Assembly (NCBI GenBank): GCA_015152555.1 | Contig: SUTS01000001.1 | Span: 62,001-126,000, forward strand | Direction of reading: 5' to 3' | Length of the DNA: 64,000 bases | From: Cyanobacteria bacterium SIG26 | GTDB lineage: Bacteria; Cyanobacteriota; Vampirovibrionia; Gastranaerophilales; Gastranaerophilaceae | Shown: piece after piece, positions 1 through 64,000 of the stretch | Layout: each line of letters opens with the position of its first letter | Position numbering within the stretch: position 1 is the first letter of the stretch | Translations under genes and position numbers: made by a program | Notes under the pieces: generated by a model | Told to the model about the DNA's origin: nothing | The model's database searches: none | The model's input: the letters and a program-made list of their open reading frames with translations, nothing else

Positions 1-2267
1 TTAAATCCTGTCGCATTATTCTGTTTTGTTTCGAGCGCAATCAATTCATCTCTTGTATGAGGTTTCAACGGTGTTCCAACAGAGGATCTGGTTAACATTT
101 CACCTAATGTGGTATTTGTTACGGTAATTAAGCTCATTCCCAATAATGATGAATTATATTGATTTCTAAATGTTGAGTTGAATAAATCAATCAATAAAGT
201 TTGATAGAACAATCTTGAACCTTCTTGTACAAATCTTTCTTTAAATTTAGTTTCTGCACCATTCTTATCATTACCATTAGATTTCAACATTACCATATTA
301 TAGTTATCTGTCATCAAGAACCAAATTGTCGCAACTGCAGCTGCAGTTTTTGCCAAGTTAGATAGCTCGGCATTTGAAACACTTGAAATTGACTCAACAT
401 TAAATCCTTTTAACAAATTAACTTGTACATAATCTTGGAAATCTTTTTGAGAAATCTTACCTTTTCCTAATTTTTCAGCTTGTCTTGCAATTCTATCAAA
501 ACTTTTTGCCAATACACTAATATCTGATGGTAATTTATTCGATTTACCTTTTGATTTTGATAAAGCTCTAACAATTTTTTCATCTACCATCCAATATGGT
601 AATGTTACCGTATTCCACATAAATTTAAACGGCGCTATTACAAAGTCAACAAGAGGTTTTGTCTTCTTATCTTTTTTACCTAAATCAATAATAGCTTTGC
701 CATCAACAGTTTTTTGAGCAGCTTTAGCAACTTCATCGTACTTTTGCGCCAATTTATCAAAACCATTTTCTTTTAATACATTTACGACTGCATCAAATTT
801 CGCTGTTTCAACCTCGAATTTTTGCGAAGTTAATCTCTTATAGAAATCGGTAAATGGTTTAAAAATAACTTTTGATTGAAATTCTTTCACTGCATTTGCT
901 TGACTTAAATCTCTAATGCCTAATTTTTCAAATTTTTCAGCATTATTTGCTTTCATATTTTCAAAATATTTCAAAGCTGCTTTTTGAACGGCAGGAATTT
1001 TCTTCGCGAATTTAAGACCATAACCTGTACCCAAAACTGTAGCAGATGCCTTCATAATTGTGTCAAATGATAACAATGGTTTTTGTTGTTCTTTACCCTT
1101 TGCCTGAGGCGCTTTGTTAACTTCAGCCTTAAAGGTCAAAGGTTTAATTTCAGATTCTTTCGCATTATTACGTCTATTTTCTTCCCTTGCTTGTTCTGGA
1201 GTTAAACGAGTAATATGCTTACCATTTGCCAGACGTGAATACATTTCGGTCACTAACACTGTCAAACCTGTTGTTATAACAATACCCATTTTTGATTTAT
1301 TGATAAAACTTTGGAATGCACCCATTGTAATCAATGTCAAATAACCGCTTGTCAAAATTCTGCTGGTTTCTTGTTTGAATCTTGTTTTTCTTTCTTTTTC
1401 AGCTTCTTTAGAATCATCATCCATCATTCGAGATAAGTTATAAGCATCATTTGCTAAAAATATCGCAGGAGGCAAACCCGAAACAAGTCTATTTAATGAT
1501 CTTTCATGCTTTGTATCATAATTACCTGATTTTGGATCAAACATTTTTAATTTACTTTGAAAAACGTGAGATTCCAAGCTATTTTCTATATCATCGGAAA
1601 TTTTAGCAACTTCATCAGCCGGAATCTCTTTTATATTTTTATATCCATGTTGTTTCGCAAAATTCTCTAATGCAGAATTTAATTTAACTTCCTTATAAGT
1701 AATTAAACCTGTCAATGAATTTAATTTAGAGTCAATTTTGGAACGTTGTCTTATATTTTTAAAGAACGGTTTTTCCAAAATATTTACAGACCATTTTTTC
1801 ATGCCGGGAACTTTGCCCATTAATTCAACCAAACCATTTAACATATCTAACGGCAAAATCTTAAAAGGATATAAGATACCGTCTAAAGCTAAATGTGGAA
1901 TTGATTTTTTATTAACGATGATTTCATCCCCATTAACTTGAATCAATTTAGAAGTTCTATCAGCATGCTTATTTGTAATATCCTCAAAAAGCTCCCTACC
2001 CATTTTGCCGATATACTTATCCGCAAATGATAAGAACTCTTCTTTACTATATTTACCAACGTGTTTGTATAAGCCAAAAGAAAGACCTTTAAATGTTAAA
2101 TCTTGATGATTTGTCTTTAAAGGTCTTTGAATATCTTTATATTGTGAATAAGTCTTTGAATTTGGAGAGAGAAGGGCCTCGGATTTTGGAGACATGTACT
2201 CCCTTTTATTTTTTAACTTGGTATATTGACCATCTATTCGAAACTTTACACTTTCATTAATCTTCAT
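1..2267 (-). CDS. Large lineage-specific protein, 3' end cut by window edge
   Basis: The frame is open from an ATG at 2267 to position 1, giving at least 755 residues with no stop, so the C-terminus lies outside the window. I do not recognise a named domain. The first 55 residues look disordered (Lys/Ser/Asn-rich). They are followed by the tag-like LTFKG (residues 57-61), a motif also seen in other proteins of this window. The rest is helical and Lys-rich, with several hydrophobic stretches that could be membrane segments. There is no Sec signal peptide. The start is uncertain: the ATG at 2267 has only a weak GGA upstream, while an ATG 24 codons later (2195) follows GGGAG at very short spacing. 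It may be distantly related to the 450-aa protein at 34913-36265, which has a similar tag and composition. That relation is inference. Confidence 0.75.
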   Translation of the reverse strand, partial: MKINESVKFRIDGQYTKLKNKREYMSPKSEALLSPNSKTYSQYKDIQRPLKTNHQDLTFKGLSFGLYKHVGKYSKEEFLSFADKYIGKMGRELFEDITNKHADRTSKLIQVNGDEIIVNKKSIPHLALDGILYPFKILPLDMLNGLVELMGKVPGMKKWSVNILEKPFFKNIRQRSKIDSKLNSLTGLITYKEVKLNSALENFAKQHGYKNIKEIPADEVAKISDDIENSLESHVFQSKLKMFDPKSGNYDTKHERSLNRLVSGLPPAIFLANDAYNLSRMMDDDSKEAEKERKTRFKQETSRILTSGYLTLITMGAFQSFINKSKMGIVITTGLTVLVTEMYSRLANGKHITRLTPEQAREENRRNNAKESEIKPLTFKAEVNKAPQAKGKEQQKPLLSFDTIMKASATVLGTGYGLKFAKKIPAVQKAALKYFENMKANNAEKFEKLGIRDLSQANAVKEFQSKVIFKPFTDFYKRLTSQKFEVETAKFDAVVNVLKENGFDKLAQKYDEVAKAAQKTVDGKAIIDLGKKDKKTKPLVDFVIAPFKFMWNTVTLPYWMVDEKIVRALSKSKGKSNKLPSDISVLAKSFDRIARQAEKLGKGKISQKDFQDYVQVNLLKGFNVESISSVSNAELSNLAKTAAAVATIWFLMTDNYNMVMLKSNGNDKNGAETKFKERFVQEGSRLFYQTLLIDLFNSTFRNQYNSSLLGMSLITVTNTTLGEMLTRSSVGTPLKPHTRDELIALETKQNNATGF

Positions 2268-2379
2268 TCTACACATCCGTTTTTATGTATTGTCATCTAT
2301 ATTTAAAAAAAATGCAAGCTTTTTATATACAAAATTTAACATGATTTAACAATTCAAAACAATAAATACAACGCAAAGC

Positions 2380-2408
2380 AAAAACGGCTCTATAATTGAG
2401 CCGTTTTT
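2380..2408 (-). terminator. Rho-independent terminator after the lytic transglycosylase
   Basis: An 11-bp perfect inverted repeat (AAAAACGGCTC / GAGCCGTTTTT) flanks a 7-nt loop, with the A/T ends giving a U-tract on either strand. It lies 20 bp past the stop of the minus-strand transglycosylase gene. Confidence 0.85.
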
Positions 2409-2427
2409 ACAAATACATAACCAAAAA

Positions 2428-3060
2428 CTATATTGCAACAGATTGCGATTTAACCTCAACCTCAATAGGTATTTCTTTCACTAATTCCATATTTAGATTT
2501 CTAGCTTGTTCAATCTTAACCATTGGAACTACAGAAGGACTGGTCGCTAAGACTTGCGCACCATTGATTGATGATGGCAAATTCTGAGCCGCAACCATAG
2601 CCGGATCGGGATTCGATTTAAAGTTTCTATAATCTGTCATAATTTTAGAAACAAAACGACGTGTTTCGCTAAAAGGCGGAATTGCACGATATTTTTTTAC
2701 ATTACCCGGACCTGCGTTATATGCAGCCAATGCTAATTCCATAGATCCAAACATTTTATACATAGACTTATAATACATAATACCACCCTTGATATTGTCA
2801 TCAAGAGAATATGCATTCAAGCCCATTCTTCTAGCTGTAGATGGCATTAATTGAAACACACCGACAGCACCGTGCGAGCTTCTTGCTTCTTGTCTAAAAC
2901 CTGATTCTGTTTTTGCAATACTTAATGTAATTGCCGGGTCTACTCCCATTTCGATAGAATGTCTTACTATCGCAGCTTTAATAGTGTTTACGTTGGCTGC
3001 CTGTACAGGCGCGCACAACATGCACATCAATGCAATTGTGAATAGTAACAATTTTTTCAA
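2428..3060 (-). CDS. Secreted lytic transglycosylase (SLT family)
   Basis: This 210-aa protein would cleave the MurNAc-GlcNAc bond of peptidoglycan in the periplasm, forming 1,6-anhydro ends. Residues 1-21 form a signal peptide ending in VQA. The SLT fold follows: the catalytic Glu is E52 in the TESGF motif, GVFQLMPSTA spans about residues 67-76, and AAYNAGPGNV lies at about 112-121, all hallmarks of family 1 lytic transglycosylases. The C-terminal ~65 residues are low-complexity and unassigned. The gene stands alone between ComEC and the left-edge gene, with its own terminator. Such enzymes often serve wall turnover or make gaps for pili and secretion machines; which role applies here cannot be read from the sequence. 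Confidence 0.9.
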   Translation of the reverse strand: MKKLLLFTIALMCMLCAPVQAANVNTIKAAIVRHSIEMGVDPAITLSIAKTESGFRQEARSSHGAVGVFQLMPSTARRMGLNAYSLDDNIKGGIMYYKSMYKMFGSMELALAAYNAGPGNVKKYRAIPPFSETRRFVSKIMTDYRNFKSNPDPAMVAAQNLPSSINGAQVLATSPSVVPMVKIEQARNLNMELVKEIPIEVEVKSQSVAI

Positions 3061-3311
3061 AATGTAATCCTCTAGTTGTAAATTGAAAATTCTCCAAAGA
3101 CTACTTTTTATTTCCTATTTTTTGATAAGATTTTCATCTTTTTTGAATATGACTATGCTTACATCGTATTACAAAAAGATAAATTTTCAACCCCGACAAA
3201 CGTACTACTCAAAATTTTAATCGCCCAAATGCCCTGATAATAACAACTTTACATTCTTAACATATTGGACATGCAACACAATTAGCTACAACATATTACT
3301 AAAAATTTAAT

Positions 3312-5708
3312 TTATTTTGCACTAAATTTTTCTTTCATTTCATATTTTTTGGCATGGGGTTCATAGGACAATATTTGATAAAAATCTCCATCAGTTTTAA
3401 TTTTTATAGAATGCATTAAATCCGTACGTAATATCTCAGTTTTTCGCAAGATATCTAAGGTACCTTTATTAGGATGACCAAAATTGTTCACTCCGGTTGA
3501 AATAAGAGAGACCTTATTGCCTAAATATTCAACCATATCGATATCCACAACATTAGCCGCACCATGATGGCCGACTTTCAATACATCGATATTTGAAGGG
3601 ATATCCGATTTTAACTTATTAAAACTATCTACACCGGCATCGCCCATAAATAACATATCAAAATCTTTATATGAAACCAACGTAATTATTGAAGATTCAT
3701 TATCCTTATCCGGATTATCAAAATCAGCAATATATGTTTTAATTTCAAAATCCTTTTCTCGGTATATAGAGATATTATTTTGCGCAATTAACATATCCTG
3801 ATTAGTATCTTTAATTGTTTTAAAAATATTATCAGAAGTCATTGTATTCGATTTACCGGAATTAAGATAAACTGTATTTACATTAACCCCATTCAATATA
3901 TCTACAACACCCCCTGAATGATCACTATCAAAGTGTGTAACAATTAACCCCTCAATATTTTTTATACCTCTATCTTTCAGATATTTTAAAATTATAATAT
4001 TTGCTTGAGAATTTCCACTGGCATAAGGAAGCTTGCCTGTATCAATCAAAAAATATTTATTTTGTGGAGATTTAATCAAAAACGCATCCGCATTTTGTAC
4101 ATCAAATGCAATTATTTCAACATCTTTTGTTACCGGTTTTATCATTGTACACAACAACAAAACAGAAACCGCGATTATTGCTATAACTGATTTTTTATAC
4201 TTATCAAACTTAATCAAAAAAGTTACCCCAAGTAACATAGAATAGTATATTAACAATTGCGAAATATTCGGATGTGTAGTCTCCACAAGCGAAAATTTCA
4301 AATTCGCATAAAAATCCGAAATATTCACAAGAAAAGTCAGTAAATACTTCAAAAAGAAATCAAAAAAGCCACAAACAACATCAGCAATCTGAGGAATTAT
4401 AGAAAGTGCAGAACTGACAAAGCCGCAAAAACTTATCACACTTAACAAACTAACAGTCGAAATATTAGACAATACTGAATACAAACTGAATGTATTAAAA
4501 TAAAACATTTGAACAGGTGCAACCCACAATTGCGCAACAATAGGGATCAAGACCGGAGCTAAAATCCAATTCGGAACTTTAGTTAATTTTTGAGCAACAA
4601 TATTTGCGGTAGTTAAAAGTCCAAAAGTTACTAAAAACGACAACTGAAAACTCACATCATTAATGTATGCAGGATTGTATATCAGCATAATTACAGCAAC
4701 TAATGATAATAACGAAACACTATGGGCATCCCTGTCTATCAGCTTACCCGCTAACACAAATAACAGCATCATTGCCGCTCGAATAACCGAAGGTCCAAGC
4801 CCTGTCATAAAAGTATATAAAATAACAACAAGCATCCCGGAAATTACACTTGGTTTATACGGCACTTTTAAATACTTTAAAATATAAAACCAAAACATAA
4901 AGATAAACGCAACATTCATCCCGGAGGCCGCAAGAATATGTAACAACCCTGAATTAACAAAAGATTTCTTTATATAATCAGGGGTAGAGACTGCATCATC
5001 TCCAAAAACTATCCCGCCTAAAATTTCCAAATTTGGACTTTTTAAATATTTTGAATGAACCTTTAATATTCGATTTCTGGCATCGTTAAGCGACTGTAAA
5101 AATTTCCACTTTAAACCAATATTTTCATCCAAAATTTCTAATCCGCCGGTTGTAGAATATACTACAGTAAACACATTAAAATTACGCAAATATGCACTGT
5201 AATCAAACTGAGAAGGATTTGTTGAAGAAAAAGGTTTACGCAATTTACCTTGTAGTAAAATTTTATCCCCAACATTTAATTTCTTTAATATTTCAGGCTC
5301 TCCGGTAATTGTTACAAGAGTTTTGGCATTTATGTTTTCGTCATTAAATTCCTCAACCTTAAAGAAAAATTTTGATTTATCTTCAAAAGATGACTCGGGA
5401 ATGGATACGACCTGCCCGATAAATTGCCCATCAACCGGAGCCATAGGCAATAAATCATCATAATTTTTTATCTTAAAATATGTTAAGAAAAATCCACAAT
5501 AAAAAAGTAAAACTAAAACAATTACTCTTTTAATATTAAGCAATCGAAAACATAAAAGAAACAAAATTATACAAGTTAAAAACGCACCATAAAGAATTCC
5601 ACCACCATAAAAACACGCCAAAATCCCAGTCATAAAGATTAACGACATTAAAAACATCATTAAATTTTTGTTTTGTAACAAGTCTCTAAAATTTTCTTTT
5701 GTAATCAT
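3312..5708 (-). CDS. comEC: ComEC/Rec2 DNA-uptake channel
   Basis: This 798-aa polytopic membrane protein is predicted to carry single-stranded DNA across the inner membrane during natural transformation. The N-terminus has four or so hydrophobic segments and an OB-like DUF4131 region (roughly 60-165). The Competence domain contains HILAASGMN near residue 265 followed by many membrane spans. The C-terminal metallo-beta-lactamase domain carries THFDSDHSGG (about 590-599) with the metal-binding His/Asp set. Length and domain order match full-length three-domain ComEC. The MBL domain is thought to degrade the non-transported strand. It is divergent from the PilT-type ATPase gene only 85 bp away, which suits a shared role in pilus-assisted DNA uptake. 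No comEA is visible in the window. Confidence 0.93.
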   Translation of the reverse strand: MITKENFRDLLQNKNLMMFLMSLIFMTGILACFYGGGILYGAFLTCIILFLLCFRLLNIKRVIVLVLLFYCGFFLTYFKIKNYDDLLPMAPVDGQFIGQVVSIPESSFEDKSKFFFKVEEFNDENINAKTLVTITGEPEILKKLNVGDKILLQGKLRKPFSSTNPSQFDYSAYLRNFNVFTVVYSTTGGLEILDENIGLKWKFLQSLNDARNRILKVHSKYLKSPNLEILGGIVFGDDAVSTPDYIKKSFVNSGLLHILAASGMNVAFIFMFWFYILKYLKVPYKPSVISGMLVVILYTFMTGLGPSVIRAAMMLLFVLAGKLIDRDAHSVSLLSLVAVIMLIYNPAYINDVSFQLSFLVTFGLLTTANIVAQKLTKVPNWILAPVLIPIVAQLWVAPVQMFYFNTFSLYSVLSNISTVSLLSVISFCGFVSSALSIIPQIADVVCGFFDFFLKYLLTFLVNISDFYANLKFSLVETTHPNISQLLIYYSMLLGVTFLIKFDKYKKSVIAIIAVSVLLLCTMIKPVTKDVEIIAFDVQNADAFLIKSPQNKYFLIDTGKLPYASGNSQANIIILKYLKDRGIKNIEGLIVTHFDSDHSGGVVDILNGVNVNTVYLNSGKSNTMTSDNIFKTIKDTNQDMLIAQNNISIYREKDFEIKTYIADFDNPDKDNESSIITLVSYKDFDMLFMGDAGVDSFNKLKSDIPSNIDVLKVGHHGAANVVDIDMVEYLGNKVSLISTGVNNFGHPNKGTLDILRKTEILRTDLMHSIKIKTDGDFYQILSYEPHAKKYEMKEKFSAK

Positions 5709-5744
5709 AATACCAACGAGGCTATAATAACATAATTAACATAG

Positions 5745-5773
5745 TTGTGCAAAACTAAAAATAATGGTATACT
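5745..5773 (+). promoter_or_regulatory. Sigma70-type promoter for the pilT-like gene
   Basis: TTGTGC (5745-5750) and TATACT (5768-5773) are separated by exactly 17 bp. The start codon at 5794 follows an AGGAAGAGG ribosome-binding site. Assigned by eye. Confidence 0.65.
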
Positions 5774-5793
5774 ATCCTTGAGGAAGAGGTAGT

Positions 5794-6882
5794 ATGAGCA
5801 ATAATGATTTCTATATAGAAGACTTTTTGAGACAAGCAGTTTCTGTAGGTGCATCTGACGCACACATTTGCGAAGGAGAAAGGCCTGCGATAAGAGTTTC
5901 CGGACAAATTATGCGAATTAATTTACCACCACTTACGGCGGAAGATATAGAATTTGTTATAAGAACAGTTGCTCCGCCTCACCTTAGAGACAGAATTACA
6001 CGTTTTTTTGACATCGACTTTTCATACGAAATTCCGGGTTGCTCAAGATTTCGTATAAACATGAGTCGCCAACTTGGTAAAACCGCAATGGTAATTCGTG
6101 CAATTCCTTATAAAATTAAGACATTCAAAGAATTAGATTTACCTGAATCCTTAGAAGAATTTGCATCATTTAATAATGGAGTTGTTCTTATCACAGGCCC
6201 AACAGGTTCAGGAAAATCTACAACTATCGCATCTTTAATTGATCATATTAATGCAACTGCATCAAAGCATATTGTTACAATAGAAGATCCTGTTGAATTT
6301 ATTTTTACAAATAAAAAATCTATAGTATCACAACGTCAACTTTTGATTGATACCCCATCTTTTTCAGACGGGGTAAAATACGCACTAAGGCAAGACCCTG
6401 ACGTTATTTTTATCGGTGAAATCAGAGACCGTGAAACTGTAGAATCTGCACTTAAAGCCGCAGAAACAGGTCACCTTGTTGTATCAACGATTCACACAAA
6501 CGACTCTGTCCAAACGGTTGCAAGAATTATCAACTTATTTGAACCTAGCGAAAGACCGTTTATCAGAAACCAAATAGCAAACACACTACGAGGCACAATT
6601 TCTCAAAAACTTGTACCGACAGTGGAAGGCTCAACAAGATGTCCGGCAACCGAAATTCTTGTTGTTACACCAACGGTTAAAGATTTTATCCAAAAAGATG
6701 AACTGGAACAAATATATGAACTTGTGAAAAAAGGTTCGTTTAATAACATGACCACAATGAATATGTCACTATTTAAACTCTATTCAGAAGGGAAAATTTC
6801 ACAAGAAACAGCACTTGCATACTCTGATCATAAATCAGAACTTGAACAACTAATGAGAGGGGTATACCACGGTAGTCGGTAA
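5794..6882 (+). CDS. pilT: PilT-type pilus retraction ATPase
   Basis: This 362-aa hexameric ATPase of the secretion-ATPase superfamily would depolymerise type IV pili at the inner-membrane base. It has an N-terminal PAS-like domain (SDAHICEGERPAIRVSG, about 21-37). The Walker A GPTGSGKST is at 135-143, Walker B VIFIGEIRD at 204-212, and the His box STIHTND at 231-237. The C-terminal helical part (SLFKLYSEGKIS) resembles PilT. The length of ~350 residues and lack of the N-terminal extension of PilB favour PilT over PilB. It has its own promoter and is followed 10 bp later by recO. Prepilin genes occur elsewhere in the window, so a pilus system is plausible. Confidence 0.9.
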   Translation: MSNNDFYIEDFLRQAVSVGASDAHICEGERPAIRVSGQIMRINLPPLTAEDIEFVIRTVAPPHLRDRITRFFDIDFSYEIPGCSRFRINMSRQLGKTAMVIRAIPYKIKTFKELDLPESLEEFASFNNGVVLITGPTGSGKSTTIASLIDHINATASKHIVTIEDPVEFIFTNKKSIVSQRQLLIDTPSFSDGVKYALRQDPDVIFIGEIRDRETVESALKAAETGHLVVSTIHTNDSVQTVARIINLFEPSERPFIRNQIANTLRGTISQKLVPTVEGSTRCPATEILVVTPTVKDFIQKDELEQIYELVKKGSFNNMTTMNMSLFKLYSEGKISQETALAYSDHKSELEQLMRGVYHGSR

Positions 6883-6892
6883 TAAATAAAAC

Positions 6893-7657
6893 ATGCAAAA
6901 CAGTTTTGTCACAGATGCAATAAATTTAAAATCCTACAATCTTAGTGAAGCCGACAAAATTATGGTTATGTATTCTAAAGAAAAAGGATTGATTAGGGGA
7001 GTAGCTAAAGGGGTAAAAAAACCAAAGAGCAAATTAGGTGCTCGTATGGATTTGCTTGTTGCAAACACTTTAATGCTACATAAAGGTAAAAACCTTGATA
7101 CTATTTGTCAAGCAGAAGTTGTTAATACTTTTTATAAAACAAGACAAGATATTGATAAAATTTGCTATTCAACTTATGTAACAGAAGTTGTACATAATTT
7201 CGGAATTGAAGAAGATCCATGTTCTTCAATAATTTATGATTTACTTTACCAAACCCTTGATGCTATAGCTAAATCTCAAACAAAAATAGAAATAATGATT
7301 GCTGTTATAAAATTCCAATTAAAAATGATGATTGAATCAGGATTTTCGATAGAGTTAGATAAATGTCTCTGCTGCCACCACGATTTAAAAGAAGAAACAA
7401 TGTATTTTGTGCCGAATATGGGTGGAATTATTTGTCAAAACTGCGCAAATAATATTTCTTACGGCAAAAAACAAATCCCACACAAATTGAGAGACTTTTT
7501 CAAACAAATGGCAATTAACAGTTTTGATGAAAAAGGAGAATACGAGACAAAAGCAAATGAAAAAGTTTGCACAGTTACATTTGAAGCGTTAAAAGAATAT
7601 ATCGCGCTTAAATCTCCTAAAAAATTCAAATCTACAAATATTCTTCAAGAAGTTTAA
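6893..7657 (+). CDS. recO: DNA repair protein RecO
   Basis: This 254-aa protein would act in the RecFOR pathway, loading RecA on SSB-coated single strands. The N-terminal OB fold begins with a typical RecO pattern (VTDAINLKSYNLSEADKIM) and has the basic GVKKPKSK segment. The C-terminal helical domain holds a four-Cys zinc motif (CLCC ... CQNCA), as in many RecO proteins. It begins 10 bp after pilT and is probably cotranscribed. The ribosome-binding site is weak. It converges with the HAD gene, with only 2 bp between the two stop codons. Confidence 0.9.
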   Translation: MQNSFVTDAINLKSYNLSEADKIMVMYSKEKGLIRGVAKGVKKPKSKLGARMDLLVANTLMLHKGKNLDTICQAEVVNTFYKTRQDIDKICYSTYVTEVVHNFGIEEDPCSSIIYDLLYQTLDAIAKSQTKIEIMIAVIKFQLKMMIESGFSIELDKCLCCHHDLKEETMYFVPNMGGIICQNCANNISYGKKQIPHKLRDFFKQMAINSFDEKGEYETKANEKVCTVTFEALKEYIALKSPKKFKSTNILQEV

Positions 7658-7659
7658 AT

Positions 7660-8355
7660 TTATTTATCTAAAGTACAAACAGTACTAAATAAACCCCTAT
7701 TAAATTCATCAAAATTATTTATGATTTCACTAACACAAGGCATTGCCTTATACAACTCAGGACTTTCTTCTGAACAAATAGCAACAATTTTACCGATACC
7801 TGCATCCCTTGCTGATTCAATACCAGAAATTGCATCTTCTACAACAATACAATCCTCAGGCGCAAGTCCTAAATTCTTTGCAGCTATTTCATATATATCC
7901 GGCGCAGGTTTACTTGGGATAATTCCATCTGCATATACCACCTTTTCATATTCAAACCATTTTGCCAATCCAAAACTTTCAAAATAAAAATCTACATTAA
8001 CCTTATCAGACATTGTTGCAATTGTTCGAGGAATATTATTCTCTTTTAAAAAATCTAAAAATTCCTCAACACCTTGCGCCAAATAAAAAGTTTCAGGAGA
8101 ATTTAAACACATTTGACGATAATATGCTTCTTTTTCTTGCCCGATTTTTTCAACCATTTCAGCAGTAGGTTTTTGTTTAATTGCATATTCTATAATCTGC
8201 TCATTTGTGCGGCCGAACATGTGTTCAACCATCTCTTTATCCGTAAACTCAACACCGGTCAACTTCTTTGAATATTCACGCCATGCCAGTTTATGCAAAT
8301 GAGAATCCCAAAATAATGTCCCATTAAAATCGAAAATTATGCCCTTATAAGTCAA
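7660..8355 (-). CDS. HAD-superfamily phosphatase/phosphoglucomutase-like
   Basis: This 231-aa HAD-IA hydrolase has a cap domain typical of beta-phosphoglucomutase-like phosphatases. Motif I is DFNGT (nucleophile D9), motif II includes ATMSD, the conserved Lys is in IIPSKPAPDIY, and motif IV is VVEDAISGIESARDAG. The usual second Asp of DxD is Asn (N11), which should weaken the general acid/base step. DFNGT variants are known in the superfamily, so this is not proof of inactivity. The substrate cannot be told from sequence. Translation starts at TTG (8353-8355), whose AGGGG ribosome-binding site overlaps the stop of the upstream TPR gene, so the two are translationally coupled. Confidence 0.85.
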   Translation of the reverse strand: MTYKGIIFDFNGTLFWDSHLHKLAWREYSKKLTGVEFTDKEMVEHMFGRTNEQIIEYAIKQKPTAEMVEKIGQEKEAYYRQMCLNSPETFYLAQGVEEFLDFLKENNIPRTIATMSDKVNVDFYFESFGLAKWFEYEKVVYADGIIPSKPAPDIYEIAAKNLGLAPEDCIVVEDAISGIESARDAGIGKIVAICSEESPELYKAMPCVSEIINNFDEFNRGLFSTVCTLDK

Positions 8356-8358
8356 AAT

Positions 8359-8958
8359 TTACCCCTGTCTTTCCATAAGTTTGTTATAAATTTCTAAATA
8401 GGTTTGCGCTTGCTTTTCTTTATTTAACATTTTGAACGTATATGCCAAATTATAATAAAACATCGGCTCATCATTTTTGACATCGACTGCCCTAAAGAAA
8501 TTATATCGAGCATTTCTATACTCCTTCAGCTTCAGATATGCACATCCCATATTATAATATCCATAAGCAAAATCGTCTTTATATTTAACAGCCTTTTTAA
8601 ACTCATCCAAAGCCATATTTGGCTTGTCTTGAATTAAATATATATAACCTAAGTTATAATGAGCTTTGTAGTATTTTGGTTCTTTTTCGATAGCCTTTTT
8701 AAACATATAAACAGCTTCATCCAGCCTATCTTTATCTTGCAAAATATTACCTATAATTAACCAATCTTCGGCAGTTCTGTATTCTTCACCTTTACTTTTC
8801 AAAAGTTTTAATGCCTCATCTATTTCATTTTGAGCATATAAAACTTTAGCTTGTTGAGATGTAATATCAATTTCTTCCTCAATTTGCTCAGCAGCAAACC
8901 CAAAACTAAAACTGCACATCCCCAAAAACAATAATAATGTAATAACAAATCTTTTCAT
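8359..8958 (-). CDS. Secreted TPR-repeat protein
   Basis: This 199-aa protein has a signal peptide (MKRFVITLLLFLGMCSFSFG, cleaved near FAA). About four tetratricopeptide repeats span residues 30-190, for example YYKAHYNLGYIYLIQDKPNM and YGYYNMGCAYLKLKEYRNAR. TPRs are scaffolds for protein-protein contacts; the partner is unknown. It is the first gene of a two-gene unit with the HAD phosphatase 3 bp downstream. A second, unrelated membrane-anchored TPR protein is at 10177-11298. Confidence 0.85.
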   Translation of the reverse strand: MKRFVITLLLFLGMCSFSFGFAAEQIEEEIDITSQQAKVLYAQNEIDEALKLLKSKGEEYRTAEDWLIIGNILQDKDRLDEAVYMFKKAIEKEPKYYKAHYNLGYIYLIQDKPNMALDEFKKAVKYKDDFAYGYYNMGCAYLKLKEYRNARYNFFRAVDVKNDEPMFYYNLAYTFKMLNKEKQAQTYLEIYNKLMERQG

Positions 8959-9009
8959 ACAAAAATTATAAAATAAAACATTCTATTTTTCCAGTAATAA
9001 ATAAAAAAT

Positions 9010-9136
9010 TTGACGAATTTCAAAAGATAATAATAATGTTATTAAGGTGAATAACTACTAATTAAGAACCTAAAATTTGATGTCTCTTTTACTGAACTGG
9101 ATCCTGCTATTACTCCTTTTAGCAGGATTTCTTTTG
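9010..9136 (+). ncRNA. Candidate small RNA with promoter and terminator
   Basis: In the gap between two minus-strand genes, the plus strand shows TTGACG (9010-9015), a 16-bp spacer and AATAAT (9032-9037). It then runs about 90 nt to a strong hairpin (ATCCTGCTA / TAGCAGGAT, arms 9101-9109 and 9120-9128) followed by TTTCTTTT. This is the layout of a standalone small RNA. An alternative is a 24-codon ORF at 9080-9154 encoding a very hydrophobic Leu-rich peptide, but it has no ribosome-binding site. Assignment is inference. Confidence 0.4.
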
Positions 9137-9155
9137 TCAAAAACTGCTTATTGAA

Positions 9156-9181
9156 TAAAAAAAACCGGTATTTCTACCGGC
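9156..9181 (-). terminator. Terminator of the Gly-rich-tail protein gene
   Basis: On the minus strand CCGGTA-GAAA-TACCGG forms a hairpin with a GNRA-type loop, followed by eight U residues. It is 50 bp past the stop codon at 9233. Confidence 0.85.
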
Positions 9182-9232
9182 AAAATTGTAATTCAAATGT
9201 AATTGGGGTAATTATATGCTGTTATTTATAAG

Positions 9233-9997
9233 TTATGTAGTTACTTTACCTGTGATGAATGATGCTAATGCTGCAACACCTGCTACTGCAAGCCCCCAAA
9301 TACCGGCTTTTCCGCTACCTAAGAATTTTGCAATACCGTAACCGACACCGCCTGCAATACCTGCACCGGCTATACGGCCTAAATTATGTGCAGTTTTTTC
9401 ACCGGTACCAACAGGTGCACCTGAAATTTCAGATATATTATCTTCTGCAGATTTTCTGTCATATAATCCAAATGTTAATGTTTGGATGAAACCTTGAGTT
9501 GCTGAGCCGTGAGCATTTTCACGGATATCTTGATACAATGTTTTACCACCGTTCATATCTGCATATAAAGTATTAGCACGAGCTTTAACCTCAGAATCAG
9601 TACCTTTACCATAAGCTAATCTTACAGTTTCAACATAATTATTATATGCGTCCATAATTTGATCTTGTTCGTTTGCTAAAATTTTATCTTTAAGAATCAT
9701 TGCTGCACCTCTTACAGCTTCAATCGATGCGTTAATTCTTAAATCAGCATTTCTTGTCATATTTTGCTGATCAACATTATAATCAATCATAAATTGTTGA
9801 TTATTTTTCATATTGTCATAATAGTTGCTCATATCATAACCATATCCGCCACACATAGGTAACATACCCGGTCCAAAGATACTGGTATTATACGCGCTAT
9901 AATCACCTAAATCCGTATAATCAATATTATTGCCATAATAAGGATTAACGTATCCCACCTGAGCATTACCAATGCTATCTACACTATTAGTAGCCAT
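9233..9997 (-). CDS. Hypothetical protein with glycine-rich hydrophobic tail
   Basis: This 254-aa protein is not recognised. The N-terminal 75 residues are rich in Tyr, Asn, Gly and Met and look disordered. A helical middle (about 80-175) follows. The C-terminus has two hydrophobic Gly/Ala-rich segments (GRIAGAGIAGGVGYGIAKFL and GIWGLAVAGVAALASFI) that resemble glycine-zipper membrane helices. I chose the ATG at 9997 because GGAGG lies 5 bp upstream; an in-frame TTG at 10009 overlaps that site and is not a credible start. There is no signal peptide. The tail could insert into a membrane or pack as a helical hairpin. No neighbour suggests a function. Confidence 0.75.
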   Translation of the reverse strand: MATNSVDSIGNAQVGYVNPYYGNNIDYTDLGDYSAYNTSIFGPGMLPMCGGYGYDMSNYYDNMKNNQQFMIDYNVDQQNMTRNADLRINASIEAVRGAAMILKDKILANEQDQIMDAYNNYVETVRLAYGKGTDSEVKARANTLYADMNGGKTLYQDIRENAHGSATQGFIQTLTFGLYDRKSAEDNISEISGAPVGTGEKTAHNLGRIAGAGIAGGVGYGIAKFLGSGKAGIWGLAVAGVAALASFITGKVTT

Positions 9998-10176
9998 ACT
10001 AACCTCCAAAAATAAATTAACCTTTCTAATACTAACCTTACTTATATAAAAAGTTTTTTTTTGAAAGAATTGATTAATTTTAAAACAAATATTACAATTT
10101 TGTTACAAACTACTTTTTTTAGTTGATGTAATAATACCCAAAACTTGTTATTATTAGGCATATAGAAGGGTTCTTT

Positions 10177-11298
10177 ATGAAAAAATTTTTATCTACATTA
10201 TTTTCATTATGCATAATTGCAGCAATTTGTGCGGCTGTATATTTTAACAAACCTTTTGTTAATAAACAAATTAATAAAGTTAAAGGAATGTATTATGTAG
10301 ATAAAGGGGATAAAGCTTATCGTGATGCAAAATTACACAAAGCTATAGAGTTTTATAATAAAGGTTTAAAATTATATCCTGAACATTATGGCGCTTGGTA
10401 CAATTTAGGTAATATATATGTAGCATATGAGGATTATTATTCTTCAGTATATGCGTATTCCCAAGCGTTTAAATATAATCCGCGTATGATGGTCGCTAGA
10501 ATGAATTACGGTATTATCTCATCAGAAAGACTTGGTGATTTTGATTCCGCAATTAATGAATATGATAATGTTATCAATACAAAACGTCATCTGTTAACAA
10601 TCCCTTATGTGTATAATAATAAAGTTAGTTACAAGGAAAATCGTGCAATTGCTTATTATAATAAAGGAGTTGCTTATCGATTGAAATCACTTTATGCTAA
10701 TGATGATTGGGAATTACAACGCAAATATTTGGCAAAAGCAATAGAAGCATATAAACAATCTCTTGAAATAAACCCAAATAGTTTTGATACTCAATATAAT
10801 CTAGGATTGGCATATCATGTTTCTGGTAATTATGAAGAAGCGGGTATGGCATATTGTAATGCAATAAAAATTGCGCCAATGAATTTTGAAGCTCATTACA
10901 ACCTAGCAATTTTGCTGCGAAAAATGGGGTATTATCAGGCTGCGTATGATGAAATTGATAAAGCTCAGGTTTTAATTACTGCTTTGGATGAGAATTCTGC
11001 TATTCAGCAATACGCTGCAATTATGATGAATGATATTTCAAGAAGCTTGTATAATAATGAAAATCAAAAAAAATTACAAAACATTATTGAGGATGAAAAA
11101 TCTAAAACAGGTAAACATATGGCAAAATCTCACAAAGAGTTAAAATCTAAGGATAATAAAGATTCTAATTCTATCACTTCTGTGGGCATAAATTTCATTA
11201 ATGGAAAAATAGTAGCGACAGAAGAACTCGATCAAGCTATTTTAGAAAATTTTGGTCAATGTGGAGCAATGAAATATTTTGAAGCTTCAGAAGATTAG
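10177..11298 (+). CDS. Membrane-anchored TPR protein
   Basis: This 373-aa protein has one N-terminal membrane helix (about 5-23) that acts as an uncleaved anchor. Six or so tetratricopeptide repeats follow between residues 35 and 260, for example AWYNLGNIYVAYEDYYSS and TQYNLGLAYHVSGNYEEA. The ~100-residue C-terminal part is Lys/Asn-rich and lacks repeats. The bulk would face the periplasm. It overlaps the convergent HNH-like gene by 4 bp at the 3' ends. Its role is probably as a scaffold, by analogy with other TPR proteins; the partner is unknown. Confidence 0.85.
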   Translation: MKKFLSTLFSLCIIAAICAAVYFNKPFVNKQINKVKGMYYVDKGDKAYRDAKLHKAIEFYNKGLKLYPEHYGAWYNLGNIYVAYEDYYSSVYAYSQAFKYNPRMMVARMNYGIISSERLGDFDSAINEYDNVINTKRHLLTIPYVYNNKVSYKENRAIAYYNKGVAYRLKSLYANDDWELQRKYLAKAIEAYKQSLEINPNSFDTQYNLGLAYHVSGNYEEAGMAYCNAIKIAPMNFEAHYNLAILLRKMGYYQAAYDEIDKAQVLITALDENSAIQQYAAIMMNDISRSLYNNENQKKLQNIIEDEKSKTGKHMAKSHKELKSKDNKDSNSITSVGINFINGKIVATEELDQAILENFGQCGAMKYFEASED

Positions 11299-12680
11299 TC
11301 TGAAGTTGGTTTTTGATAGAGTTTTGAAGTATCAATGTTTAACCTGCCTTTGGATTCGACTAAAATGGCTTTTCTGTAATCTTCAATATATTTTGGATTG
11401 ATATTTAATTTTGCAAAAACTCCATCATGATAAAGTTTTATCAAATAATCTGCTTGGGCTTGGCTTGCGATGCTTGTTGTTGGGCATTGTTTCATTTGTT
11501 GGGTAAACGGATCGCTTTTGCGTTTAGAATTGGCAACAGCGCAAGCTGTACCGTAATTTGACATTATATCAGGTCCTCCGCAAGAACGTGGATGGATATG
11601 TTCTACAGTCGCAGTAAATGGCCATACTAGACGGTGACCGATTTTTTCAGGTGGTTCATTTACAACTTTCAGAATAAATGCAGATTTACTTTCTTGAGAT
11701 GTTGGGAGTTTTGTTGCTATGTTTAATAATTCATCTTGTAATTTTTTATTAGGTAAATCTTCAATTATTTTAGCCAAGTCATAGATAAATGATTTTCTAG
11801 TAAATGGTACAATAATTTCATCTTGGTTTAGTCGGGATTTTGATGTATCAATCAAATTTCTAAGAGGTTGATTTTCTTTAAGTACGGATTTTTTCAAAAT
11901 TATATCCATAAAATTAATAACATTTTTTTGATGTTCAAGTGTTTTTGCGCTAGTTGTGTTAGACAATCTGCGTGACTCTTTTATTAATTTATTCATAACC
12001 TTTTTCGATTTGACGCTACCAACATCATCTTTTATTTTCGATAATTTATACTTGAATTCGTATGATGAAAACGGGATTATAACCGGACGTTCGTTTAATT
12101 TCTTTTCTGTATCTTCCATTAGAAGTTTAAACTTGTAGCGGTATTTGTCTGGTAATTCATGAGCCGCTTCTGTTAATTCGTGAAATATTGGTGTTTGCCT
12201 TTTTCTTAATCGTCTTTGATATACAGGTTTTATTTCTTGCAAAATTTCTCGTATGTTTTTTTCAGGATGAATAGCTGCTCTTTCTTTTATTATTTCCCAA
12301 ACTTTTGTTTCAACTTCAAATGGTAGATTTGGAATATGTTTTACTTTCTGTGCAGTTAGTGTATCCCAAAATGGTTCGAGAATGGGCATAACTTCTTTCA
12401 TTGGACGTAAAAATAAATTGTTTTTTATCCATCTATTTAAGACTTTTGGGTCGATTGTTTCTATCATTGTGTACATACAAGGGATTCCATACGAAAATAA
12501 CATCCTAAGTTTTGAGGAATTTTGTATCCCCGAAAAAGAAATCGGATAATAACAAGGCAAACAAGATAAAATATCGTCATCATCTAATTTAGAACGCGCA
12601 ACATTATGTTCACATTTTCTCTGTGAAATCTCCTGTTTGTAAATATTTAAATTGTTTGATGCAATTGCCCGAATTTTCAT
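11295..12680 (-). CDS. Tagged protein with C-terminal HNH-like nuclease motif
   Basis: This 461-aa protein has the tag-like ISFSG at 47-51, after a ~45-residue Cys-containing leader without a signal peptide. Near the C-terminus, EHIHPRSCGG (360-369) followed by N375 and N384 (NSKRK) matches the HNH pattern H-x-H-P ... GG ... N ... N-x-K. This suggests a metal-dependent nuclease, but without the zinc-knuckle Cys pairs. The middle holds an internal duplication: IIPFSSYEFKYKLSKIKDD (about 201-219) resembles IIVPFTRKSFIYDLAKIIED (about 289-308), and WPFTATVE precedes the HNH motif as a possible third copy. No immunity or restriction partner is adjacent. Nuclease function is inference from the motif. 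Confidence 0.75.
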   Translation of the reverse strand: MKIRAIASNNLNIYKQEISQRKCEHNVARSKLDDDDILSCLPCYYPISFSGIQNSSKLRMLFSYGIPCMYTMIETIDPKVLNRWIKNNLFLRPMKEVMPILEPFWDTLTAQKVKHIPNLPFEVETKVWEIIKERAAIHPEKNIREILQEIKPVYQRRLRKRQTPIFHELTEAAHELPDKYRYKFKLLMEDTEKKLNERPVIIPFSSYEFKYKLSKIKDDVGSVKSKKVMNKLIKESRRLSNTTSAKTLEHQKNVINFMDIILKKSVLKENQPLRNLIDTSKSRLNQDEIIVPFTRKSFIYDLAKIIEDLPNKKLQDELLNIATKLPTSQESKSAFILKVVNEPPEKIGHRLVWPFTATVEHIHPRSCGGPDIMSNYGTACAVANSKRKSDPFTQQMKQCPTTSIASQAQADYLIKLYHDGVFAKLNINPKYIEDYRKAILVESKGRLNIDTSKLYQKPTSD

Positions 12681-12761
12681 ACTTCTATTTATATTTTAAC
12701 CTATTTTTTAAAAATATTAAAGAGGGCAAAGCTTAAACTGATAAATAATTAATTATAATAA

Positions 12762-13727
12762 CTACAATATACACGCCAATACCATTAGAATAAGTGTACC
12801 TATTTGGAAAGCTGTTGACATATTTTGGCCAAATTTGTTGCTATCATAACGTTTTGCAGACTTTTGCGCATTAATAGCACTTGAAATTCTCGCTAGCCTG
12901 TCACTTTCACTATCATTTGCAAACACACTGCCAAAAACACTTGATTCTATTCTGGATAACCTTTGATCCATTGGCTCGTTTTCATATTTTGTTTTATATA
13001 AAGTTTTTTCTATCGTTGAAATATTTAACTTTTTAGACGGTTTAAATACACTTGTATCATCCATATAATCATACTGATTGTGAGCATACTGAGTTTGGTT
13101 AAATCGATTATTAAAAGTATCATAATCAAATGCATCCCCATAAGAATCTAAATGATAATCTTGATCCAACATGCCCACATCTCCATCATAAAAGGAATTA
13201 TCTTGCATAGCAATTTTGTTATCAGTAAATGATACAGGTTTTAATTCGGCCTTCAACCTATCTACTCGAGTTGATAAGTCTTCTTTATCATAAGTTTTAC
13301 CAAAAGTTTTTGTTTCAAGCTTTGATAATCGAGCCTTCAAACTCTCGCCCTTATATTCTTTATTAAAAACTTGTTTTTCTAATTCATTTATAACAGGGTA
13401 ATCAATATTTGCGCTTTCTTTCGGTTCAACTTCAGAAATATAAGAATCCTCCGGATCCGCAAACGTATCTTCTGTCGGAGTTATTTCTTGTCCAATTAAA
13501 TCCGCTGACAAATCCTTTTTCAATTTTGAAATCCTATTTGGTAATTTATCAGATGAAGTTTTACCATACACACTTTGTTCAAGACGTTCAACTCTCGCCT
13601 GTTGAGAATCTGAATAAGTAAAACCATATAACGAATTTTCTATCTTATCAAGAATAGATACATTTGATGTCGCAAAAGAATTCAAACAAGTAGTTGCTAA
13701 AACTAAAAAAACAATATATTTACGCAT
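12762..13727 (-). CDS. Exported protein with six ~24-residue [LI]E-[FY]G-RL repeats
   Basis: This 321-aa protein has a signal peptide (MRKYIVFLVLATTCLNSFA) and a hydrophobic C-terminal segment (about 303-321). Between them are six copies of a ~24-residue unit arranged as three head-to-tail pairs. The consensus is roughly [LI]E-x3-[FY]-[GNK]-x-x-[YSF]-x7-R-[LVI]-x-[KR]-[LI]; copies begin near IENSLYG, LEQSVYG, LEKQVFN, LETKTFG, IEKTLYK and IESSVFG. The units look amphipathic and helical. An Asp/Tyr-rich spacer (about 170-225) separates pairs two and three. I do not know a named domain for this repeat. It may be a periplasmic or surface structural protein. The gene is monocistronic. Confidence 0.8.
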   Translation of the reverse strand: MRKYIVFLVLATTCLNSFATSNVSILDKIENSLYGFTYSDSQQARVERLEQSVYGKTSSDKLPNRISKLKKDLSADLIGQEITPTEDTFADPEDSYISEVEPKESANIDYPVINELEKQVFNKEYKGESLKARLSKLETKTFGKTYDKEDLSTRVDRLKAELKPVSFTDNKIAMQDNSFYDGDVGMLDQDYHLDSYGDAFDYDTFNNRFNQTQYAHNQYDYMDDTSVFKPSKKLNISTIEKTLYKTKYENEPMDQRLSRIESSVFGSVFANDSESDRLARISSAINAQKSAKRYDSNKFGQNMSTAFQIGTLILMVLACIL

Positions 13728-13831
13728 ATTTTAAACTCCTTACAAAAAAGAATAATGGTTTTTAACAACCAAACCAATCCTTCCTGTTAGGAATTTTCCA
13801 AAATATAAAACTTATAATAATTATGTAAACT

Positions 13832-13867
13832 AAAAGTCCTATAAATTAATTTTTTATAGGACTTTTT
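13832..13867 (-). terminator. Terminator of the nifU-nifS operon
   Basis: A long inverted repeat (AAAGTCCTATAAA / TTTATAGGACTTT) has A/T flanks and lies 23 bp past the stop of the cysteine desulfurase gene. The symmetric ends could work on both strands. Confidence 0.8.
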
Positions 13868-13889
13868 ACTTAGTATATATATTTATAAT

Positions 13890-15089
13890 TTATTTCCTCA
13901 AATCTTTCAAAGCTTGCAACTCTTTTTGATATGGGGATATAGAAGTTGCTTTTTCTATAATTGAAGGTAATTTATCAATAACGTAATCTATTTCATCTTC
14001 AGTAGTATATCTGCTCAAACTCCATCTGATACTACCATGGATAGCTGTAAACGGGACATTCATTGCTCTTAAAACATGACTCGGTTCAAGAGAACCTGAT
14101 GTACAAGCAGAACCGGATGATGCACAAATACCTAAATCAGACAAATGCAACAATATCAATTCGCCTTCAATATACTCAAACCCGATATTAGTAGTGTTTG
14201 GAACACGATTAGCAACACCTGTATTTAATCTCGCATTATAAATTTTAGATAAAATATTTGATTCTAATTTATCTCTAAGTCTTTTAACTTCAGTCATCTC
14301 ATAATGCAAACTGTCTTGCGCAAGCTTTGCGGCTTCAGCCATACCAACTATATAAGGGACATTTTCAGTACCTGCGCGCTTTCCTCGTTCTTGGTGACCA
14401 CCTATAATTAAAGGGGTTATCATCGTTTTCGAATTTACATATAATGCACCGACACCTTTTGGCGCATGGAACTTATGACCTGATATCCCTAACAAATCAA
14501 CACCATTAGCTTGAACATCAATAGGGATTTTACCTGCAACCTGAACACCGTCAACAAATAATTTAGTGTCTTTATTTTTAGATTTAATAATTTCAGAAAT
14601 TTTACCAATTGGATTTATGACACCGGTTTCATTATTTGCCCACATAATTGACACCAAAGCAGTATCATCTTTTATTGCTAAATCTAATTCCTCAAGATTT
14701 AATTCGCCGTTAGCATTCACACCGATATAATCAACATTATAACCTTGTTTTTCAAGGGCTTGGTACACATTTAAAACACAAGGATGTTCAACTTTAGATG
14801 TGATAATATGTTTCTTATTCTTGTTATAATTTAGGACCCCGCGAATTGCTAAATTTGCACTTTCCGAACCACAAGATGTAAAAATAATTTCTTTTTCATC
14901 CTTTGCATTAACAAAATCTTTAATAACTCCTCTGGCTTCCTTTAGCGCATTTGATGATTTTCTGCTAAAGCTATAAATACTTGATGGATTTGCATACTCT
15001 TCTTTCAAGTACGGTAACATTACCTCTAACACTTTCTCATCAACTTTTGTTGTCGCATTATTGTCTAAATAAATCAATTTATTTGCCAT
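13890..15089 (-). CDS. nifS: Cysteine desulfurase, NifS type
   Basis: This 399-aa PLP enzyme would take sulfur from cysteine, giving alanine and a protein persulfide for Fe-S cluster assembly. The PLP lysine is K206 in SGHKFHAPKG. The persulfide cysteine is C329 in SSGSACTSGS, in the short-loop group I (IscS/NifS) context. The gene starts directly after the nifU stop, so it is translationally coupled. With no ISC or SUF genes in view, the pair probably serves general Fe-S assembly, as NIF-type systems do in epsilon-proteobacteria. No nitrogenase gene is present here. Confidence 0.92.
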   Translation of the reverse strand: MANKLIYLDNNATTKVDEKVLEVMLPYLKEEYANPSSIYSFSRKSSNALKEARGVIKDFVNAKDEKEIIFTSCGSESANLAIRGVLNYNKNKKHIITSKVEHPCVLNVYQALEKQGYNVDYIGVNANGELNLEELDLAIKDDTALVSIMWANNETGVINPIGKISEIIKSKNKDTKLFVDGVQVAGKIPIDVQANGVDLLGISGHKFHAPKGVGALYVNSKTMITPLIIGGHQERGKRAGTENVPYIVGMAEAAKLAQDSLHYEMTEVKRLRDKLESNILSKIYNARLNTGVANRVPNTTNIGFEYIEGELILLHLSDLGICASSGSACTSGSLEPSHVLRAMNVPFTAIHGSIRWSLSRYTTEDEIDYVIDKLPSIIEKATSISPYQKELQALKDLRK

Positions 15090-15944
15090 CTATTGAACCT
15101 CTGTAAGTGTAATATCTGTTCCTAAAGAATCTTGCAAAACCTTTTCTGCAAAATTTTTCAACGTCATAGTTGAATTTTTACATCCTGAACATCTTCCTTT
15201 TAATCTTACAAAAATATTTTTATTTTTTATATCCACAAGCTCAATATCACCGCCATCTTTTTGCAATTCCGGAGATATTTGAGTTTCAATAACATTATTA
15301 ACTTTTAAAATCCATTGTGTTGGAGTAAGTTTTTCCACTTCAGTTTTTTGTTTATTGTAATAAGTATCAATTACATCTTGAATAATTGATTTACACTTAC
15401 CGCAAGCGCCTCCTGCTTTTGTATAATTTGTAACCTCATCAACAGTTTTTAAACCATTTTGTTTAATCGCATCCCATATCATATTTTCACTAATTTGGAA
15501 ACAAGTGCAGATTATTTTTTCTTTCTTTTGTTCAGAATTTATATGTTCATAAATTTCATCAATAGTTACACAACCATCCGGACAATAATGTTTTAAAGCA
15601 TCTTCTAAAGCTTCATAACCCATAACAGAACAATGCATTTTTTCAGGCGGCAAACCACCTAATTCATCAGCAATATCTTTATTTGTAATTTTTTTCACTT
15701 CATCTAAAGATTTACCTATAATCATTTCTGTTAAAATACTTGAACTTGCAACTGCCGAACCGCAACCAAAAGTTTGAAACTTAGCATCAGTTACAATATT
15801 ATTTTCATCTATTTTTAAATATATCTTTAATTGATCTCCACAAGTCAAAGAACCCGCAACCCCAACAGCATCAGCATCATCAATTGCACCAACGTTACGA
15901 GGATTGCGATAGTGATCCATAACCTTCTCTGAATAATCCCACAT
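15090..15944 (-). CDS. nifU: Fe-S scaffold NifU, full three-domain form
   Basis: This 284-aa protein is the scaffold on which Fe-S clusters are built with sulfur from NifS. Domain 1 is IscU-like with C35, C61 and C105. Domain 2 is a BFD-type [2Fe-2S] domain with C146, C148, C181 and C184. Domain 3 is a NifU C-terminal domain with the CSGC pair C252/C255. All cluster ligands expected for the long NifU form are present. It is the first gene of the nifU-nifS pair and has a GAAAGGGA ribosome-binding site. No Rrf2/IscR-type regulator is adjacent. Confidence 0.93.
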   Translation of the reverse strand: MWDYSEKVMDHYRNPRNVGAIDDADAVGVAGSLTCGDQLKIYLKIDENNIVTDAKFQTFGCGSAVASSSILTEMIIGKSLDEVKKITNKDIADELGGLPPEKMHCSVMGYEALEDALKHYCPDGCVTIDEIYEHINSEQKKEKIICTCFQISENMIWDAIKQNGLKTVDEVTNYTKAGGACGKCKSIIQDVIDTYYNKQKTEVEKLTPTQWILKVNNVIETQISPELQKDGGDIELVDIKNKNIFVRLKGRCSGCKNSTMTLKNFAEKVLQDSLGTDITLTEVQ

Positions 15945-16016
15945 AGTTTTTCCCTTTCTATTAATATTATTCTAACTCAAAAATAAAATAATATTAAATT
16001 ATTCACGATATGGATT

Positions 16017-16826
16017 TTAAATATTATCCAACAAGGTTAATATTAATCGTTTAAACTTAGCTTTTGCATTTCCCGTAGTTTCAATAACTTCATCGTGAGT
16101 GAGCTGTTTTGAAGAAATACCACTGGCATAATTTGAGATACAACTGATACCAAGAACCTTCATTCCGCAATAATTAGCCACAATTGCCTCAGGTACAGTT
16201 GACATACCAGCAGCATCAGCCCCTAAAACCTTTGCCATACGAATTTCTGCAGGAGTTTCATAACTCGGCCCTGTAAATGCCATATAAACCCCATGTCTTA
16301 AATCAAGATCTAAAGATTTGCCAATTTTATTTACAATCTCAATTAAATCTTTATTATAAATTTCTGACATATCAGGAAATCTTACGCCAAATTCACTATC
16401 ATTAGGGCCAATTAAAGGATTTGTACCCATCATATTAATATGATCCGTTATAACCATTAAATCTCCCGGTTCAAAATTTTTATTAACCGCGCCGGCTGCA
16501 TTTGTAACAACAAGAACCTTCACACCTAACTTTTTCATAACCTTAATAGGATAAGTTACATCGCGCAAAGAATGGCCTTCATAAAAATGATTGCGACCCT
16601 GCATCATAACAACTTTTTTATCACCTATATTTGCAAATACAAGCTGACCTTTATGGCCTTCGACAGTCGATTTCGCAAAATTTGGGATTTTGTCGTAAGA
16701 AATAGCAAAATCACAATATTCATCTGCCAATTCACCCAAACCGGAACCCAAAATAAGTCCGATTTCAGGCTGAAAATTATCAGTATAAGTGTTTATATAA
16801 TCAATAGTGTCGTTTATCATAACCAT
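16017..16826 (-). CDS. punA: Purine nucleoside phosphorylase (PNP family 1)
   Basis: This 269-aa enzyme would split (deoxy)guanosine or inosine with phosphate to give the base and ribose-1-phosphate, for purine salvage. Signatures include GLILGSGLGELAD, TVEGHKGQL, GRNHFYEGH, VTNAAGAVN and TGPSYETPAEI, typical of the trimeric mammalian-like PNP rather than DeoD. A second ATG six bases downstream (16820) is an equally plausible start, since the AGGGG site sits between useful distances for both. The gene is close to, but apparently terminated separately from, the upstream 79-aa gene. Confidence 0.92.
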   Translation of the reverse strand: MVMINDTIDYINTYTDNFQPEIGLILGSGLGELADEYCDFAISYDKIPNFAKSTVEGHKGQLVFANIGDKKVVMMQGRNHFYEGHSLRDVTYPIKVMKKLGVKVLVVTNAAGAVNKNFEPGDLMVITDHINMMGTNPLIGPNDSEFGVRFPDMSEIYNKDLIEIVNKIGKSLDLDLRHGVYMAFTGPSYETPAEIRMAKVLGADAAGMSTVPEAIVANYCGMKVLGISCISNYASGISSKQLTHDEVIETTGNAKAKFKRLILTLLDNI

Positions 16827-16850
16827 TAACCCCTAAATTTTATTTACATA

Positions 16851-16888
16851 CAAAAAGACACAATCCCTTATAAAGTTCATGTGTCTTT
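16851..16888 (-). terminator. Terminator after the 79-aa gene
   Basis: The inverted repeat AAAGACACA / TGTGTCTTT has a 17-nt loop. On the minus strand the second arm runs into UUUUU. It separates the 79-aa gene from the purine phosphorylase gene. Confidence 0.7.
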
Positions 16889-16902
16889 CAAGCTTATAAA
16901 TA

Positions 16903-17142
16903 TTAACCAACCAATCTGTTATCATCAGCTTCAGATGCTTTAACCATCAAAGCGTGTTCAACAGGATTTTCTTTAGTATAAGTAGTTTCATAAGATTCTT
17001 CGAAACCATAATCTTCTCTAGCTTTTCTTGCTTGATTTTCGTCAACGATTTTTTTCGCAAGCTCTGCTATTTCATAAACTAATTTGTATCTGTTATCTGT
17101 ATTTTCGTTTAAATCCCACGCTACTTTAATTATTTGATCCAT
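16903..17142 (-). CDS. Small protein, possible RNA polymerase omega subunit
   Basis: This 79-aa protein has NRYKLVYEIAELAKKI (about 17-32), then an acidic insert, then NPVEHALMVKASEAD (about 60-74). This order matches the omega (RpoZ) pattern of an NRY-x-x-A-x-x-AK helix followed by a PV-x-x-A helix, especially in cyanobacterial forms. The match is short, so the symbol is withheld. A GAGG ribosome-binding site precedes the ATG. The gene is monocistronic with its own terminator. If the omega assignment is wrong, it is a small acidic helical protein of unknown role. Confidence 0.6.
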   Translation of the reverse strand: MDQIIKVAWDLNENTDNRYKLVYEIAELAKKIVDENQARKAREDYGFEESYETTYTKENPVEHALMVKASEADDNRLVG

Positions 17143-17229
17143 TTAATAAAACCTCACTTTTCTTGCTATACGTCTATAATATAATATAAATAAAATTTTC
17201 GCAAGTCTTAAAGTCGGGAATTTCTAATT

Positions 17230-18675
17230 CTACTTATTTATAATTTCTCTATACATCTGCAAATATTGTGCTGCACTACGCTTCCAAGAAAAATCAGCTT
17301 CCATTGCGGATTTTCTCATAGCATTGAACACATATTTATCAGTATAAACATATAATGCACATTTTATTGCATTTAGCATATCCCAGCCGTTATACGCCCA
17401 GAATTTAAAACCATTTGAATTATCCAAAGGATAACCCGTAACGGTATCTTCCAAACCACCTGTTGCCCTTACAATCGGTAATGAACCATAACGCATCGCA
17501 ATCAATTGACTCAAACCACAAGGCTCAAATTTCGATGGCATTAAGAAAAAGTCGCTTCCTGCATACACAAGATTTGCCAATTTTGCATCATAACCAACGT
17601 AGGTTCTGATATTTTTTGTATTATTGGAAAGCCAAATAAATAAATTCTCATAATCCTTATCTCCACTTCCCATAAATACAAAATCTGCATCCAAATTCTG
17701 TAATTCATACTGCATATCGCGAATTAAATCAATACCTTTTTGATCAACCAAACGAGAAACAAACCCTATTAATGGTCTTTGCGGATTATATTCCAATCCA
17801 AAATATTCACATAATGCTTTTTTATTTTCATCCTTATTACTAAGAGATTTAACATCATAATTTTTGAAAATTGCTTTGTCTTTTTTAGGGTCAAAAACTG
17901 TATAATCTATTCCGTTTAGTATTCCTCTTAATTTGTTTTGAACTCCGCGCAAAGTATAATCCATATTTTCACCATATTCAGAACCCAAAATCTCTCTTGA
18001 ATAAGTCGGAGAAACAGCAACAACTCTATCAGAATAATTTATTGCACCCTTCATCCAATTTACACGATTATAATGTTCGCAACCCCATTGATTATATACA
18101 ATATCCTTTCGCATATTTGCAAAATCAATTACATCTTCAAACCAAATACCTTGATAAGCCAAATTGTGAATTTCGAATACACATTTTGTATCTTTCCAAA
18201 AATCATCAAATTTATAATTTGAATGCAAATACATCGGTATCATTGCAGTGTGCCAATCATTTGCGTGAATTACATCCGCTCTAAAATTCAAAGCCTTGGC
18301 ATACTCCATTACAGCTAACGAAAATGAAATATATCTTTCGTGCTCATAACGAGGATCTAAATTTTTCGGATAAACCTCCTTAAAACAAGAAAAATACCAA
18401 TCATTTTTAACAAAAAATACGTTAATATCTGTATCAGGAAGCTTTGTCATGTATAAATTAAATTTGTGAGGTTGATTACCGAATGTCAACCACATTTCAG
18501 AATTTTCGAGTTCTTTTATTCCATATTTTTCCTTATCGATACATCCGTGAAGGGGTGTAAATATCGCAATTTCAGCATCTTTTTCAATTTGTTTAGGCAA
18601 ACTACCTATAACATCAGCCAAGCCTCCGGCCTTTGAAAATGGTGCAACTTCAGCGGACGCGAATAAAATTTTCAT
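17230..18675 (-). CDS. glgA: Glycogen synthase, ADP-glucose type (GlgA)
   Basis: This 481-aa GT5 glycosyltransferase adds glucose from ADP-glucose to alpha-1,4-glucan chains. The N-terminal MKILFASAEVAPFSKAGGLA holds the KxGGL nucleotide-binding motif. The C-terminal Rossmann domain holds KFEPCGLSQLIAM and RATGGLEDTV, the usual acceptor/donor loop. Length fits GlgA. A GAGAGG ribosome-binding site precedes the start. No other glycogen genes (glgB, glgC) are adjacent, so the pathway is presumably dispersed in this genome. Confidence 0.93.
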   Translation of the reverse strand: MKILFASAEVAPFSKAGGLADVIGSLPKQIEKDAEIAIFTPLHGCIDKEKYGIKELENSEMWLTFGNQPHKFNLYMTKLPDTDINVFFVKNDWYFSCFKEVYPKNLDPRYEHERYISFSLAVMEYAKALNFRADVIHANDWHTAMIPMYLHSNYKFDDFWKDTKCVFEIHNLAYQGIWFEDVIDFANMRKDIVYNQWGCEHYNRVNWMKGAINYSDRVVAVSPTYSREILGSEYGENMDYTLRGVQNKLRGILNGIDYTVFDPKKDKAIFKNYDVKSLSNKDENKKALCEYFGLEYNPQRPLIGFVSRLVDQKGIDLIRDMQYELQNLDADFVFMGSGDKDYENLFIWLSNNTKNIRTYVGYDAKLANLVYAGSDFFLMPSKFEPCGLSQLIAMRYGSLPIVRATGGLEDTVTGYPLDNSNGFKFWAYNGWDMLNAIKCALYVYTDKYVFNAMRKSAMEADFSWKRSAAQYLQMYREIINK

Positions 18676-18872
18676 TTTTCCTCTCTTTCTGAATTAATTT
18701 TAATTATTACCTCAAAAAAAATAACAAAAATTTTAGCAAAATTTTACTATAATTTTTCTATTTTTCCCAGGTTCCTTTCCTTACACTCTCTACATTTACG
18801 GGGATAGTTGTTTCTATTTTTTTGCGAAAATTATACATCTCCGTCTACATTTGAATTTTGCAACATAATATC

Positions 18873-21800
18873 TTATATGTCAATATTAAAATTTACATTC
18901 AGACCATATTTTTGCATTATAAAACTTGCTTGATTAAGGCAAATCTGCGCCTGCTCTTGATTATTCAAACTTTTTAAGATTTTAAACATATTAACTTTAT
19001 TTAACAATGTTAAATATTCACTAAAATTACCATTTTTTTCCATTTGGATTTGGGAATTGTTCAACACACCATAAGCTATATCATATTTACCTTCTTGGAT
19101 ATGCAATACACTCAAAACATACCACGCAGAATGAATAATTGCATTTAAACCTTTTTCTTTCGCTGTTTTTATTATTTTATAAATAATTGAAGCTGCCTTT
19201 TTATATTGTTTTCGATTTATATATGCAAAACCAATTAATAAATCCGCAAAAATTTCAAATTGATATAAGCAACTATGACGAGCAACAAGCTTTGCCTTAT
19301 ATACACTTTGTGCATAAGTTTCCGGACTATTAGACCCAATATAAGCTTTCATAAAATAATAAATCATTTTAACCAAAGAATTATTATCATCACTTGGAGT
19401 AAGAAGTTCAGATGAATGACCTTTTATAAAATCCTGTAATTGGACAAAAATTGAATAATCCTGCGGTATAAAACTTAGCAATTTAGTCGTCGTATTAAGG
19501 AATTCAACAACATCCTCTTTAAAAGATAACACATTGACAAGTGCGATAAAACCTACCATTTCTTGAATAAGATACACCAATTCCTCTTTTGAAATAACAG
19601 AATATTCTATAGCTTCAAGTTTAGTTGAATCAATAGCATTTAATACATTATAACCTACATCTAAACACTCATTATATGCACCAATATTAAACAAAATCTT
19701 GACATATACAATCGACATCAATAAGAAATTCAAATCAAAATTCTCAGCAGCCGGGTCAATTGAAGATTTATCCATCGTTGATAATAAATTATGCATCAAA
19801 TTAAGTGCATACAAATAATCTCCGGAAACAATCGAACCCTGTATCATTTTTACGCATAAAGAATGATAGCTCACTATATTTTGCGATTTTTGTAAATTAA
19901 TCAAAGTCTTTTCAGCCAAAACTTTTGTAGTCTCAGGCACATAGACAGACATATTATTTGAAACATTTTCAAATAATGAACTCTTATAAACCGCCAACTC
20001 TTCAGGCGACCAAATGGAAGAATACTTATCCAAAGAATCAAGTATCATTTCAGAACATACTAAATATGCAGAAATATCCCCCATTGATAAACTTATATTC
20101 GCTAACTTTTCCCATTCATATATAACTTTCTCACCATTTCCAAGCAAATCAAACGAATGTGCTTTTAAAGAGCTTGGAATATATTCTAGAAAATATGTTT
20201 CAAATAGATGATTTGCTAAACTCTCAAATTCTTCAGAAGTTAACAACTCAACAATACATTTTTTTAATAGGTTATAATTTGAGAAATATATACAATTGTT
20301 AAACGAATATATATAACCGATTTGTGCTAATTTTTCGCCATAAATTTCCCACTTAGGAATATTCAACGACAACACGGTTTTTTCATCAATACGAGTTCCC
20401 AACATAACAATCGTGGCCAAAAACTTAACAGTTTCAGGTTCATCTTCCTTCAACAACTGTAATCGCCTTAAAATCAACTTCTCCAAACTTGACGGTATCA
20501 TAATTGTTTTTGGATTAACCATCTCAATTGAATTTTTTGTATATTGATAAACTCCACATTCGAGTAAATACTGAATCCCGAAATCTAAAAACAAAGTACT
20601 GCCATTTGCATATTTTATTAGCCTTTGGAAATAAAAATCTGTCAAAATATCTTCATAAAAACTTCTATCAGAATTAATCAAATCTTCATTTGATGTCGCA
20701 CATAAAGCAATTTCTGAATAATATTCTTTTGATAACAAGTCAGGCATTTTTTTATGTAATGCAAAATCCTGCGCGTAAGAAATCAAATAACTGACGTTCA
20801 AATTTTGCATATATCCAAACAATTGTTCCATCATATACATTGACCCCGGATCCATTTTATCGAATCCCTCAATATATAGTAACGAATTCGGTATGGCCTG
20901 CATTATTTGTGCAAAAACTTGAAAATATCGTTCCGTAATATCGTGTATACTTTCCATATTACGCTGATTTAACTTTATTAAATCTTCAACCAGATCGCTT
21001 CCATCAATATTGTTAAATATAGAATAATCATTTGTATCTAATAATTTGTTAGAAATTGTATAATCGAAAATCGAAGAAATTAATTCTCTAAAAAACCCAT
21101 ACGGACAATATTTTAATTTATCACTACAGGTTATTGGAATAATATTTGAATATATTCCCATTTCATCGACGGTTTCAAGTATTTTTAGGGTATAAGGTTG
21201 ATAAATATCAGGGGTTTTTAAAGCTAATATACCTTTTGGTTTTTGTTGCAAAATTTGGACTATACCATCTAAAACATTTATACTTTCGGTCTTCACAAAT
21301 AAACATTTAATTTCATCAAAATCAATCATTTCAACATCATAAACACCATCCTCGTCAAAAGAGTTTTCATCCTGCATAGCATCTTTGGATAATTTTTCCT
21401 GATCGATAAGAGCATTTTTTATATAACTCGGCAACTCCTGAGCATTTTGATTTGAAATCTTAATCTTGTTTAAATCCGCTATATTTATATGTTTTTTAAC
21501 ATCAATTTCAAAAAATCGTTTCATCTCACCATCAACAAGCGCCGAATTCAACGATTCCATCTGATAGGTATTTTGATAAAATTCTAAAAAACTTTCATCT
21601 GTTATTAACTGAAACGCATCCAAGATTTTTTTATCTTTATCTGTATTTTGATAAACCATATTTGCGTGAAATTTTGAATCTATATCATAAGGATTTTGTT
21701 CAGCATCTCGTTGCATTATAGTAAAATTACATTTAAGAGCAACATTTTTCTTTTCCATTAATTTAAAATTCAATTTGGCAATTATATTGATAATTTCTAT

Positions 21801-22280
21801 ACTTGCCAAAATCGCAGAATTGGCAGAAGCCGATAATGTATAATCCTTATTAAATCTGACAATATAGGTCTCATTATTATATATCTGACGTCTCAGATTA
21901 AGCGAAGCTAAATAATTAGCAATTAAAACATCCAAATTTGCTTTAAACTTCTGATATAATTGATTAGAACCGAGCTTAGCTTTTACGACATCACTATTAG
22001 GAAAATCTATTCTTAAAACTGCAAACTTATCAGTATTTGATTCTGCCTTAACTCCACTTATGTCAGTTGAATACCCGCATTTAACACAGTTTTTATTCTT
22101 AGTTAAATTTATTTTTCCACATTTAACGCACTTAGTTACTAAAACCTTCCCACACTTTTTACAAATATTTTTTGAATTAATTGTTTTGCAATCAGGACAA
22201 ATGATTTTGAGTACCTTTTTACAATTCGGGCACACAATAGTACTTTTGTCAATCTCAGCTCCGCACTTTGGACATTCCAT
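18873..22280 (-). CDS. Triple zinc-ribbon protein with degenerate cyclase-like and STAND-like ATPase regions plus helical repeats
   Basis: This protein of about 1135 aa starts with three zinc ribbons in the first 70 residues (twelve Cys in CxxC pairs). Residues about 80-280 look like a worn class III nucleotide cyclase domain. Residues about 320-560 follow the order of an AAA/STAND ATPase. A Walker-B-like strand is present (NSLLYIEGFDKMD, followed by P), but the P-loop position reads GILALKTPDIYQPY and lacks GxxxxGK[ST]. The C-terminal half is a long helical-repeat (TPR-like) region. The layout resembles multi-domain signalling proteins of the soluble adenylate cyclase type, here probably a catalytically dead scaffold. 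I chose the ATG at 22280 over an in-frame TTG at 22286 because a TATAAT lies 6 bp upstream, suggesting a leaderless mRNA. Confidence 0.75.
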   Translation of the reverse strand: MECPKCGAEIDKSTIVCPNCKKVLKIICPDCKTINSKNICKKCGKVLVTKCVKCGKINLTKNKNCVKCGYSTDISGVKAESNTDKFAVLRIDFPNSDVVKAKLGSNQLYQKFKANLDVLIANYLASLNLRRQIYNNETYIVRFNKDYTLSASANSAILASIEIINIIAKLNFKLMEKKNVALKCNFTIMQRDAEQNPYDIDSKFHANMVYQNTDKDKKILDAFQLITDESFLEFYQNTYQMESLNSALVDGEMKRFFEIDVKKHINIADLNKIKISNQNAQELPSYIKNALIDQEKLSKDAMQDENSFDEDGVYDVEMIDFDEIKCLFVKTESINVLDGIVQILQQKPKGILALKTPDIYQPYTLKILETVDEMGIYSNIIPITCSDKLKYCPYGFFRELISSIFDYTISNKLLDTNDYSIFNNIDGSDLVEDLIKLNQRNMESIHDITERYFQVFAQIMQAIPNSLLYIEGFDKMDPGSMYMMEQLFGYMQNLNVSYLISYAQDFALHKKMPDLLSKEYYSEIALCATSNEDLINSDRSFYEDILTDFYFQRLIKYANGSTLFLDFGIQYLLECGVYQYTKNSIEMVNPKTIMIPSSLEKLILRRLQLLKEDEPETVKFLATIVMLGTRIDEKTVLSLNIPKWEIYGEKLAQIGYIYSFNNCIYFSNYNLLKKCIVELLTSEEFESLANHLFETYFLEYIPSSLKAHSFDLLGNGEKVIYEWEKLANISLSMGDISAYLVCSEMILDSLDKYSSIWSPEELAVYKSSLFENVSNNMSVYVPETTKVLAEKTLINLQKSQNIVSYHSLCVKMIQGSIVSGDYLYALNLMHNLLSTMDKSSIDPAAENFDLNFLLMSIVYVKILFNIGAYNECLDVGYNVLNAIDSTKLEAIEYSVISKEELVYLIQEMVGFIALVNVLSFKEDVVEFLNTTTKLLSFIPQDYSIFVQLQDFIKGHSSELLTPSDDNNSLVKMIYYFMKAYIGSNSPETYAQSVYKAKLVARHSCLYQFEIFADLLIGFAYINRKQYKKAASIIYKIIKTAKEKGLNAIIHSAWYVLSVLHIQEGKYDIAYGVLNNSQIQMEKNGNFSEYLTLLNKVNMFKILKSLNNQEQAQICLNQASFIMQKYGLNVNFNIDI

Positions 22281-22286
22281 AGTCAA

Positions 22287-22295
22287 ATTATACCA
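22287..22295 (-). promoter_or_regulatory. Extended -10 promoter giving a leaderless mRNA
   Basis: On the minus strand TGGTATAAT matches an extended -10 (TGnTATAAT). Only 6 bp separate the hexamer from the ATG at 22280, so transcription would start at or beside the start codon. No Shine-Dalgarno sequence exists upstream. The -35 is weak, as often with extended -10 promoters. Confidence 0.55.
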
Positions 22296-22340
22296 TAGGG
22301 TAAAAATTTTAAACTAATGCAAAAAGATGAATTATTACAA

Positions 22341-22369
22341 TTGGCAAATACTTAAATTCGTGATATTAT
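22341..22369 (+). promoter_or_regulatory. Sigma70-type promoter for ruvB
   Basis: TTGGCA (22341-22346), a 17-bp spacer and TATTAT (22364-22369) lie just upstream of an AGGAGG ribosome-binding site and the ATG at 22388. Confidence 0.7.
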
Positions 22370-22387
22370 CTAAATACAGGAGGGATA

Positions 22388-23455
22388 ATGAGTATAATTT
22401 CTGATGATAATGATTTTATAAATATATCTGACGAAAAACAAAAAACTGTCGTTAAAGCGGAAATCTGCGATTGCGATAAGAATTTTGAAAATTGTATCCG
22501 TCCTAAATCTTTTGACACATATATCGGTCAATCAGCGTTAAAAGATACCCTAAAAATAACAATCGAAGCTGCTAAAAAACGAGAACAGCCACTTGATCAC
22601 TTATTGTTTTACGGACCTCCAGGGTTAGGGAAAACAACATTAGCAGGTGTTATCGCTCAAGAAATGGGTGTTGATATAAAAATCACATCCGCGCCGGCGT
22701 TAGAAAGACCTCGTGATATAATTGGGATTTTAATGTCTCTCCAAGGTGGAGAAATCCTTTTTATTGATGAAATACATCGACTTAATAAAGTCGCAGAAGA
22801 AATATTGTATCCCGCAATGGAAGATTTTTATCTTGATATGACGACCGGAAAAAGCCAAACTGTAAAAACTCTACGCGTACCACTACCGAAATTTACATTA
22901 ATCGGAGCAACGACAAAAGCCGGCGAGTTATCCGGTCCGTTAAGAGACAGATTTGGAATAATTCACAGATTAGAATTTTACACAGAAAAAGAATTATCTC
23001 AAGTAATTAAACGCACCGCAGGAATTTTAAACATAGAAATTGATGAAAAAGGAGCTCTTGCAATAGCAAGACGTTCTCGCGGAACCCCACGTATTGCTAA
23101 CAGATTAGTGAAAAGAGTCAGTGATTTTGCACTTGTAAAATATAACGGCAAAATAACAGAACCAGTTGCGGATGAATCATTAGATATTTTAAAAATTGAC
23201 GAATTTGGGCTAGACACAACAGATCGCAATTTATTAAAACTTATCATTGAAAAATATGACGGAGGACCTGTTGGGATTGAAACAATTGCAGCCGCAATCG
23301 GAGAAGATGTAAGAACCATAGAAGATGTGTGCGAACCATTTTTACTCCAAGTCGGATTGCTGCAAAGAACTCCTCGCGGAAGAAAAGTATCACCTGCAAC
23401 ATATAGACATCTTGGTTATAAAACCACAAACTCAAACCAACAAAGTTTATTTTAA
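22388..23455 (+). CDS. ruvB: Holliday junction branch-migration helicase RuvB
   Basis: This 355-aa AAA+ motor works with RuvA to drive branch migration at Holliday junctions. Walker A is GPPGLGKT (76-83), Walker B LFIDE (124-128), and sensor/arginine-finger region [18 protein letters not shown] lies about 172-189. The C-terminal winged helix ends with TPRGRKVSP and YRHLGY, as in RuvB. The ~35-residue N-terminal extension is a little longer than in E. coli. It stands alone, with ruvA and ruvC not in view, and is convergent with the prepilin gene. Confidence 0.96.
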
Positions 23456-23458
23456 TTA

Positions 23459-24496
23459 TTATTTACCACTACAACTTTTAGCCTTATTCCAACCTAATTT
23501 TTCGGGGCATCTCAAATAATCCATATTCTTATTTTCTATAACCCAGGCAGTACAAGCACCATGATTACCTTTGTTCTTTAAGCAATTATTAAATTCTTCA
23601 CCTTCTGAATTGCTACTAACTAAAGCAGGATAACCATTTGCCGCAATACCATCCCGATATCCCCTAAACTCAAAAACATCCACACCTTTACGATTTGGTT
23701 TTCCTTTTCCATTCAAATCCACCCACAAAAGCGAACAATTATTATAATGATTTAAATATCCATTAGTAGGGCCAGCATTTACCGAAGCGGAACAAATATG
23801 ATAAGAACCTCCGACTGATTTATTTGCCTTTCGCGTTTGAACACCAATAACAGTACCGTCTATCAATACAATTGCAGGATATTGATAAGTCATTGCCGGC
23901 GCACATTTATTAGCTTGAGAACAATTCTGAACAACCTTTAATTGCTTTGACAACTCTGCGATATAAAAATCACGGCTATCATCAGCCCAAGTATGCAATT
24001 CCCCGTGTTCTGCAACCATACTTCGCGTTGCTTGTTGCAAAAGAGCATACACTCGTTGTAGTTTTATGATATTTTGTCGCTCAGTATATTTTTGCAAAAG
24101 ATTAGGAATAGTAAGCGCCGCAACAATTCCGATTACGCCGATTACGATTAATACTTCGACCAATGTAAAAGCAGCTTTTTTCATAAATAAGTTATCAAAC
24201 CCTCTCCTGTCACCGCGGGGGTAAATATTAGGCACCTTTCCGCCCCGTTCAACACCCGTCATTCTGAGGGGAGGGTAAATATTACTACCAACCGTGGTAT
24301 AGTTTGTAAAACCAATGTGCTCCGCAGGGCGGGAATATATTGGCATCTTTTCGCCTCGTTCGACCCTCGTCATTCTGAGGGCTTTAGCCCGAAGAATCTC
24401 ATAAAATTTATCACATTGAAGAATAGCCAAAAACCTCGCCACAAGACTATTAGAGGTTACCCCTCCTAAAATGTTGCTATATCTACGTTTCGCCAT
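23459..24496 (-). CDS. Type IV prepilin-like protein with 109-residue repeat-derived leader
   Basis: This 345-aa protein contains a prepilin signature (KKAA|FTLVEVLIVIGVIGIVAALTI) whose predicted cleavage follows A109. Ala replaces the usual Gly at -1. The mature part has an Asp/Asn loop (DLNGKGKPNRKG) and a Cys-containing tail (ACTAW, DYLRCPEKLG) shared with the prepilin at 60004-60930. An ATG at 24184 would give the usual short leader (MKKAA) but has no ribosome-binding site. The ATG at 24496 is preceded by GGAGGG at ideal spacing, so I annotate the long form. Codons 10-100 read through a dispersed repeat. Whether the long leader is processed is unknown. Confidence 0.75.
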   Translation of the reverse strand: MAKRRYSNILGGVTSNSLVARFLAILQCDKFYEILRAKALRMTRVERGEKMPIYSRPAEHIGFTNYTTVGSNIYPPLRMTGVERGGKVPNIYPRGDRRGFDNLFMKKAAFTLVEVLIVIGVIGIVAALTIPNLLQKYTERQNIIKLQRVYALLQQATRSMVAEHGELHTWADDSRDFYIAELSKQLKVVQNCSQANKCAPAMTYQYPAIVLIDGTVIGVQTRKANKSVGGSYHICSASVNAGPTNGYLNHYNNCSLLWVDLNGKGKPNRKGVDVFEFRGYRDGIAANGYPALVSSNSEGEEFNNCLKNKGNHGACTAWVIENKNMDYLRCPEKLGWNKAKSCSGK

Positions 24497-24821
24497 TCTC
24501 AACCCTCCGTATTCTTATTCTTTTATTATAACAAATTTTCCACCGCATAACAAGAGGGGGGGGAAATACTCTCCCCTCCCTGGATGGACTCTGCCGAAGC
24601 AAAACAATTAAGTATTGTTCTGCTGAGAGGTATGGTTAGGGTGGGGTGACCTCATTATTCCCTCCTGGATGGCCTAGGTAAAAGATTAACACGATTTATT
24701 TTTATTCTTAAACATGTTAAATAATTATAAATTATTGTAACGAATTATTTTTAATTAATCAAATTTTAAGGTTCAGGATAATTAAAACCTATGTGACAGG
24801 AAATAAAAAAAGGAAATAAAA
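24185..24821. other. Repeat-rich stretch upstream of the prepilin core
   Basis: Nearest-gene spacing depends on which prepilin start is used. From 24185 to 24496 the DNA is dispersed repeat read through by the long leader. From 24497 to 24821 there is no gene. A G-run and C-rich segments lie at 24550-24585, and CTCCCTGGATGG / CTCCTGGATGG copies occur near 24576 and 24664. The rest is AT-rich DNA leading to the 150-aa gene. Confidence 0.6.
24219..24462 (-). repeat. Dispersed CATTCTGAG-type repeat, copy A
   Basis: GTCATTCTGAGGG occurs at 24258-24270 and again at 24369-24381. The second copy continues as a palindromic GGGCTTTAGCCC and GAAGAATCTC. A further block at 24424-24462 (GCCAAAAA ... GGTTACCC) is shared almost base for base with 60855-60893. 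The units match the array at 46.7-46.9 kb and the copy at 60.76-60.89 kb. Confidence 0.8.
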
Positions 24822-25274
24822 ATGTTTGGAATTAACACTGCTACTAGATTATTTAATCAAAAACCGAATTTAACAAAGTACATCCCTGATCAAAATTTAA
24901 AAGGTGTAGTTCTTAAGTATGTAAAAAACAATGATACTATCCAGAAGGTTGCTACAAGACAAGATGGTGTAGAAGTTGTTGGTACATTTAAAAACGGCAA
25001 AGCTGTATGTACAGATATTGATTCTGCAAAAGGTAATATTCATCACAACTATGCTCCAGATAATACAAATTTACCTGAAGCTTTTCAAGCAAAGAAAACT
25101 ATTACAATTACTACAGTTGATGGTGATAAGCTTGTAAGAAGCATTAAAAACGACGGTAGTATTCAAGATTTTCTTATAACTGATAGAGCGCCCGCAAGAA
25201 TAGGCAAGTTTGATGCTTATTTTAAAGAACTATATCAAAAAATTCTTAAAGGTGATAGACTAATAGACGATTAA
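24822..25274 (+). CDS. Hypothetical 150-aa protein
   Basis: Not recognised. The protein is soluble and beta-rich in appearance, with alternating short hydrophobic and charged stretches such as GVVLKYVKNNDTIQKVATR and KTITITTVDGDKLVRSI. The two stretches are loosely alike and may mark a duplicated beta unit. There is no signal peptide or membrane segment. AAGGAAAT serves as the ribosome-binding site, and a strong terminator follows 10 bp after the stop. It is a monocistronic unit between the prepilin repeat region and dnaB. Confidence 0.75.
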   Translation: MFGINTATRLFNQKPNLTKYIPDQNLKGVVLKYVKNNDTIQKVATRQDGVEVVGTFKNGKAVCTDIDSAKGNIHHNYAPDNTNLPEAFQAKKTITITTVDGDKLVRSIKNDGSIQDFLITDRAPARIGKFDAYFKELYQKILKGDRLIDD

Positions 25275-25283
25275 TAAAATAAT

Positions 25284-25316
25284 AAAAAATTCGACCTTCG
25301 GGTCGATTTTTTTTTG
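25284..25316 (+). terminator. Terminator of the 150-aa gene
   Basis: TCGACC-TTCG-GGTCGA is a perfect 6-bp stem on a UUCG tetraloop, followed by ten U residues. Confidence 0.92.
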
Positions 25317-25410
25317 CTACTAAATGTTATAGCAACAAAATAATCAATCAATCCTTCATTTAAATAAAGGAAATACTCTCGCCCGCGTACATACTCAGCC
25401 AATCTAAATA

Positions 25411-26802
25411 TTAAAACGCATCAAAAGCTTGATCAATAGGGTTTTTAAATTTGGTGATATTGCCTTGGAATAACAATTTAACAGTACCAACAGGACCATT
25501 TCTGTGTTTTGCAATAATAATTTCTGACAAACCTTTAGAAGATGCCTTAATATTTTCTTCTTCTTCAGATTCACCTTTGTTATAGTAATCTTCACGATAA
25601 ATAAATATTACGATATCGGCGTCTTGCTCAATAGAACCAGATTCCCTTAAGTCAGAAAGCATAGGGCGTTTATCCGTACGACCTTCAACAGCACGAGATA
25701 GCTGAGACAATGTAATAATTGGAACATCAAGCTCTTTTGCCAATATTTTCAAACCTCTGGAAATTGCAGAAATCTGTTGTAAACGGTCATCTTTTCCGCC
25801 ACCTTCCATAAGTTGCAAATAGTCGATTACAATCAAACCCAAATCTTTTTGTTGAGTTTTTAAACGACGACATTTTGTTCTAATATCTGTTAAAGTACAA
25901 CCACTGGTATCATCAATATAGATTGGGGCTTGGCTAAAATCATTCATTGCCATAGCCAGTTTTTCTAAATCTTGCTGTAACATATTACCTGTCTTTAATC
26001 TTTGGGCATCAACTTCTGCATAAGAACATAACATACGTTGTACAAGTTGCGATGCTGACATTTCCAGTGAAAATATACAAACAGGAACATTATTTTTGAT
26101 AGCAACGTTTTGAGCAATGTTTAGCGCAAATGCTGTTTTACCCATCGCAGGACGCGCCGCCAAGATAATCAAATCTGAACGATGCAAACCACTCATCATC
26201 GCATCAAGCTCTGTAAAATCTGTTCGCAAACCAGATAATTCATCTTTATGGTTATAACGGTATTCAATACTATCCCAAGTATCTAATACAAGATCTTTTA
26301 CGTGTTTTAAATCCGCAGTCGCTTTGCTTGAACCAATTTCAAAAATTAATCTTTCCGCCTGTTCTAAAGATTGATCAGATGGTTCCAAATCATACCCTTT
26401 ACTCACGATTTCAGAACCAGCATTAATCAATGCTCTTTTTACAGCTTTTTCTTGAATAATTTTTGCATAATAAGCAATGTTTGATGTTGTAATTGTATTT
26501 GCAATCAAATCGTTAATATAAGCTCTACCACCAACTGTCTCAAGCTTCCCGCTATAGCTCAAAACATCAGAAACAGACACAATATCAATATTATCGTTAT
26601 TGTTAAATAGCTGAAGCATCGCCTCGTAAATATATCTATGTGCAGGTTTATAAAAACTTGCAGGATTTAATGAATCTGAAACTTTTGCTAAAGTCTCTGG
26701 ATTTACCAATATTGCACCTAAAACAGCTTCTTCTGCTTCTACGTTTTGAGGTATCAATGTTTCATCAATTTTTCTTCTTGTGTCTTTAGTTACCGGTGGC
26801 AT
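25411..26802 (-). CDS. dnaB: Replicative DNA helicase DnaB
   Basis: This 463-aa hexameric helicase unwinds the replication fork 5' to 3'. The N-terminal domain (PQNVEAEEAVLGAIL, 19-33) mediates DnaG contact. The RecA-like core carries Walker A ARPAMGKTA (216-224), Walker B LIVIDYLQLM (323-332), and SQLSRAVEGR with RESGSIEQDAD near 370-400. Length is normal and no intein is present. AGGGG precedes the ATG. It sits downstream of ileS on the same strand, but a terminator lies between them. Confidence 0.96.
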   Translation of the reverse strand: MPPVTKDTRRKIDETLIPQNVEAEEAVLGAILVNPETLAKVSDSLNPASFYKPAHRYIYEAMLQLFNNNDNIDIVSVSDVLSYSGKLETVGGRAYINDLIANTITTSNIAYYAKIIQEKAVKRALINAGSEIVSKGYDLEPSDQSLEQAERLIFEIGSSKATADLKHVKDLVLDTWDSIEYRYNHKDELSGLRTDFTELDAMMSGLHRSDLIILAARPAMGKTAFALNIAQNVAIKNNVPVCIFSLEMSASQLVQRMLCSYAEVDAQRLKTGNMLQQDLEKLAMAMNDFSQAPIYIDDTSGCTLTDIRTKCRRLKTQQKDLGLIVIDYLQLMEGGGKDDRLQQISAISRGLKILAKELDVPIITLSQLSRAVEGRTDKRPMLSDLRESGSIEQDADIVIFIYREDYYNKGESEEEENIKASSKGLSEIIIAKHRNGPVGTVKLLFQGNITKFKNPIDQAFDAF

Positions 26803-26843
26803 ATATTTCCCCTTTTCTATTAATAATATTACACAAAATCTCC

Positions 26844-26886
26844 AAAAAAAAGAGAGATTTAATTTTTGTAAATCCCTCTTTTTTTT
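26844..26886 (-). terminator. Terminator of the symporter-ileS operon
   Basis: On the minus strand AGAGGGATTTA pairs with TAAATCTCTCT (one G-U pair) and is followed by a run of U residues. It lies 17 bp after the ileS stop and just upstream of dnaB. Confidence 0.8.
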
Positions 26887-26902
26887 AATTTATTCAAGAT
26901 AT

Positions 26903-29710
26903 TTACTGAATTGCTTCAATACAATCTTGGCAAACACCATCTGCGTTAAGGTTTCTGTATTTCCAACATCTTACACATTTTTCACCTTGAGCTTTAGTTA
27001 CCCATACAGTATAACCATCTTCAGAGTATTCATTAAGAACATCTGAAGGAGCTGTTTCAGAAAGATTAGCTTGAGATACGATATATATGTCAGCTAAATC
27101 AGATGCATTTGCTTGTAATACAGCACTGTCTTCAGCTTTAACCCAAACTGCAACTTCTAATGAGCTTCCGACTTTTTTGTCAGCTCTAAGCGGTTCTATA
27201 GCACGAGATACAACCTCTCTAGATTTCAAGATTTTTGTAAATTCAGCCTCAATTTCTGGTGCATTCCATTTATCATTTACTGATGGCCAGTCAGATAAAA
27301 GAATACTGATTAAACCACCGCGTTGCATTTCTGGAATATTTTGCCAAATATCTTCTGCTTGGTGAGGCATTACAGGAGCTAAAATCTTCACTAATGCCAT
27401 CAAATTCTCAAATAATACAGTTTGACACGCACGGCGAGAAAGTGATTTTTTACCTGCTGTATACAATCTATCTTTTACAATATCCAAATAGAATGAACTC
27501 AAATCAACTGCCGCAAAATTTTGTAAGCATTGAAAATATTTGTAGAATTCGTAATTTTCAAACGCTTCTGTTACTTCAGCGATTAGTTTATTTAATTTAT
27601 GTAATGCAAATTTATCGATATTTTTAAGCTCATCATATTGAACATAATCAACAGCAGGATCAAAATCAAATAAATTACCACTCAAAAATCTTGCAGTATT
27701 TCTTGTCTTTTTAAAGATTTCTGTTAACTGCCCGATAATGTTATTACCGATTTTGATGTCATTTCTATAGTCTACTGACGCTGCCCAAAGTCTTAGGATA
27801 TCTGCACCATAATTTTTGATAATATCATCCGGTCTAATGTAGTTACCTAAAGATTTCGACATTTTGCGTCCATCTTCACCAAATACAAATCCGTGAGTTA
27901 ATACTTGTTTGTATGGCGCTTTACCTTGAGTTGCTATTGATGTTAATAAAGAAGATTGGAACCAACCTCTGTGTTGATCTGAACCTTCTAAGTACATATC
28001 AACAGGAGTGTGTCCTAATTCGTCAGCTCTATTTTCTACAACCGCTCTCCATGAAACCCCTGAGTCAAACCATACATCCATAATATCTTTTTCTTTACGG
28101 AAGTGATTTTTGCCACATTTTGGACATACAAAACCACTTGGCAATAATTCCGTAGCGGAATATTTAACCCACGCATCAGAACTTTCTTTTTCAAACATTT
28201 TTGCTACATTTTCAATTGTTTCTGGAGTACAAATAACTTCATCGCAATCTTCGCAATAGAAAATTGGAATAGGCACACCCCAAGCTCTTTGTCTTGAAAT
28301 ACACCAATCTGTACGAGTTTCAACCATATTACCAATACGGTTTTCTCCACTTGCAGGAATCCATTTTACATTATGTATTGCATCTAAAGTTTCTTGTCTA
28401 AATTTGTCAACTTTCACAAACCATTGTGGAGTTGCTCTATAAATAACAGGCTTTTTACATCTCCAACAATGTGGATAACTATGTTGGATATCTTGTTGTG
28501 ATAGTAAAGCCCCACAGCTTTCTAACATTTCGATAACCATCGCATTACCCTTATAATAAGGAACTCCAACAAGTTCTGAAATACCAACAATATCTGTCCA
28601 TACACCAGCTCCATCAAGTGGTGAGAACACTTCAATATTATATCTACAACCAACTTCATAATCTTCTAAACCGTGACCGGGTGCAGTATGTACAGAACCA
28701 GTACCAGCATCTAAAGTTACGTGTTCACCCAAAATGATTGGTGATTTTCTGTCTAGTAACGGATGTTTTGTATTTAATAATTCTAAATCTTGACCTGTGC
28801 ATCTGCCGATAACTTCTATATCAGCTTCTTCCCAACCTACATCTTTTAAGAAAGCTCCTAAAAGTTCTTGAGCTGCAACATAAATATCACCATTATATTT
28901 GAAGAATGTATACTCAAATCTTGGATGCATAGAAATCGCCATATTTGATGGGATTGTCCAAGGTGTAGTTGTCCAGATTATAGCATATACATTTTCATTT
29001 TCTACAGGCGCAAAGTTTTGAATAGTTGATAATGCATCAGCTTCAAATTTAAATCTTACATAAATTGAAGTTGATGTATGGTCAGCATATTCAACTTCGG
29101 CCTCTGCCAAAGCTGTTTCGCAAGATGCACACCAATATACAGGTTTTAAACCTTTTTCGATGTAGCCTTTGCTATACATTTCACCAAAAACTCTAACTTG
29201 TTCAGCTTCATAATCGCCATCAATTGTTAAATATGGTTTTTCCCAATTCCCTAGAACGCCAAGGCGCTTGAATTCATTTTCTTGACCTTTTAAGTTTTTA
29301 TGAGCAAATTCTCTACATTTTGCTCTAAGTTCAGTTTCTGTAATTGAGTGACGACCACCTTTAATATTTTTTACAACAGCATTTTCAATAGGTAAACCGT
29401 GTCCATCATACCCTGGAACGTATGGCGCATAAAATCCTTTTTGTGATTTATATTTAATTAAAATATCTTTTAAAATTTTGTTCAATGCGGTACCAACGTG
29501 GATTTTTTCCGAACTCAAATATGGTGGTCCATCATGCAATACAAACGAATTTGTTTTATCCTTTCCAGAAATAATCTTTTCATAGATATTATTTTCTTCC
29601 CAGAATTTTTGTATTTCTAATTCTCGAACAGTAGCATTTGCTCTCATTGCTAAAGTAGTTTGAGGCAAATTCAAAGTGTTTTTATACTCAACTTTTGTAC
29701 TTTCTGTCAT
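26903..29710 (-). CDS. ileS: Isoleucyl-tRNA synthetase
   Basis: This 935-aa class I synthetase charges tRNA-Ile. The HIGH-type motif is HVGT (71-74) after DGPPYLSSEKI. The KMSKS motif is GRKMSKSLGN near 612-620. The editing (CP1) domain includes TTTPWTIPSN. The C-terminal zinc motif C-V-R-C ... C-Q-D-C is near 920-932. This is the usual bacterial type with a C-terminal zinc finger. It starts 4 bp after the dicarboxylate symporter gene. I see no T-box leader. Confidence 0.96.
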   Translation of the reverse strand: MTESTKVEYKNTLNLPQTTLAMRANATVRELEIQKFWEENNIYEKIISGKDKTNSFVLHDGPPYLSSEKIHVGTALNKILKDILIKYKSQKGFYAPYVPGYDGHGLPIENAVVKNIKGGRHSITETELRAKCREFAHKNLKGQENEFKRLGVLGNWEKPYLTIDGDYEAEQVRVFGEMYSKGYIEKGLKPVYWCASCETALAEAEVEYADHTSTSIYVRFKFEADALSTIQNFAPVENENVYAIIWTTTPWTIPSNMAISMHPRFEYTFFKYNGDIYVAAQELLGAFLKDVGWEEADIEVIGRCTGQDLELLNTKHPLLDRKSPIILGEHVTLDAGTGSVHTAPGHGLEDYEVGCRYNIEVFSPLDGAGVWTDIVGISELVGVPYYKGNAMVIEMLESCGALLSQQDIQHSYPHCWRCKKPVIYRATPQWFVKVDKFRQETLDAIHNVKWIPASGENRIGNMVETRTDWCISRQRAWGVPIPIFYCEDCDEVICTPETIENVAKMFEKESSDAWVKYSATELLPSGFVCPKCGKNHFRKEKDIMDVWFDSGVSWRAVVENRADELGHTPVDMYLEGSDQHRGWFQSSLLTSIATQGKAPYKQVLTHGFVFGEDGRKMSKSLGNYIRPDDIIKNYGADILRLWAASVDYRNDIKIGNNIIGQLTEIFKKTRNTARFLSGNLFDFDPAVDYVQYDELKNIDKFALHKLNKLIAEVTEAFENYEFYKYFQCLQNFAAVDLSSFYLDIVKDRLYTAGKKSLSRRACQTVLFENLMALVKILAPVMPHQAEDIWQNIPEMQRGGLISILLSDWPSVNDKWNAPEIEAEFTKILKSREVVSRAIEPLRADKKVGSSLEVAVWVKAEDSAVLQANASDLADIYIVSQANLSETAPSDVLNEYSEDGYTVWVTKAQGEKCVRCWKYRNLNADGVCQDCIEAIQ

Positions 29711-29714
29711 TTTA

Positions 29715-31040
29715 CTATTCCTCTGTTTTCAATGTAACGTTACTATTAACTTGTTTCAAACCGTTAAAAGACCAAGTGAGTTTATTATCTTCATCGGTTT
29801 GTTTTATGAATAATCTCATTTTATCATAATCAAATTCTTTTTCCCAGCGTGCAATAACAACTGTTGCAACACAGTTACCAACAAGGTTAACAGTTGTTCT
29901 GCCCATGTCAAGAATTTGGTCTATGCCTAACAATATTGCGACCCCAATAATTGGAATATTGAAACTGGATAAAGTTCCAGCAAGCACGATTAACGAAACT
30001 CTTGGAACTCCTGCAATTCCTTTACTTGTTAACATTAAAGCTAGCATCATTAACAACTGTTGGTTCAAATCTAAGTTTATTCCGCAAATTTGAGATGAAA
30101 AAATTACCGCCATTGCAAGGTATAATGTACTACCATCAAGGTTAAATGTGTAACCTGTTGGCATTACAAAACTAACAATATTTTGTGGAACCCCAAATCT
30201 TTCCATAATTTCGATAGCTTTTGGAAATGCTGCTTCAGAACTAGCTGTTGAAAATGCTAATAATGCAGGTTCTTGAATCGCCTTAAGCAAACTTCTAAAA
30301 GAAATCCTTGCATATTTACAAGCGATAAATAATACCAACAATACAAATACTGCTAATGCTGTATATAATGAGAAAATAATTTTTGCGTAATTTTTTAGGA
30401 TAGAAAGACCATTCATTCCGACTGTTGATGCAATTGCTCCGAAAATTCCAAGTGGTGCAAAATACATAACGTATTCTGTAAATTTGAACATGATTTGGGA
30501 AACTGAATTAAGTAATTTCATTACAGGGTCAGCTTTTTTGCCAACTGCTACAATTGCTATTGCAAAGAAGATTGAAAATACAACAATTTGCAATAAATTA
30601 CCTTCAGACATTGCCTGAACAATACTTGTCGGGAATACATTTACAATCATTTCTGATATAGATGTATGAGGTGTTGTAACAGCCATTAAACCTGCTTCTT
30701 TTAATAATTCTGGATTTGCAACAGTACCAGTCGCAAAACCTTTTCCGGGATTAAAAACATTTCCCATAGTAAGTCCGATAATCAATGCTAATGTTGTAAC
30801 TATTTCGAAATAAATTATAGTTTTAACACCAAGTTTACCTAATTTTTTAGTATCCCCATGTCCGGCAATACCTGTAACAAGAGTTGCAAACAATAACGGA
30901 GCAATAATCATTTTTACCATACGTAAAAATATCAGCGCAAATGCTCTCATTTTCACCGCCATATGCGGTGCAAAATGACCAAATAATACTCCGGCTATAA
31001 GCGCCACAAATATTAATATTGTCAGACGTGAATGTTTCAA
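29715..31040 (-). CDS. Dicarboxylate/amino acid:cation symporter (DctA/GltP family)
   Basis: This 441-aa secondary transporter has about eight membrane helices and two re-entrant loops. The Ser-rich hairpin tip reads AFSTASSEAAFP, followed by PTGYTFNLDGS, which is closer to the C4-dicarboxylate members (DctA) than to glutamate carriers (PLGATINMDGT). The tail GRTTVNLVGNCVATVVIARW is also DctA-like. Substrate is probably a C4-dicarboxylate such as succinate or malate, but acidic amino acids cannot be excluded. Translation starts at TTG (31038-31040) behind a GAGG site. Its coupling to ileS, 4 bp downstream, has no obvious metabolic reason. Confidence 0.88.
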   Translation of the reverse strand: MKHSRLTILIFVALIAGVLFGHFAPHMAVKMRAFALIFLRMVKMIIAPLLFATLVTGIAGHGDTKKLGKLGVKTIIYFEIVTTLALIIGLTMGNVFNPGKGFATGTVANPELLKEAGLMAVTTPHTSISEMIVNVFPTSIVQAMSEGNLLQIVVFSIFFAIAIVAVGKKADPVMKLLNSVSQIMFKFTEYVMYFAPLGIFGAIASTVGMNGLSILKNYAKIIFSLYTALAVFVLLVLFIACKYARISFRSLLKAIQEPALLAFSTASSEAAFPKAIEIMERFGVPQNIVSFVMPTGYTFNLDGSTLYLAMAVIFSSQICGINLDLNQQLLMMLALMLTSKGIAGVPRVSLIVLAGTLSSFNIPIIGVAILLGIDQILDMGRTTVNLVGNCVATVVIARWEKEFDYDKMRLFIKQTDEDNKLTWSFNGLKQVNSNVTLKTEE

Positions 31041-31118
31041 TCCTTACCTCTTTAATGATTATAAAACAAACATATCCTTAATAACACGTGTGACGAGTAT
31101 TTTGTAAAAATTTTTACA

Positions 31119-33704
31119 TTATTCTTTTGTAACTACAGACATAATATAATTATCCGTAAAATACTTATTCGCAACCTCAATAATATCAGAATCCGTAACA
31201 CTATTTATAAGTTCTTCATATCTATCTTTAAACTCATAACCTTTTGTTGATGTTTCGTACCAAGCTATAGTTGTAGCCTTATCGAGGTTAGTCTCAAGCC
31301 CGATAACATAATTACCAAGAAGCTTCTCTTTCGCATCTTTTAATTCTTTATCTCCGACATATTCAGTTTTAAGTCGATTTATCTCTTTAAACAAACCCTC
31401 TTTAGCAACATCTAAAGTATTAGGATTAGTACCGATATAAAGCATAAAACTTCCGCGTAAAACATTCGGTGAATACCCCGAACCTAACTGATAAGCCAAA
31501 CCTTGTTGATCTCGTAAGTTTTTAAATAATCTTGAACTCATGCCGGTACCTAAGATTGAATCAATTACTTGTAAAGTTGCATAATCCTTATCATTTAATA
31601 TTCCATCGACTTGCCATCCCAACATAACCCAAGCGGTTTCCGTAGTCGGCATTTTCAAAACACTTTCGCGAGCCGAATCAATATAAGATATTCTTGAATT
31701 CTGTATTGTATAATCAAAACTCAAATCACAAGTTTTACTAAATATCTTATTCAATTCTTGTATTGCAAAATCCTTATCCACATTACCATTTATTGATATA
31801 ACCATATTATTTGGATTAAACAAATTATTATAATAATCCACTATATCTTGACGTTTTATATTCGGAAGATTCTGTTCTAAAACTCTTGCTGAAATAGAAT
31901 AAGGTGTTCCTCTATAAATCAAATCACGATAAATTTCTGCAGCTTGTTGAATTGCAATATCTTTACTCTGTTTTATCGAGTTTAATTTATTAGTTTTAAC
32001 TTTCTCCACCTCAAAATCATCAAATGTCGCATTATTAACAATTTCATCCAACAACTCGAGTGTTTTACAAAATTCATCTTTTGTCGTTAACACAGATATC
32101 AAAAAAGCATCCGCTCTAGTTGATGGAACAATTTTTATCCCATTATCTTCTAACACTTGAGACAATTCCAAAGATGTATAATTCTTTGTACCTTTAAGCA
32201 TAGTAGAAGCTGTCAAATTCGCAGTTCCGGGAATAGATTCAACAAATTGCCCGCCTTTTATATTTATGCTTATAGCAATAATATCATTGACTGAATTCTG
32301 CGTATATAATAGCGTTGAGCCATTAGATAACTTATATTTTTCAGTACCGTTTGAAGAATTTACCAATTCTGCAGTCCCTAAATTTTGAACAGAATGGGAC
32401 ACCGGAATCTCTTTTGCATTTTCAGGTAAAATAATTGAAACTGCACTTTTATTTAATCCTAAATACTTATTAGCGACTTTTTTAACCTGTTCTTTTGTAA
32501 CACATTTTATTTGATCCAAATAGGTATCATAAAATTTTATATCATTTGTTAACGTCATTGTATAACCAATTTCAGTTGCAATATTTGTTATGGATTCTCT
32601 GGCATAATAAGTTGTTCTCTCTATTATGTTTTTAGCAAGATTAACTTGTTCTTCCGTAACACCTTGATTTTGAATTTTTTCAATTTCTTCAAAAATAGTA
32701 TCTTGAATCTGCTTACAATTTTGCGGTTCAAAATTAACCATCACATAAAATATACCATCATCTTTAAATGTAGTATTTCCCGCATCAACAGAAAAAGCTA
32801 ATCTTTTCTTCTCTTTTATAACTTGATTTAAAACAGAGGAACGACCATCACCCAAAATTGTAGCTAAAACATCTAACGCATAAGAATCTTTTTCATCAAT
32901 AGGAACCCCACGGAATCCAACAACCATATACCCCGATTCTGTCGGCAAATATTCGACTTTTTTCACCTGTTTATTTAAAATCTCTTCTTTTGGATAAATA
33001 TTTTTAGTTTGTTTTTGAGGTTGCCCATTAAATGTTTCCTTAATCCGCTGTAATGCATGTTCCGTATTGACATCACCAATAACAATTGTTATCATATTTG
33101 ATGGTGAATAATTCTTTTTATAAAAACTCAATACCTGATCACGAGTAATAGTCTCAATCACTTCACTTTTACCTATAACTTTTCTTTTATAAGGGTGCTC
33201 AGTATACAACATTGAATTCAAATTATCCTGTAAAATTCTAGTAGGAGACTTCAAATCCTTATTTATTTCTTCCAAAACGACTTTGCGCTCTCTTTCCATC
33301 TCATTACGAGGTACAAGCGGATTCATCATCATATCCGCATGAAGCTCGACAGCTAAATCAAAATCCTTTGAAGGTATTGTTACATAATAATGAGTAAAAT
33401 CCTTACTAGTCGCAGCATTTGTTATTGCACCCTTCGTTTCTAAAATTCTATCGAACTCACCAGGTTCATGATTTTTAGTACCCTTAAAAAATAAATGTTC
33501 CAGAAAATGAGCTACACCACTATTTGAATCATCTTCATCAATAGAACCTGTTTTGACCCAAGTATCAATAACAACAATCGGATTGTTATGTACTTCTTGA
33601 ATAACAACAGTTTGGCCATTATCAAGCCTAAACAACTGGGCTTCACTTGCCCAAACAAAATTCCCACCCAAAAATAATGCCGCTAATATCAAGATTTTTT
33701 TCAT
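31119..33704 (-). CDS. Secreted M16 zinc metallopeptidase, two-domain fused form
   Basis: This 861-aa protein has a signal peptide (cleaved near WAS|EAQ at residue 20). The N-terminal M16 unit has the inverted zinc motif HFLEH (66-70), and the third ligand lies in the following ERKVVLEEIN region near 137-146. The second M16 unit (about 440-861) lacks an HxxEH and would form the non-catalytic half of the clam-shell. The single-chain arrangement resembles pitrilysin-like periplasmic peptidases. It probably degrades peptides in the periplasm. It is monocistronic and convergent with nothing nearby. Confidence 0.92.
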   Translation of the reverse strand: MKKILILAALFLGGNFVWASEAQLFRLDNGQTVVIQEVHNNPIVVIDTWVKTGSIDEDDSNSGVAHFLEHLFFKGTKNHEPGEFDRILETKGAITNAATSKDFTHYYVTIPSKDFDLAVELHADMMMNPLVPRNEMERERKVVLEEINKDLKSPTRILQDNLNSMLYTEHPYKRKVIGKSEVIETITRDQVLSFYKKNYSPSNMITIVIGDVNTEHALQRIKETFNGQPQKQTKNIYPKEEILNKQVKKVEYLPTESGYMVVGFRGVPIDEKDSYALDVLATILGDGRSSVLNQVIKEKKRLAFSVDAGNTTFKDDGIFYVMVNFEPQNCKQIQDTIFEEIEKIQNQGVTEEQVNLAKNIIERTTYYARESITNIATEIGYTMTLTNDIKFYDTYLDQIKCVTKEQVKKVANKYLGLNKSAVSIILPENAKEIPVSHSVQNLGTAELVNSSNGTEKYKLSNGSTLLYTQNSVNDIIAISINIKGGQFVESIPGTANLTASTMLKGTKNYTSLELSQVLEDNGIKIVPSTRADAFLISVLTTKDEFCKTLELLDEIVNNATFDDFEVEKVKTNKLNSIKQSKDIAIQQAAEIYRDLIYRGTPYSISARVLEQNLPNIKRQDIVDYYNNLFNPNNMVISINGNVDKDFAIQELNKIFSKTCDLSFDYTIQNSRISYIDSARESVLKMPTTETAWVMLGWQVDGILNDKDYATLQVIDSILGTGMSSRLFKNLRDQQGLAYQLGSGYSPNVLRGSFMLYIGTNPNTLDVAKEGLFKEINRLKTEYVGDKELKDAKEKLLGNYVIGLETNLDKATTIAWYETSTKGYEFKDRYEELINSVTDSDIIEVANKYFTDNYIMSVVTKE

Positions 33705-33889
33705 TATAAACCACCCTTTTTAATTAAATTATATAACAAAAGAGTTTTCGTAAATAGGTTAATAGGAGAAAAATTTTCGCGAAAGAAAAAAGTTAAGAAT
33801 TGTAAAAATAAATGCTAATTTATTAAAGTTTATTGTAATCAATGCCGAATAAATAAGAGTGAAGATTATTCAATAAGGAGAATATTATT

Positions 33890-34261
33890 ATGACAGGTGA
33901 AGTAAACAACGATGTAAAAATTGGCGGATTAGCAGCAAGTACTCCGGCGAAAATTGAAGCAGGGAAGAAAATGGCGGAATTACGAACAAAAGCAATTGAA
34001 ATAAACAAACAGTTAAATGATGTTATAGGTAAGCTTCCTGCTGAAGTTCAAGAAGCATACCACGCATACAAAAGATTGGATAATGCCGAAGAAAAACTTG
34101 AAGAAATAACCGAAAAAGCTTACTTTGAAGGTAAAATCCCAGATTCAGAAGTAACAGCACAAGCTCAGGAAGTCGAAAACTTAAAAAAAGAATTAGCAAA
34201 ACTTGAAGCTAAAATTCCTGAAAATTATAAAGAAATATACAATACAGTAAAAAACTATTAG
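33890..34261 (+). CDS. Small coiled-coil protein
   Basis: This 123-aa acidic protein is not recognised. The first 25 residues are Ala/Gly-rich. From about 25 to 115 the sequence is strongly helical with heptad-like spacing (AELRTKAIEINKQLNDVIG, NAEEKLEEITEKAY, QEVENLKKELAKLEAKI). It probably forms a coiled-coil hairpin. There is no signal peptide. An AAGGAG ribosome-binding site precedes the ATG, and a strong GC-rich hairpin follows the stop. No neighbour indicates its function. Confidence 0.75.
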   Translation: MTGEVNNDVKIGGLAASTPAKIEAGKKMAELRTKAIEINKQLNDVIGKLPAEVQEAYHAYKRLDNAEEKLEEITEKAYFEGKIPDSEVTAQAQEVENLKKELAKLEAKIPENYKEIYNTVKNY

Positions 34262-34279
34262 TATTAGACGAAATTTGGG

Positions 34280-34302
34280 CGGCGGATGGAAACCATCCGC
34301 CG
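34280..34302 (+). terminator. GC-rich hairpin after the coiled-coil gene
   Basis: CGGCGGATGG-AAA-CCATCCGCCG is a perfect 10-bp stem, 18 bp after the stop codon. The following U-tract is interrupted (ACTTTGTTATT), so it may act as a terminator or as a stabilising 3' end. Confidence 0.65.
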
Positions 34303-34322
34303 ACTTTGTTATTATTACTTTG

Positions 34323-34460
34323 TTATTCTTGCGCAAATTGATCTTTACCTACAGAACACAATGGACAAACATAATCTTCCGGTAAATCTTCAAATGCTAC
34401 ACCATCGTTTTCTGACGGATCATAAACATAACCACATACTGTACAAACCCATTTTTCCAT
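34323..34460 (-). CDS. Rubredoxin
   Basis: This 45-aa protein is a one-iron electron carrier. The four Fe ligands are in CTVCGY (C6, C9) and [11 protein letters not shown] (C32, C35), with the aromatic core residues W4, Y11, Y13 and F23 expected for rubredoxin. The gene begins 2 bp after the Fur/PerR-family gene and is surely cotranscribed. In anaerobes rubredoxin passes electrons to rubrerythrin or superoxide reductase to detoxify peroxide and superoxide, which suits a PerR-type operon. The 45-residue length is slightly short of the usual 52-54, the C-terminal tail being trimmed. Confidence 0.93.
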
Positions 34461-34462
34461 AA

Positions 34463-34849
34463 TTAATCGTCCTTTCTCTTTTTACATTCACTACATATAC
34501 CATGAAATACTATATCATGATTTGTTATCTCAAAACCTGTAGCCAATTGGGTATTTTTCACCAAATCTGGAGCTACACCAGCCGGGATATCAAAAACCTT
34601 CTTACATTCTTCACAAATCAAATGATAATGCTCATGTGTATTGTGATCAAAATGCGCAGAAGATTCCAAGCCATCAATTTTTTTTATTATACCTGCCTGA
34701 GCAAGTTGATTTAAGTTTCGATATAATGTCGTAAATCCAACATTAGAATTATCCTCTTTTAACAATTCCAATAAAACTTCTGCTGTTGGATGAACCGCAT
34801 TATTCGTTAGCATATCAAGAATTTTTTCTCTTTGTTTTGAATAATTCAT
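34463..34849 (-). CDS. Fur/PerR-family metalloregulator
   Basis: This 128-aa repressor has an N-terminal winged helix (recognition helix near [13 protein letters not shown], 37-49) and a C-terminal dimerisation domain. The structural zinc site is C79/C82 and C119/C122. The sensory metal site includes H67, H70 and HEHYH (72-76). Its promoter carries a near-perfect Fur-type operator, so it likely represses itself and rubredoxin. Cotranscription with rubredoxin favours a PerR-like peroxide sensor, but Fur cannot be excluded from sequence alone. Confidence 0.9.
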
Positions 34850-34863
34850 ATCTCACCTAAAAC

Positions 34864-34878
34864 TGATAACTATTATCA
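34864..34878 (-). promoter_or_regulatory. Fur/PerR operator (7-1-7 box)
   Basis: TGATAACTATTATCA matches the 7-1-7 consensus TGATAATnATTATCA at 13 of 14 defined positions. It begins at the -10 hexamer and covers the expected transcription start, so repressor binding would block RNA polymerase. Confidence 0.88.
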
Positions 34879-34906
34879 TTTTATATGATTTTTATGAATT
34901 TGTCAA
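34878..34906 (-). promoter_or_regulatory. Sigma70 promoter of the perR-like/rubredoxin operon
   Basis: On the minus strand TTGACA (34901-34906) and TAAAAT (34878-34883) are 17 bp apart: a consensus -35 and a 5/6 -10. The operator lies directly downstream. Confidence 0.85.
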
Positions 34907-34912
34907 GATATT

Positions 34913-36265
34913 TTAGTTTTCAGATTGTTGTTTTGCCAACTTTTTTTCAACATCTTTTTTTACTTGGTATTCTGAATCAGGACTCAATTTTCTTGTTAAC
35001 AGCATTGTTGCCGGTGCTAATATACCTAAAGCTCCGATACAAGCTCCCATATTTTTTAAAGTTGCAATTCTTTTTGATTTTCTTACGGATTTAAAGAATT
35101 CATCAAGGCTCTCACCGGAATTTTCATATTGTCCAAGAAGTTTTTCCAGTTTTTTACCTACACCTTTTAGTTTATCCAAGTCAATATATTTTCTGGTATC
35201 AACGTGAGAATTCGAATCTGAATCCTTAATAACTGCAATGATATCTGATTTTTTAGCCATATCTAAAACTAAATTATCATTATGAGATTGAACCGCATAT
35301 TTATACAATTCTACATCTGATTTAGAAGCCATTTGTTTGAACTCAGTTAAGTGTTCCTTTAATAAACCATCTTGGAATGATTGTTTTAATAATGGAGATT
35401 CAATAACTCTTGCATCTAAATCAATAGATTTTCCTTTCTTATCAGCATGCTTTTCTAATGCTCTTGCAATCATATCACCTACAAAATACATAAATGCCCA
35501 AAAACTGCCTTCTTTTATAACGTAACCCAAGAAATCTTGTGGATTTCTTGAATGTGCAAGTCTTTCACCAGTAATTGCACCATCTACAATCATCAAGTTT
35601 TTAACCGGATCAAAAATAAAATCTTGCATACCGGTAAAACTTATTTGTTTATCTTTTTTACCTTTTTTCTGAGAATTATTTATACTGTGAACATCGTCAA
35701 ATGCTGAAGAAAACGGTACAGGAGCCGTTACAGATTTTTTAGTATTATTAGCTTGTTTTTCAAAATAATCTTTTGCAATTTGATTTTCTGTGTATTTATG
35801 TCTAAATTTCGTCAATCCAAAATACGATGCACAGGTTAATATAGTTGAAGCCGCAAATTTTGCAACAGTTAAAGCTCTAAATTTTGACTGATGAGCTGCC
35901 ACGTTTTTAATGCTATTTTTTATTGCCTCAGTTGGCGCTAATTCTTCTGCTGCTTTTAAAATTTCAGGATTTTTCAATATTCTTGCGTCAAACTTCGGAT
36001 CAAAACCCATTGGCTTATGCACTACAAAATCAAAAACTTTTTTATAAGCAGGAATCCCTAAAAGCCAAATAGCTTGAGTTCCAAACTCATCAATAAATCT
36101 ATCTTTACCCTCTACACTATCACCTGAAATATATGAAGCTGCGGTTAAACCACAACTATTTGCAACATCTTTAATCGCTAATGGAACTAGTGAACTTCCG
36201 TTCCCTAATATGGAGTAAACTTTACTTGCTGTACTTACTGCTGTATTTGCTACGTTTGGTATCAT
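34913..36265 (-). CDS. Tagged membrane-type protein with internal duplication
   Basis: This 450-aa protein is not recognised. It has two related halves. GTQAIWLLGIPAYKKVFDFV followed by FDARILKNPEIL (about 62-103) resembles KEGSFWAFMYFVGDMIARAL followed by LDARVIESPLLK (about 245-290). The tag-like ISFTG (208-212) sits at the join between the halves, after a Lys-rich linker, instead of at the N-terminus. Hydrophobic stretches near 135-150 and 410-428 could be membrane helices. There is no signal peptide. Composition and tag suggest kinship with the left-edge gene at 1-2267. It is monocistronic. Confidence 0.75.
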   Translation of the reverse strand: MIPNVANTAVSTASKVYSILGNGSSLVPLAIKDVANSCGLTAASYISGDSVEGKDRFIDEFGTQAIWLLGIPAYKKVFDFVVHKPMGFDPKFDARILKNPEILKAAEELAPTEAIKNSIKNVAAHQSKFRALTVAKFAASTILTCASYFGLTKFRHKYTENQIAKDYFEKQANNTKKSVTAPVPFSSAFDDVHSINNSQKKGKKDKQISFTGMQDFIFDPVKNLMIVDGAITGERLAHSRNPQDFLGYVIKEGSFWAFMYFVGDMIARALEKHADKKGKSIDLDARVIESPLLKQSFQDGLLKEHLTEFKQMASKSDVELYKYAVQSHNDNLVLDMAKKSDIIAVIKDSDSNSHVDTRKYIDLDKLKGVGKKLEKLLGQYENSGESLDEFFKSVRKSKRIATLKNMGACIGALGILAPATMLLTRKLSPDSEYQVKKDVEKKLAKQQSEN

Positions 36266-36505
36266 TTTTCTTATCCTATTCTAGGGGTGTTATCAAAATT
36301 TATTCAAAATTTACCCCCACTCAACTTGTGTATTACAAGCCCCAAATTAAATTCATCAATTCTACGATTGGAGCATTCGCTTTTATAGTTGAGTTTCGTC
36401 GAATATTCATTATCTTCATAATTTTATTAACCTTCACTTTCTTTCTAAATTAACTGACAAACATTAATTGCTACTTTTACAATTATTATTTACCTTTTGT
36501 TACAT

Positions 36506-36545
36506 AAAAAACAAGACCTCCGATTTTTCAAAGGTCTTGTTTTTA
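36506..36545. terminator. Bidirectional terminator hairpin
   Basis: AAAACAAGACCT and AGGTCTTGTTTT form a 12-bp stem around a 12-nt loop, with A- and T-runs on both sides. Confidence 0.8.
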
Positions 36546-36650
36546 AATTTATAATCAACGCAACAACCGCCTCGTTATTTAAAACAAGCCTTTCAAGATT
36601 CGTCTGCTACGTCGGATATTTCTAATCATTTAATTGAGTTCCTTACTTGT

Positions 36651-36673
36651 TAAAAAAGGAGCTTTACGCTCCT
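36651..36673 (-). terminator. Terminator of tRNA-Glu
   Basis: On the minus strand AGGAGC-GTAAA-GCTCCT is followed by UUUUU, 10 bp past the CCA end of the tRNA. Confidence 0.85.
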
Positions 36674-36683
36674 GTGTTTTAAA

Positions 36684-36759
36684 TGGTACCCCCAAGCGAA
36701 TTCGAATCGCTGTCTACACCGTGAAAGGGTGTTGTCCTAGGCCTCTAGACGATGGGGGC
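36684..36759 (-). tRNA. tRNA-Glu (anticodon TTC)
   Basis: The 76-nt gene folds as a cloverleaf. The acceptor GCCCCCA pairs with TGGGGGT (G-U at 1-72), and the anticodon stem ACACC/GGTGT holds loop CTTTCAC with anticodon TTC. The T arm is AGCGA-TTCGAAT-TCGCT. The 3' CCA is encoded. A terminator follows directly. Confidence 0.96.
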
Positions 36760-36824
36760 TAGTGCCTTTTCGGCTTACAAGTGTTATTCTATCGTAGAAA
36801 AAATTAAATGTCAACTAGCTGATT

Positions 36825-37841
36825 TTATATTTCTTCAAATTCTGTAACTTTCCCATCCAATAAACGCAATTCTTCAATAATACTTCGAATTTCAGGAGAA
36901 ATATCCAATTGTGAATGTATATTATTTTTGACAATTTGCGCAAATTCAACCTTCTTGAATTCGTGCATGCCTCTTGTTTTAAAAATTTCTTCTAAAACTT
37001 TTGCCCGAGGTAATGGTTCGTTAAACAAATCCTGTTCAATTATAGAAATATTATTCAAGGCATAATCTAAACTGCGTTTAACAAGCTCTAAAGGTAATAA
37101 ATCCTCAAATTCGCCACAATTAAGTAAATGGATTTTATCAATTTCGCGTAATTTTGGTTTAATTTCTTCTAAATTATCGATTGCATCTTTATCTAACAAA
37201 ACAAAAATCGGCAATTTTAGACTTTCACTCAATTTATAATAAAGTTTTACCACCTGATTTTTACCACCTGCAGATATTATATGAACACCATTTTTATCAA
37301 AATCATAACCACCAAATTTTGCAAATTCCGGCAATAAAACTTCTTCAGTTGCACCTTCTGCAATAATTATTTTTGACAACGGATAATGCAATCCCATATT
37401 TTGCCTGCAAATTTCAATATCATCACAAGTTGCCAACATCTTTACCCACTGCAAATTTTTAACTGAATTTTCATCAATCAAAGAAGATATGGCACCATAA
37501 CAAATTTTATTATCTAAAAATTTTTTGGCCACGGACGATAATTTAAATACCGAATTTTCATATTCATATAACCGCTTATTTATAAGATAATCTTTATCCG
37601 CAGAAACCAAACCTAATTCTCTAACCGAATAATTTATTAAAATTTCAACCAAATCTTTTAATTTTTCGGCATCCATATTTTCTAATTCATAACGCTTGTA
37701 TTTTGGAGAAATTAAATTTGTTGTCAAAATATCACAAAATACTCTACTATATTTAACCTCAGTTTCTTTAAACCGAGTTAATCTGTCTAATGAAATTAAT
37801 AATTGTTCTTTTGTTAATATTTTTAGTTTTAATTTTTCCAA
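36825..37841 (-). CDS. TOPRIM-domain protein, OLD-nuclease-like
   Basis: This 338-aa protein has an OLD-type TOPRIM core: the acidic motif AEGATEE (161-167) and LLDKDA (215-220) would bind two Mg ions, as in OLD-family nucleases. The N-terminal 140 residues are helical and carry no ABC ATPase (no Walker A), unlike full OLD proteins. The C-terminal ~100 residues are helical and unassigned. It may be a stand-alone nuclease or nucleotidyl hydrolase. It is divergent from the papain-like gene, with 89 bp between the two start codons. No helicase (GajB-like) or other defence gene is adjacent. Confidence 0.8.
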   Translation of the reverse strand: MEKLKLKILTKEQLLISLDRLTRFKETEVKYSRVFCDILTTNLISPKYKRYELENMDAEKLKDLVEILINYSVRELGLVSADKDYLINKRLYEYENSVFKLSSVAKKFLDNKICYGAISSLIDENSVKNLQWVKMLATCDDIEICRQNMGLHYPLSKIIIAEGATEEVLLPEFAKFGGYDFDKNGVHIISAGGKNQVVKLYYKLSESLKLPIFVLLDKDAIDNLEEIKPKLREIDKIHLLNCGEFEDLLPLELVKRSLDYALNNISIIEQDLFNEPLPRAKVLEEIFKTRGMHEFKKVEFAQIVKNNIHSQLDISPEIRSIIEELRLLDGKVTEFEEI

Positions 37842-37930
37842 AATTCACCTTTTATAAATTATTATTACAATATGTTACACTTCTAGCAATTTTTTTAGAA
37901 TTCTGTTTTTATAATAAGTGTGGAGTTATC

Positions 37931-39328
37931 ATGGTAGAAAAAATCAATTCTCATATCCAGCAATTTAATTATAACACAATTAACAGCATAAAAAATTCTG
38001 TTAAAACAAATAATGTGCAACAACCTGCATTACAGCCAAATTTTACTGCAGCGCCTACTATGACTTCAAAGACATCCGCACCTGTTCAAGTTCGCACAAC
38101 ATTAAACAGCAATGAGGAAAAAGAAAAATATACAAAAATACTTTCATCATTAGATAAAAATGCCAGAAAAGTTACAGAAAACTTGTTAAAAACCGGCATT
38201 TTATTAAACTCAAACTCAGCAGATAACACCACTGTATTGGATAACTTATACAAAATCATCTCAGAACCGAGAGCTCAAGGACTTGATGCAAAAACAATGT
38301 TGAAAGATACAATAGCAACAATTGCTTATCCGTATCTAATCACACAACAGTTTGGGAATATCCCTCACGAGTATTTAGATAAAGTAATTCAAGCCAACTG
38401 TGAAGGTATAACCAATCATTTTGATATAAAAAAAGCAAAAGAAGATATCCATGTCGAACACTCAGGAACTTGTGTTGCTGCCAGCACAGAATTTAAATTA
38501 GCAAAACAAATGCCGGCAGAATTTGCACGTTTTGCGCAAGAATTAAGTTCTCCTAAAATGTGTGTTGAAAAAACTATCGGCTTTGACAATTTAGCCGATA
38601 ACGCATTAAACGCAATTTGGCTACTAAACGCTTTTGAAATACCATTCGAAGCACATGATTTTAACAAAGCAACTCTTAAATTTGCCCCTGACAAACACGC
38701 AATCTTAAGAGCTCAAATTCAAACAACACACAAAGACCCATACGAAAGAACACCTCTTGATGTTCTTATGCAATCAACATTTATGCAAATCGGATCTCAA
38801 CAATCATACAACACATTAACAGACAAACGTGCAGGTAAATTTAACCAAAACGATAAGGGTTTAATTGAATTCGAAAAAACTTTCACAGAATCAGTTGTCT
38901 TTGATAAAAACATTTTATCCGTAACATACCAAACTGTTGATGAAAACGCACGACTTATTGGTTATGAAACAGACTTAGCAACAACAAAAAGACATTTACT
39001 AGAAGCCCTTGATGAAGGTGAAAATATCATTCTTGGTTACACTCAAACCGATTCTAATAACATAATTATGAACGGACACGAAATTACTGTTGTTGATTAC
39101 AAAACAGATAGTAAAGGGAAAGTTACATTCATCTGCAACGATACAGATGACAACAACCCTAGACCTATAGAATATTCGGAAGACTATTTATTACCAAAAA
39201 TCCACCACGCAGCACTTCCTCAACATATAGTCGAAAAAGACTTAAATATCGTGCCTAGTTGGATTGAAGGTATTGAAGCTTATAAAGAAATGAAACGCCA
39301 TGAAAGAGATAATCTGGCAACAGCCTAA
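37931..39328 (+). CDS. Tagged papain-like cysteine peptidase candidate
   Basis: This 465-aa protein has a disordered Gln/Asn-rich leader with the tag-like PNFTA (36-40). The core shows a papain-fold order: Cys in SGTCVAAS (C181), His in NGHEITVVDY (H383), and an Asn/Asp pair in ICNDTDDN (N403/D404). This suggests a C1/C39-type peptidase or transglutaminase-like enzyme. The long Cys-His spacing of ~200 residues implies an inserted helical region. There is no signal peptide. I chose the ATG at 37931, which has GGAG 5 bp upstream; an upstream in-frame ATG at 37790 overlaps the divergent gene and lacks a ribosome-binding site. Catalysis is inferred, not shown. Confidence 0.75.
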   Translation: MVEKINSHIQQFNYNTINSIKNSVKTNNVQQPALQPNFTAAPTMTSKTSAPVQVRTTLNSNEEKEKYTKILSSLDKNARKVTENLLKTGILLNSNSADNTTVLDNLYKIISEPRAQGLDAKTMLKDTIATIAYPYLITQQFGNIPHEYLDKVIQANCEGITNHFDIKKAKEDIHVEHSGTCVAASTEFKLAKQMPAEFARFAQELSSPKMCVEKTIGFDNLADNALNAIWLLNAFEIPFEAHDFNKATLKFAPDKHAILRAQIQTTHKDPYERTPLDVLMQSTFMQIGSQQSYNTLTDKRAGKFNQNDKGLIEFEKTFTESVVFDKNILSVTYQTVDENARLIGYETDLATTKRHLLEALDEGENIILGYTQTDSNNIIMNGHEITVVDYKTDSKGKVTFICNDTDDNNPRPIEYSEDYLLPKIHHAALPQHIVEKDLNIVPSWIEGIEAYKEMKRHERDNLATA

Positions 39329-39780
39329 CCTCTTTTATTAAGATTTTCAATTTCTGCGTTCAAGGATTTTATTTGGACTTCTAATTTTGTACGTTCATCA
39401 ATTACAGTATCAAAAGCTTTTTCTAAAGTTTTAATCTTAGCCTCTAAGACTTCAACTTTTGATGCACTGGCAGAACCTGAAATTGAGGTTTTCTCAAGCT
39501 CACGTTGATAAGCTTTAACCTTATCATTCATTGCTGATAAAAACATATTAACAGTACCGGCTCCGACAAAAACACCAATAACTAATACTAAAAATGTATA
39601 TGTAGAAAGTCTTGTCGCACGATATAAAAGCCCTGAATGCTCGGACAAACCTGATTGTTGCTGAGAAACCAATGCTTGATGAAGATAATTGATACTTGCA
39701 TAATTATTAAAATTTATAACCATTAAATACACAATCAACATTAACAATAATATACTTATTATAATAAAAAATCTTCTCAT
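39325..39780 (-). CDS. Small membrane protein with coiled-coil tail
   Basis: This 151-aa protein has two membrane helices (about 5-24 and 56-80). A cytoplasmic coiled coil follows from about 85 to 150 (KVKAYQRELEK, KVEVLEAKIKTLEKAFD, EVQIKSLNAEIENL). The layout resembles LapA-type inner-membrane proteins, but I do not recognise the family. It is the last gene of the operon with rluD, lspA and a secreted protein (3 bp after rluD), and it overlaps the convergent papain-like gene by 4 bp at the stop codons. Confidence 0.75.
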   Translation of the reverse strand: MRRFFIIISILLLMLIVYLMVINFNNYASINYLHQALVSQQQSGLSEHSGLLYRATRLSTYTFLVLVIGVFVGAGTVNMFLSAMNDKVKAYQRELEKTSISGSASASKVEVLEAKIKTLEKAFDTVIDERTKLEVQIKSLNAEIENLNKRG

Positions 39781-39782
39781 TT

Positions 39783-40697
39783 TTAAGCTCTCCTATTTTT
39801 AAAATAAGTCAACACCTTAGATAATTTATCATCAGGTTCTATTTCTAATTCAATTATCTCCGATGAAAATGGTTTTGCAAATTTTAAATAATAAGACTGT
39901 AAAACTTGTTCCTCAGTTTTAACCTTACCGACACCTGAGCCATATAATGTATCATTATAAACAGGATGATTTTTATAGCTGGTATGAACACGGATTTGAT
40001 GAGTTCTTCCTGTTATTAAATTTAATTCAACATAAGTCGCTTCACCAAATCTTTCAAGAACTTTTAATTCGGTTATACTAGGTTTGCCATCAGGTATAAC
40101 AGCCATCTTGTGAGGTTGTGTTTTATGCCGTCCAATCGGTTCATTAATTACTTCAAAATCTTTTGAATAATCACCTTTCAATATTGCTCTATATTTTTTT
40201 ATAAATTCGTGATTTTTAATTTTTTCTGCTAAATACTCATGAGTTTTATTATTCTTAGGTATCATCAAAAGTCCTGATGTATTTCGATCTAATCGATGAA
40301 CAATTCCGGGTCTAAATTCACCATTAATATCCGATAAATTTTCGCCAAACTTGTACAACAAAGCATTTACCAAAGTTCCGGAAGTTTCAATTGGTGTTGG
40401 GTGTGTAATCATTCCGGATGGCTTATTTACAACAGCCATATTTTCATCTTCCCACACCACCTCTATAGAAATATTTTCAGGTTCAATTTTAACAACAGAA
40501 TCTTCAATAAGATTTTCAAACTCTATTCTGTCATTTTCTTTTAATATATAAGAAGATTTTTTAACATCCCCATTTAATAGAACTTTTCCCGATTTAATTG
40601 CACTTTGCACTTTTGATCGAGAAATTCCGTCATATAATTCAGACAAATACAAGTCTAACCTAAGACCTTCGGCATTTTCATCCGCAAAAATTTCCAT
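39783..40697 (-). CDS. rluD: 23S rRNA pseudouridine synthase, RluD type
   Basis: This 304-aa enzyme of the RluA family isomerises uridines in 23S rRNA; RluD modifies helix 69. The N-terminal S4 RNA-binding domain (about 12-65) precedes the catalytic domain with HRLDRNTSGLL, whose catalytic Asp is D137. Later motifs GRTHQIRVH and HPVYNDTLYG are typical. It directly follows lspA (start overlaps the lspA stop region), an arrangement seen in many bacteria. Confidence 0.93.
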   Translation of the reverse strand: MEIFADENAEGLRLDLYLSELYDGISRSKVQSAIKSGKVLLNGDVKKSSYILKENDRIEFENLIEDSVVKIEPENISIEVVWEDENMAVVNKPSGMITHPTPIETSGTLVNALLYKFGENLSDINGEFRPGIVHRLDRNTSGLLMIPKNNKTHEYLAEKIKNHEFIKKYRAILKGDYSKDFEVINEPIGRHKTQPHKMAVIPDGKPSITELKVLERFGEATYVELNLITGRTHQIRVHTSYKNHPVYNDTLYGSGVGKVKTEEQVLQSYYLKFAKPFSSEIIELEIEPDDKLSKVLTYFKNRRA

Positions 40698-41162
40698 CTA
40701 TCTACCCTTATAAAAAAGTAAAATGCAAACCAATGCAACACCACCAATTGTTATAAAAATATCAGCGACATTAAAGATTGGGAAGTTGATAAAATTCAAT
40801 TGAATATAGTCTCTTACAAAACCCAAAACAATACGTTCATGACAATTGCTCATTATACCTGCACTCAATAGAGCAACAAAAGAAAGTGATACCAAATGAA
40901 TACTTCTTATGTGATGGTGTACATAGTTAAATAATAAGGTCGTAGCCGCAATTGCTACAATTATCAAAAATTCTCTGCCATTTTGTAATAAACTGAATGC
41001 CGCACCACTATTTTTCAAATAATGTAAATTAAATACAACATTTGAATAATGATGACCCGATGTCAAATTATCAACTATTAACTTTGATGAAAACAAAGCC
41101 AAAAACATCCAAAACGCAAAACATACTATAAAATATAAATATTTACCAATTGTTGTATTCAT
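40698..41162 (-). CDS. lspA: Signal peptidase II, prolipoprotein type
   Basis: This 154-aa inner-membrane Asp protease cuts lipoprotein signal peptides after lipidation. It has four membrane helices. Motifs: NSGAAFSLL (51-59), then RDYIQ with D118, then FNVADIFI with D134, the catalytic Asp pair. The usual GNxxDR reads SNCHER, a conservative variation. It sits between a secreted protein gene and rluD in the same operon. Confidence 0.92.
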   Translation of the reverse strand: MNTTIGKYLYFIVCFAFWMFLALFSSKLIVDNLTSGHHYSNVVFNLHYLKNSGAAFSLLQNGREFLIIVAIAATTLLFNYVHHHIRSIHLVSLSFVALLSAGIMSNCHERIVLGFVRDYIQLNFINFPIFNVADIFITIGGVALVCILLFYKGR

Positions 41163-41163
41163 A

Positions 41164-42054
41164 TTATTCCTCTAAATTTATGTGATTATTTTTTGGTACT
41201 ACATTAATTCTTTTCATAAGACATGCCAACCCAGACATATAAAACCTTACAGTCGAATTATTTTTGCTCTCCACTTTTGATATTGCTAAAGCACTTACAG
41301 CATATTCATTCAAATTATCTTCATTTGCAATAATTAAACGTTCCAATATTTGAGATTTTGGCAATGCACGTAAGGCACCTTTTGGAGTATTTGCAGGGTA
41401 AGTCATTTTATCACGATCTATTGAACCCATAATAAAAGTATTTTCGTCCGCATCAACTTTTACAGTAACCGTATAACTCTCACCGGCTTCAACTTGTTCA
41501 GGCGCTTGCAATTCAATATTCATAAACCTTGCATCACCATACAACAATGAAGAATCCTCAGAAAGTGCGACTTCTCCTGTTATATACCATTTCCCATTGA
41601 CTTTTTCCAAATAATAAATTCCGGTTGCTATAGAATGAATTTCACCGGCAATCGGAGCAGTATCATAAGTCTCATATGTCGTACCACTGGCAGTTTCTTC
41701 AACATTAACTTTTGCATAATCTCCGCTTATGTGAATTGATTTAATATCAGTCGTATATGACAAATCCTGACAGGACTCCCAAGTTTTTTCAACACTTTTA
41801 AAATACGCCTTTTTATCAAACCCGTCATTATTAACGAATTTATCAGCATACAAACTTTCTAACATTTTTAAATCATGTTTATTTGCATAGTCATTGTGAA
41901 TTTTTAATAATGCTTTTATTTGTTTGGTATCTTGCTTTATTTCGCGTTCTTGCTGAGCTCGATAACTTCTGTCAGAAATCAACGAGGCCTGTGCTTGCGG
42001 AGCCATTCCTAAACCAACCGATAACATAATTAACGATAACAATACCTTTTTCAT
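41164..42054 (-). CDS. Secreted NTF2-like domain protein
   Basis: This 296-aa protein has a Sec signal peptide (cleaved near AQA|SLIS at about 23). Residues 40-165 look like an NTF2/SnoaL-type fold: a helix pair (KALLKIHNDYANKHDLKMLESLY) then beta strands ending VNGKWYITGE. The remainder (about 180-290) is beta-rich, with the pattern QAPEQVEAGESYTVTVKV typical of Ig-like modules. It is probably periplasmic and may bind a small ligand. It is the first gene of the operon with lspA and rluD, but has no lipobox itself. Confidence 0.78.
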   Translation of the reverse strand: MKKVLLSLIMLSVGLGMAPQAQASLISDRSYRAQQEREIKQDTKQIKALLKIHNDYANKHDLKMLESLYADKFVNNDGFDKKAYFKSVEKTWESCQDLSYTTDIKSIHISGDYAKVNVEETASGTTYETYDTAPIAGEIHSIATGIYYLEKVNGKWYITGEVALSEDSSLLYGDARFMNIELQAPEQVEAGESYTVTVKVDADENTFIMGSIDRDKMTYPANTPKGALRALPKSQILERLIIANEDNLNEYAVSALAISKVESKNNSTVRFYMSGLACLMKRINVVPKNNHINLEE

Positions 42055-42145
42055 AATAAACAGTATAATTTAAAATAAGAAAAAATTTAATAGTTCAAAC
42101 AATTGAATGTTTAAAATCGTTAATAAAACTTAAAAAAGTGTAAAT

Positions 42146-42174
42146 CTGACAAATATTATGGGTTTATTAATAAT
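42146..42174 (+). promoter_or_regulatory. Promoter for the 60-aa gene
   Basis: CTGACA (42146-42151) and AATAAT (42169-42174) are 17 bp apart, each matching 5 of 6 consensus positions, just before GGAGG at 42184-42188. Confidence 0.5.
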
Positions 42175-42200
42175 ATACACTAGCGGAGGATATAAGATTT

Positions 42201-42383
42201 ATGAATATAGCTGTACAACAACATGGTATGACGGTTGATTTATTAGCAAAAATCAAAAACATTACCGAAATGTGTAAAATCGCAAGAATTGAAGAATTAC
42301 TATCAAACTATCTTGAGGACATTCCAACAAAAAGCCCGATTGATTATGTCGGAGAATTGAACAAGAACGATATTATGCACTAA
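42201..42383 (+). CDS. Small 60-aa hypothetical protein
   Basis: Not recognised. It looks like a small helical protein (VDLLAKIKNITEMCKIARIEELLSNYLE) with a short polar tail. GGAGG lies 12 bp upstream, a bit far but credible, and a promoter can be drawn. It stands 110 bp before the dehydratase activator. Coding status rests on the ribosome-binding site and on sensible composition. Confidence 0.55.
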   Translation: MNIAVQQHGMTVDLLAKIKNITEMCKIARIEELLSNYLEDIPTKSPIDYVGELNKNDIMH

Positions 42384-42492
42384 TTCGTTGACCCAAATAC
42401 AATATCGACTTAAACTTTACAAATCAGCAAACTTTTCGCACTAATATTGTTTTCGTGCTATCATAATACTGTTATAGTAAAAGGAAGAAAAC

Positions 42493-43497
42493 ATGAGTTT
42501 AACAGTATATTTAGGGATAGATGTAGGATCGGTTACCACAAAACTTGCATTAGTAGATGAAACAGGCAAGTATGTTGACAGTGTGATGTTAAAAACCGCA
42601 GGAAAACCCGTTTTAGCGGTTCAAACAGGTTTAAATAAATTATATGAAAAAAAATTAACAGATTATGAAGTTAAAGGTGTTGGTACAACCGGTTCAGGCA
42701 GAGCCTTAGCAGGTTCATTAGTAGGAGCAGATGTTGTAAAAAACGAGATCACAGCTCACGCAGTTGCAGCATCTACAAATATCCCCGGAGTACAAACAAT
42801 TTTAGAAATTGGGGGCCAAGACAGCAAAATCATCATTCTTCGTGACGGTATTGTAACTGATTTTGCGATGAATACAGTTTGCGCAGCCGGCACAGGAAGT
42901 TTTCTTGACCACCAAGCTCAAAGACTTAATGTTCCTATCGAAGAGTTTGGTCCGACAGCATTAAAATCAACTAATCCTGCCAGAATTGCTGGTCGCTGCG
43001 GTGTTTTTGCAGAATCTGACCTTATTCACAAACAACAACTTGGTTACCCTGTAGAAGATTTATTATATGGATTATGCCAAGCTCTTGTAAGAAATTATTT
43101 GAGCAACTTAGCACTAGGAAAAGAAATCCTGCCTACAGTATCTTTCCAAGGTGGTGTTGCAACAAATACAGGTATGGTTAAAGCTTTTGAAGAAGCATTA
43201 AACACAAAAATTATCGTTCCTGAAAATCACCAAACAATGGGAGCTATAGGGGCAGCACTTCTTTCGATGGAAAACCATCAATACACTGAAGAACCAACAA
43301 AATTCAAAGGTTGGAATGTTGCGGATATGAAATTCTCATCAATCACTTGTACTTGTACAGGATGTTCTAATAATTGTGAAGTTATTACCATTGTTGAAGG
43401 AGTTGACCAAGTTCAACACGTTGAAAAAATTAAAGATGTACAAGGCAATATTATAGCTCGTTGGGGCGGTACTTGTGGACGTTGGGATATTAGTTAA
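42493..43497 (+). CDS. 2-hydroxyacyl-CoA dehydratase activator (BadF/BcrA ATPase family)
   Basis: This 334-aa ATPase of the ASKHA fold uses ATP to push a low-potential electron into a 2-hydroxyacyl-CoA dehydratase or benzoyl-CoA-type reductase. The phosphate-binding motif is GIDVGSVTTK (8-17). The [4Fe-4S] ligands at the dimer interface are C130 (CAAGTGSF) and C169 (GRCGVF). The C-terminus adds a Cys cluster (C286, C288, C291, C295, C328 in GGTCGRW), extending the usual ~260-residue core. No dehydratase subunits are adjacent, so its partner is elsewhere. The protein indicates anaerobic, oxygen-sensitive metabolism. Confidence 0.9.
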   Translation: MSLTVYLGIDVGSVTTKLALVDETGKYVDSVMLKTAGKPVLAVQTGLNKLYEKKLTDYEVKGVGTTGSGRALAGSLVGADVVKNEITAHAVAASTNIPGVQTILEIGGQDSKIIILRDGIVTDFAMNTVCAAGTGSFLDHQAQRLNVPIEEFGPTALKSTNPARIAGRCGVFAESDLIHKQQLGYPVEDLLYGLCQALVRNYLSNLALGKEILPTVSFQGGVATNTGMVKAFEEALNTKIIVPENHQTMGAIGAALLSMENHQYTEEPTKFKGWNVADMKFSSITCTCTGCSNNCEVITIVEGVDQVQHVEKIKDVQGNIIARWGGTCGRWDIS

Positions 43498-43511
43498 GGG
43501 ATTATATTTAT

Positions 43512-44180
43512 ATGAATAACTTTGGACAAAATTTACAAAGAACATCTATACTAAAAGAATTGTCCGACGGTAACGCCGAACTTGGAGAAGGTTTTGCGCA
43601 AGTTATTGATAATATGGTTATGCAAAGCGGCATTACCAATCCGAAAGGCGAAACCTACGAAATCGTAACTCGTTCATGGAAAAATCTAGCCTCAAACCCT
43701 GATAAAACACCCGAAGACATTAAAAAATTGGATGTGCAATTTAAAAGTGAAATAAACACATTAGCAGCATCCTATCTTCTTTATATGGCAAGAGAAGTCG
43801 GAAATTTAACCGGTAAACTCGATTATTTCCAATATGAAACCTTTGTTATTAAACACAGATTTAGTAGATACGATACGATGAACAAACCGGAGTATATGGC
43901 TCAGGTAAAACAACAAATCCGTAACGCATTTAATAAAATTGCAAACCACGGAGAAGAAACCGGCGATAACCTTATAGACAAAAAAGATATGGCCGCGTAT
44001 ATTTATGCTCTTGCAACAAAAACAAAACGCGACGAAAATAACAACTTTGTAGGATATGAAATTGACGGAATTTTAACACCTGAAGCCTATGCTGTAAGCG
44101 AAAATATGCTATTCAGGAACGATGATAACATGATCTCAATAAAAATTCGACTTGGATATAAAATGATGTTCGGCGAATAA
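43512..44180 (+). CDS. Hypothetical 222-aa helical protein
   Basis: Not recognised. The protein is soluble and mainly helical. Around 150-175 the stretch FNKIANHGEETGDNLIDKKD has the helix-loop-helix rhythm of an EF-hand, but the loop is two residues too long and lacks the proper Asp ladder, so calcium binding is doubtful. It begins 14 bp after the dehydratase activator, so cotranscription is likely. There is no signal peptide. Confidence 0.75.
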   Translation: MNNFGQNLQRTSILKELSDGNAELGEGFAQVIDNMVMQSGITNPKGETYEIVTRSWKNLASNPDKTPEDIKKLDVQFKSEINTLAASYLLYMAREVGNLTGKLDYFQYETFVIKHRFSRYDTMNKPEYMAQVKQQIRNAFNKIANHGEETGDNLIDKKDMAAYIYALATKTKRDENNNFVGYEIDGILTPEAYAVSENMLFRNDDNMISIKIRLGYKMMFGE

Positions 44181-44240
44181 TTATAATGTTTTAAGTTAAC
44201 CTTATCGTAAATTGGCCCAAAAAAAAGGAGTTTATTCTTA

Positions 44241-44930
44241 ATGAAAAGATTTATTTTAACATTAATTTTTGGAATTGTTTTAGGACTTAACCACAACGCA
44301 TTCGCAGTTGAAGAGATATATAGTCTCGATGAAATCGAACCACCAAAGACTATACAAACCAATAATGACGCTGAGCTAAAAACCAGCTCTCCTTTTGAAG
44401 CCGTTATTGTTTTTGATTGGCTTGATATTACACAAAGTCAAAGAGAAGATTTAATTAAAGAATATCAACAGAAACTTTTTGAGACAAATTCCAGTAAAAT
44501 TTATTTCGAAAAAGACGAATTTAAAAAAGAATTCGCTAAATTTTATAAAGATAAACAATTTAAACTTCATTATATGCTAACCAATGAAGGGGTTACAGAA
44601 GATGAAGATGCAAGATATTGCGCGTTTTACCACAAGAATAACACTCTTATGATATATGCAATCCAATACAAAAATAATCCGCGCCAAGCTTTTTATTATT
44701 CACCATTTGGGAAAATGTATTATACAGATTTAATGTCTGATGAATACCCGAATTTCCCATACACTTCTATGCAATATAACAGAAAAGGGAAATTAAGTAG
44801 CGCAATTTACTTTGTATCAAAGGATTTGCAATATATGTTTGGCCCAGATAAACAATTCCAAGGTGTTTGGTACAAAGATAAAATGTATGATAAAAACGGG
44901 AAACAAACACTTACCCGTACACATTGGTAG
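44241..44930 (+). CDS. Secreted 229-aa hypothetical protein
   Basis: It has a signal peptide (MKRFILTLIFGIVLGLNHNAFA, cleaved near AFA|VEE). Residues 55-110 are helical and Lys/Glu-rich. The C-terminal half is rich in aromatic residues and looks like an antiparallel beta sheet (AFYYSPFGKMYYTDL, YNRKGKLSSAIYFVSKD, GVWYKDKMYDKNGKQ), reminiscent of short MORN-like strands. I do not assign a family. AAGGAG precedes the ATG. It follows the 222-aa gene by 60 bp on the same strand. Confidence 0.75.
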   Translation: MKRFILTLIFGIVLGLNHNAFAVEEIYSLDEIEPPKTIQTNNDAELKTSSPFEAVIVFDWLDITQSQREDLIKEYQQKLFETNSSKIYFEKDEFKKEFAKFYKDKQFKLHYMLTNEGVTEDEDARYCAFYHKNNTLMIYAIQYKNNPRQAFYYSPFGKMYYTDLMSDEYPNFPYTSMQYNRKGKLSSAIYFVSKDLQYMFGPDKQFQGVWYKDKMYDKNGKQTLTRTHW

Positions 44931-44970
44931 AAAACACCTCCAATTCAAAATTTATCGACCCCTCACACTA

Positions 44971-44989
44971 CCCTCTCTCTAGGAGAGGG
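44971..44989. repeat. CCCTCTC / GAGAGGG hairpin, dispersed element
   Basis: A 7-bp perfect inverted repeat surrounds TCTAG. A close relative with arms ACCTCT/AGAGGT around TCCTAGG is at 46501-46519. It is followed at 45019-45042 by a second hairpin (GGGACGGAA / TTCCGTCCC). Confidence 0.6.
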
Positions 44990-45060
44990 AATAATTTTAC
45001 ATAGTATACAAGAGAAAAGGGACGGAAGGTGAATTCCGTCCCTATATAATGTAAAGCGTA

Positions 45061-45093
45061 TGTCAAGTAATTCGGTTACTTGACATTTTATTT
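45061..45093 (+). terminator. Strong terminator between the secreted protein and a prepilin
   Basis: TGTCAAGTAA-TTCGG-TTACTTGACA is a 10-bp perfect stem followed by TTTTATTT on the plus strand. It would end transcription coming from the 44241 gene. The minus strand lacks a U-tract. Confidence 0.8.
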
Positions 45094-45097
45094 AAGC

Positions 45098-45883
45098 TTA
45101 TTTTGTTGAAGTTAATACATATTTTGCAGCGTTTGTTGCTGGTTCTACTGTTGCATCGTGGAATACAACAGGGAAAATATCTGTTAAGTTAGTCGCATTA
45201 TTTTTAACCGCACAAGGTGTTTCTGGAGTAAGTGCAGCTGTACCATCACCAGAACAAGAAACTTCTTTATTAGGTAAAGTTACACCGTTTACATCGATAA
45301 AACCAATACAACCATTTAAACCGCCGGCACCCGTAATAGCACCAGTCGTTTCATCCTTTGTCCCAGCTTTTAACGTATCAGTATTTACAACTTGACCAAG
45401 TTGTAATGTACAACCGCCTGCCATAGCTGAAGGGAATCCAACAACTGAACCATCTGCTAAAGTGTAAACATTATAATCATCTGCAGTATTAAGAGTTAGA
45501 GCTTTACCACCTTCAGCATTATTAAATTTATATGCATTACTTGCAGAATCTTTCAAGTTTGAAGCTGCACCAATATATGAATGACCAGTCAATGTACCGT
45601 TTAATAAAGCACACATAGTCAAATCACTTGTTGGATCTTCTTTTGCTGCATTTGCTACAGTACCATTACAAGCAGCATTAAGACCTGCATAGTCAAAATC
45701 GTATTGTGCTTGAGCCATCAAACCTGCTTGGTTCAATGTTGATAATGTTTTCTTAAATTGTGAACGGAATTTTGCACCGTTTGTGTTAGCTACCAATGTT
45801 GGAATTGTCATTGCTGCTACAACACCAATAATACCTAAAGTAATCAATACTTCTGCCAAAGTAAAACCGAATCTTTTTGTCAT
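45098..45883 (-). CDS. Type IV prepilin-like protein, short leader
   Basis: This 261-aa protein has a classic prepilin N-terminus: leader MTKRFG, cleavage after Gly, then FTLAEVLITLGIIGVVAAMTI as the N-terminal helix. The globular part is Ala/Gly/Asn/Thr-rich with several Cys (for example ACNG, MCAL, GGCTLQ) and the loop DVNGVTLPN, which the other two prepilins in the window share in form. The ATG at 45883 is chosen because AAAGGA lies ~10 bp upstream; longer in-frame starts lack a ribosome-binding site. It is divergent from the XRE regulator gene 186 bp away, which may control it. The abundance of small residues suits a major pilin. Confidence 0.85.
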   Translation of the reverse strand: MTKRFGFTLAEVLITLGIIGVVAAMTIPTLVANTNGAKFRSQFKKTLSTLNQAGLMAQAQYDFDYAGLNAACNGTVANAAKEDPTSDLTMCALLNGTLTGHSYIGAASNLKDSASNAYKFNNAEGGKALTLNTADDYNVYTLADGSVVGFPSAMAGGCTLQLGQVVNTDTLKAGTKDETTGAITGAGGLNGCIGFIDVNGVTLPNKEVSCSGDGTAALTPETPCAVKNNATNLTDIFPVVFHDATVEPATNAAKYVLTSTK

Positions 45884-46069
45884 ACTTTTGAAATCCTTTC
45901 TTTTCATAAAGTTCTTATAACATACCAACTTATTAATTAATTCTTGGGGATTAATAACAAGTTTATATATACATGTTGTCACATTGTGCCAAATTTGTCA
46001 AGTGTAATTATTCTAATGTGCCATTTTTTAATACAAAAATATGAGATAATTTATTATTAAGGGGTATTT

Positions 46070-46402
46070 ATGGGGAATTTAAGCAAACAATTAGGGCTAA
46101 GAATAAAAGAGTTAAGAAAAGTCAAAAAGCTTACACAAACGCAATTGGCTGAACGAATTGGGATGGAGACAACAAACCTTTGTAAATTAGAAAATGGTGG
46201 TCAATTACCTAAAGAAGAAAATATCGAAAAAATCGCAAAAGTCCTTGATGTAGAAATTAAAGATTTGTTTACATTTGGTCATCTTAAACAAGGTTTAGAA
46301 TTAAGAAAAGAATTATTAGATATCATAAAAAAAGCTACCGACAACGAATTAGAATTATATTATCGATTGATTATCGCGACAAAAGAAACCGGCAGAATAT
46401 AG
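46070..46402 (+). CDS. XRE-family helix-turn-helix regulator
   Basis: This 110-aa protein has an N-terminal HTH_3 domain (about 8-63: LGLRIKELRKVKKLTQTQLA, then NLCKLENGGQLPKEENIEKI). A C-terminal helical tail (65-110) probably forms the dimer. It is a DNA-binding repressor or activator. An AAGGGG ribosome-binding site precedes the ATG. It is divergent from the prepilin gene, so it may regulate it. No toxin or phage gene is adjacent. Confidence 0.88.
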   Translation: MGNLSKQLGLRIKELRKVKKLTQTQLAERIGMETTNLCKLENGGQLPKEENIEKIAKVLDVEIKDLFTFGHLKQGLELRKELLDIIKKATDNELELYYRLIIATKETGRI

Positions 46403-46442
46403 TTATTTTATTAGGTATAACAGACTTTTAACAACCACACGC

Positions 46443-46473
46443 CATTCTGTATCAAGCACGGAATGACGAATGG
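46443..46473. repeat. Palindromic CGTATCAAG-type repeat, copy 1
   Basis: CATTCTGTATCAAGCACGG is followed by GAATGACGAATGG. The same sequence, slightly changed, is at 56223-56247 (ATTCCGT-ATCAAGT-ACGGAAT, a perfect hairpin). Confidence 0.7.
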
Positions 46474-46728
46474 TGGCATAACAAGGGATAACGTAAAACT
46501 ACCTCTTCCTAGGAGAGGTAGGGCAACGTCATCCTGAGCCGGTGTGAGCGGTGCTGTTTTTTGCGAACACCGAAGAAGCGAAGGATCTCTTATATTCCTA
46601 CCTTCATCATTCTGAACGGGGAAAATGTATTGGTACTAATGACCACCAACCTATAGTCATTCTGAGTGAAACGAAGAACCTCTTATTATTCCTTTCTATA
46701 GGATTTTATGGGATTCTTCGGGCTAAAG

Positions 46729-46905
46729 CCCTCAGAATGACAAGGGTCGAGCAAGGCGGAAAGATACAAATATATTTACCCCCCTCAGAATGACGAGGGT
46801 CGAGCGAGGCGAGAAGATACAAATTTATTTACCCCCCTCAAAATGACGAGGGTCGAGCAAGGCGGAAAGATACAAATATATTTACCCCCTCAGAATGACG
46901 ATGCG
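46729..46905 (+). repeat. Tandem array of a 53-bp CATTCTGAG-type unit
   Basis: Three near-identical units start at 46729, 46782 and 46835, with a truncated fourth at 46887. Each begins CCTCAGAATGACGAGGGTCG, continues with a GAGCRAGGCG motif and ends in AT-rich AGATACAAATATATTTACC. Unit-to-unit differences are a few bases. Single copies of the same unit lie at 24.2-24.4 kb (reverse) and 60.8 kb. Confidence 0.9.
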
Positions 46906-47003
46906 TTATACTTGTGGGAAGAATGCCCAATATTTACCCTCCCCCCCCATTTACAATTACAAAAAAATAGTTTAAAATGAACTCAAAAGAAAGAGGGTAT
47001 TAT

Positions 47004-48110
47004 ATGCAAAACAATATTTGGGACAAATACGCACAGGTACTTGTAGACTATTCTACAGATGTACAAAAAGGCGATTTAGTAATGATTAGAGCAGAAAGCA
47101 TCGAAGCAAAACCACTTGTAAAAGCTTTATACAAAAGAGTATTAGAACGTGGTGGAAATCCAATCGTCAGAACAGGTATTGGCGATTTAGCAGAAATCTT
47201 TATTAAAAACGCTAATGATGAACAACTTAGTTATATCGACCCAATTACACAATTGGAATACGAAGTGGTCGACAAATACATATCTTTGGGAGCACCTCAA
47301 AACACAAAAAGTATGGCCCGCGCAGACTTGACAAAAGTTGCAAAACGAGGAAAAGCAACCAAACACTTATCAGAAAAACTTATGAAACGCTCTGCAGAAG
47401 GCACTGCCAAATGGGTTATTGCAGATGTTCCAACCCAAGCACTCGCTCAAGAAGCTAAAATGTCATTTGATGAATATGCTGAATTCTTATTCAAATCATG
47501 CTATTTAGACATAGAAAATCCTGTTGAAAAACTTAAAGAGTTAGACAAAAAACAAACAGAGTGGGCAAACTACTTGAACAACGTAAAAGAACTACATATC
47601 ACCGGCGAAAAAACAGATATCAAATTTAATGTAGAAGGTAGAAAATGGATTAGCTGTTCAGGTATGAACAATTACCCTGATGGCGAAGTGTTCACATCAC
47701 CTGTCGAAAACGACATTAATGGTGAAATCTACTTCGATTATCCACAAAATTACCGAGGCAACTCCGCTCAAGGCGTCCACTTATGGATAGAAAACGGACA
47801 AGTAGTAAAAGCCGAAGCAGAACAAGGCGAAGAATTCTTAAACGCAATGCTTAATATGGATGAAGGTTCCCGTGGGATCGGTGAAATTGCAATAGGCACA
47901 AACGACGAAATCCAAGAAATTACAGGAAACATCCTATTTGACGAAAAAATCGGCGGAGCAATACACATGGCTGTCGGCGCATCTTATCCTGAAACAGGTG
48001 GCAAAAACGTGTCAGGCCTACACTGGGATTTAATCAAAAATATGAAAAATGGTGGTAAAATCTACGCTGACGGTAAACTAATTTATGAAAACGGAAAAAT
48101 GATTATATAA
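47004..48110 (+). CDS. M29-family aminopeptidase
   Basis: This 368-aa metallopeptidase removes N-terminal residues from peptides in the cytoplasm. It matches the thermophilic aminopeptidase family (AmpS/PepS/AmpT). The metal-ligand regions are NNYPDGEVFTSPVEND, EEFLNAMLNMDEGSRGIGE and GGAIHMAVGASYPETGG, the last with SGLHWDLI. The ATG at 47004 is chosen because AGAGGG lies 6 bp upstream; the in-frame ATG at 46977 would include it. A strong terminator follows. It is monocistronic, with the repeat array directly upstream. Confidence 0.9.
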   Translation: MQNNIWDKYAQVLVDYSTDVQKGDLVMIRAESIEAKPLVKALYKRVLERGGNPIVRTGIGDLAEIFIKNANDEQLSYIDPITQLEYEVVDKYISLGAPQNTKSMARADLTKVAKRGKATKHLSEKLMKRSAEGTAKWVIADVPTQALAQEAKMSFDEYAEFLFKSCYLDIENPVEKLKELDKKQTEWANYLNNVKELHITGEKTDIKFNVEGRKWISCSGMNNYPDGEVFTSPVENDINGEIYFDYPQNYRGNSAQGVHLWIENGQVVKAEAEQGEEFLNAMLNMDEGSRGIGEIAIGTNDEIQEITGNILFDEKIGGAIHMAVGASYPETGGKNVSGLHWDLIKNMKNGGKIYADGKLIYENGKMII

Positions 48111-48131
48111 TTATCTTTTTCAAAAAATTGG

Positions 48132-48161
48132 CGGCGGGGATTAAAAATCCCCGCCGTTTTT
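48132..48161 (+). terminator. Terminator of the aminopeptidase gene
   Basis: CGGCGGGGATT-A-rich loop-AATCCCCGCCG gives an 11-bp GC-rich stem followed by TTTTT. Confidence 0.92.
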
Positions 48162-48240
48162 ATTATTTTAAAGTAACTAGCAAAAATTATTTTTACAGGT
48201 TTTAAAAAAAATATATATAAAATTAATCTCCGGAGTGTTT

Positions 48241-49521
48241 ATGAAAATAGCAAAAATACAATACCCTTATTTAACAAACTACAATACCCAAAAACCCCAA
48301 ATTTCACAAAAAGGCGGCGAGCTTCAAAAGCAGACATCTCCAATTGCTAATGTCAAAGTCCCAGCAGGGTTTACTTATGGTGCAAATATTCATTTTAGAG
48401 CAAAAGAAATTAACAACATAACAGATATTAGCAGACCAAACCCTAATAGATCAGTTAATAATATCACTCACGAGCTATACATGGAAATGACTGATTGGAC
48501 CAAAAAAAGACACAGACTCATGTATAAAAATTTCCACACCAATCCGTGTATCAATCATCAAGAATTATACCGTCCGGATCAAGCTAGATTACCATTACAA
48601 GATCCAAAAGTTATGGATAAATTTATTGAAACATCCAAGATTTATACAAAATATAAAGACCAACCTATCATTTGTCTGGGCAGAAGTCCTAAATGGTTCC
48701 TTAACACAGCTTTGTGGATGAAAGATGGTATAAATGATTACAAATTTGTAGCTTTTTCTGAACGTTGGTATTGGCCTGATAAAGTTGAAGGAGTAAGAAG
48801 ACGCGCTAGCGAAGCTCCAACAGATAAAGAAATTAGAGCTTATAGAAGATACTTAAAAGATGTTGGTGCAGACCCTATAACTATGGTCGCTAATATGAAA
48901 AAGACAGGGCAGAAAACTGTCATTACAGACTACATAAACTCAGGAAAAGGCGCTACATCATTCCTTGAAGTACTGGCAGATTATGCAGATGACCTTGGAA
49001 TATTAGAAGAATTTTCTAAATCTTTTGAAATCGTAGGTATTGGTTCTATGAAATATATGGAAGAACTTGACCCATTCGCAGAGTTAATTTCTCAACCTAG
49101 AGTTATTCTACCGGAAAAATTATGGCCTTATTGGCGAAATATTAAACAAACTTACCACGATATTGACTATAATGTGTTTGAAGATATGCTACTTAATGAA
49201 AACGTAAATGAATGTCGTTCAACATATTATCCTCACAGATACTGGACAGCATATAGACCGGATAGACTTAAAACAGGCATAGCAATCGATCCTAAAACAA
49301 TTTCTAAAAAATTAGATGAATTGGCCGAAATAGAAAAGAAATTCGGTATCGATAAAACCAAAAACAAACTAAAGTATAATAAAGATGATGACACAGTTAA
49401 ACTTTATATTTCATCATTTTCACCGGCTATGGGCGATTACAGAAACCTTATGCAATTCTGGATACTTGATAATCTCGCACAAAGAGGATTACTAAAAGAA
49501 AAACATACTACTAAAATGTAA
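48241..49521 (+). CDS. Tagged protein with phosphoribosyltransferase-like motif
   Basis: This 426-aa protein has a disordered leader ending in the tag-like IHFRA (50-54). The core contains PIICLGRSPKWF (142-153) and TVITDYINSGKGATSF (226-241). The second resembles the type I PRTase PRPP-binding loop (four hydrophobics, D-x-x-x-[ST]-G-x-[AT]-[ST]), and the first could be the upstream pyrophosphate loop. The remaining sequence is helical and Lys/Tyr-rich, and I assign no substrate. The ATG at 48241 is chosen because CGGAG lies 5 bp upstream; the GTG at 48235 overlaps that site. There is no signal peptide. PRTase activity is inference. Confidence 0.75.
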   Translation: MKIAKIQYPYLTNYNTQKPQISQKGGELQKQTSPIANVKVPAGFTYGANIHFRAKEINNITDISRPNPNRSVNNITHELYMEMTDWTKKRHRLMYKNFHTNPCINHQELYRPDQARLPLQDPKVMDKFIETSKIYTKYKDQPIICLGRSPKWFLNTALWMKDGINDYKFVAFSERWYWPDKVEGVRRRASEAPTDKEIRAYRRYLKDVGADPITMVANMKKTGQKTVITDYINSGKGATSFLEVLADYADDLGILEEFSKSFEIVGIGSMKYMEELDPFAELISQPRVILPEKLWPYWRNIKQTYHDIDYNVFEDMLLNENVNECRSTYYPHRYWTAYRPDRLKTGIAIDPKTISKKLDELAEIEKKFGIDKTKNKLKYNKDDDTVKLYISSFSPAMGDYRNLMQFWILDNLAQRGLLKEKHTTKM

Positions 49522-49533
49522 TTTTTATAAAAT

Positions 49534-49563
49534 AAAAGAACCGGCAATTTGCCGGTTCTTTTT
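49534..49563. terminator. Bidirectional terminator between the PRTase-like gene and rpsI
   Basis: AAAAGAACCGGC-AATTT-GCCGGTTCTTTT is a 12-bp stem with U-tracts on both strands. It closes the plus-strand gene and the ribosomal alpha operon. Confidence 0.92.
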
Positions 49564-49581
49564 GTATCCTTTGTGAAAAGA

Positions 49582-49977
49582 TTAACGTTTTGAGAATTGG
49601 AATCTCTTACGAGCTCTTTTTCTACCATATTTTTTACGTTCTTTAACACGTGGGTCTCTTGTTAATAAACCTTCTAGTTTTAGAACATTTTTGTATTCTT
49701 CATTAGATTTTACCAATGCTCTTGAAATACCGTGTCTGATTGCACCACATTGAGATACAACACCACCACCTACTGCTTTAACTCTAACATCATATCTTTC
49801 TTGAGTTTCAGTTAAAACAAGTGGTCTGTAAACTAACATTTCAATAGCAGGTCTGTTACCGATATAATCTCTTAATTTTTTACCGTTAACAAAAATTCTG
49901 CCGCTACCTTTAACCAATTTTACAACAGCAATTGAGGTTTTTCTACGGCCTGTTGCTCTAATTTCAGTATCTGCCAT
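49582..49977 (-). CDS. rpsI: 30S ribosomal protein S9
   Basis: This 131-aa protein of the small-subunit head contacts P-site tRNA through its C-terminal tail. It opens with TGRRKTSIAVVKLVKGSGRI and ends with RKKYGRKRARKRFQFSKR, the typical S9 basic tail. The start overlaps the rplM stop by one base. It is the last gene of the operon. Confidence 0.97.
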   Translation of the reverse strand: MADTEIRATGRRKTSIAVVKLVKGSGRIFVNGKKLRDYIGNRPAIEMLVYRPLVLTETQERYDVRVKAVGGGVVSQCGAIRHGISRALVKSNEEYKNVLKLEGLLTRDPRVKERKKYGRKRARKRFQFSKR

Positions 49978-50414
49978 TATTTAGCCTCCTTTTCCAATAC
50001 GATAGGTTTTTGTGCAGCATGCGGATGTTCTGCTCCTGCATAAACTTTTAATTTATTAAATTGTTCTGCACCTAATGTATTGTGTTGTAACATACCACGT
50101 ACAGCATGTTCAATAACGATTCTTGGATCTTTTTCCATTAATTCTTTGAAACTTGCTGATTTTAAACCACCCGGATATCCTGTGTGGTGTAAATAAATTT
50201 TATCAGTTTCTTTTTTACCTGAAACTTTCACTTTTGCAGCATTAATAACGATAACAAAATCACCGGTATCAACGTGTGGAGTGTATTCAGGTTTATTTTT
50301 ACCTCTCAAAATGTTTGCAACACGAGTAGCTAAACGGCCTAAAATTTCGCCTTCAGCATCGATTACATACCATTTTCTTTCAACTTCTAGAGGTTTTGCT
50401 GAATATGTTTTCAT
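49977..50414 (-). CDS. rplM: 50S ribosomal protein L13
   Basis: This 145-aa early-assembly protein of the large subunit includes [38 protein letters not shown] and HHTGYPGGL, all standard L13 signatures. It precedes rpsI with a 1-bp overlap and follows truA. Confidence 0.97.
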
Positions 50415-50435
50415 TGCATTTCTCCATTTATTATT

Positions 50436-51254
50436 TTAATACATTACTTTTACTAATGTTAATCCGTATGGACTAACTGTACGACCAGCCTTTTGGCGGT
50501 CTTTTGCCTCCAAAACATCTTTCATATGCTCAGGTTGCAAATTATGTCCTTCTATTTCTAGAAGTGTTCCGACAATCGTTCTTACCATATTATACAAAAA
50601 TCTATTTCCTACAATATCAATAATCACCCTGTCGCCGACTCTTGAAACTTTCGCTTCATATATTATGCAAATTTTGCTCGGGTTAAGCGTTCCGGAACTC
50701 TTAAAACTGGAGAAATCGTGTTCTCCCAATAAATAATTCAAAGATTTTTGCATCCTTTCAATATCAGTTGGATATTTCACCCTCAATAAATCACCATCAA
50801 ATGCGTTTTTTATTCTTCTGTTTATAAATTCAAAACGATAATGACGTTTTTTTGCTGACTTTTGAGCATGAAACCTCCCATCAACTTCTCGCAGATTTGT
50901 AACAGATATATCATCAGGTAAAATTTCATTTATTGAATAGAGAAACTTTGAAGCAACAATCATTTCGTCTGTATCAAAATGAACAACCTGTCCTAGGGAA
51001 TTTACACCCTTATCTGTTCTGCCGGAAAAAATTGCTTTTACTGGTCGGTTGTTATATTTTGCGAGCGTTTCATCCTTATTATTTTTGGACTTACGCCCGC
51101 TTAATATCAATGTACTGAGTGCATTTTCTAGTTCACCTTGAATGGTTCTTCCTATTTGAATCCCTTGAGGATTTTCATCTGATTTTCCCTCGAATTGGAT
51201 TTGACTTCCGTCATAGTTTTTACCAATATATTGAACATCAAATGCATATCGCAT
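50436..51254 (-). CDS. truA: tRNA pseudouridine synthase A
   Basis: This 272-aa enzyme makes pseudouridine at positions 38-40 of tRNA anticodon stems. The catalytic Asp is in GRTDKGVNSLGQVVHF. Later motifs RFHAQKSAKKRHYRF and NRFLYNMVRTIVGTL are standard TruA. An insert near 50-65 (ILSGRKSKNNKDETLAKYN) makes it slightly longer than E. coli TruA. Its place between rplQ and rplM is common in Gram-positive and cyanobacterial genomes. Confidence 0.95.
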   Translation of the reverse strand: MRYAFDVQYIGKNYDGSQIQFEGKSDENPQGIQIGRTIQGELENALSTLILSGRKSKNNKDETLAKYNNRPVKAIFSGRTDKGVNSLGQVVHFDTDEMIVASKFLYSINEILPDDISVTNLREVDGRFHAQKSAKKRHYRFEFINRRIKNAFDGDLLRVKYPTDIERMQKSLNYLLGEHDFSSFKSSGTLNPSKICIIYEAKVSRVGDRVIIDIVGNRFLYNMVRTIVGTLLEIEGHNLQPEHMKDVLEAKDRQKAGRTVSPYGLTLVKVMY

Positions 51255-51260
51255 CAGCTA

Positions 51261-51689
51261 TTACACCAATTGAATTAGTGCCATTTCTGAAGCGTCACCA
51301 CGTCTTGGTGGTAAGTGGTAAATTCTAGTGTATCCACCTTTTCTATCAGAATATTGTTTTCCGATAATTACAAACAATTTTCTTAAAACTGTTTGAGAAG
51401 CCAATTTTTTATCAGCTTGTGGAGCTTCAAATACTTCACCTGAAGCTAAATCCATGTATTTACCAGTTTCTTTATTGTAAATATATCTTGCAGCTTGGCG
51501 GATTGAATTTAGGTCACCTTTTTTTGCAAGAGTGATAATCTTTTCAGCATATGGTTTTAATGCTTTTGCACGAGCCATAGTTGTTGTGATTTCACCGTGT
51601 ACAAAAAGTTCAGTAGCCAATGAGCGCAACAAAGCCTTTCTTTGGTCTTGCGCTTTACCAAGCGTGTGTTTTTTTGTTTGGTGTCTCAT
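51261..51689 (-). CDS. rplQ: 50S ribosomal protein L17
   Basis: This 142-aa protein near the exit tunnel opens with MRHQTKKHTLGKAQDQRKAL, followed by LRSLATELFVHGEITTTMARAK, the L17 signature. It is about 20 residues longer than many L17 proteins owing to an insert (YIYNKETGKYMDLASGEVF) in the middle. It follows rpoA, the classic alpha-operon order. Confidence 0.96.
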   Translation of the reverse strand: MRHQTKKHTLGKAQDQRKALLRSLATELFVHGEITTTMARAKALKPYAEKIITLAKKGDLNSIRQAARYIYNKETGKYMDLASGEVFEAPQADKKLASQTVLRKLFVIIGKQYSDRKGGYTRIYHLPPRRGDASEMALIQLV

Positions 51690-51736
51690 TTTTTGTATCC
51701 TTTACTTAATTTAATTTGTATTATCTGTCGACTAGA

Positions 51737-52708
51737 TTATCCAATCAAGTCTTCTTCTTCCACTGGGCTTGGAGCTAAGTCTAAACCAAAGTGGCGTAAT
51801 CTTTCGATAACTTCATCTGATGATTTTTTACCGAAATTCTTAATATTTAATAAATCATGTTCTGATTTTTTCAACAATTCAGCCATTGAATTGATGCTTG
51901 CTCTTTTCAAGCAATTGTATGCTCTTACTGACAACTCTAATTCTTCGATTGTCATAGAAGGTTGTTCTTCAACTTCTTCTACAACTTCTTCAACTTGAGG
52001 AACAACTGCTACAGCAGGTTGACCAGTAATTGAAGCGATTTGCATAAAGTGTTCAATAAGAAGATTTGATGCTTGACTCAAAGCATTTTGAACATCAATT
52101 GATCCGTTTGACCAAATTTCTAATGTTAATTTATCAAAATCTAATGCATCACCAACACGAGCGCTTTCTACATTGTAGCTTACGCGTTTGATTGGCATGA
52201 ATGTTGCATCGATAGGCAACATATCAATTGAAGCATCTTTTGAATCTCTTGGAACGTCATTATGAACGTATCCTTTACCTGAATCTACAATAACATCAGC
52301 GTGGAATGAACCACCATCTGCTACTGTACAAATTAACCAATCAGGGTTAACAACTTTTACGCCGGCAGGTAATTGAATGTCACTTGCTAAAACAGGACCT
52401 GGTTTATCTACATCTATTCTTAAGTGTTGAGATTCTTTAGAATCAGTTTTTACAACTAATCCTTTAAGATTTAACATAACATCGATTACGTCTTCCAAAA
52501 CACCTGGAATTGCTGTATATTCGTGAGTAATACCTTCGATTCTTGCACCTGTAACTGCTGTACCTTCAAGGCTTGATAGCAATACACGTCTTAATGAATT
52601 ACCGATTGTAGTACCGAATCCTCTTTCTAATGGTTCGATTACAAATTTGCCGTATTGTGAACCGTCAGAACTTGTCGCTGTATTAACACATTTAATTTTT
52701 AATTCCAT
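51737..52708 (-). CDS. rpoA: RNA polymerase alpha subunit
   Basis: This 323-aa subunit nucleates polymerase assembly and contacts UP elements and activators. The N-terminal domain includes FVIEPLERGFGTTIGNSLRR and runs to about 235. A short acidic, Val/Glu-rich linker (VEEVVEEVEEQPS) joins it to the C-terminal domain (about 255-320), which has SVRAYNCLKRASINSMAELL and the helix-hairpin-helix NIKNFGKKSSDEV. The acidic tail ends EEEDLIG. Confidence 0.97.
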   Translation of the reverse strand: MELKIKCVNTATSSDGSQYGKFVIEPLERGFGTTIGNSLRRVLLSSLEGTAVTGARIEGITHEYTAIPGVLEDVIDVMLNLKGLVVKTDSKESQHLRIDVDKPGPVLASDIQLPAGVKVVNPDWLICTVADGGSFHADVIVDSGKGYVHNDVPRDSKDASIDMLPIDATFMPIKRVSYNVESARVGDALDFDKLTLEIWSNGSIDVQNALSQASNLLIEHFMQIASITGQPAVAVVPQVEEVVEEVEEQPSMTIEELELSVRAYNCLKRASINSMAELLKKSEHDLLNIKNFGKKSSDEVIERLRHFGLDLAPSPVEEEDLIG

Positions 52709-52778
52709 TCTTTTATTCTCCTAGTTATACTCTACTTAATTGCTAGTTATATAAGCTAATGCTTACTACTTACAATTC

Positions 52779-53381
52779 CTACTTAGAATAATATTCGATT
52801 ACAAGTTGTTCCTTGATTTCCGGATCTAATTCTTCTCTTTCAGGAATTCTGTCAAATGTAATTTTCAATGCTTCTTTATCGATTGTCATCCAAGCTGGAG
52901 CACAAGCCATATCAATCATTCCGATTACATCGTTTAAGTATTTTGAACTTCTTGATTTTACTGTTACTACATCACCCGCTTTTACCAAGTATGATGGAAT
53001 ATCAACTTTTCTACCATTTACAAGAACGTGACCGTGGTTAACGATTTGTCTTGTTTGCTTACGAGTGATACCGAAACCGGCTCTGAATAAAATGTTATCA
53101 AGTCTTGATTCTAATAATTGTAAAAGAATAGTACCTGTAACACCTTTTCTTCTTGCAGCTTCGTTGTAATATTTAACGAATTGTTTTTCACTTACTAAAT
53201 AAGTGAATCTGATTTTTTGTTTTTCAGCTAAGTGAAGTGCATATTCAGAAAGTTTTTTTCTAACAGCACCGTGTTGACCAGAAGCTGTTTGTCTCATTGA
53301 TGAAGTTAATTTTCTGTTAGACAAATCCTTAACTTTTTTGTTTCTGAATAATTTGTTAGTTGGCCCTGTATATCTTGCCAT
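52779..53381 (-). CDS. rpsD: 30S ribosomal protein S4
   Basis: This 200-aa primary 16S-binding protein has the S4 domain RLDNILFRAGFGITRKQTRQ and HGHVLVNGRKVDIPSYLVK in the C-terminal half. In other bacteria S4 represses its own operon by binding the mRNA leader. A structured leader with a 24-bp palindrome lies just upstream here (see findings). The N-terminus lacks a zinc-binding Cys set. Confidence 0.97.
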   Translation of the reverse strand: MARYTGPTNKLFRNKKVKDLSNRKLTSSMRQTASGQHGAVRKKLSEYALHLAEKQKIRFTYLVSEKQFVKYYNEAARRKGVTGTILLQLLESRLDNILFRAGFGITRKQTRQIVNHGHVLVNGRKVDIPSYLVKAGDVVTVKSRSSKYLNDVIGMIDMACAPAWMTIDKEALKITFDRIPEREELDPEIKEQLVIEYYSK

Positions 53382-53401
53382 TTTTTTCTCCTTTGTTTTG
53401 T

Positions 53402-53449
53402 GCGGGGCATCTATGGTTTGCGAATGGACTACTTACGCAAGCCCCCGCG
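53402..53449 (-). promoter_or_regulatory. Structured leader just upstream of rpsD
   Basis: On the minus strand GCGGGGGC ... GCCCCGC forms an outer stem and CTTGCG ... CGCAAA an inner one, ending 10-20 nt before the AAAGGAG of rpsD. It may be a ribosomal-protein binding site for S4 feedback control. This is inference from position and pairing. Confidence 0.5.
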
Positions 53450-53472
53450 ATATGTACTACTTTTTGAGCAGA

Positions 53473-53496
53473 TACATGTATTAATTAATACATGTA
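53473..53496. repeat. 24-bp perfect palindrome after rpsK
   Basis: The palindrome (TACATGTATTAA and its exact reverse complement) directly abuts the rpsK stop codon and has no U-tract. It could be an mRNA processing or stability hairpin within the operon. Confidence 0.75.
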
Positions 53497-53883
53497 CTAT
53501 ACTCTACGTTTTTTAGGTGGACGACATCCATTGTGAGGAATTGGAGTTACATCTTTGATAAGAGTAATTTCCAAACCTGCAGCTTGGATAGCTCTGATAG
53601 CTGTTTCTCTACCAGAACCAGGTCCTTTGATATGAACTTCAACTTTTTTCATACCTTGATCTATTGATTTTTTAGCAACCAATTCAGCAGCAGATTGAGC
53701 TGCGAATGGAGTACCTTTTCTAGCTCCTTTGAAACCTGAAGCACCTGCTGTTGCCCAAGCAATAGCATTACCTTGAGTATCAGTAGAAGTTACTATTGTA
53801 TTGTTGAAAGTTGACTGAATATGTACAACCCCTTGCAATACATTTTTCTTTTCTTTTTTCTTAGTTTTTTGTGGTCTTGCCAT
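53497..53883 (-). CDS. rpsK: 30S ribosomal protein S11
   Basis: This 128-aa platform protein contains [34 protein letters not shown] and the C-terminal [15 protein letters not shown], all typical of S11. It sits between rpsM and rpsD. Confidence 0.97.
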
Positions 53884-53946
53884 TTTTATTTCCTTTATCT
53901 TAGTTAATTATATTTCCTATTACTGAGGCCTATTGCCTACATCTTA

Positions 53947-54312
53947 CTATTTCTTTTTAGAAACTGGACCAGTTTTCTTACCGCGTTGAGTTCTTGCATT
54001 TGTTTTTGTTCTTTGACCGCGGCATGGAAGTTTACGTTTGTGACGCATTCCTCTGAATGAACCAATTTCTTGAAGACGTTTAATATTCATTGTTATTTCA
54101 CGTCTCAAGTCACCTTCAATATTGTAATTAGATAACTCGTTACGTAACAATCTAATATCTTCTTCTGTTAAATCATCTGTTCTTAAATCTGGTGAAATAC
54201 CTGTAGCTGCTAAAATTTTCTTAGCTCTAGTTGGACCTATACCGAAAATATAAGTTAACGCTACTTCCATTCTTTTGTTACGAGGTAGGTCTACCCCTAC
54301 TAATCTTGCCAT
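53947..54312 (-). CDS. rpsM: 30S ribosomal protein S13
   Basis: This 121-aa head protein contains [20 protein letters not shown], the [13 protein letters not shown] helix-turn region, and [20 protein letters not shown], hallmarks of S13. It is 180 bp downstream of rpmJ; that gap holds no recognisable gene. Confidence 0.97.
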
Positions 54313-54492
54313 TTATTTTTCTCCTTTTCTTGTTGTTAGATTTTTTTTGGTATGAGGCTTAAATACTTCCTCACCATCTGCTGTTAACCTCGCAAATTCA
54401 GGTGGTTGTGAGTTTATTAAACTCTTTGAATTGTTTGACCGCTTGATTTTTCGGCCTTGGTTGACATTGTTAAACTATCACTATGCGTAATA

Positions 54493-54606
54493 CTAACCTT
54501 GTCTTTGTTTGTGTTTAGGATTTTCGCAAATTACAGCGATTCTTCCTTTTCTTTTGATACATTTGCATTTGTCGCAAATTTTCTTTACTGATGATCTTAC
54601 TTTCAT
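54493..54606 (-). CDS. rpmJ: 50S ribosomal protein L36
   Basis: This 37-aa protein begins [20 protein letters not shown] and ends with [11 protein letters not shown]. Four ligands of the zinc-type L36 are present: C11, C14, C27 and H32. It lies between infA and rpsM, the standard place. Confidence 0.96.
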
Positions 54607-54679
54607 TTTCTTTTCCTTTTTATGTGTTTGTACGTGAGATTTCGTTTTGAATGAACACTACAGCACGCGTGCTCTTTGT

Positions 54680-54895
54680 CTATTTAAGTCTAAATGTAAT
54701 ACGTCCTTTTGATAAATCATACGGAGTCATTTCGACTTTCACTTTATCACCTGGTAAAATTCTAATAAAGTTTTTTCTGATTTTACCTGAGATATGTGCT
54801 AAAATTTCATGATCGTTTTCGAGTTTTACTCTAAACATTGCATTAGGCATTGATTCTATAATCGTACCTTCTAATTCTATTACATCTTTTGCCAT
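54680..54895 (-). CDS. infA: Translation initiation factor IF-1
   Basis: This 71-aa OB-fold protein binds the 30S A site during initiation. It begins [20 protein letters not shown] and ends [13 protein letters not shown]. The ATG at 54895 has GAGGA 5 bp upstream. A longer in-frame ATG (54991) adds 32 residues that have no IF-1 character and overlap the promoter and leader hairpin, so it is rejected. It is the first gene of the alpha operon here. Confidence 0.96.
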
Positions 54896-54921
54896 ATTTT
54901 CCTCATTTTCGGCTTTGTAAA

Positions 54922-54940
54922 CAGCCCACACCCATGGGGC
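54922..54940 (-). promoter_or_regulatory. Leader hairpin of infA
   Basis: On the minus strand AGCCC and GGGCT close a 9-nt loop (CATGGGTGT), between the predicted transcription start and the ribosome-binding site. Its role is unknown. Confidence 0.4.
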
Positions 54941-54947
54941 TATTTTA

Positions 54948-54975
54948 ATAATACGGGCTAAATATTTGTTTGCAA
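54948..54975 (-). promoter_or_regulatory. Promoter of the alpha operon
   Basis: On the minus strand TTGCAA (54970-54975) and TATTAT (54948-54953) are 16 bp apart, about 50 bp before the IF-1 start codon. Confidence 0.65.
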
Positions 54976-55321
54976 GCACTTTTAGAGACATTTTTAAGCT
55001 ATCTTAACACATGTGCTTGTTGTTTGTTTTTCTAAACTTACCACACAACTAGTTAATACAAGACGGGTTTAAAATAGTTGAAAAATAAATACTTTCATCA
55101 TGTTTGTAAATTTTTATTAAGTAATCATTATGATTGAATTTTTAATTAAACAATTATATAACTCACGTAAGATTTTCGGTTAGTAAACTTAAAAATTAAT
55201 AAAAAAATTTAGCGAACTCAAATAACTCTATTTTTGTTAACATATAAAACAAACTTTAGCGTTAACTTTTAGATTAATTCACCGATTTATCAGCCGCATA
55301 AACAATTCGACAAGTTATGTA

Positions 55322-56071
55322 TTATAAAACCGAATAATTAATCCCGTGCTTTTTATACAATTTATTGAAAAAATCCGCTTCGCGCTTAATATTTTCTTTT
55401 AATAAAGTCATTCCAAACCCACCTTCAAAAGAATGAATTTGATTTGAATTTTTATCTGCAACACTTTTTTCAATATACTCTTTAGTAAGCTTGTTTAAAG
55501 ATTTAAAAACGTCATTCTCGCAAAGTAATCGACAATTTATTTTAACAACATCCAACAACTCTTGCGCCTTAGCCACAAATTTTTCAAAACCTTTTGCCTT
55601 ATCCTTTACTATAGACGACAAGACCTTTCTTCCGTCGAATTTATCCACGATACTGGGTTCAAACTTATACTTGCTATGAAAATAGACCGCAGAAGCTTTT
55701 GAATGTAAATCCATTTTATTAAAATCGTTATCATTCATAAATTTAATTAAAGAAAGGTGTAATAACTCCCCTAAATTAAACCCTTTTCTCCGTCCTTGTT
55801 TACGATACTCAGACAACACTTCAACCATTTGCCCAACAATCATCTTATGTTCGGGTAACACACTAAATGCCTCATGTCCCAAAACTTTTTTAAACTTATC
55901 ACTGACTGTAATATCATAACCATTAACAAGACTAGGCTCTTTACTGATTTTTAAAGTCAAAGGCCCAAGAGTCTTATGATTTACGACAAACGGCTTAAAT
56001 AATTGCACACCGTTATTAATGGTATTTATACCACCTGAAAAATTAACATTAGAATAAGTTAAAAGATTCAT
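55322..56071 (-). CDS. Tagged GNAT-like acetyltransferase candidate
   Basis: This 249-aa protein carries the tag-like VNFSG (9-13) almost at the N-terminus. Residues 82-140 match a GNAT acetyl-CoA site: motif A is RKQGRRKGFNLGELLHLSL (90-108, with Q/RxxGxG-like GRRKG), and motif B is ASAVYFHSKYKFEP (126-139). The C-terminal ~100 residues are helical and unassigned. I chose the ATG at 56071, since the 31 residues upstream of it are hydrophobic junk in the repeat-rich region; however no good ribosome-binding site is seen. Substrate is unknown. Confidence 0.7.
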   Translation of the reverse strand: MNLLTYSNVNFSGGINTINNGVQLFKPFVVNHKTLGPLTLKISKEPSLVNGYDITVSDKFKKVLGHEAFSVLPEHKMIVGQMVEVLSEYRKQGRRKGFNLGELLHLSLIKFMNDNDFNKMDLHSKASAVYFHSKYKFEPSIVDKFDGRKVLSSIVKDKAKGFEKFVAKAQELLDVVKINCRLLCENDVFKSLNKLTKEYIEKSVADKNSNQIHSFEGGFGMTLLKENIKREADFFNKLYKKHGINYSVL

Positions 56072-56222
56072 GGTCGATATAAAACATAAAAATATATTTT
56101 TTTGCCCCCAATAATGAAAAATAAAATATTCACTCACAGTTGCAAAGTTGCTCCCCGCCTGCATTGACGAGAATTGTAGGTTGAATGAAACCTAACAAAA
56201 TACCTACAAATTAACATTGATA

Positions 56223-56247
56223 GATTCCGTATCAAGTACGGAATGAC
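56223..56247. repeat. Palindromic CGTATCAAG-type repeat, copy 2
   Basis: ATTCCGT-ATCAAGT-ACGGAAT is a perfect 7-bp hairpin followed by GAC. It matches 46443-46467 with few changes. Confidence 0.75.
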
Positions 56248-56262
56248 AAGAATTCACGCAAT

Positions 56263-56311
56263 AAAAAAGCCCCTTTACGGGACCTTTAAAATGGAGCGGA
56301 AGACGAGACTC
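56263..56311 (-). repeat. Duplicated 3' fragment of tRNA-Gly with terminator remnant
   Basis: The 21 bp at 56291-56311 are identical to 56466-56486, the CCA-containing 3' end of tRNA-Gly. On the minus strand it is followed by GTCCC-GTAAA-GGGGC and a U-tract, so it looks like the tail of a lost second tRNA gene or of an integration event. Confidence 0.75.
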
Positions 56312-56427
56312 CCCGCCTGCGTTGACGAACAGCACGAGTCTTACGCAGGCGGATACCCTTTAGGGTAGAACTTCATTTGTTGCGAGCAGCACGAGCAACA
56401 AATACGAGTGAGAGGCTGTCTTTGCAA

Positions 56428-56466
56428 AATAAAAAAGCCTTGGACTTTTGTCCTAAGGCTTTTTTA
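56428..56466 (-). terminator. Terminator of tRNA-Gly
   Basis: On the minus strand AAAAAAGCCTTAGGAC pairs with GTCCAAGGCTTTTTT (one bulge) around a 4-nt loop, directly after the CCA end. Confidence 0.9.
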
Positions 56467-56542
56467 TGGAGCGGAAGACGAGACTCGAACTCGCGACAGT
56501 CTGCTTGGAAGGCAGATACTCTACCAACTGAGCTACTTCCGC
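56467..56542 (-). tRNA. tRNA-Gly (anticodon TCC)
   Basis: The 76-nt gene has acceptor stem GCGGAAG/CTTCCGC. The anticodon stem TCTGC/GCAGA holds loop CTTCCAA, anticodon TCC. The T arm has TTCGAGT, and CCA is encoded. Confidence 0.97.
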
Positions 56543-56714
56543 ACAAGTAAAACTTGCACAAAACAATCTTACTATAAACAATTTTTAAAATCAAGCAATA
56601 GAAGAGAAAAAAAATATTAATCCTTACGAATTAATATCATATAGGCATGAAAGGCATAAAAAATTTATCCTATGGGATGGTGAAAAAATATAGCATGACA
56701 GTTTATCATATATA

Positions 56715-56802
56715 TGTAAGTTCAAAACGTCCAAGCACTTTTTCGGGGTTGCGACAAGATTTATCTTTTTGCGGTTTGGTTTAAAACGCTTTTGAACTTA
56801 CA
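56715..56802. repeat. 88-bp element with 13-bp perfect terminal inverted repeats
   Basis: The ends TGTAAGTTCAAAA and TTTTGAACTTACA are exact reverse complements. Inside, CCAA/TTGG and AAGA-TTTA-TCTT pairs allow nested helices. It could be a structured RNA or a miniature transposable element. It lies 110 bp before the ppiC start. Confidence 0.65.
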
Positions 56803-56912
56803 CTTACTTCAGAAAATTTTTCATGTTTTATAACTTCCGGTTTGTTTTGTTATATATTGCAAGACAAACCTTTTTATTTTATAATATTAATAAAAGTACT
56901 GGAGGATACCTT

Positions 56913-57212
56913 ATGGCAAATGAAGTTATAGAAGTAAAAGCAAGTCACATATTAGTAAAAACAGAGGACGAAGCATTAATGTTATTAAAACAAATTGAAA
57001 ATGGTAAATCGTTTGAACAGACTGCGACCGAATACTCTTTATGCCCATCAGGAAGAACCGGAGGTGATTTAGGCACATTTGGCAGAGGTGCGATGGTTAA
57101 ACCATTTGAAGATGTTGCATTCTCTTTAAGAGTAGGTGAAATTTCCAAACCTGTACAAACTCAATTTGGTTGGCATTTGATCCGAGTTTATGACAAAAAA
57201 GAAGCTGAATAA
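56913..57212 (+). CDS. Parvulin-type peptidyl-prolyl isomerase
   Basis: This 99-aa single-domain PpiC/parvulin isomerase catalyses cis-trans isomerisation of Xaa-Pro bonds. It contains ASHILVKTEDEA, YSLCPSGRTGGDLGTFGRG, MVKPFEDVAFSL and TQFGWHLIRV, the full parvulin motif set. There is no signal peptide, so it is cytoplasmic like E. coli PpiC. The ATG at 56913 has GGAGG 7 bp upstream, whereas the longer ORF adds an unconvincing hydrophobic head. It is the first gene of a four-gene unit. Confidence 0.93.
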   Translation: MANEVIEVKASHILVKTEDEALMLLKQIENGKSFEQTATEYSLCPSGRTGGDLGTFGRGAMVKPFEDVAFSLRVGEISKPVQTQFGWHLIRVYDKKEAE

Positions 57213-57227
57213 TTTTAGAGCAATATT

Positions 57228-58799
57228 ATGAAAAATATTACTAAAATAAGAGAGTTTATGCTGACTAACGGGTTGAAATATCTATTAGTAAATGCTACAA
57301 ATGAATTTTTAGTCGAATATAACACTTTAGATAATAACTCGCGATACAAATTAACAGGATTTTCCGGTTCAACAGGAGAGGCTTTGGTAACGCCTGAAAC
57401 AATATATTTATTTGTAGACGGGAGATATCATATCCAAGCAGATTTAGAGGTAAATCACGATCTAGTCACCGTAATAAAACTCCAGACCGGTCAAAAATTT
57501 TCGGATATACTATTTACAAAAATTCCGAAAGATGAGACTTTGGGTATTTTTGCAAAAAAAATTACTCAAAAAATGTATGAAACAATACAAGAAAAATGTA
57601 AGACAAAATTATTAGAAATAGACCCTTTAGATAATGATAAAAACAATAATACGCCAAGTAATACCTCATTAGATATAAAATACACCGGATTATCTGCCGA
57701 AGAAAAAGCCACTAAGCTTTCGCAAAATTTATCACTAAACCAAGCTATTTATCTGACAGATCTGGATGAAGTTTCATATATATTTAATATGCGAGACTTT
57801 TCACAAGTTTTTAGTGCAAAAATAAAGGCCAAAGCTATTATTCTAAAAGATAATGCTATCTTATTTACCCAAGACAAATTAGAAAATCTAAGTGATTTTT
57901 TAAAAAGTTTAAACAAAGAAATTTTAGTAGACAAATCTAAAATAAATGCCTACGATTATAATTTAATAAAAGACAAAGCAAAAGAACTCATATCAAATCC
58001 GGTTCAAATAATGAAAGCAGAAAAAACCGATGCGGAAATCGAGCATTTAAAATCAGCGTTTAATAAGACAGATAATGCAATGAAAGCAATTCGCGAATAT
58101 ATTTTAAACAGCGGAAACATCTCAGAATATGATATCGCCGTAAAACTTGCTCACGAATTCAAAAACCAAGGCGCATTGGGTTTGAGTTTTAATTCAATTG
58201 TCGCCAAAGATAAAAATTCTGCACTGGCACATTATTCTAAATCTTCTAAAGACGAAATTATAACAGACGGGAGTTTAATATTAATAGATTGCGGAGGATA
58301 CTTTGAGGGAGGTTTGGCAACTGACATAACCCGAGTTTTCGTTAAAGGTGAACCTACACAATTACACAAAAAGATTTATACTCTTGTTTTAAAAGCATTT
58401 TTACAGGCATATAACTTTACACAAACACACTCAAACGACTCTATAAACGGGTTTGAAATAGACCAAGCAACTCGTGAATTCTTCAATACGCAAGATTGTG
58501 AAGGTTTTATATTTAATCACGGCCTAGGACACGGCATAGGGATTAATGTACACGAATACCCTCCAAGCCTCAGCCCAAGTGAACTTGCAAAAACCCCAAT
58601 CAAAGACGGGATGTGTTTTTCAATTGAACCCGGATTATACAAAGAGGGATTATTTGGCATAAGACTTGAAAATTCTTGCTACTTTAAAGATAATAAAATT
58701 CATTCTTTTGTTAAAATGAATTATGAAAGCAAATTGATTAATTTTGAAATGTTATCAGAAACAGAAAAAGAACAGTTAAAAGAATTTGAGGTTATTTAA
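57228..58799 (+). CDS. pepP: Xaa-Pro aminopeptidase (M24, three-domain)
   Basis: This 523-aa metallopeptidase removes an N-terminal residue before proline. Two creatinase-like N-terminal domains (about 1-270) precede the pita-bread catalytic domain. The metal ligands lie in IDCGGYFEGGLATDITRVF (two Asp), NHGLGHGIGINVHEYPPS (His), and SIEPGLYKEG plus IRLENSCYF (two Glu). The length and double N-domain match aminopeptidase P1 rather than the shorter bacterial form. It starts 15 bp after the parvulin gene, a sensible pairing since both act on proline peptides. Symbol by family. Confidence 0.88.
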   Translation: MKNITKIREFMLTNGLKYLLVNATNEFLVEYNTLDNNSRYKLTGFSGSTGEALVTPETIYLFVDGRYHIQADLEVNHDLVTVIKLQTGQKFSDILFTKIPKDETLGIFAKKITQKMYETIQEKCKTKLLEIDPLDNDKNNNTPSNTSLDIKYTGLSAEEKATKLSQNLSLNQAIYLTDLDEVSYIFNMRDFSQVFSAKIKAKAIILKDNAILFTQDKLENLSDFLKSLNKEILVDKSKINAYDYNLIKDKAKELISNPVQIMKAEKTDAEIEHLKSAFNKTDNAMKAIREYILNSGNISEYDIAVKLAHEFKNQGALGLSFNSIVAKDKNSALAHYSKSSKDEIITDGSLILIDCGGYFEGGLATDITRVFVKGEPTQLHKKIYTLVLKAFLQAYNFTQTHSNDSINGFEIDQATREFFNTQDCEGFIFNHGLGHGIGINVHEYPPSLSPSELAKTPIKDGMCFSIEPGLYKEGLFGIRLENSCYFKDNKIHSFVKMNYESKLINFEMLSETEKEQLKEFEVI

Positions 58800-59545
58800 T
58801 GGAAATAACAAGTGTAAATAATGAATTAGTGAAAGATACAGTCAAACTTCAGCAAAAAAAATACCGTACACAAAGCGGGAAATTCTTATTAGAAGGTTTT
58901 AAAGCAATTAGAGAAGCTTTTGATAGCGGAATTATTATAGAAAAAATATTTGTCGATAAATCAAAAAAAGACGAATACAAATTTGCAAAAGATTTAATTA
59001 TTGAAACAAACGAAACAGTATTAAAAAAGATTGGAACAACAGACTCCGCTCCGGAATCCGTCGCTATCGGATTACAAAAAATCTACGATAAAAACATTTT
59101 AAAAGCTTCAAAAAAAGTTGTTCTATTAGAAGATATAAAAGATTTAGGCAACTTAGGAACAATTATCAGATCATCAGTAGCATTTGGTGCTGATGCGATT
59201 GTTTTATACGGAGAAAGTGTGGACATCTACAATCCAAAGTGTGTGCGAGCGTCAGTTGGCAATTTATGGAAACTACCTATTATAGAAATAAAAGATTTCC
59301 AAGAACTTTCTATGATATTTGCAAACTTTGAAAGAATTGCAACATTACCAAGAACAAACAACATGCTAAAAACTTTTGAAGCAAAATTCCCGACTGTTGT
59401 AATGTTTGGTTCTGAAGCTAACGGCCTATCTCAAGAATTAATAAAATTTTCAACAACATCTGTAAAAATAGAAATGGCACAAACCGTTGAATCATTAAAT
59501 TTAGCAACATCAGTTTCAGTAATTTTATACAAATTATTCATCTAA
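58799..59545 (+). CDS. TrmH/SpoU-family RNA 2'-O-methyltransferase
   Basis: This 248-aa SPOUT enzyme would methylate a ribose 2'-OH of rRNA or tRNA with SAM. Motif 1 is EDIKDLGNLGTIIRSSVAFG, motif 2 MFGSEANGLSQEL, and motif 3 IEMAQTVESLNLATSVSVIL, which together build the trefoil knot. The N-terminal ~90 residues form the substrate-binding domain (QQKKYRTQSGKFLLEGFKAI) typical of RlmB/TsnR-like members. The ATG overlaps the pepP stop (TAATG). Confidence 0.92.
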   Translation: MEITSVNNELVKDTVKLQQKKYRTQSGKFLLEGFKAIREAFDSGIIIEKIFVDKSKKDEYKFAKDLIIETNETVLKKIGTTDSAPESVAIGLQKIYDKNILKASKKVVLLEDIKDLGNLGTIIRSSVAFGADAIVLYGESVDIYNPKCVRASVGNLWKLPIIEIKDFQELSMIFANFERIATLPRTNNMLKTFEAKFPTVVMFGSEANGLSQELIKFSTTSVKIEMAQTVESLNLATSVSVILYKLFI

Positions 59546-59555
59546 GGAAACACCA

Positions 59556-59999
59556 ATGAAAACAAACGAACAAATCGCACGAGACAATTTTACAAACGGA
59601 TATAACTGTGCACAATCAGTGTTTTTAACTTACGCACAAAAATATGGATTTAATGAAGAAAAAGCGCTCAAACTATCCTCCTCTTTTGGCGGAGGAATGG
59701 GGCGATTGAGAGAAGTTTGCGGTGCCGTTAGTGCAATGTTTATGATTGCAGGATTAGAACGCGGATACATCGAAAACAATAACGACGAAACCAAGGCACA
59801 ACATTACGAACTTATCCAAAAACTTGCACAAGAATTTAAAGAAGAAAATGGCTCAATAATTTGTAGAGAATTGTTAGGACTAGAAGAAGGTGCAGATTCA
59901 CCAATTCCATCAAAACGTACAGAACAGTATTACCAAGACCGTCCTTGTGAAGAATTTATTGCATCAGCCTGCAGGATTATTGATAAAAACCTTAAATAA
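59556..59999 (+). CDS. C_GCAxxG_C_C family redox protein
   Basis: This 147-aa protein has the Cys pattern of the C_GCAxxG_C_C family: NCAQSV (C19), VCGAVSA (C53), ICREL and CEEF plus ACRI near the C-terminus. Members are thought to be redox-active or metal-binding and are common in anaerobes; the exact role is unknown. SSSFGGGMGR (about 41-50) is also conserved in the family. It ends the parvulin-pepP-trmH operon, 10 bp after the methyltransferase, and is convergent with a prepilin gene 4 bp away. Confidence 0.88.
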   Translation: MKTNEQIARDNFTNGYNCAQSVFLTYAQKYGFNEEKALKLSSSFGGGMGRLREVCGAVSAMFMIAGLERGYIENNNDETKAQHYELIQKLAQEFKEENGSIICRELLGLEEGADSPIPSKRTEQYYQDRPCEEFIASACRIIDKNLK

Positions 60000-60003
60000 T
60001 ATA

Positions 60004-60930
60004 TCATTGCTGCTTTTTAGCTTGAGCGCACGAGAATGGACCGTTAACTCCAAGTTTTTCTCTGCAATATAAATAATCTAGATTATTGTGTTTCAACGCC
60101 CAATATGTACAAGCTGTCGCGGTATTCCCCTCAAGACAATAGCTTTTTGTTCTATCATAATACTGTCCAGAAGGATATAAAACAGCTTTTTTATTATGAG
60201 ACCAAGCATTTGATTGATCTCCTATTGAAAATACAAAAGCATCTTTCCCTAAAGAATTAGGCAGTGTTTTACCATTAACATCAACACCAATTGTGGCATA
60301 AACACCCCAATTTTTATTATTGTTCATATTGTCAGCATAAATATAAAACCTTACACCATTTGGTAAAATCCCGGCACGCCCATGATTTGGTCCTGGATAA
60401 CTTTTTCTTACACTTAAGTTATTATAGCTCGAATACCATCCAGTATTTCCACAGACAGTTAACAAACTTGCACGCCCACAATCCTGCGCTAGTTTTAAAA
60501 ATTGTGTAATACGTCTAAAATACAACTCGTCATGATCATAAATAGTTTCAGAAGAACCCCAAAGAGAGATTTCACCATACTCTTTCTGAGCAAGTTCAAG
60601 TGCATTAGAAAATAAAGAATAAGTCTGGCGTAACCTATTAATAGTAACTCTATCACTAATTTTATTTATTAAAGTAGGCAACGTCATCGCTGCAACTATA
60701 CCGATAATACCAAGAGTAATTAACACCTCTGCTAGCGTAAAAGCAACTCTTTTTCTAACAACGTCATTCTGAGCGCAACCTAAGAGATTCTTCGGGCTAA
60801 AGCCCTCAGGATGACGAAAGCGAAGAATCTCATAAAACTTACAATTTTGGAGAGTTGCCAAAAATCTTAGCACAAGGCTATTAGAGGTTACCCACCCCAA
60901 AAAACACTTACTATTACTGAACTTTACCAT
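60004..60930 (-). CDS. Type IV prepilin-like protein with 63-residue repeat-derived leader
   Basis: This 308-aa protein has a prepilin core (KRVA|FTLAEVLITLGIIGIVAAMTL) with Ala at -1. No in-frame ATG, GTG or TTG lies close to the cleavage site; the nearest credible start is the ATG at 60930, preceded by an excellent AAGGGGAG. The leader of 63 residues is translated from a dispersed repeat. The mature part holds DVNGKTLPNSLGKDAFVF and a Cys tail (TACTYW, DYLYCREKLG) shared with the prepilin at 23459-24496. The leaders also share TSNSLVxRFLAxLQ. A minor pilin or pseudopilin is likely. Confidence 0.75.
   Translation of the reverse strand: MVKFSNSKCFLGWVTSNSLVLRFLATLQNCKFYEILRFRHPEGFSPKNLLGCAQNDVVRKRVAFTLAEVLITLGIIGIVAAMTLPTLINKISDRVTINRLRQTYSLFSNALELAQKEYGEISLWGSSETIYDHDELYFRRITQFLKLAQDCGRASLLTVCGNTGWYSSYNNLSVRKSYPGPNHGRAGILPNGVRFYIYADNMNNNKNWGVYATIGVDVNGKTLPNSLGKDAFVFSIGDQSNAWSHNKKAVLYPSGQYYDRTKSYCLEGNTATACTYWALKHNNLDYLYCREKLGVNGPFSCAQAKKQQ
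60762..60893 (+). repeat. Dispersed CATTCTGAG-type repeat, copy C
   Basis: CGTCATTCTGAG (60762-60773) and CTCAGGATGACG (60805-60816) form an inverted repeat with one mismatch around a GGGCTAAAGCCC palindrome. The adjacent block 60855-60893 (GCCAAAAA ... GGTTACCC) matches copy A. The copy begins directly at the prepilin core and ends in its leader. Confidence 0.85.
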
Positions 60931-61174
60931 ATTTTACTCCCCTTTTCGTGTTGCAAACTTCCTTTATAATTATAACTTATTTTGCAAATTCCCACAAGGG
61001 AGTATGTTATGGCAACAATGAAATTTGGCAAAACTAACCACCTTCCCGGATAGACTCGAGCGAGTATGCACCAGTTTTATGCAAGACGCGTTTCAGGAAC
61101 ATACAAATTGTACAAGAGAAATATTTTATTTATTACCGGCTTGTCAAACCAACGCATTTTAAAACATCAACTCA

Positions 61175-62356
61175 TTACGGCAATGACGGATACTCGTTGA
61201 ACTCATAAGCATTTTGCAACAAATTATAATATCTTTTAAACCCGCCTTTTTCACCAATTTTTTCAAAAGCCTCTTGAACCTCTTTTGATGTAAGTTTATA
61301 AACACCTAACAATTCATTATTAAATGAACTATAAATCTTTACCATGCCGGAAATTTCTGAACTTTGCTCAAATAAAGCTTTCTTATCTTTTGGTTTTTCT
61401 AATTTTAATTCAGAATAAACATAAGCTACCGCTGATTGAAACATTGATGATTTTTGTTTTTTTGACAATTTTACCCATATTTTTGGGTTTATATAAAACT
61501 TGTATTCATTGTCTGTCAATACAATATTATCAAAACCTGACTTAGCCATAGAAGTTTCCATTTGCAAAGCTTTTGACTCCATATTTTTAACAAATTCAGG
61601 ATTTTTTTCAGCATACATCCCTAAACTTATTACAGAAACAACAGTAATCAATATACCGCATATTACAAGCAAGATAGGAAAAGCAAAAATTAACACTTTT
61701 GTTTGAGTTATTTGAGATTTATGAAAATTCACAATATCAGAAGTTTTATAATTTTTATAAGCCCACTCATTGCCCTTCAAACCACATATAAGCATAAATG
61801 GAAACCATGCCGCAGTTAACATCAAAGGTAACATCAATAATGTTATCCAAGCTTTGTTATAAATTCCCCACACCCAAGTACATAAAAACGCACCCCAGTT
61901 AAACTTTATAAGTTCATTTTTAGGTTTTGCTCCGGTAATTTTTCCTTGTTGAAAAACCAACCATATAATAATGAAAAATTGCAAAAATTTACCTAAATTC
62001 AAAAACGGCAAATAACAGGCAAAAATCATTACAGTTAAAAACAAGGCCATCAAATTTGTTTTTGAAGAATCTTCACTTGCCTGAATATCACGCAATCTGC
62101 GTAAAATATTTGGGAAATACAAACAAGAACTAAAAGCCCCAATACCCACAACCCATAAATTATGCCAATGAGGCATTTGGGCTCCCAATTTAAATTGCGC
62201 CATAAAATCCGGATTAAGGAAAATCATATAAATTAACACTGTTGAATACAGCAAAGCTTCAATTAACTCAATCCACAAAATATTTACAATAAAATTTCTG
62301 CGACCAATAACTCCATCAAAACCAATAAGATTATTATTTTCTTTAAAATCCGACAT
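61175..62356 (-). CDS. DUF805-like multi-pass membrane protein with DUF2628-like part
   Basis: This 393-aa protein opens with IGFDGVIGRRNFIVNILWIE (about 11-30), the DUF805 pattern GRxxR-x-FI, and has about four membrane helices to residue 145. A second region, FNWGAFLCTWVWGIYNKAWI then GLKGNEWAYKNY (about 152-205), resembles DUF2628, followed by a further helix (225-245). The remaining ~150 residues are a soluble, Lys-rich domain, probably extracytoplasmic. Function is unknown. It starts 9 bp after rmuC and is likely cotranscribed. Confidence 0.8.
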   Translation of the reverse strand: MSDFKENNNLIGFDGVIGRRNFIVNILWIELIEALLYSTVLIYMIFLNPDFMAQFKLGAQMPHWHNLWVVGIGAFSSCLYFPNILRRLRDIQASEDSSKTNLMALFLTVMIFACYLPFLNLGKFLQFFIIIWLVFQQGKITGAKPKNELIKFNWGAFLCTWVWGIYNKAWITLLMLPLMLTAAWFPFMLICGLKGNEWAYKNYKTSDIVNFHKSQITQTKVLIFAFPILLVICGILITVVSVISLGMYAEKNPEFVKNMESKALQMETSMAKSGFDNIVLTDNEYKFYINPKIWVKLSKKQKSSMFQSAVAYVYSELKLEKPKDKKALFEQSSEISGMVKIYSSFNNELLGVYKLTSKEVQEAFEKIGEKGGFKRYYNLLQNAYEFNEYPSLP

Positions 62357-62365
62357 TATAGTCTC

Positions 62366-63568
62366 CTATATACTAACTTCAATATCTTCAGACTCTACGA
62401 CATCCTCAACTAAAAACTCTTGAGGAATTGCATTTTCAACAATTTTTTTACCTAATTTTAATTCTTTTGAAGATATCCCGAATTGTTTAAGTTTTTCAGC
62501 CTCTTTAAAAATACTGCCATTACGTTTTGCGGTAAAACGACTTAGTTCAGTTTTAATACCAGTAGAAGCTTTATCCACAAGCTGTTGAATATTCAATAAA
62601 TTCTGCGCGTGAGAAGCAATATTATTATACAAATTTTCACCAACAGTAATAATATTTTTCACACTATCATACTGAACCTGAGATGCCCACAGTTGATTAA
62701 CCAATCTCAATGTAACTAATAATGACGAGGTCCCGACGATAATAATATTACGAGAATGCGCTAATTCAACGACTTTTCTAAAATCATAATCCGTATAAAT
62801 CAAATTAACACAAGCTTCGACCGGCACATACATTAAAATAAAACCCGGCTGAGTTAATTCGTCAATTTCTTCATAATTCTTTTTAGCTAAATTTGTTATA
62901 CAATTATTCAAATCTGTAATAAATGATTTTTTAAGAATATCACTATCATCTGACTGTTTATATTCAATATAATTTTTTAAAATAACCTTTGAATCGATAA
63001 TAATATTTTTATCATTAGGAAGATTAACAACAAAATCCGGTTTAGCACCTTCAGAAACAAATTGTTTTGTATAATGTACATTTTCTTCCAAATTCGCAAA
63101 TTTAAAAATCTGTTCAAGCCAATCTTCACCAAACTCGCCTTTAGAATTTTGATTCATTGTAAGCGCTTTTGCATATTTTTCAGCGGTAGCAATCGCATTT
63201 TTTATTTCCAAAGACTCTGTTTTATGAGCATTTTGATAATTATCAATGGTTTCTTTAAATTCTTTTAACAAACGATTCACAGGCGTCAATTCTTCGGCTT
63301 TAAATAATTCCATCTTTGTTTTCAAATCATTAGAATGTTCTGTTAATAACGCTTCCTGCTGAGTTTTTAAAGAATCTTGAGCAATTTGTGAAAAAGCAAG
63401 CTTCACTTCATTTACTATATTTTCATTCAAACCAATCTGGCTTTTTAATTTTAAATTTTCTTCTTTCAAAGCCAACATTTTATTATCATATAATTTTGAA
63501 GCGTACAACCATACACTCAAACCGGTAATAATTATTGTCAATAACAAAATAACTATTTCTAATATCAT
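62366..63568 (-). CDS. rmuC: RmuC-family DNA recombination protein
   Basis: This 400-aa protein has an N-terminal membrane helix (about 4-23), a long coiled coil (about 25-125) and a C-terminal PD-(D/E)xK-like nuclease domain. GEFGEDWLEQIFKFANL (about 145-161), then KPDFVVNL and IIDSKVILKNY carry the catalytic acidic residues and Lys. RmuC limits rearrangements at inverted repeats, which is notable in a region rich in palindromic repeats. It is the first gene of a pair with the DUF805-like protein. Confidence 0.9.
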   Translation of the reverse strand: MILEIVILLLTIIITGLSVWLYASKLYDNKMLALKEENLKLKSQIGLNENIVNEVKLAFSQIAQDSLKTQQEALLTEHSNDLKTKMELFKAEELTPVNRLLKEFKETIDNYQNAHKTESLEIKNAIATAEKYAKALTMNQNSKGEFGEDWLEQIFKFANLEENVHYTKQFVSEGAKPDFVVNLPNDKNIIIDSKVILKNYIEYKQSDDSDILKKSFITDLNNCITNLAKKNYEEIDELTQPGFILMYVPVEACVNLIYTDYDFRKVVELAHSRNIIIVGTSSLLVTLRLVNQLWASQVQYDSVKNIITVGENLYNNIASHAQNLLNIQQLVDKASTGIKTELSRFTAKRNGSIFKEAEKLKQFGISSKELKLGKKIVENAIPQEFLVEDVVESEDIEVSI

Positions 63569-63697
63569 TTTCCACCCCTAATCTTATCTATAACTATATA
63601 AATTCTATCACAAATAATCAAGACTTGCACTCATAATGTGTTTTTATTAAAATATTGTTGATTGATAAAGTTAACTATATAAGAAGGGATAAGATTA

Positions 63698-64000
63698 TGG
63701 CTGTTGAAAGACAAAAAGTACAAGAACAAGATAAAATAGAAAGACGTTCAAATTTCAACGCGGTGGAAAGTAATTTAACACCGGAACAAGTAAAATTAGA
63801 AGCGTCAAGATGCCTAAATTGTAAAAACCCACGTTGCGTACAAGGTTGCCCTGTAAATATACAAATTCCGCAATTTATTGCAGCATTAAAAGAAGATAAT
63901 TTGGAAGAAGCAGGCAAAATCATTCGCGAAACAAGCATGTTACCGTCAGTTTGTGGTAGAGTTTGTCCTCAAGAAAGACAATGTGAAGGCAATTGTATTT
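63698..64000 (+). CDS. Glutamate synthase small-subunit-like flavoprotein, 3' end cut by window edge
   Basis: The first 101 residues run off the right edge. ASRCLNCKNPRCVQGCPVNI (about 37-56) and VCGRVCPQERQCEGNC (about 86-101) are the N-terminal [4Fe-4S]-binding motifs of GltD-type proteins. Standalone forms in anaerobes act as NADPH-dependent glutamate synthase or as the NfnB-type subunit of a bifurcating transhydrogenase. Which applies cannot be told from this fragment. An AGAAGGGA ribosome-binding site lies 7 bp before the ATG. Confidence 0.88.

Follow-up and report, generated by a model that had tools for sequence, protein, structure and literature searches.

Prepilin genes of a family-level Gastranaerophilales lineage carry a tract of G residues between their own start codon and the prepilin cleavage motif, and we consider it very probable that these tracts are slipped-strand contingency loci that switch prepilin translation and that were captured with most of the genes OFF in the assemblies. 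The two members found in the window, i.e., the whole stretch of 64,000 nucleotides analyzed here, would then be locked-ON derivatives of such switches.

The gene that drew attention to the system is a minus-strand open reading frame from 60930 to 60004, which reads MVKFSNSKCFLGWVTSNSLVLRFLATLQNCKFYEILRFRHPEGFSPKNLLGCAQNDVVRKRVA followed by the core FTLAEV... (Table 1). The view of the initial annotation that the ATG at 60930 is the only well-placed start was borne out, since it alone among the candidates has a Shine-Dalgarno-like sequence, with a TATAAT-like sequence further upstream of AAGGGGAG; in-frame starts lie 63 (ATG, with the ribosome-binding site [RBS]), 53 (TTG), 44 (GTG), and 40 (TTG) codons before FTLAEV, with none nearer, again as had been claimed. 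The palindromic repeat described as abutting the prepilin core does so only approximately, the gap to the F64 codon (60741) being 20 bases. The motif TSNSLVxRFLAxLQ is indeed common to this prepilin and a paralogue at 24.5 kb, where it reads TSNSLVARFLAILQ as against TSNSLVLRFLATLQ at 60 kb. At 5 codons from its core, the paralogue has an internal ATG that is not preceded by an RBS, and an Rfam search around its leader returned no match. Both window genes are devoid of an uninterrupted long tract, having instead GGGGTGGG and GGAGGGG; as these interrupted tracts are in frame, we class the two genes as fixed-ON derivatives rather than as switches. At the 60-kb copy, 10 nt (TTGGGGTGGG) bring the ATG into frame, and this copy is thus locked ON.

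Table 1. Positions of features of the two prepilin genes in the window
Feature	Position	Strand	Basis or remark
Prepilin gene, 63-residue leader, 308 codons	60004..60930	-	Open frame from ATG 60930
Ribosome-binding region AAGGGGAG, 5' of ATG 60930	60931..60944	-	Sequence
GGGGTGGG, interrupted tract where paralogues have G10-G12	60891..60898	-	Leader DNA alignment
TSNSLVLRFLATLQ, leader peptide common to 12 genome copies	60847..60888	-	Sequence comparison
55-bp palindromic repeat, CGTCATCCTGAG...CTCAGAATGACG	60762..60816	.	Translated in frame within leader
Mature pilin, F64 onward, 245 residues	60007..60741	-	Modelled helix 3-55 and beta-rich head, pLDDT 85.5
Paralogous prepilin, 345 aa from ATG 24496	23459..24496	-	Leader of 109 residues, two repeat segments
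GGAGGGG, interrupted tract of 24.5-kb copy, 7 nt, in frame	24460..24466	-	
Repeat end CGTCATTCTGAG, leader of 24.5-kb copy	24257..24268	+	
Repeat end CGTCATTCTGAG, leader of 24.5-kb copy	24368..24379	+	

The leader is present 12 times in this Candidatus Gastranaerophilales genome (which belongs to the genus of Zag_111), and every copy is fused in frame to a prepilin. Hence, the earlier proposal of a shared coding leader stands, although it overlooked both the 12-copy family and the poly-G tract between the start codon and the prepilin. A DNA alignment reveals a constant order of modules: a TATAAT-like promoter, GGAGG, ATG, about 30 nt (MVKRRYSNxL), the G tract, TA-ACC TCT AAT AG (TSNSLV...), usually the repeat, and the prepilin. 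Uninterrupted runs of G10 to G12 are seen in 9 of the 12 copies; in the C14 copy, a contig break intervenes between tract and start codon, and the start-bearing half of the leader sits at the end of contig C16. Interrupted tracts characterize the other three, namely, the C1 copy, which is out of frame, and both window genes. Among the 11 copies whose start is complete, counting from the ATG puts 5 in frame and 6 out, the out-of-frame reading GGT AAC CTC TAA meeting a stop just past the tract. Beyond the tract, the leaders vary from 48 to 119 codons, yet all 12 are stop-free and in frame with the prepilin, supporting the claim that this is not a chance open frame. Further, 8 of the 12 copies have lost the start codon at the usual prepilin start (MKKAAFTL), where they have GTT, ATT, GTC, or other codons; together with the several lengths, all in frame and stop-free, this indicates that the leader is coding. 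The proposed test for purifying selection on the leader was weakly positive, with a pN/pS of 0.64 in frame compared with 0.75 and 1.15 for the two alternative frames and 0.36 for the prepilin helix, a weak signal that is expected if the frame is the main constraint. We rejected this codon test as proof of selection on the leader; the constraint seems limited to frame and openness. Duplication of the genes together with their leaders, as suggested previously, fits the pairwise identity of 69 to 82% across promoter, start, and leader versus 42% in the C-terminal parts. The leader sequence is absent from 45 other genomes of the genus, where the same architecture occurs with other sequences. Two more prepilins of the window genome, L029 (G000:C11:102864) and L028 (C17:26890), have a degenerate tract in the same position (TTAGGGGAAGGGGTAGCCTCT and TTTGGAGAGCTAACCTCT, respectively) and no palindromic repeat; these are likely to be locked forms.

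Long mononucleotide tracts in the 5' coding region occur in this family far above chance. The window genome has 15 runs of at least nine Gs against 0.29 expected, with 10 in prepilin leaders (counting the C14 and C16 contig ends apart) and 1 in the gene of a Pmp-like secreted protein, the Gs being on the coding strand. A 14-G run (L133; G000:C16:4304-4317) has neither an RBS-start nor a prepilin nearby. Of the 130 tracts with at least nine Gs in ten genomes from the genus, 71 lie ahead of a prepilin and another 32 come after a start codon in a different or truncated gene. Most relatives have 9 to 13 consecutive Gs at this site. Sister species display the same architecture, mostly repeat-free, before whole prepilin repertoires; thus, 26 prepilins of Zag_111 (G007) take the form ATGCTAAAATTCAATCATAGCTTGAAAAAC-G11-CACCGTTAAAGC...FTLAEV or close variants and contain no repeat. 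A frame-independent pattern scan over 84,980 species genomes matched at least 118 stretches, and among the 80 matches listed almost every title names Gastranaerophilales, Melainabacteria, Cyanobacteria, or uncultured bacterium. Within the order, the pattern was found in 57 of 241 genomes, all of one family and from 11 of 50 genera, counts that are too low in that the long leaders of the window genome escape the pattern; a reversed-pattern control gave zero matches in the same 241 genomes. The contig of one G10 prepilin locus (L337) bears the title Muribaculaceae; it may belong to Gastranaerophilales and have been mis-binned. Many contigs of G014, G064, and G034 end soon after the start and G tract, indicating that assemblies break at these leaders. 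The same start and G tract also precede secreted proteins with signal-like TLKALS... N termini (L130 [G000:C9:14660]; L155, L156, and L158 [G011]; L198, L203, and L204 [G059]), several of which weakly match Chlamydia Pmp repeats; the locus of this kind in the window genome is out of frame (G11).

For a census of phases, we took the 187 loci with one unambiguous RBS-ATG frame, the start being assigned by the RBS rule. Tract length sets the frame in these loci, with 21 in frame (11%) and 166 out of frame (94 at +1 and 72 at +2), and the out-of-frame lengths truncate the product, a stop being reached at a median of 3 codons beyond the tract; the start codon lies at a median of 29 nt before it. 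The in-frame deficit relative to one third has a binomial p of 5e-12, which is too small a value because paralogous loci are not independent, but the effect persists without the two largest genome sets (19 of 146; p = 3e-8). This excess of out-of-frame loci would also be compatible with transcriptional slippage or decaying genes. Tract lengths, as read from consensus assemblies of metagenomic origin (MAGs) in which long tracts may be miscalled, are G11 in 19 of 26 cases in Zag_111, with none of the 26 ON, and G9 in 12 of 15 cases in the genome G001, each majority being one step from the in-frame G10. Paralogues with near-identical flanks have unequal tracts, ranging from G9 to G12 in Zag_111 and from G10 to G12 in G034. 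Where contigs C16 and C14 overlap at their ends, within the same leader, one has G11 and the other G12; this points to a mixed population at a single locus, though they may be two loci.

By analogy with established systems of this architecture, we infer that slipped-strand mispairing is at work here. Each gene would comprise its own start codon, about 10 codons, the G tract, a short or long linker, and the cleavage motif FTLAEV, and replication slippage would add or remove Gs in the tract. One in three length classes would link the start to the prepilin frame (ON), while the other two would run into a stop a few codons past the tract (OFF). Most cells would have the majority of the family switched OFF. 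When a gene is ON, the entire leader, whatever its sequence, would be translated and should then be cut away by the prepilin peptidase, and such a cleaved leader could tolerate in-frame insertions of dispersed palindromic repeats. Both window genes would be members of this family that became fixed ON through interrupted in-frame tracts.

The out-of-frame tracts could instead be productive, with RNA polymerase slippage or ribosomal frameshifting on the G run yielding a constant low amount of full-length prepilin and no heritable switching. Tracts of 9 to 12 Gs may suffice for transcript slippage, and the predominance of one length and phase in single genomes such as Zag_111 and G001 would agree with this. 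We nevertheless regard it as unlikely, given that both +1 and +2 offsets are common, such that no single shift direction works, that in-frame alleles exist too, and that near-identical paralogues vary in tract length. A fixed programmed frameshift is disfavored by the same occurrence of both offsets.

Internal start codons raise another alternative to slipped-strand switching, namely, that translation begins downstream of the tract (at MKKAAFTL or MPNIYPRGD), leaving the upstream part as an untranslated or regulatory leader. Four copies in the window genome (L080, L083, L085, and L087) do retain an ATG five codons upstream of the core, and most leaders there have an internal ATG with a weak RBS about 22 codons before it, which could permit frame-independent expression. 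As a general account this is quite improbable: the five-codon ATG is lost in the 8 copies noted above, no start codon lies within 40 codons of the core in the 60-kb gene, and 160 of the 187 clade loci have no ATG, GTG, or TTG between tract and core. Even harder to sustain is the proposal that most of the out-of-frame genes are pseudogenes in decay after duplication, with the tracts as neutral debris. It would account for about 89% of the assembled loci being out of frame and for the C1 copy, whose tract is interrupted and out of frame; against this, the frames downstream of the tract are mostly open over 200 to 350 codons and conserve cysteines and glycines, the frame defect is located at the tract itself, and such long tracts are not produced by chance.

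The palindromic repeat is most likely a passenger held in frame. It forms an imperfect hairpin (-23.6 kcal/mol), and its 12-mer has 10 matches in the window with at most one mismatch (0.09 expected) and 43 exact matches genome-wide. Twenty-four stretches in the genome resemble the element, 10 inside prepilin leaders and 14 outside. Six repeat ends in both orientations are arrayed at 46527-46900 of the window, within the intergenic region 46402-46977 and near an ordinary prepilin (45098-45982). The idea that the element repeatedly inserts at prepilin 5' ends, put forward in the initial annotation, proved secondary, as repeat-free leaders exist here and in most relatives and other repeats occur elsewhere, including a different palindromic repeat in a G001 leader. 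That the element is itself the actor, supplying start and leader, is the least probable of all the readings: the repeat does occur in most leaders of this genome, and other palindromic repeats lie in frame in sister-species leaders, but the start, the tract, and TSNSLV are all upstream of it, repeat-free leaders predominate elsewhere, and over half of the element-like stretches are outside leaders. As a source of the start codon, the repeat is ruled out by the same upstream position of start and tract. In-frame repeats would be tolerated, given that the leader is expected to come off together with the prepilin signal.

The prepilin identity of the window proteins is supported by matches above the cut-off to PF07963 (N_methyl) in both, at residues 63-83 in the 60-kb protein according to a profile search. 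Residues F1, T2, L3, and E5 are invariant in 38 sequences. Residue -1 is Ala rather than Gly in both window copies, and across the clade this position is occupied by Gly, Ala, or others; since Gly is the commonest residue at this position of prepilins but no absolute rule, cleavage is still probable with Ala. A Foldseek search of the model of the mature 60-kb pilin against the PDB found no significant match. The genome has four matches over the cut-off to the pilus ATPase family PF00437 and a single weak match, below the cut-off, to the prepilin peptidase family PF01478. A T2SSE/PilT-like ATPase is encoded at 5815-6642 of the window (C12:67815-68642; E = 2e-47).

Neisseria, Campylobacter, and Chlamydia are well-known hosts of poly-G contingency loci. 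Slipped-strand mispairing is the established explanation for the tracts of Neisseria pilC1 (PMC5231331), Neisseria opa (PMC3960869), and Chlamydia CT166 (PMC4514472). In pilC1, which encodes a type IV pilus tip adhesin, slippage in a G9/G10 coding tract truncates the protein (PMC5231331). The prepilin genes resemble it in having poly-G inside the coding sequence of a pilus gene; unlike the one tip protein of pilC1, they number dozens, place the tract some 30 nt past the start codon, ahead of the cleavage motif, and belong to nonphotosynthetic cyanobacterial relatives. The opa genes, with CTCTT repeats in the leader-peptide region (PMC3960869), are likewise a surface-protein repertoire whose members are each switched by a repeat within the 5' region that encodes the leader, but their repeats are pentamers and their products outer membrane proteins rather than prepilins. 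In the coding poly-G of CT166, most reads are OFF and one G from the ON length, and the pmp family is hypothesized to behave similarly (PMC4514472). This recalls the majority state seen here, also one G off ON, and the Pmp-like proteins that here, too, lie behind G tracts, even though Chlamydia is of an unrelated phylum and its loci involve no pilins. For the repeat, the nearest parallel is with the Rickettsia palindromic elements (RPEs), which are dispersed and found in frame inside protein genes (reviewed in PMC10969869). The window repeat works like an RPE in being a hairpin, with 24 similar stretches, that lies in frame in leaders; we claim no membership in that group, and unlike RPEs, the in-frame copies seen here sit in a leader that is expected to be cleaved off. 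The open literature that we searched holds no description of poly-G contingency loci in Gastranaerophilales or of prepilin repertoires under such switches.

Taking these findings together, we lean toward the view that genomes of this family-level lineage encode up to dozens of prepilins, a repertoire biased toward OFF in which every gene has its own poly-G switch, and that each cell shows a small random subset of pilins. If so, the in-frame depletion (11% versus 33%) would reflect selection for having few pilins ON simultaneously. Ordinary gene callers would misplace or drop the start of most such genes. Gut metagenome reads already available allow the ON fraction to be measured directly, which makes this proposed and so far unnoticed surface-variation system testable; if our proposal is true, these gut bacteria would vary their pili cell by cell.
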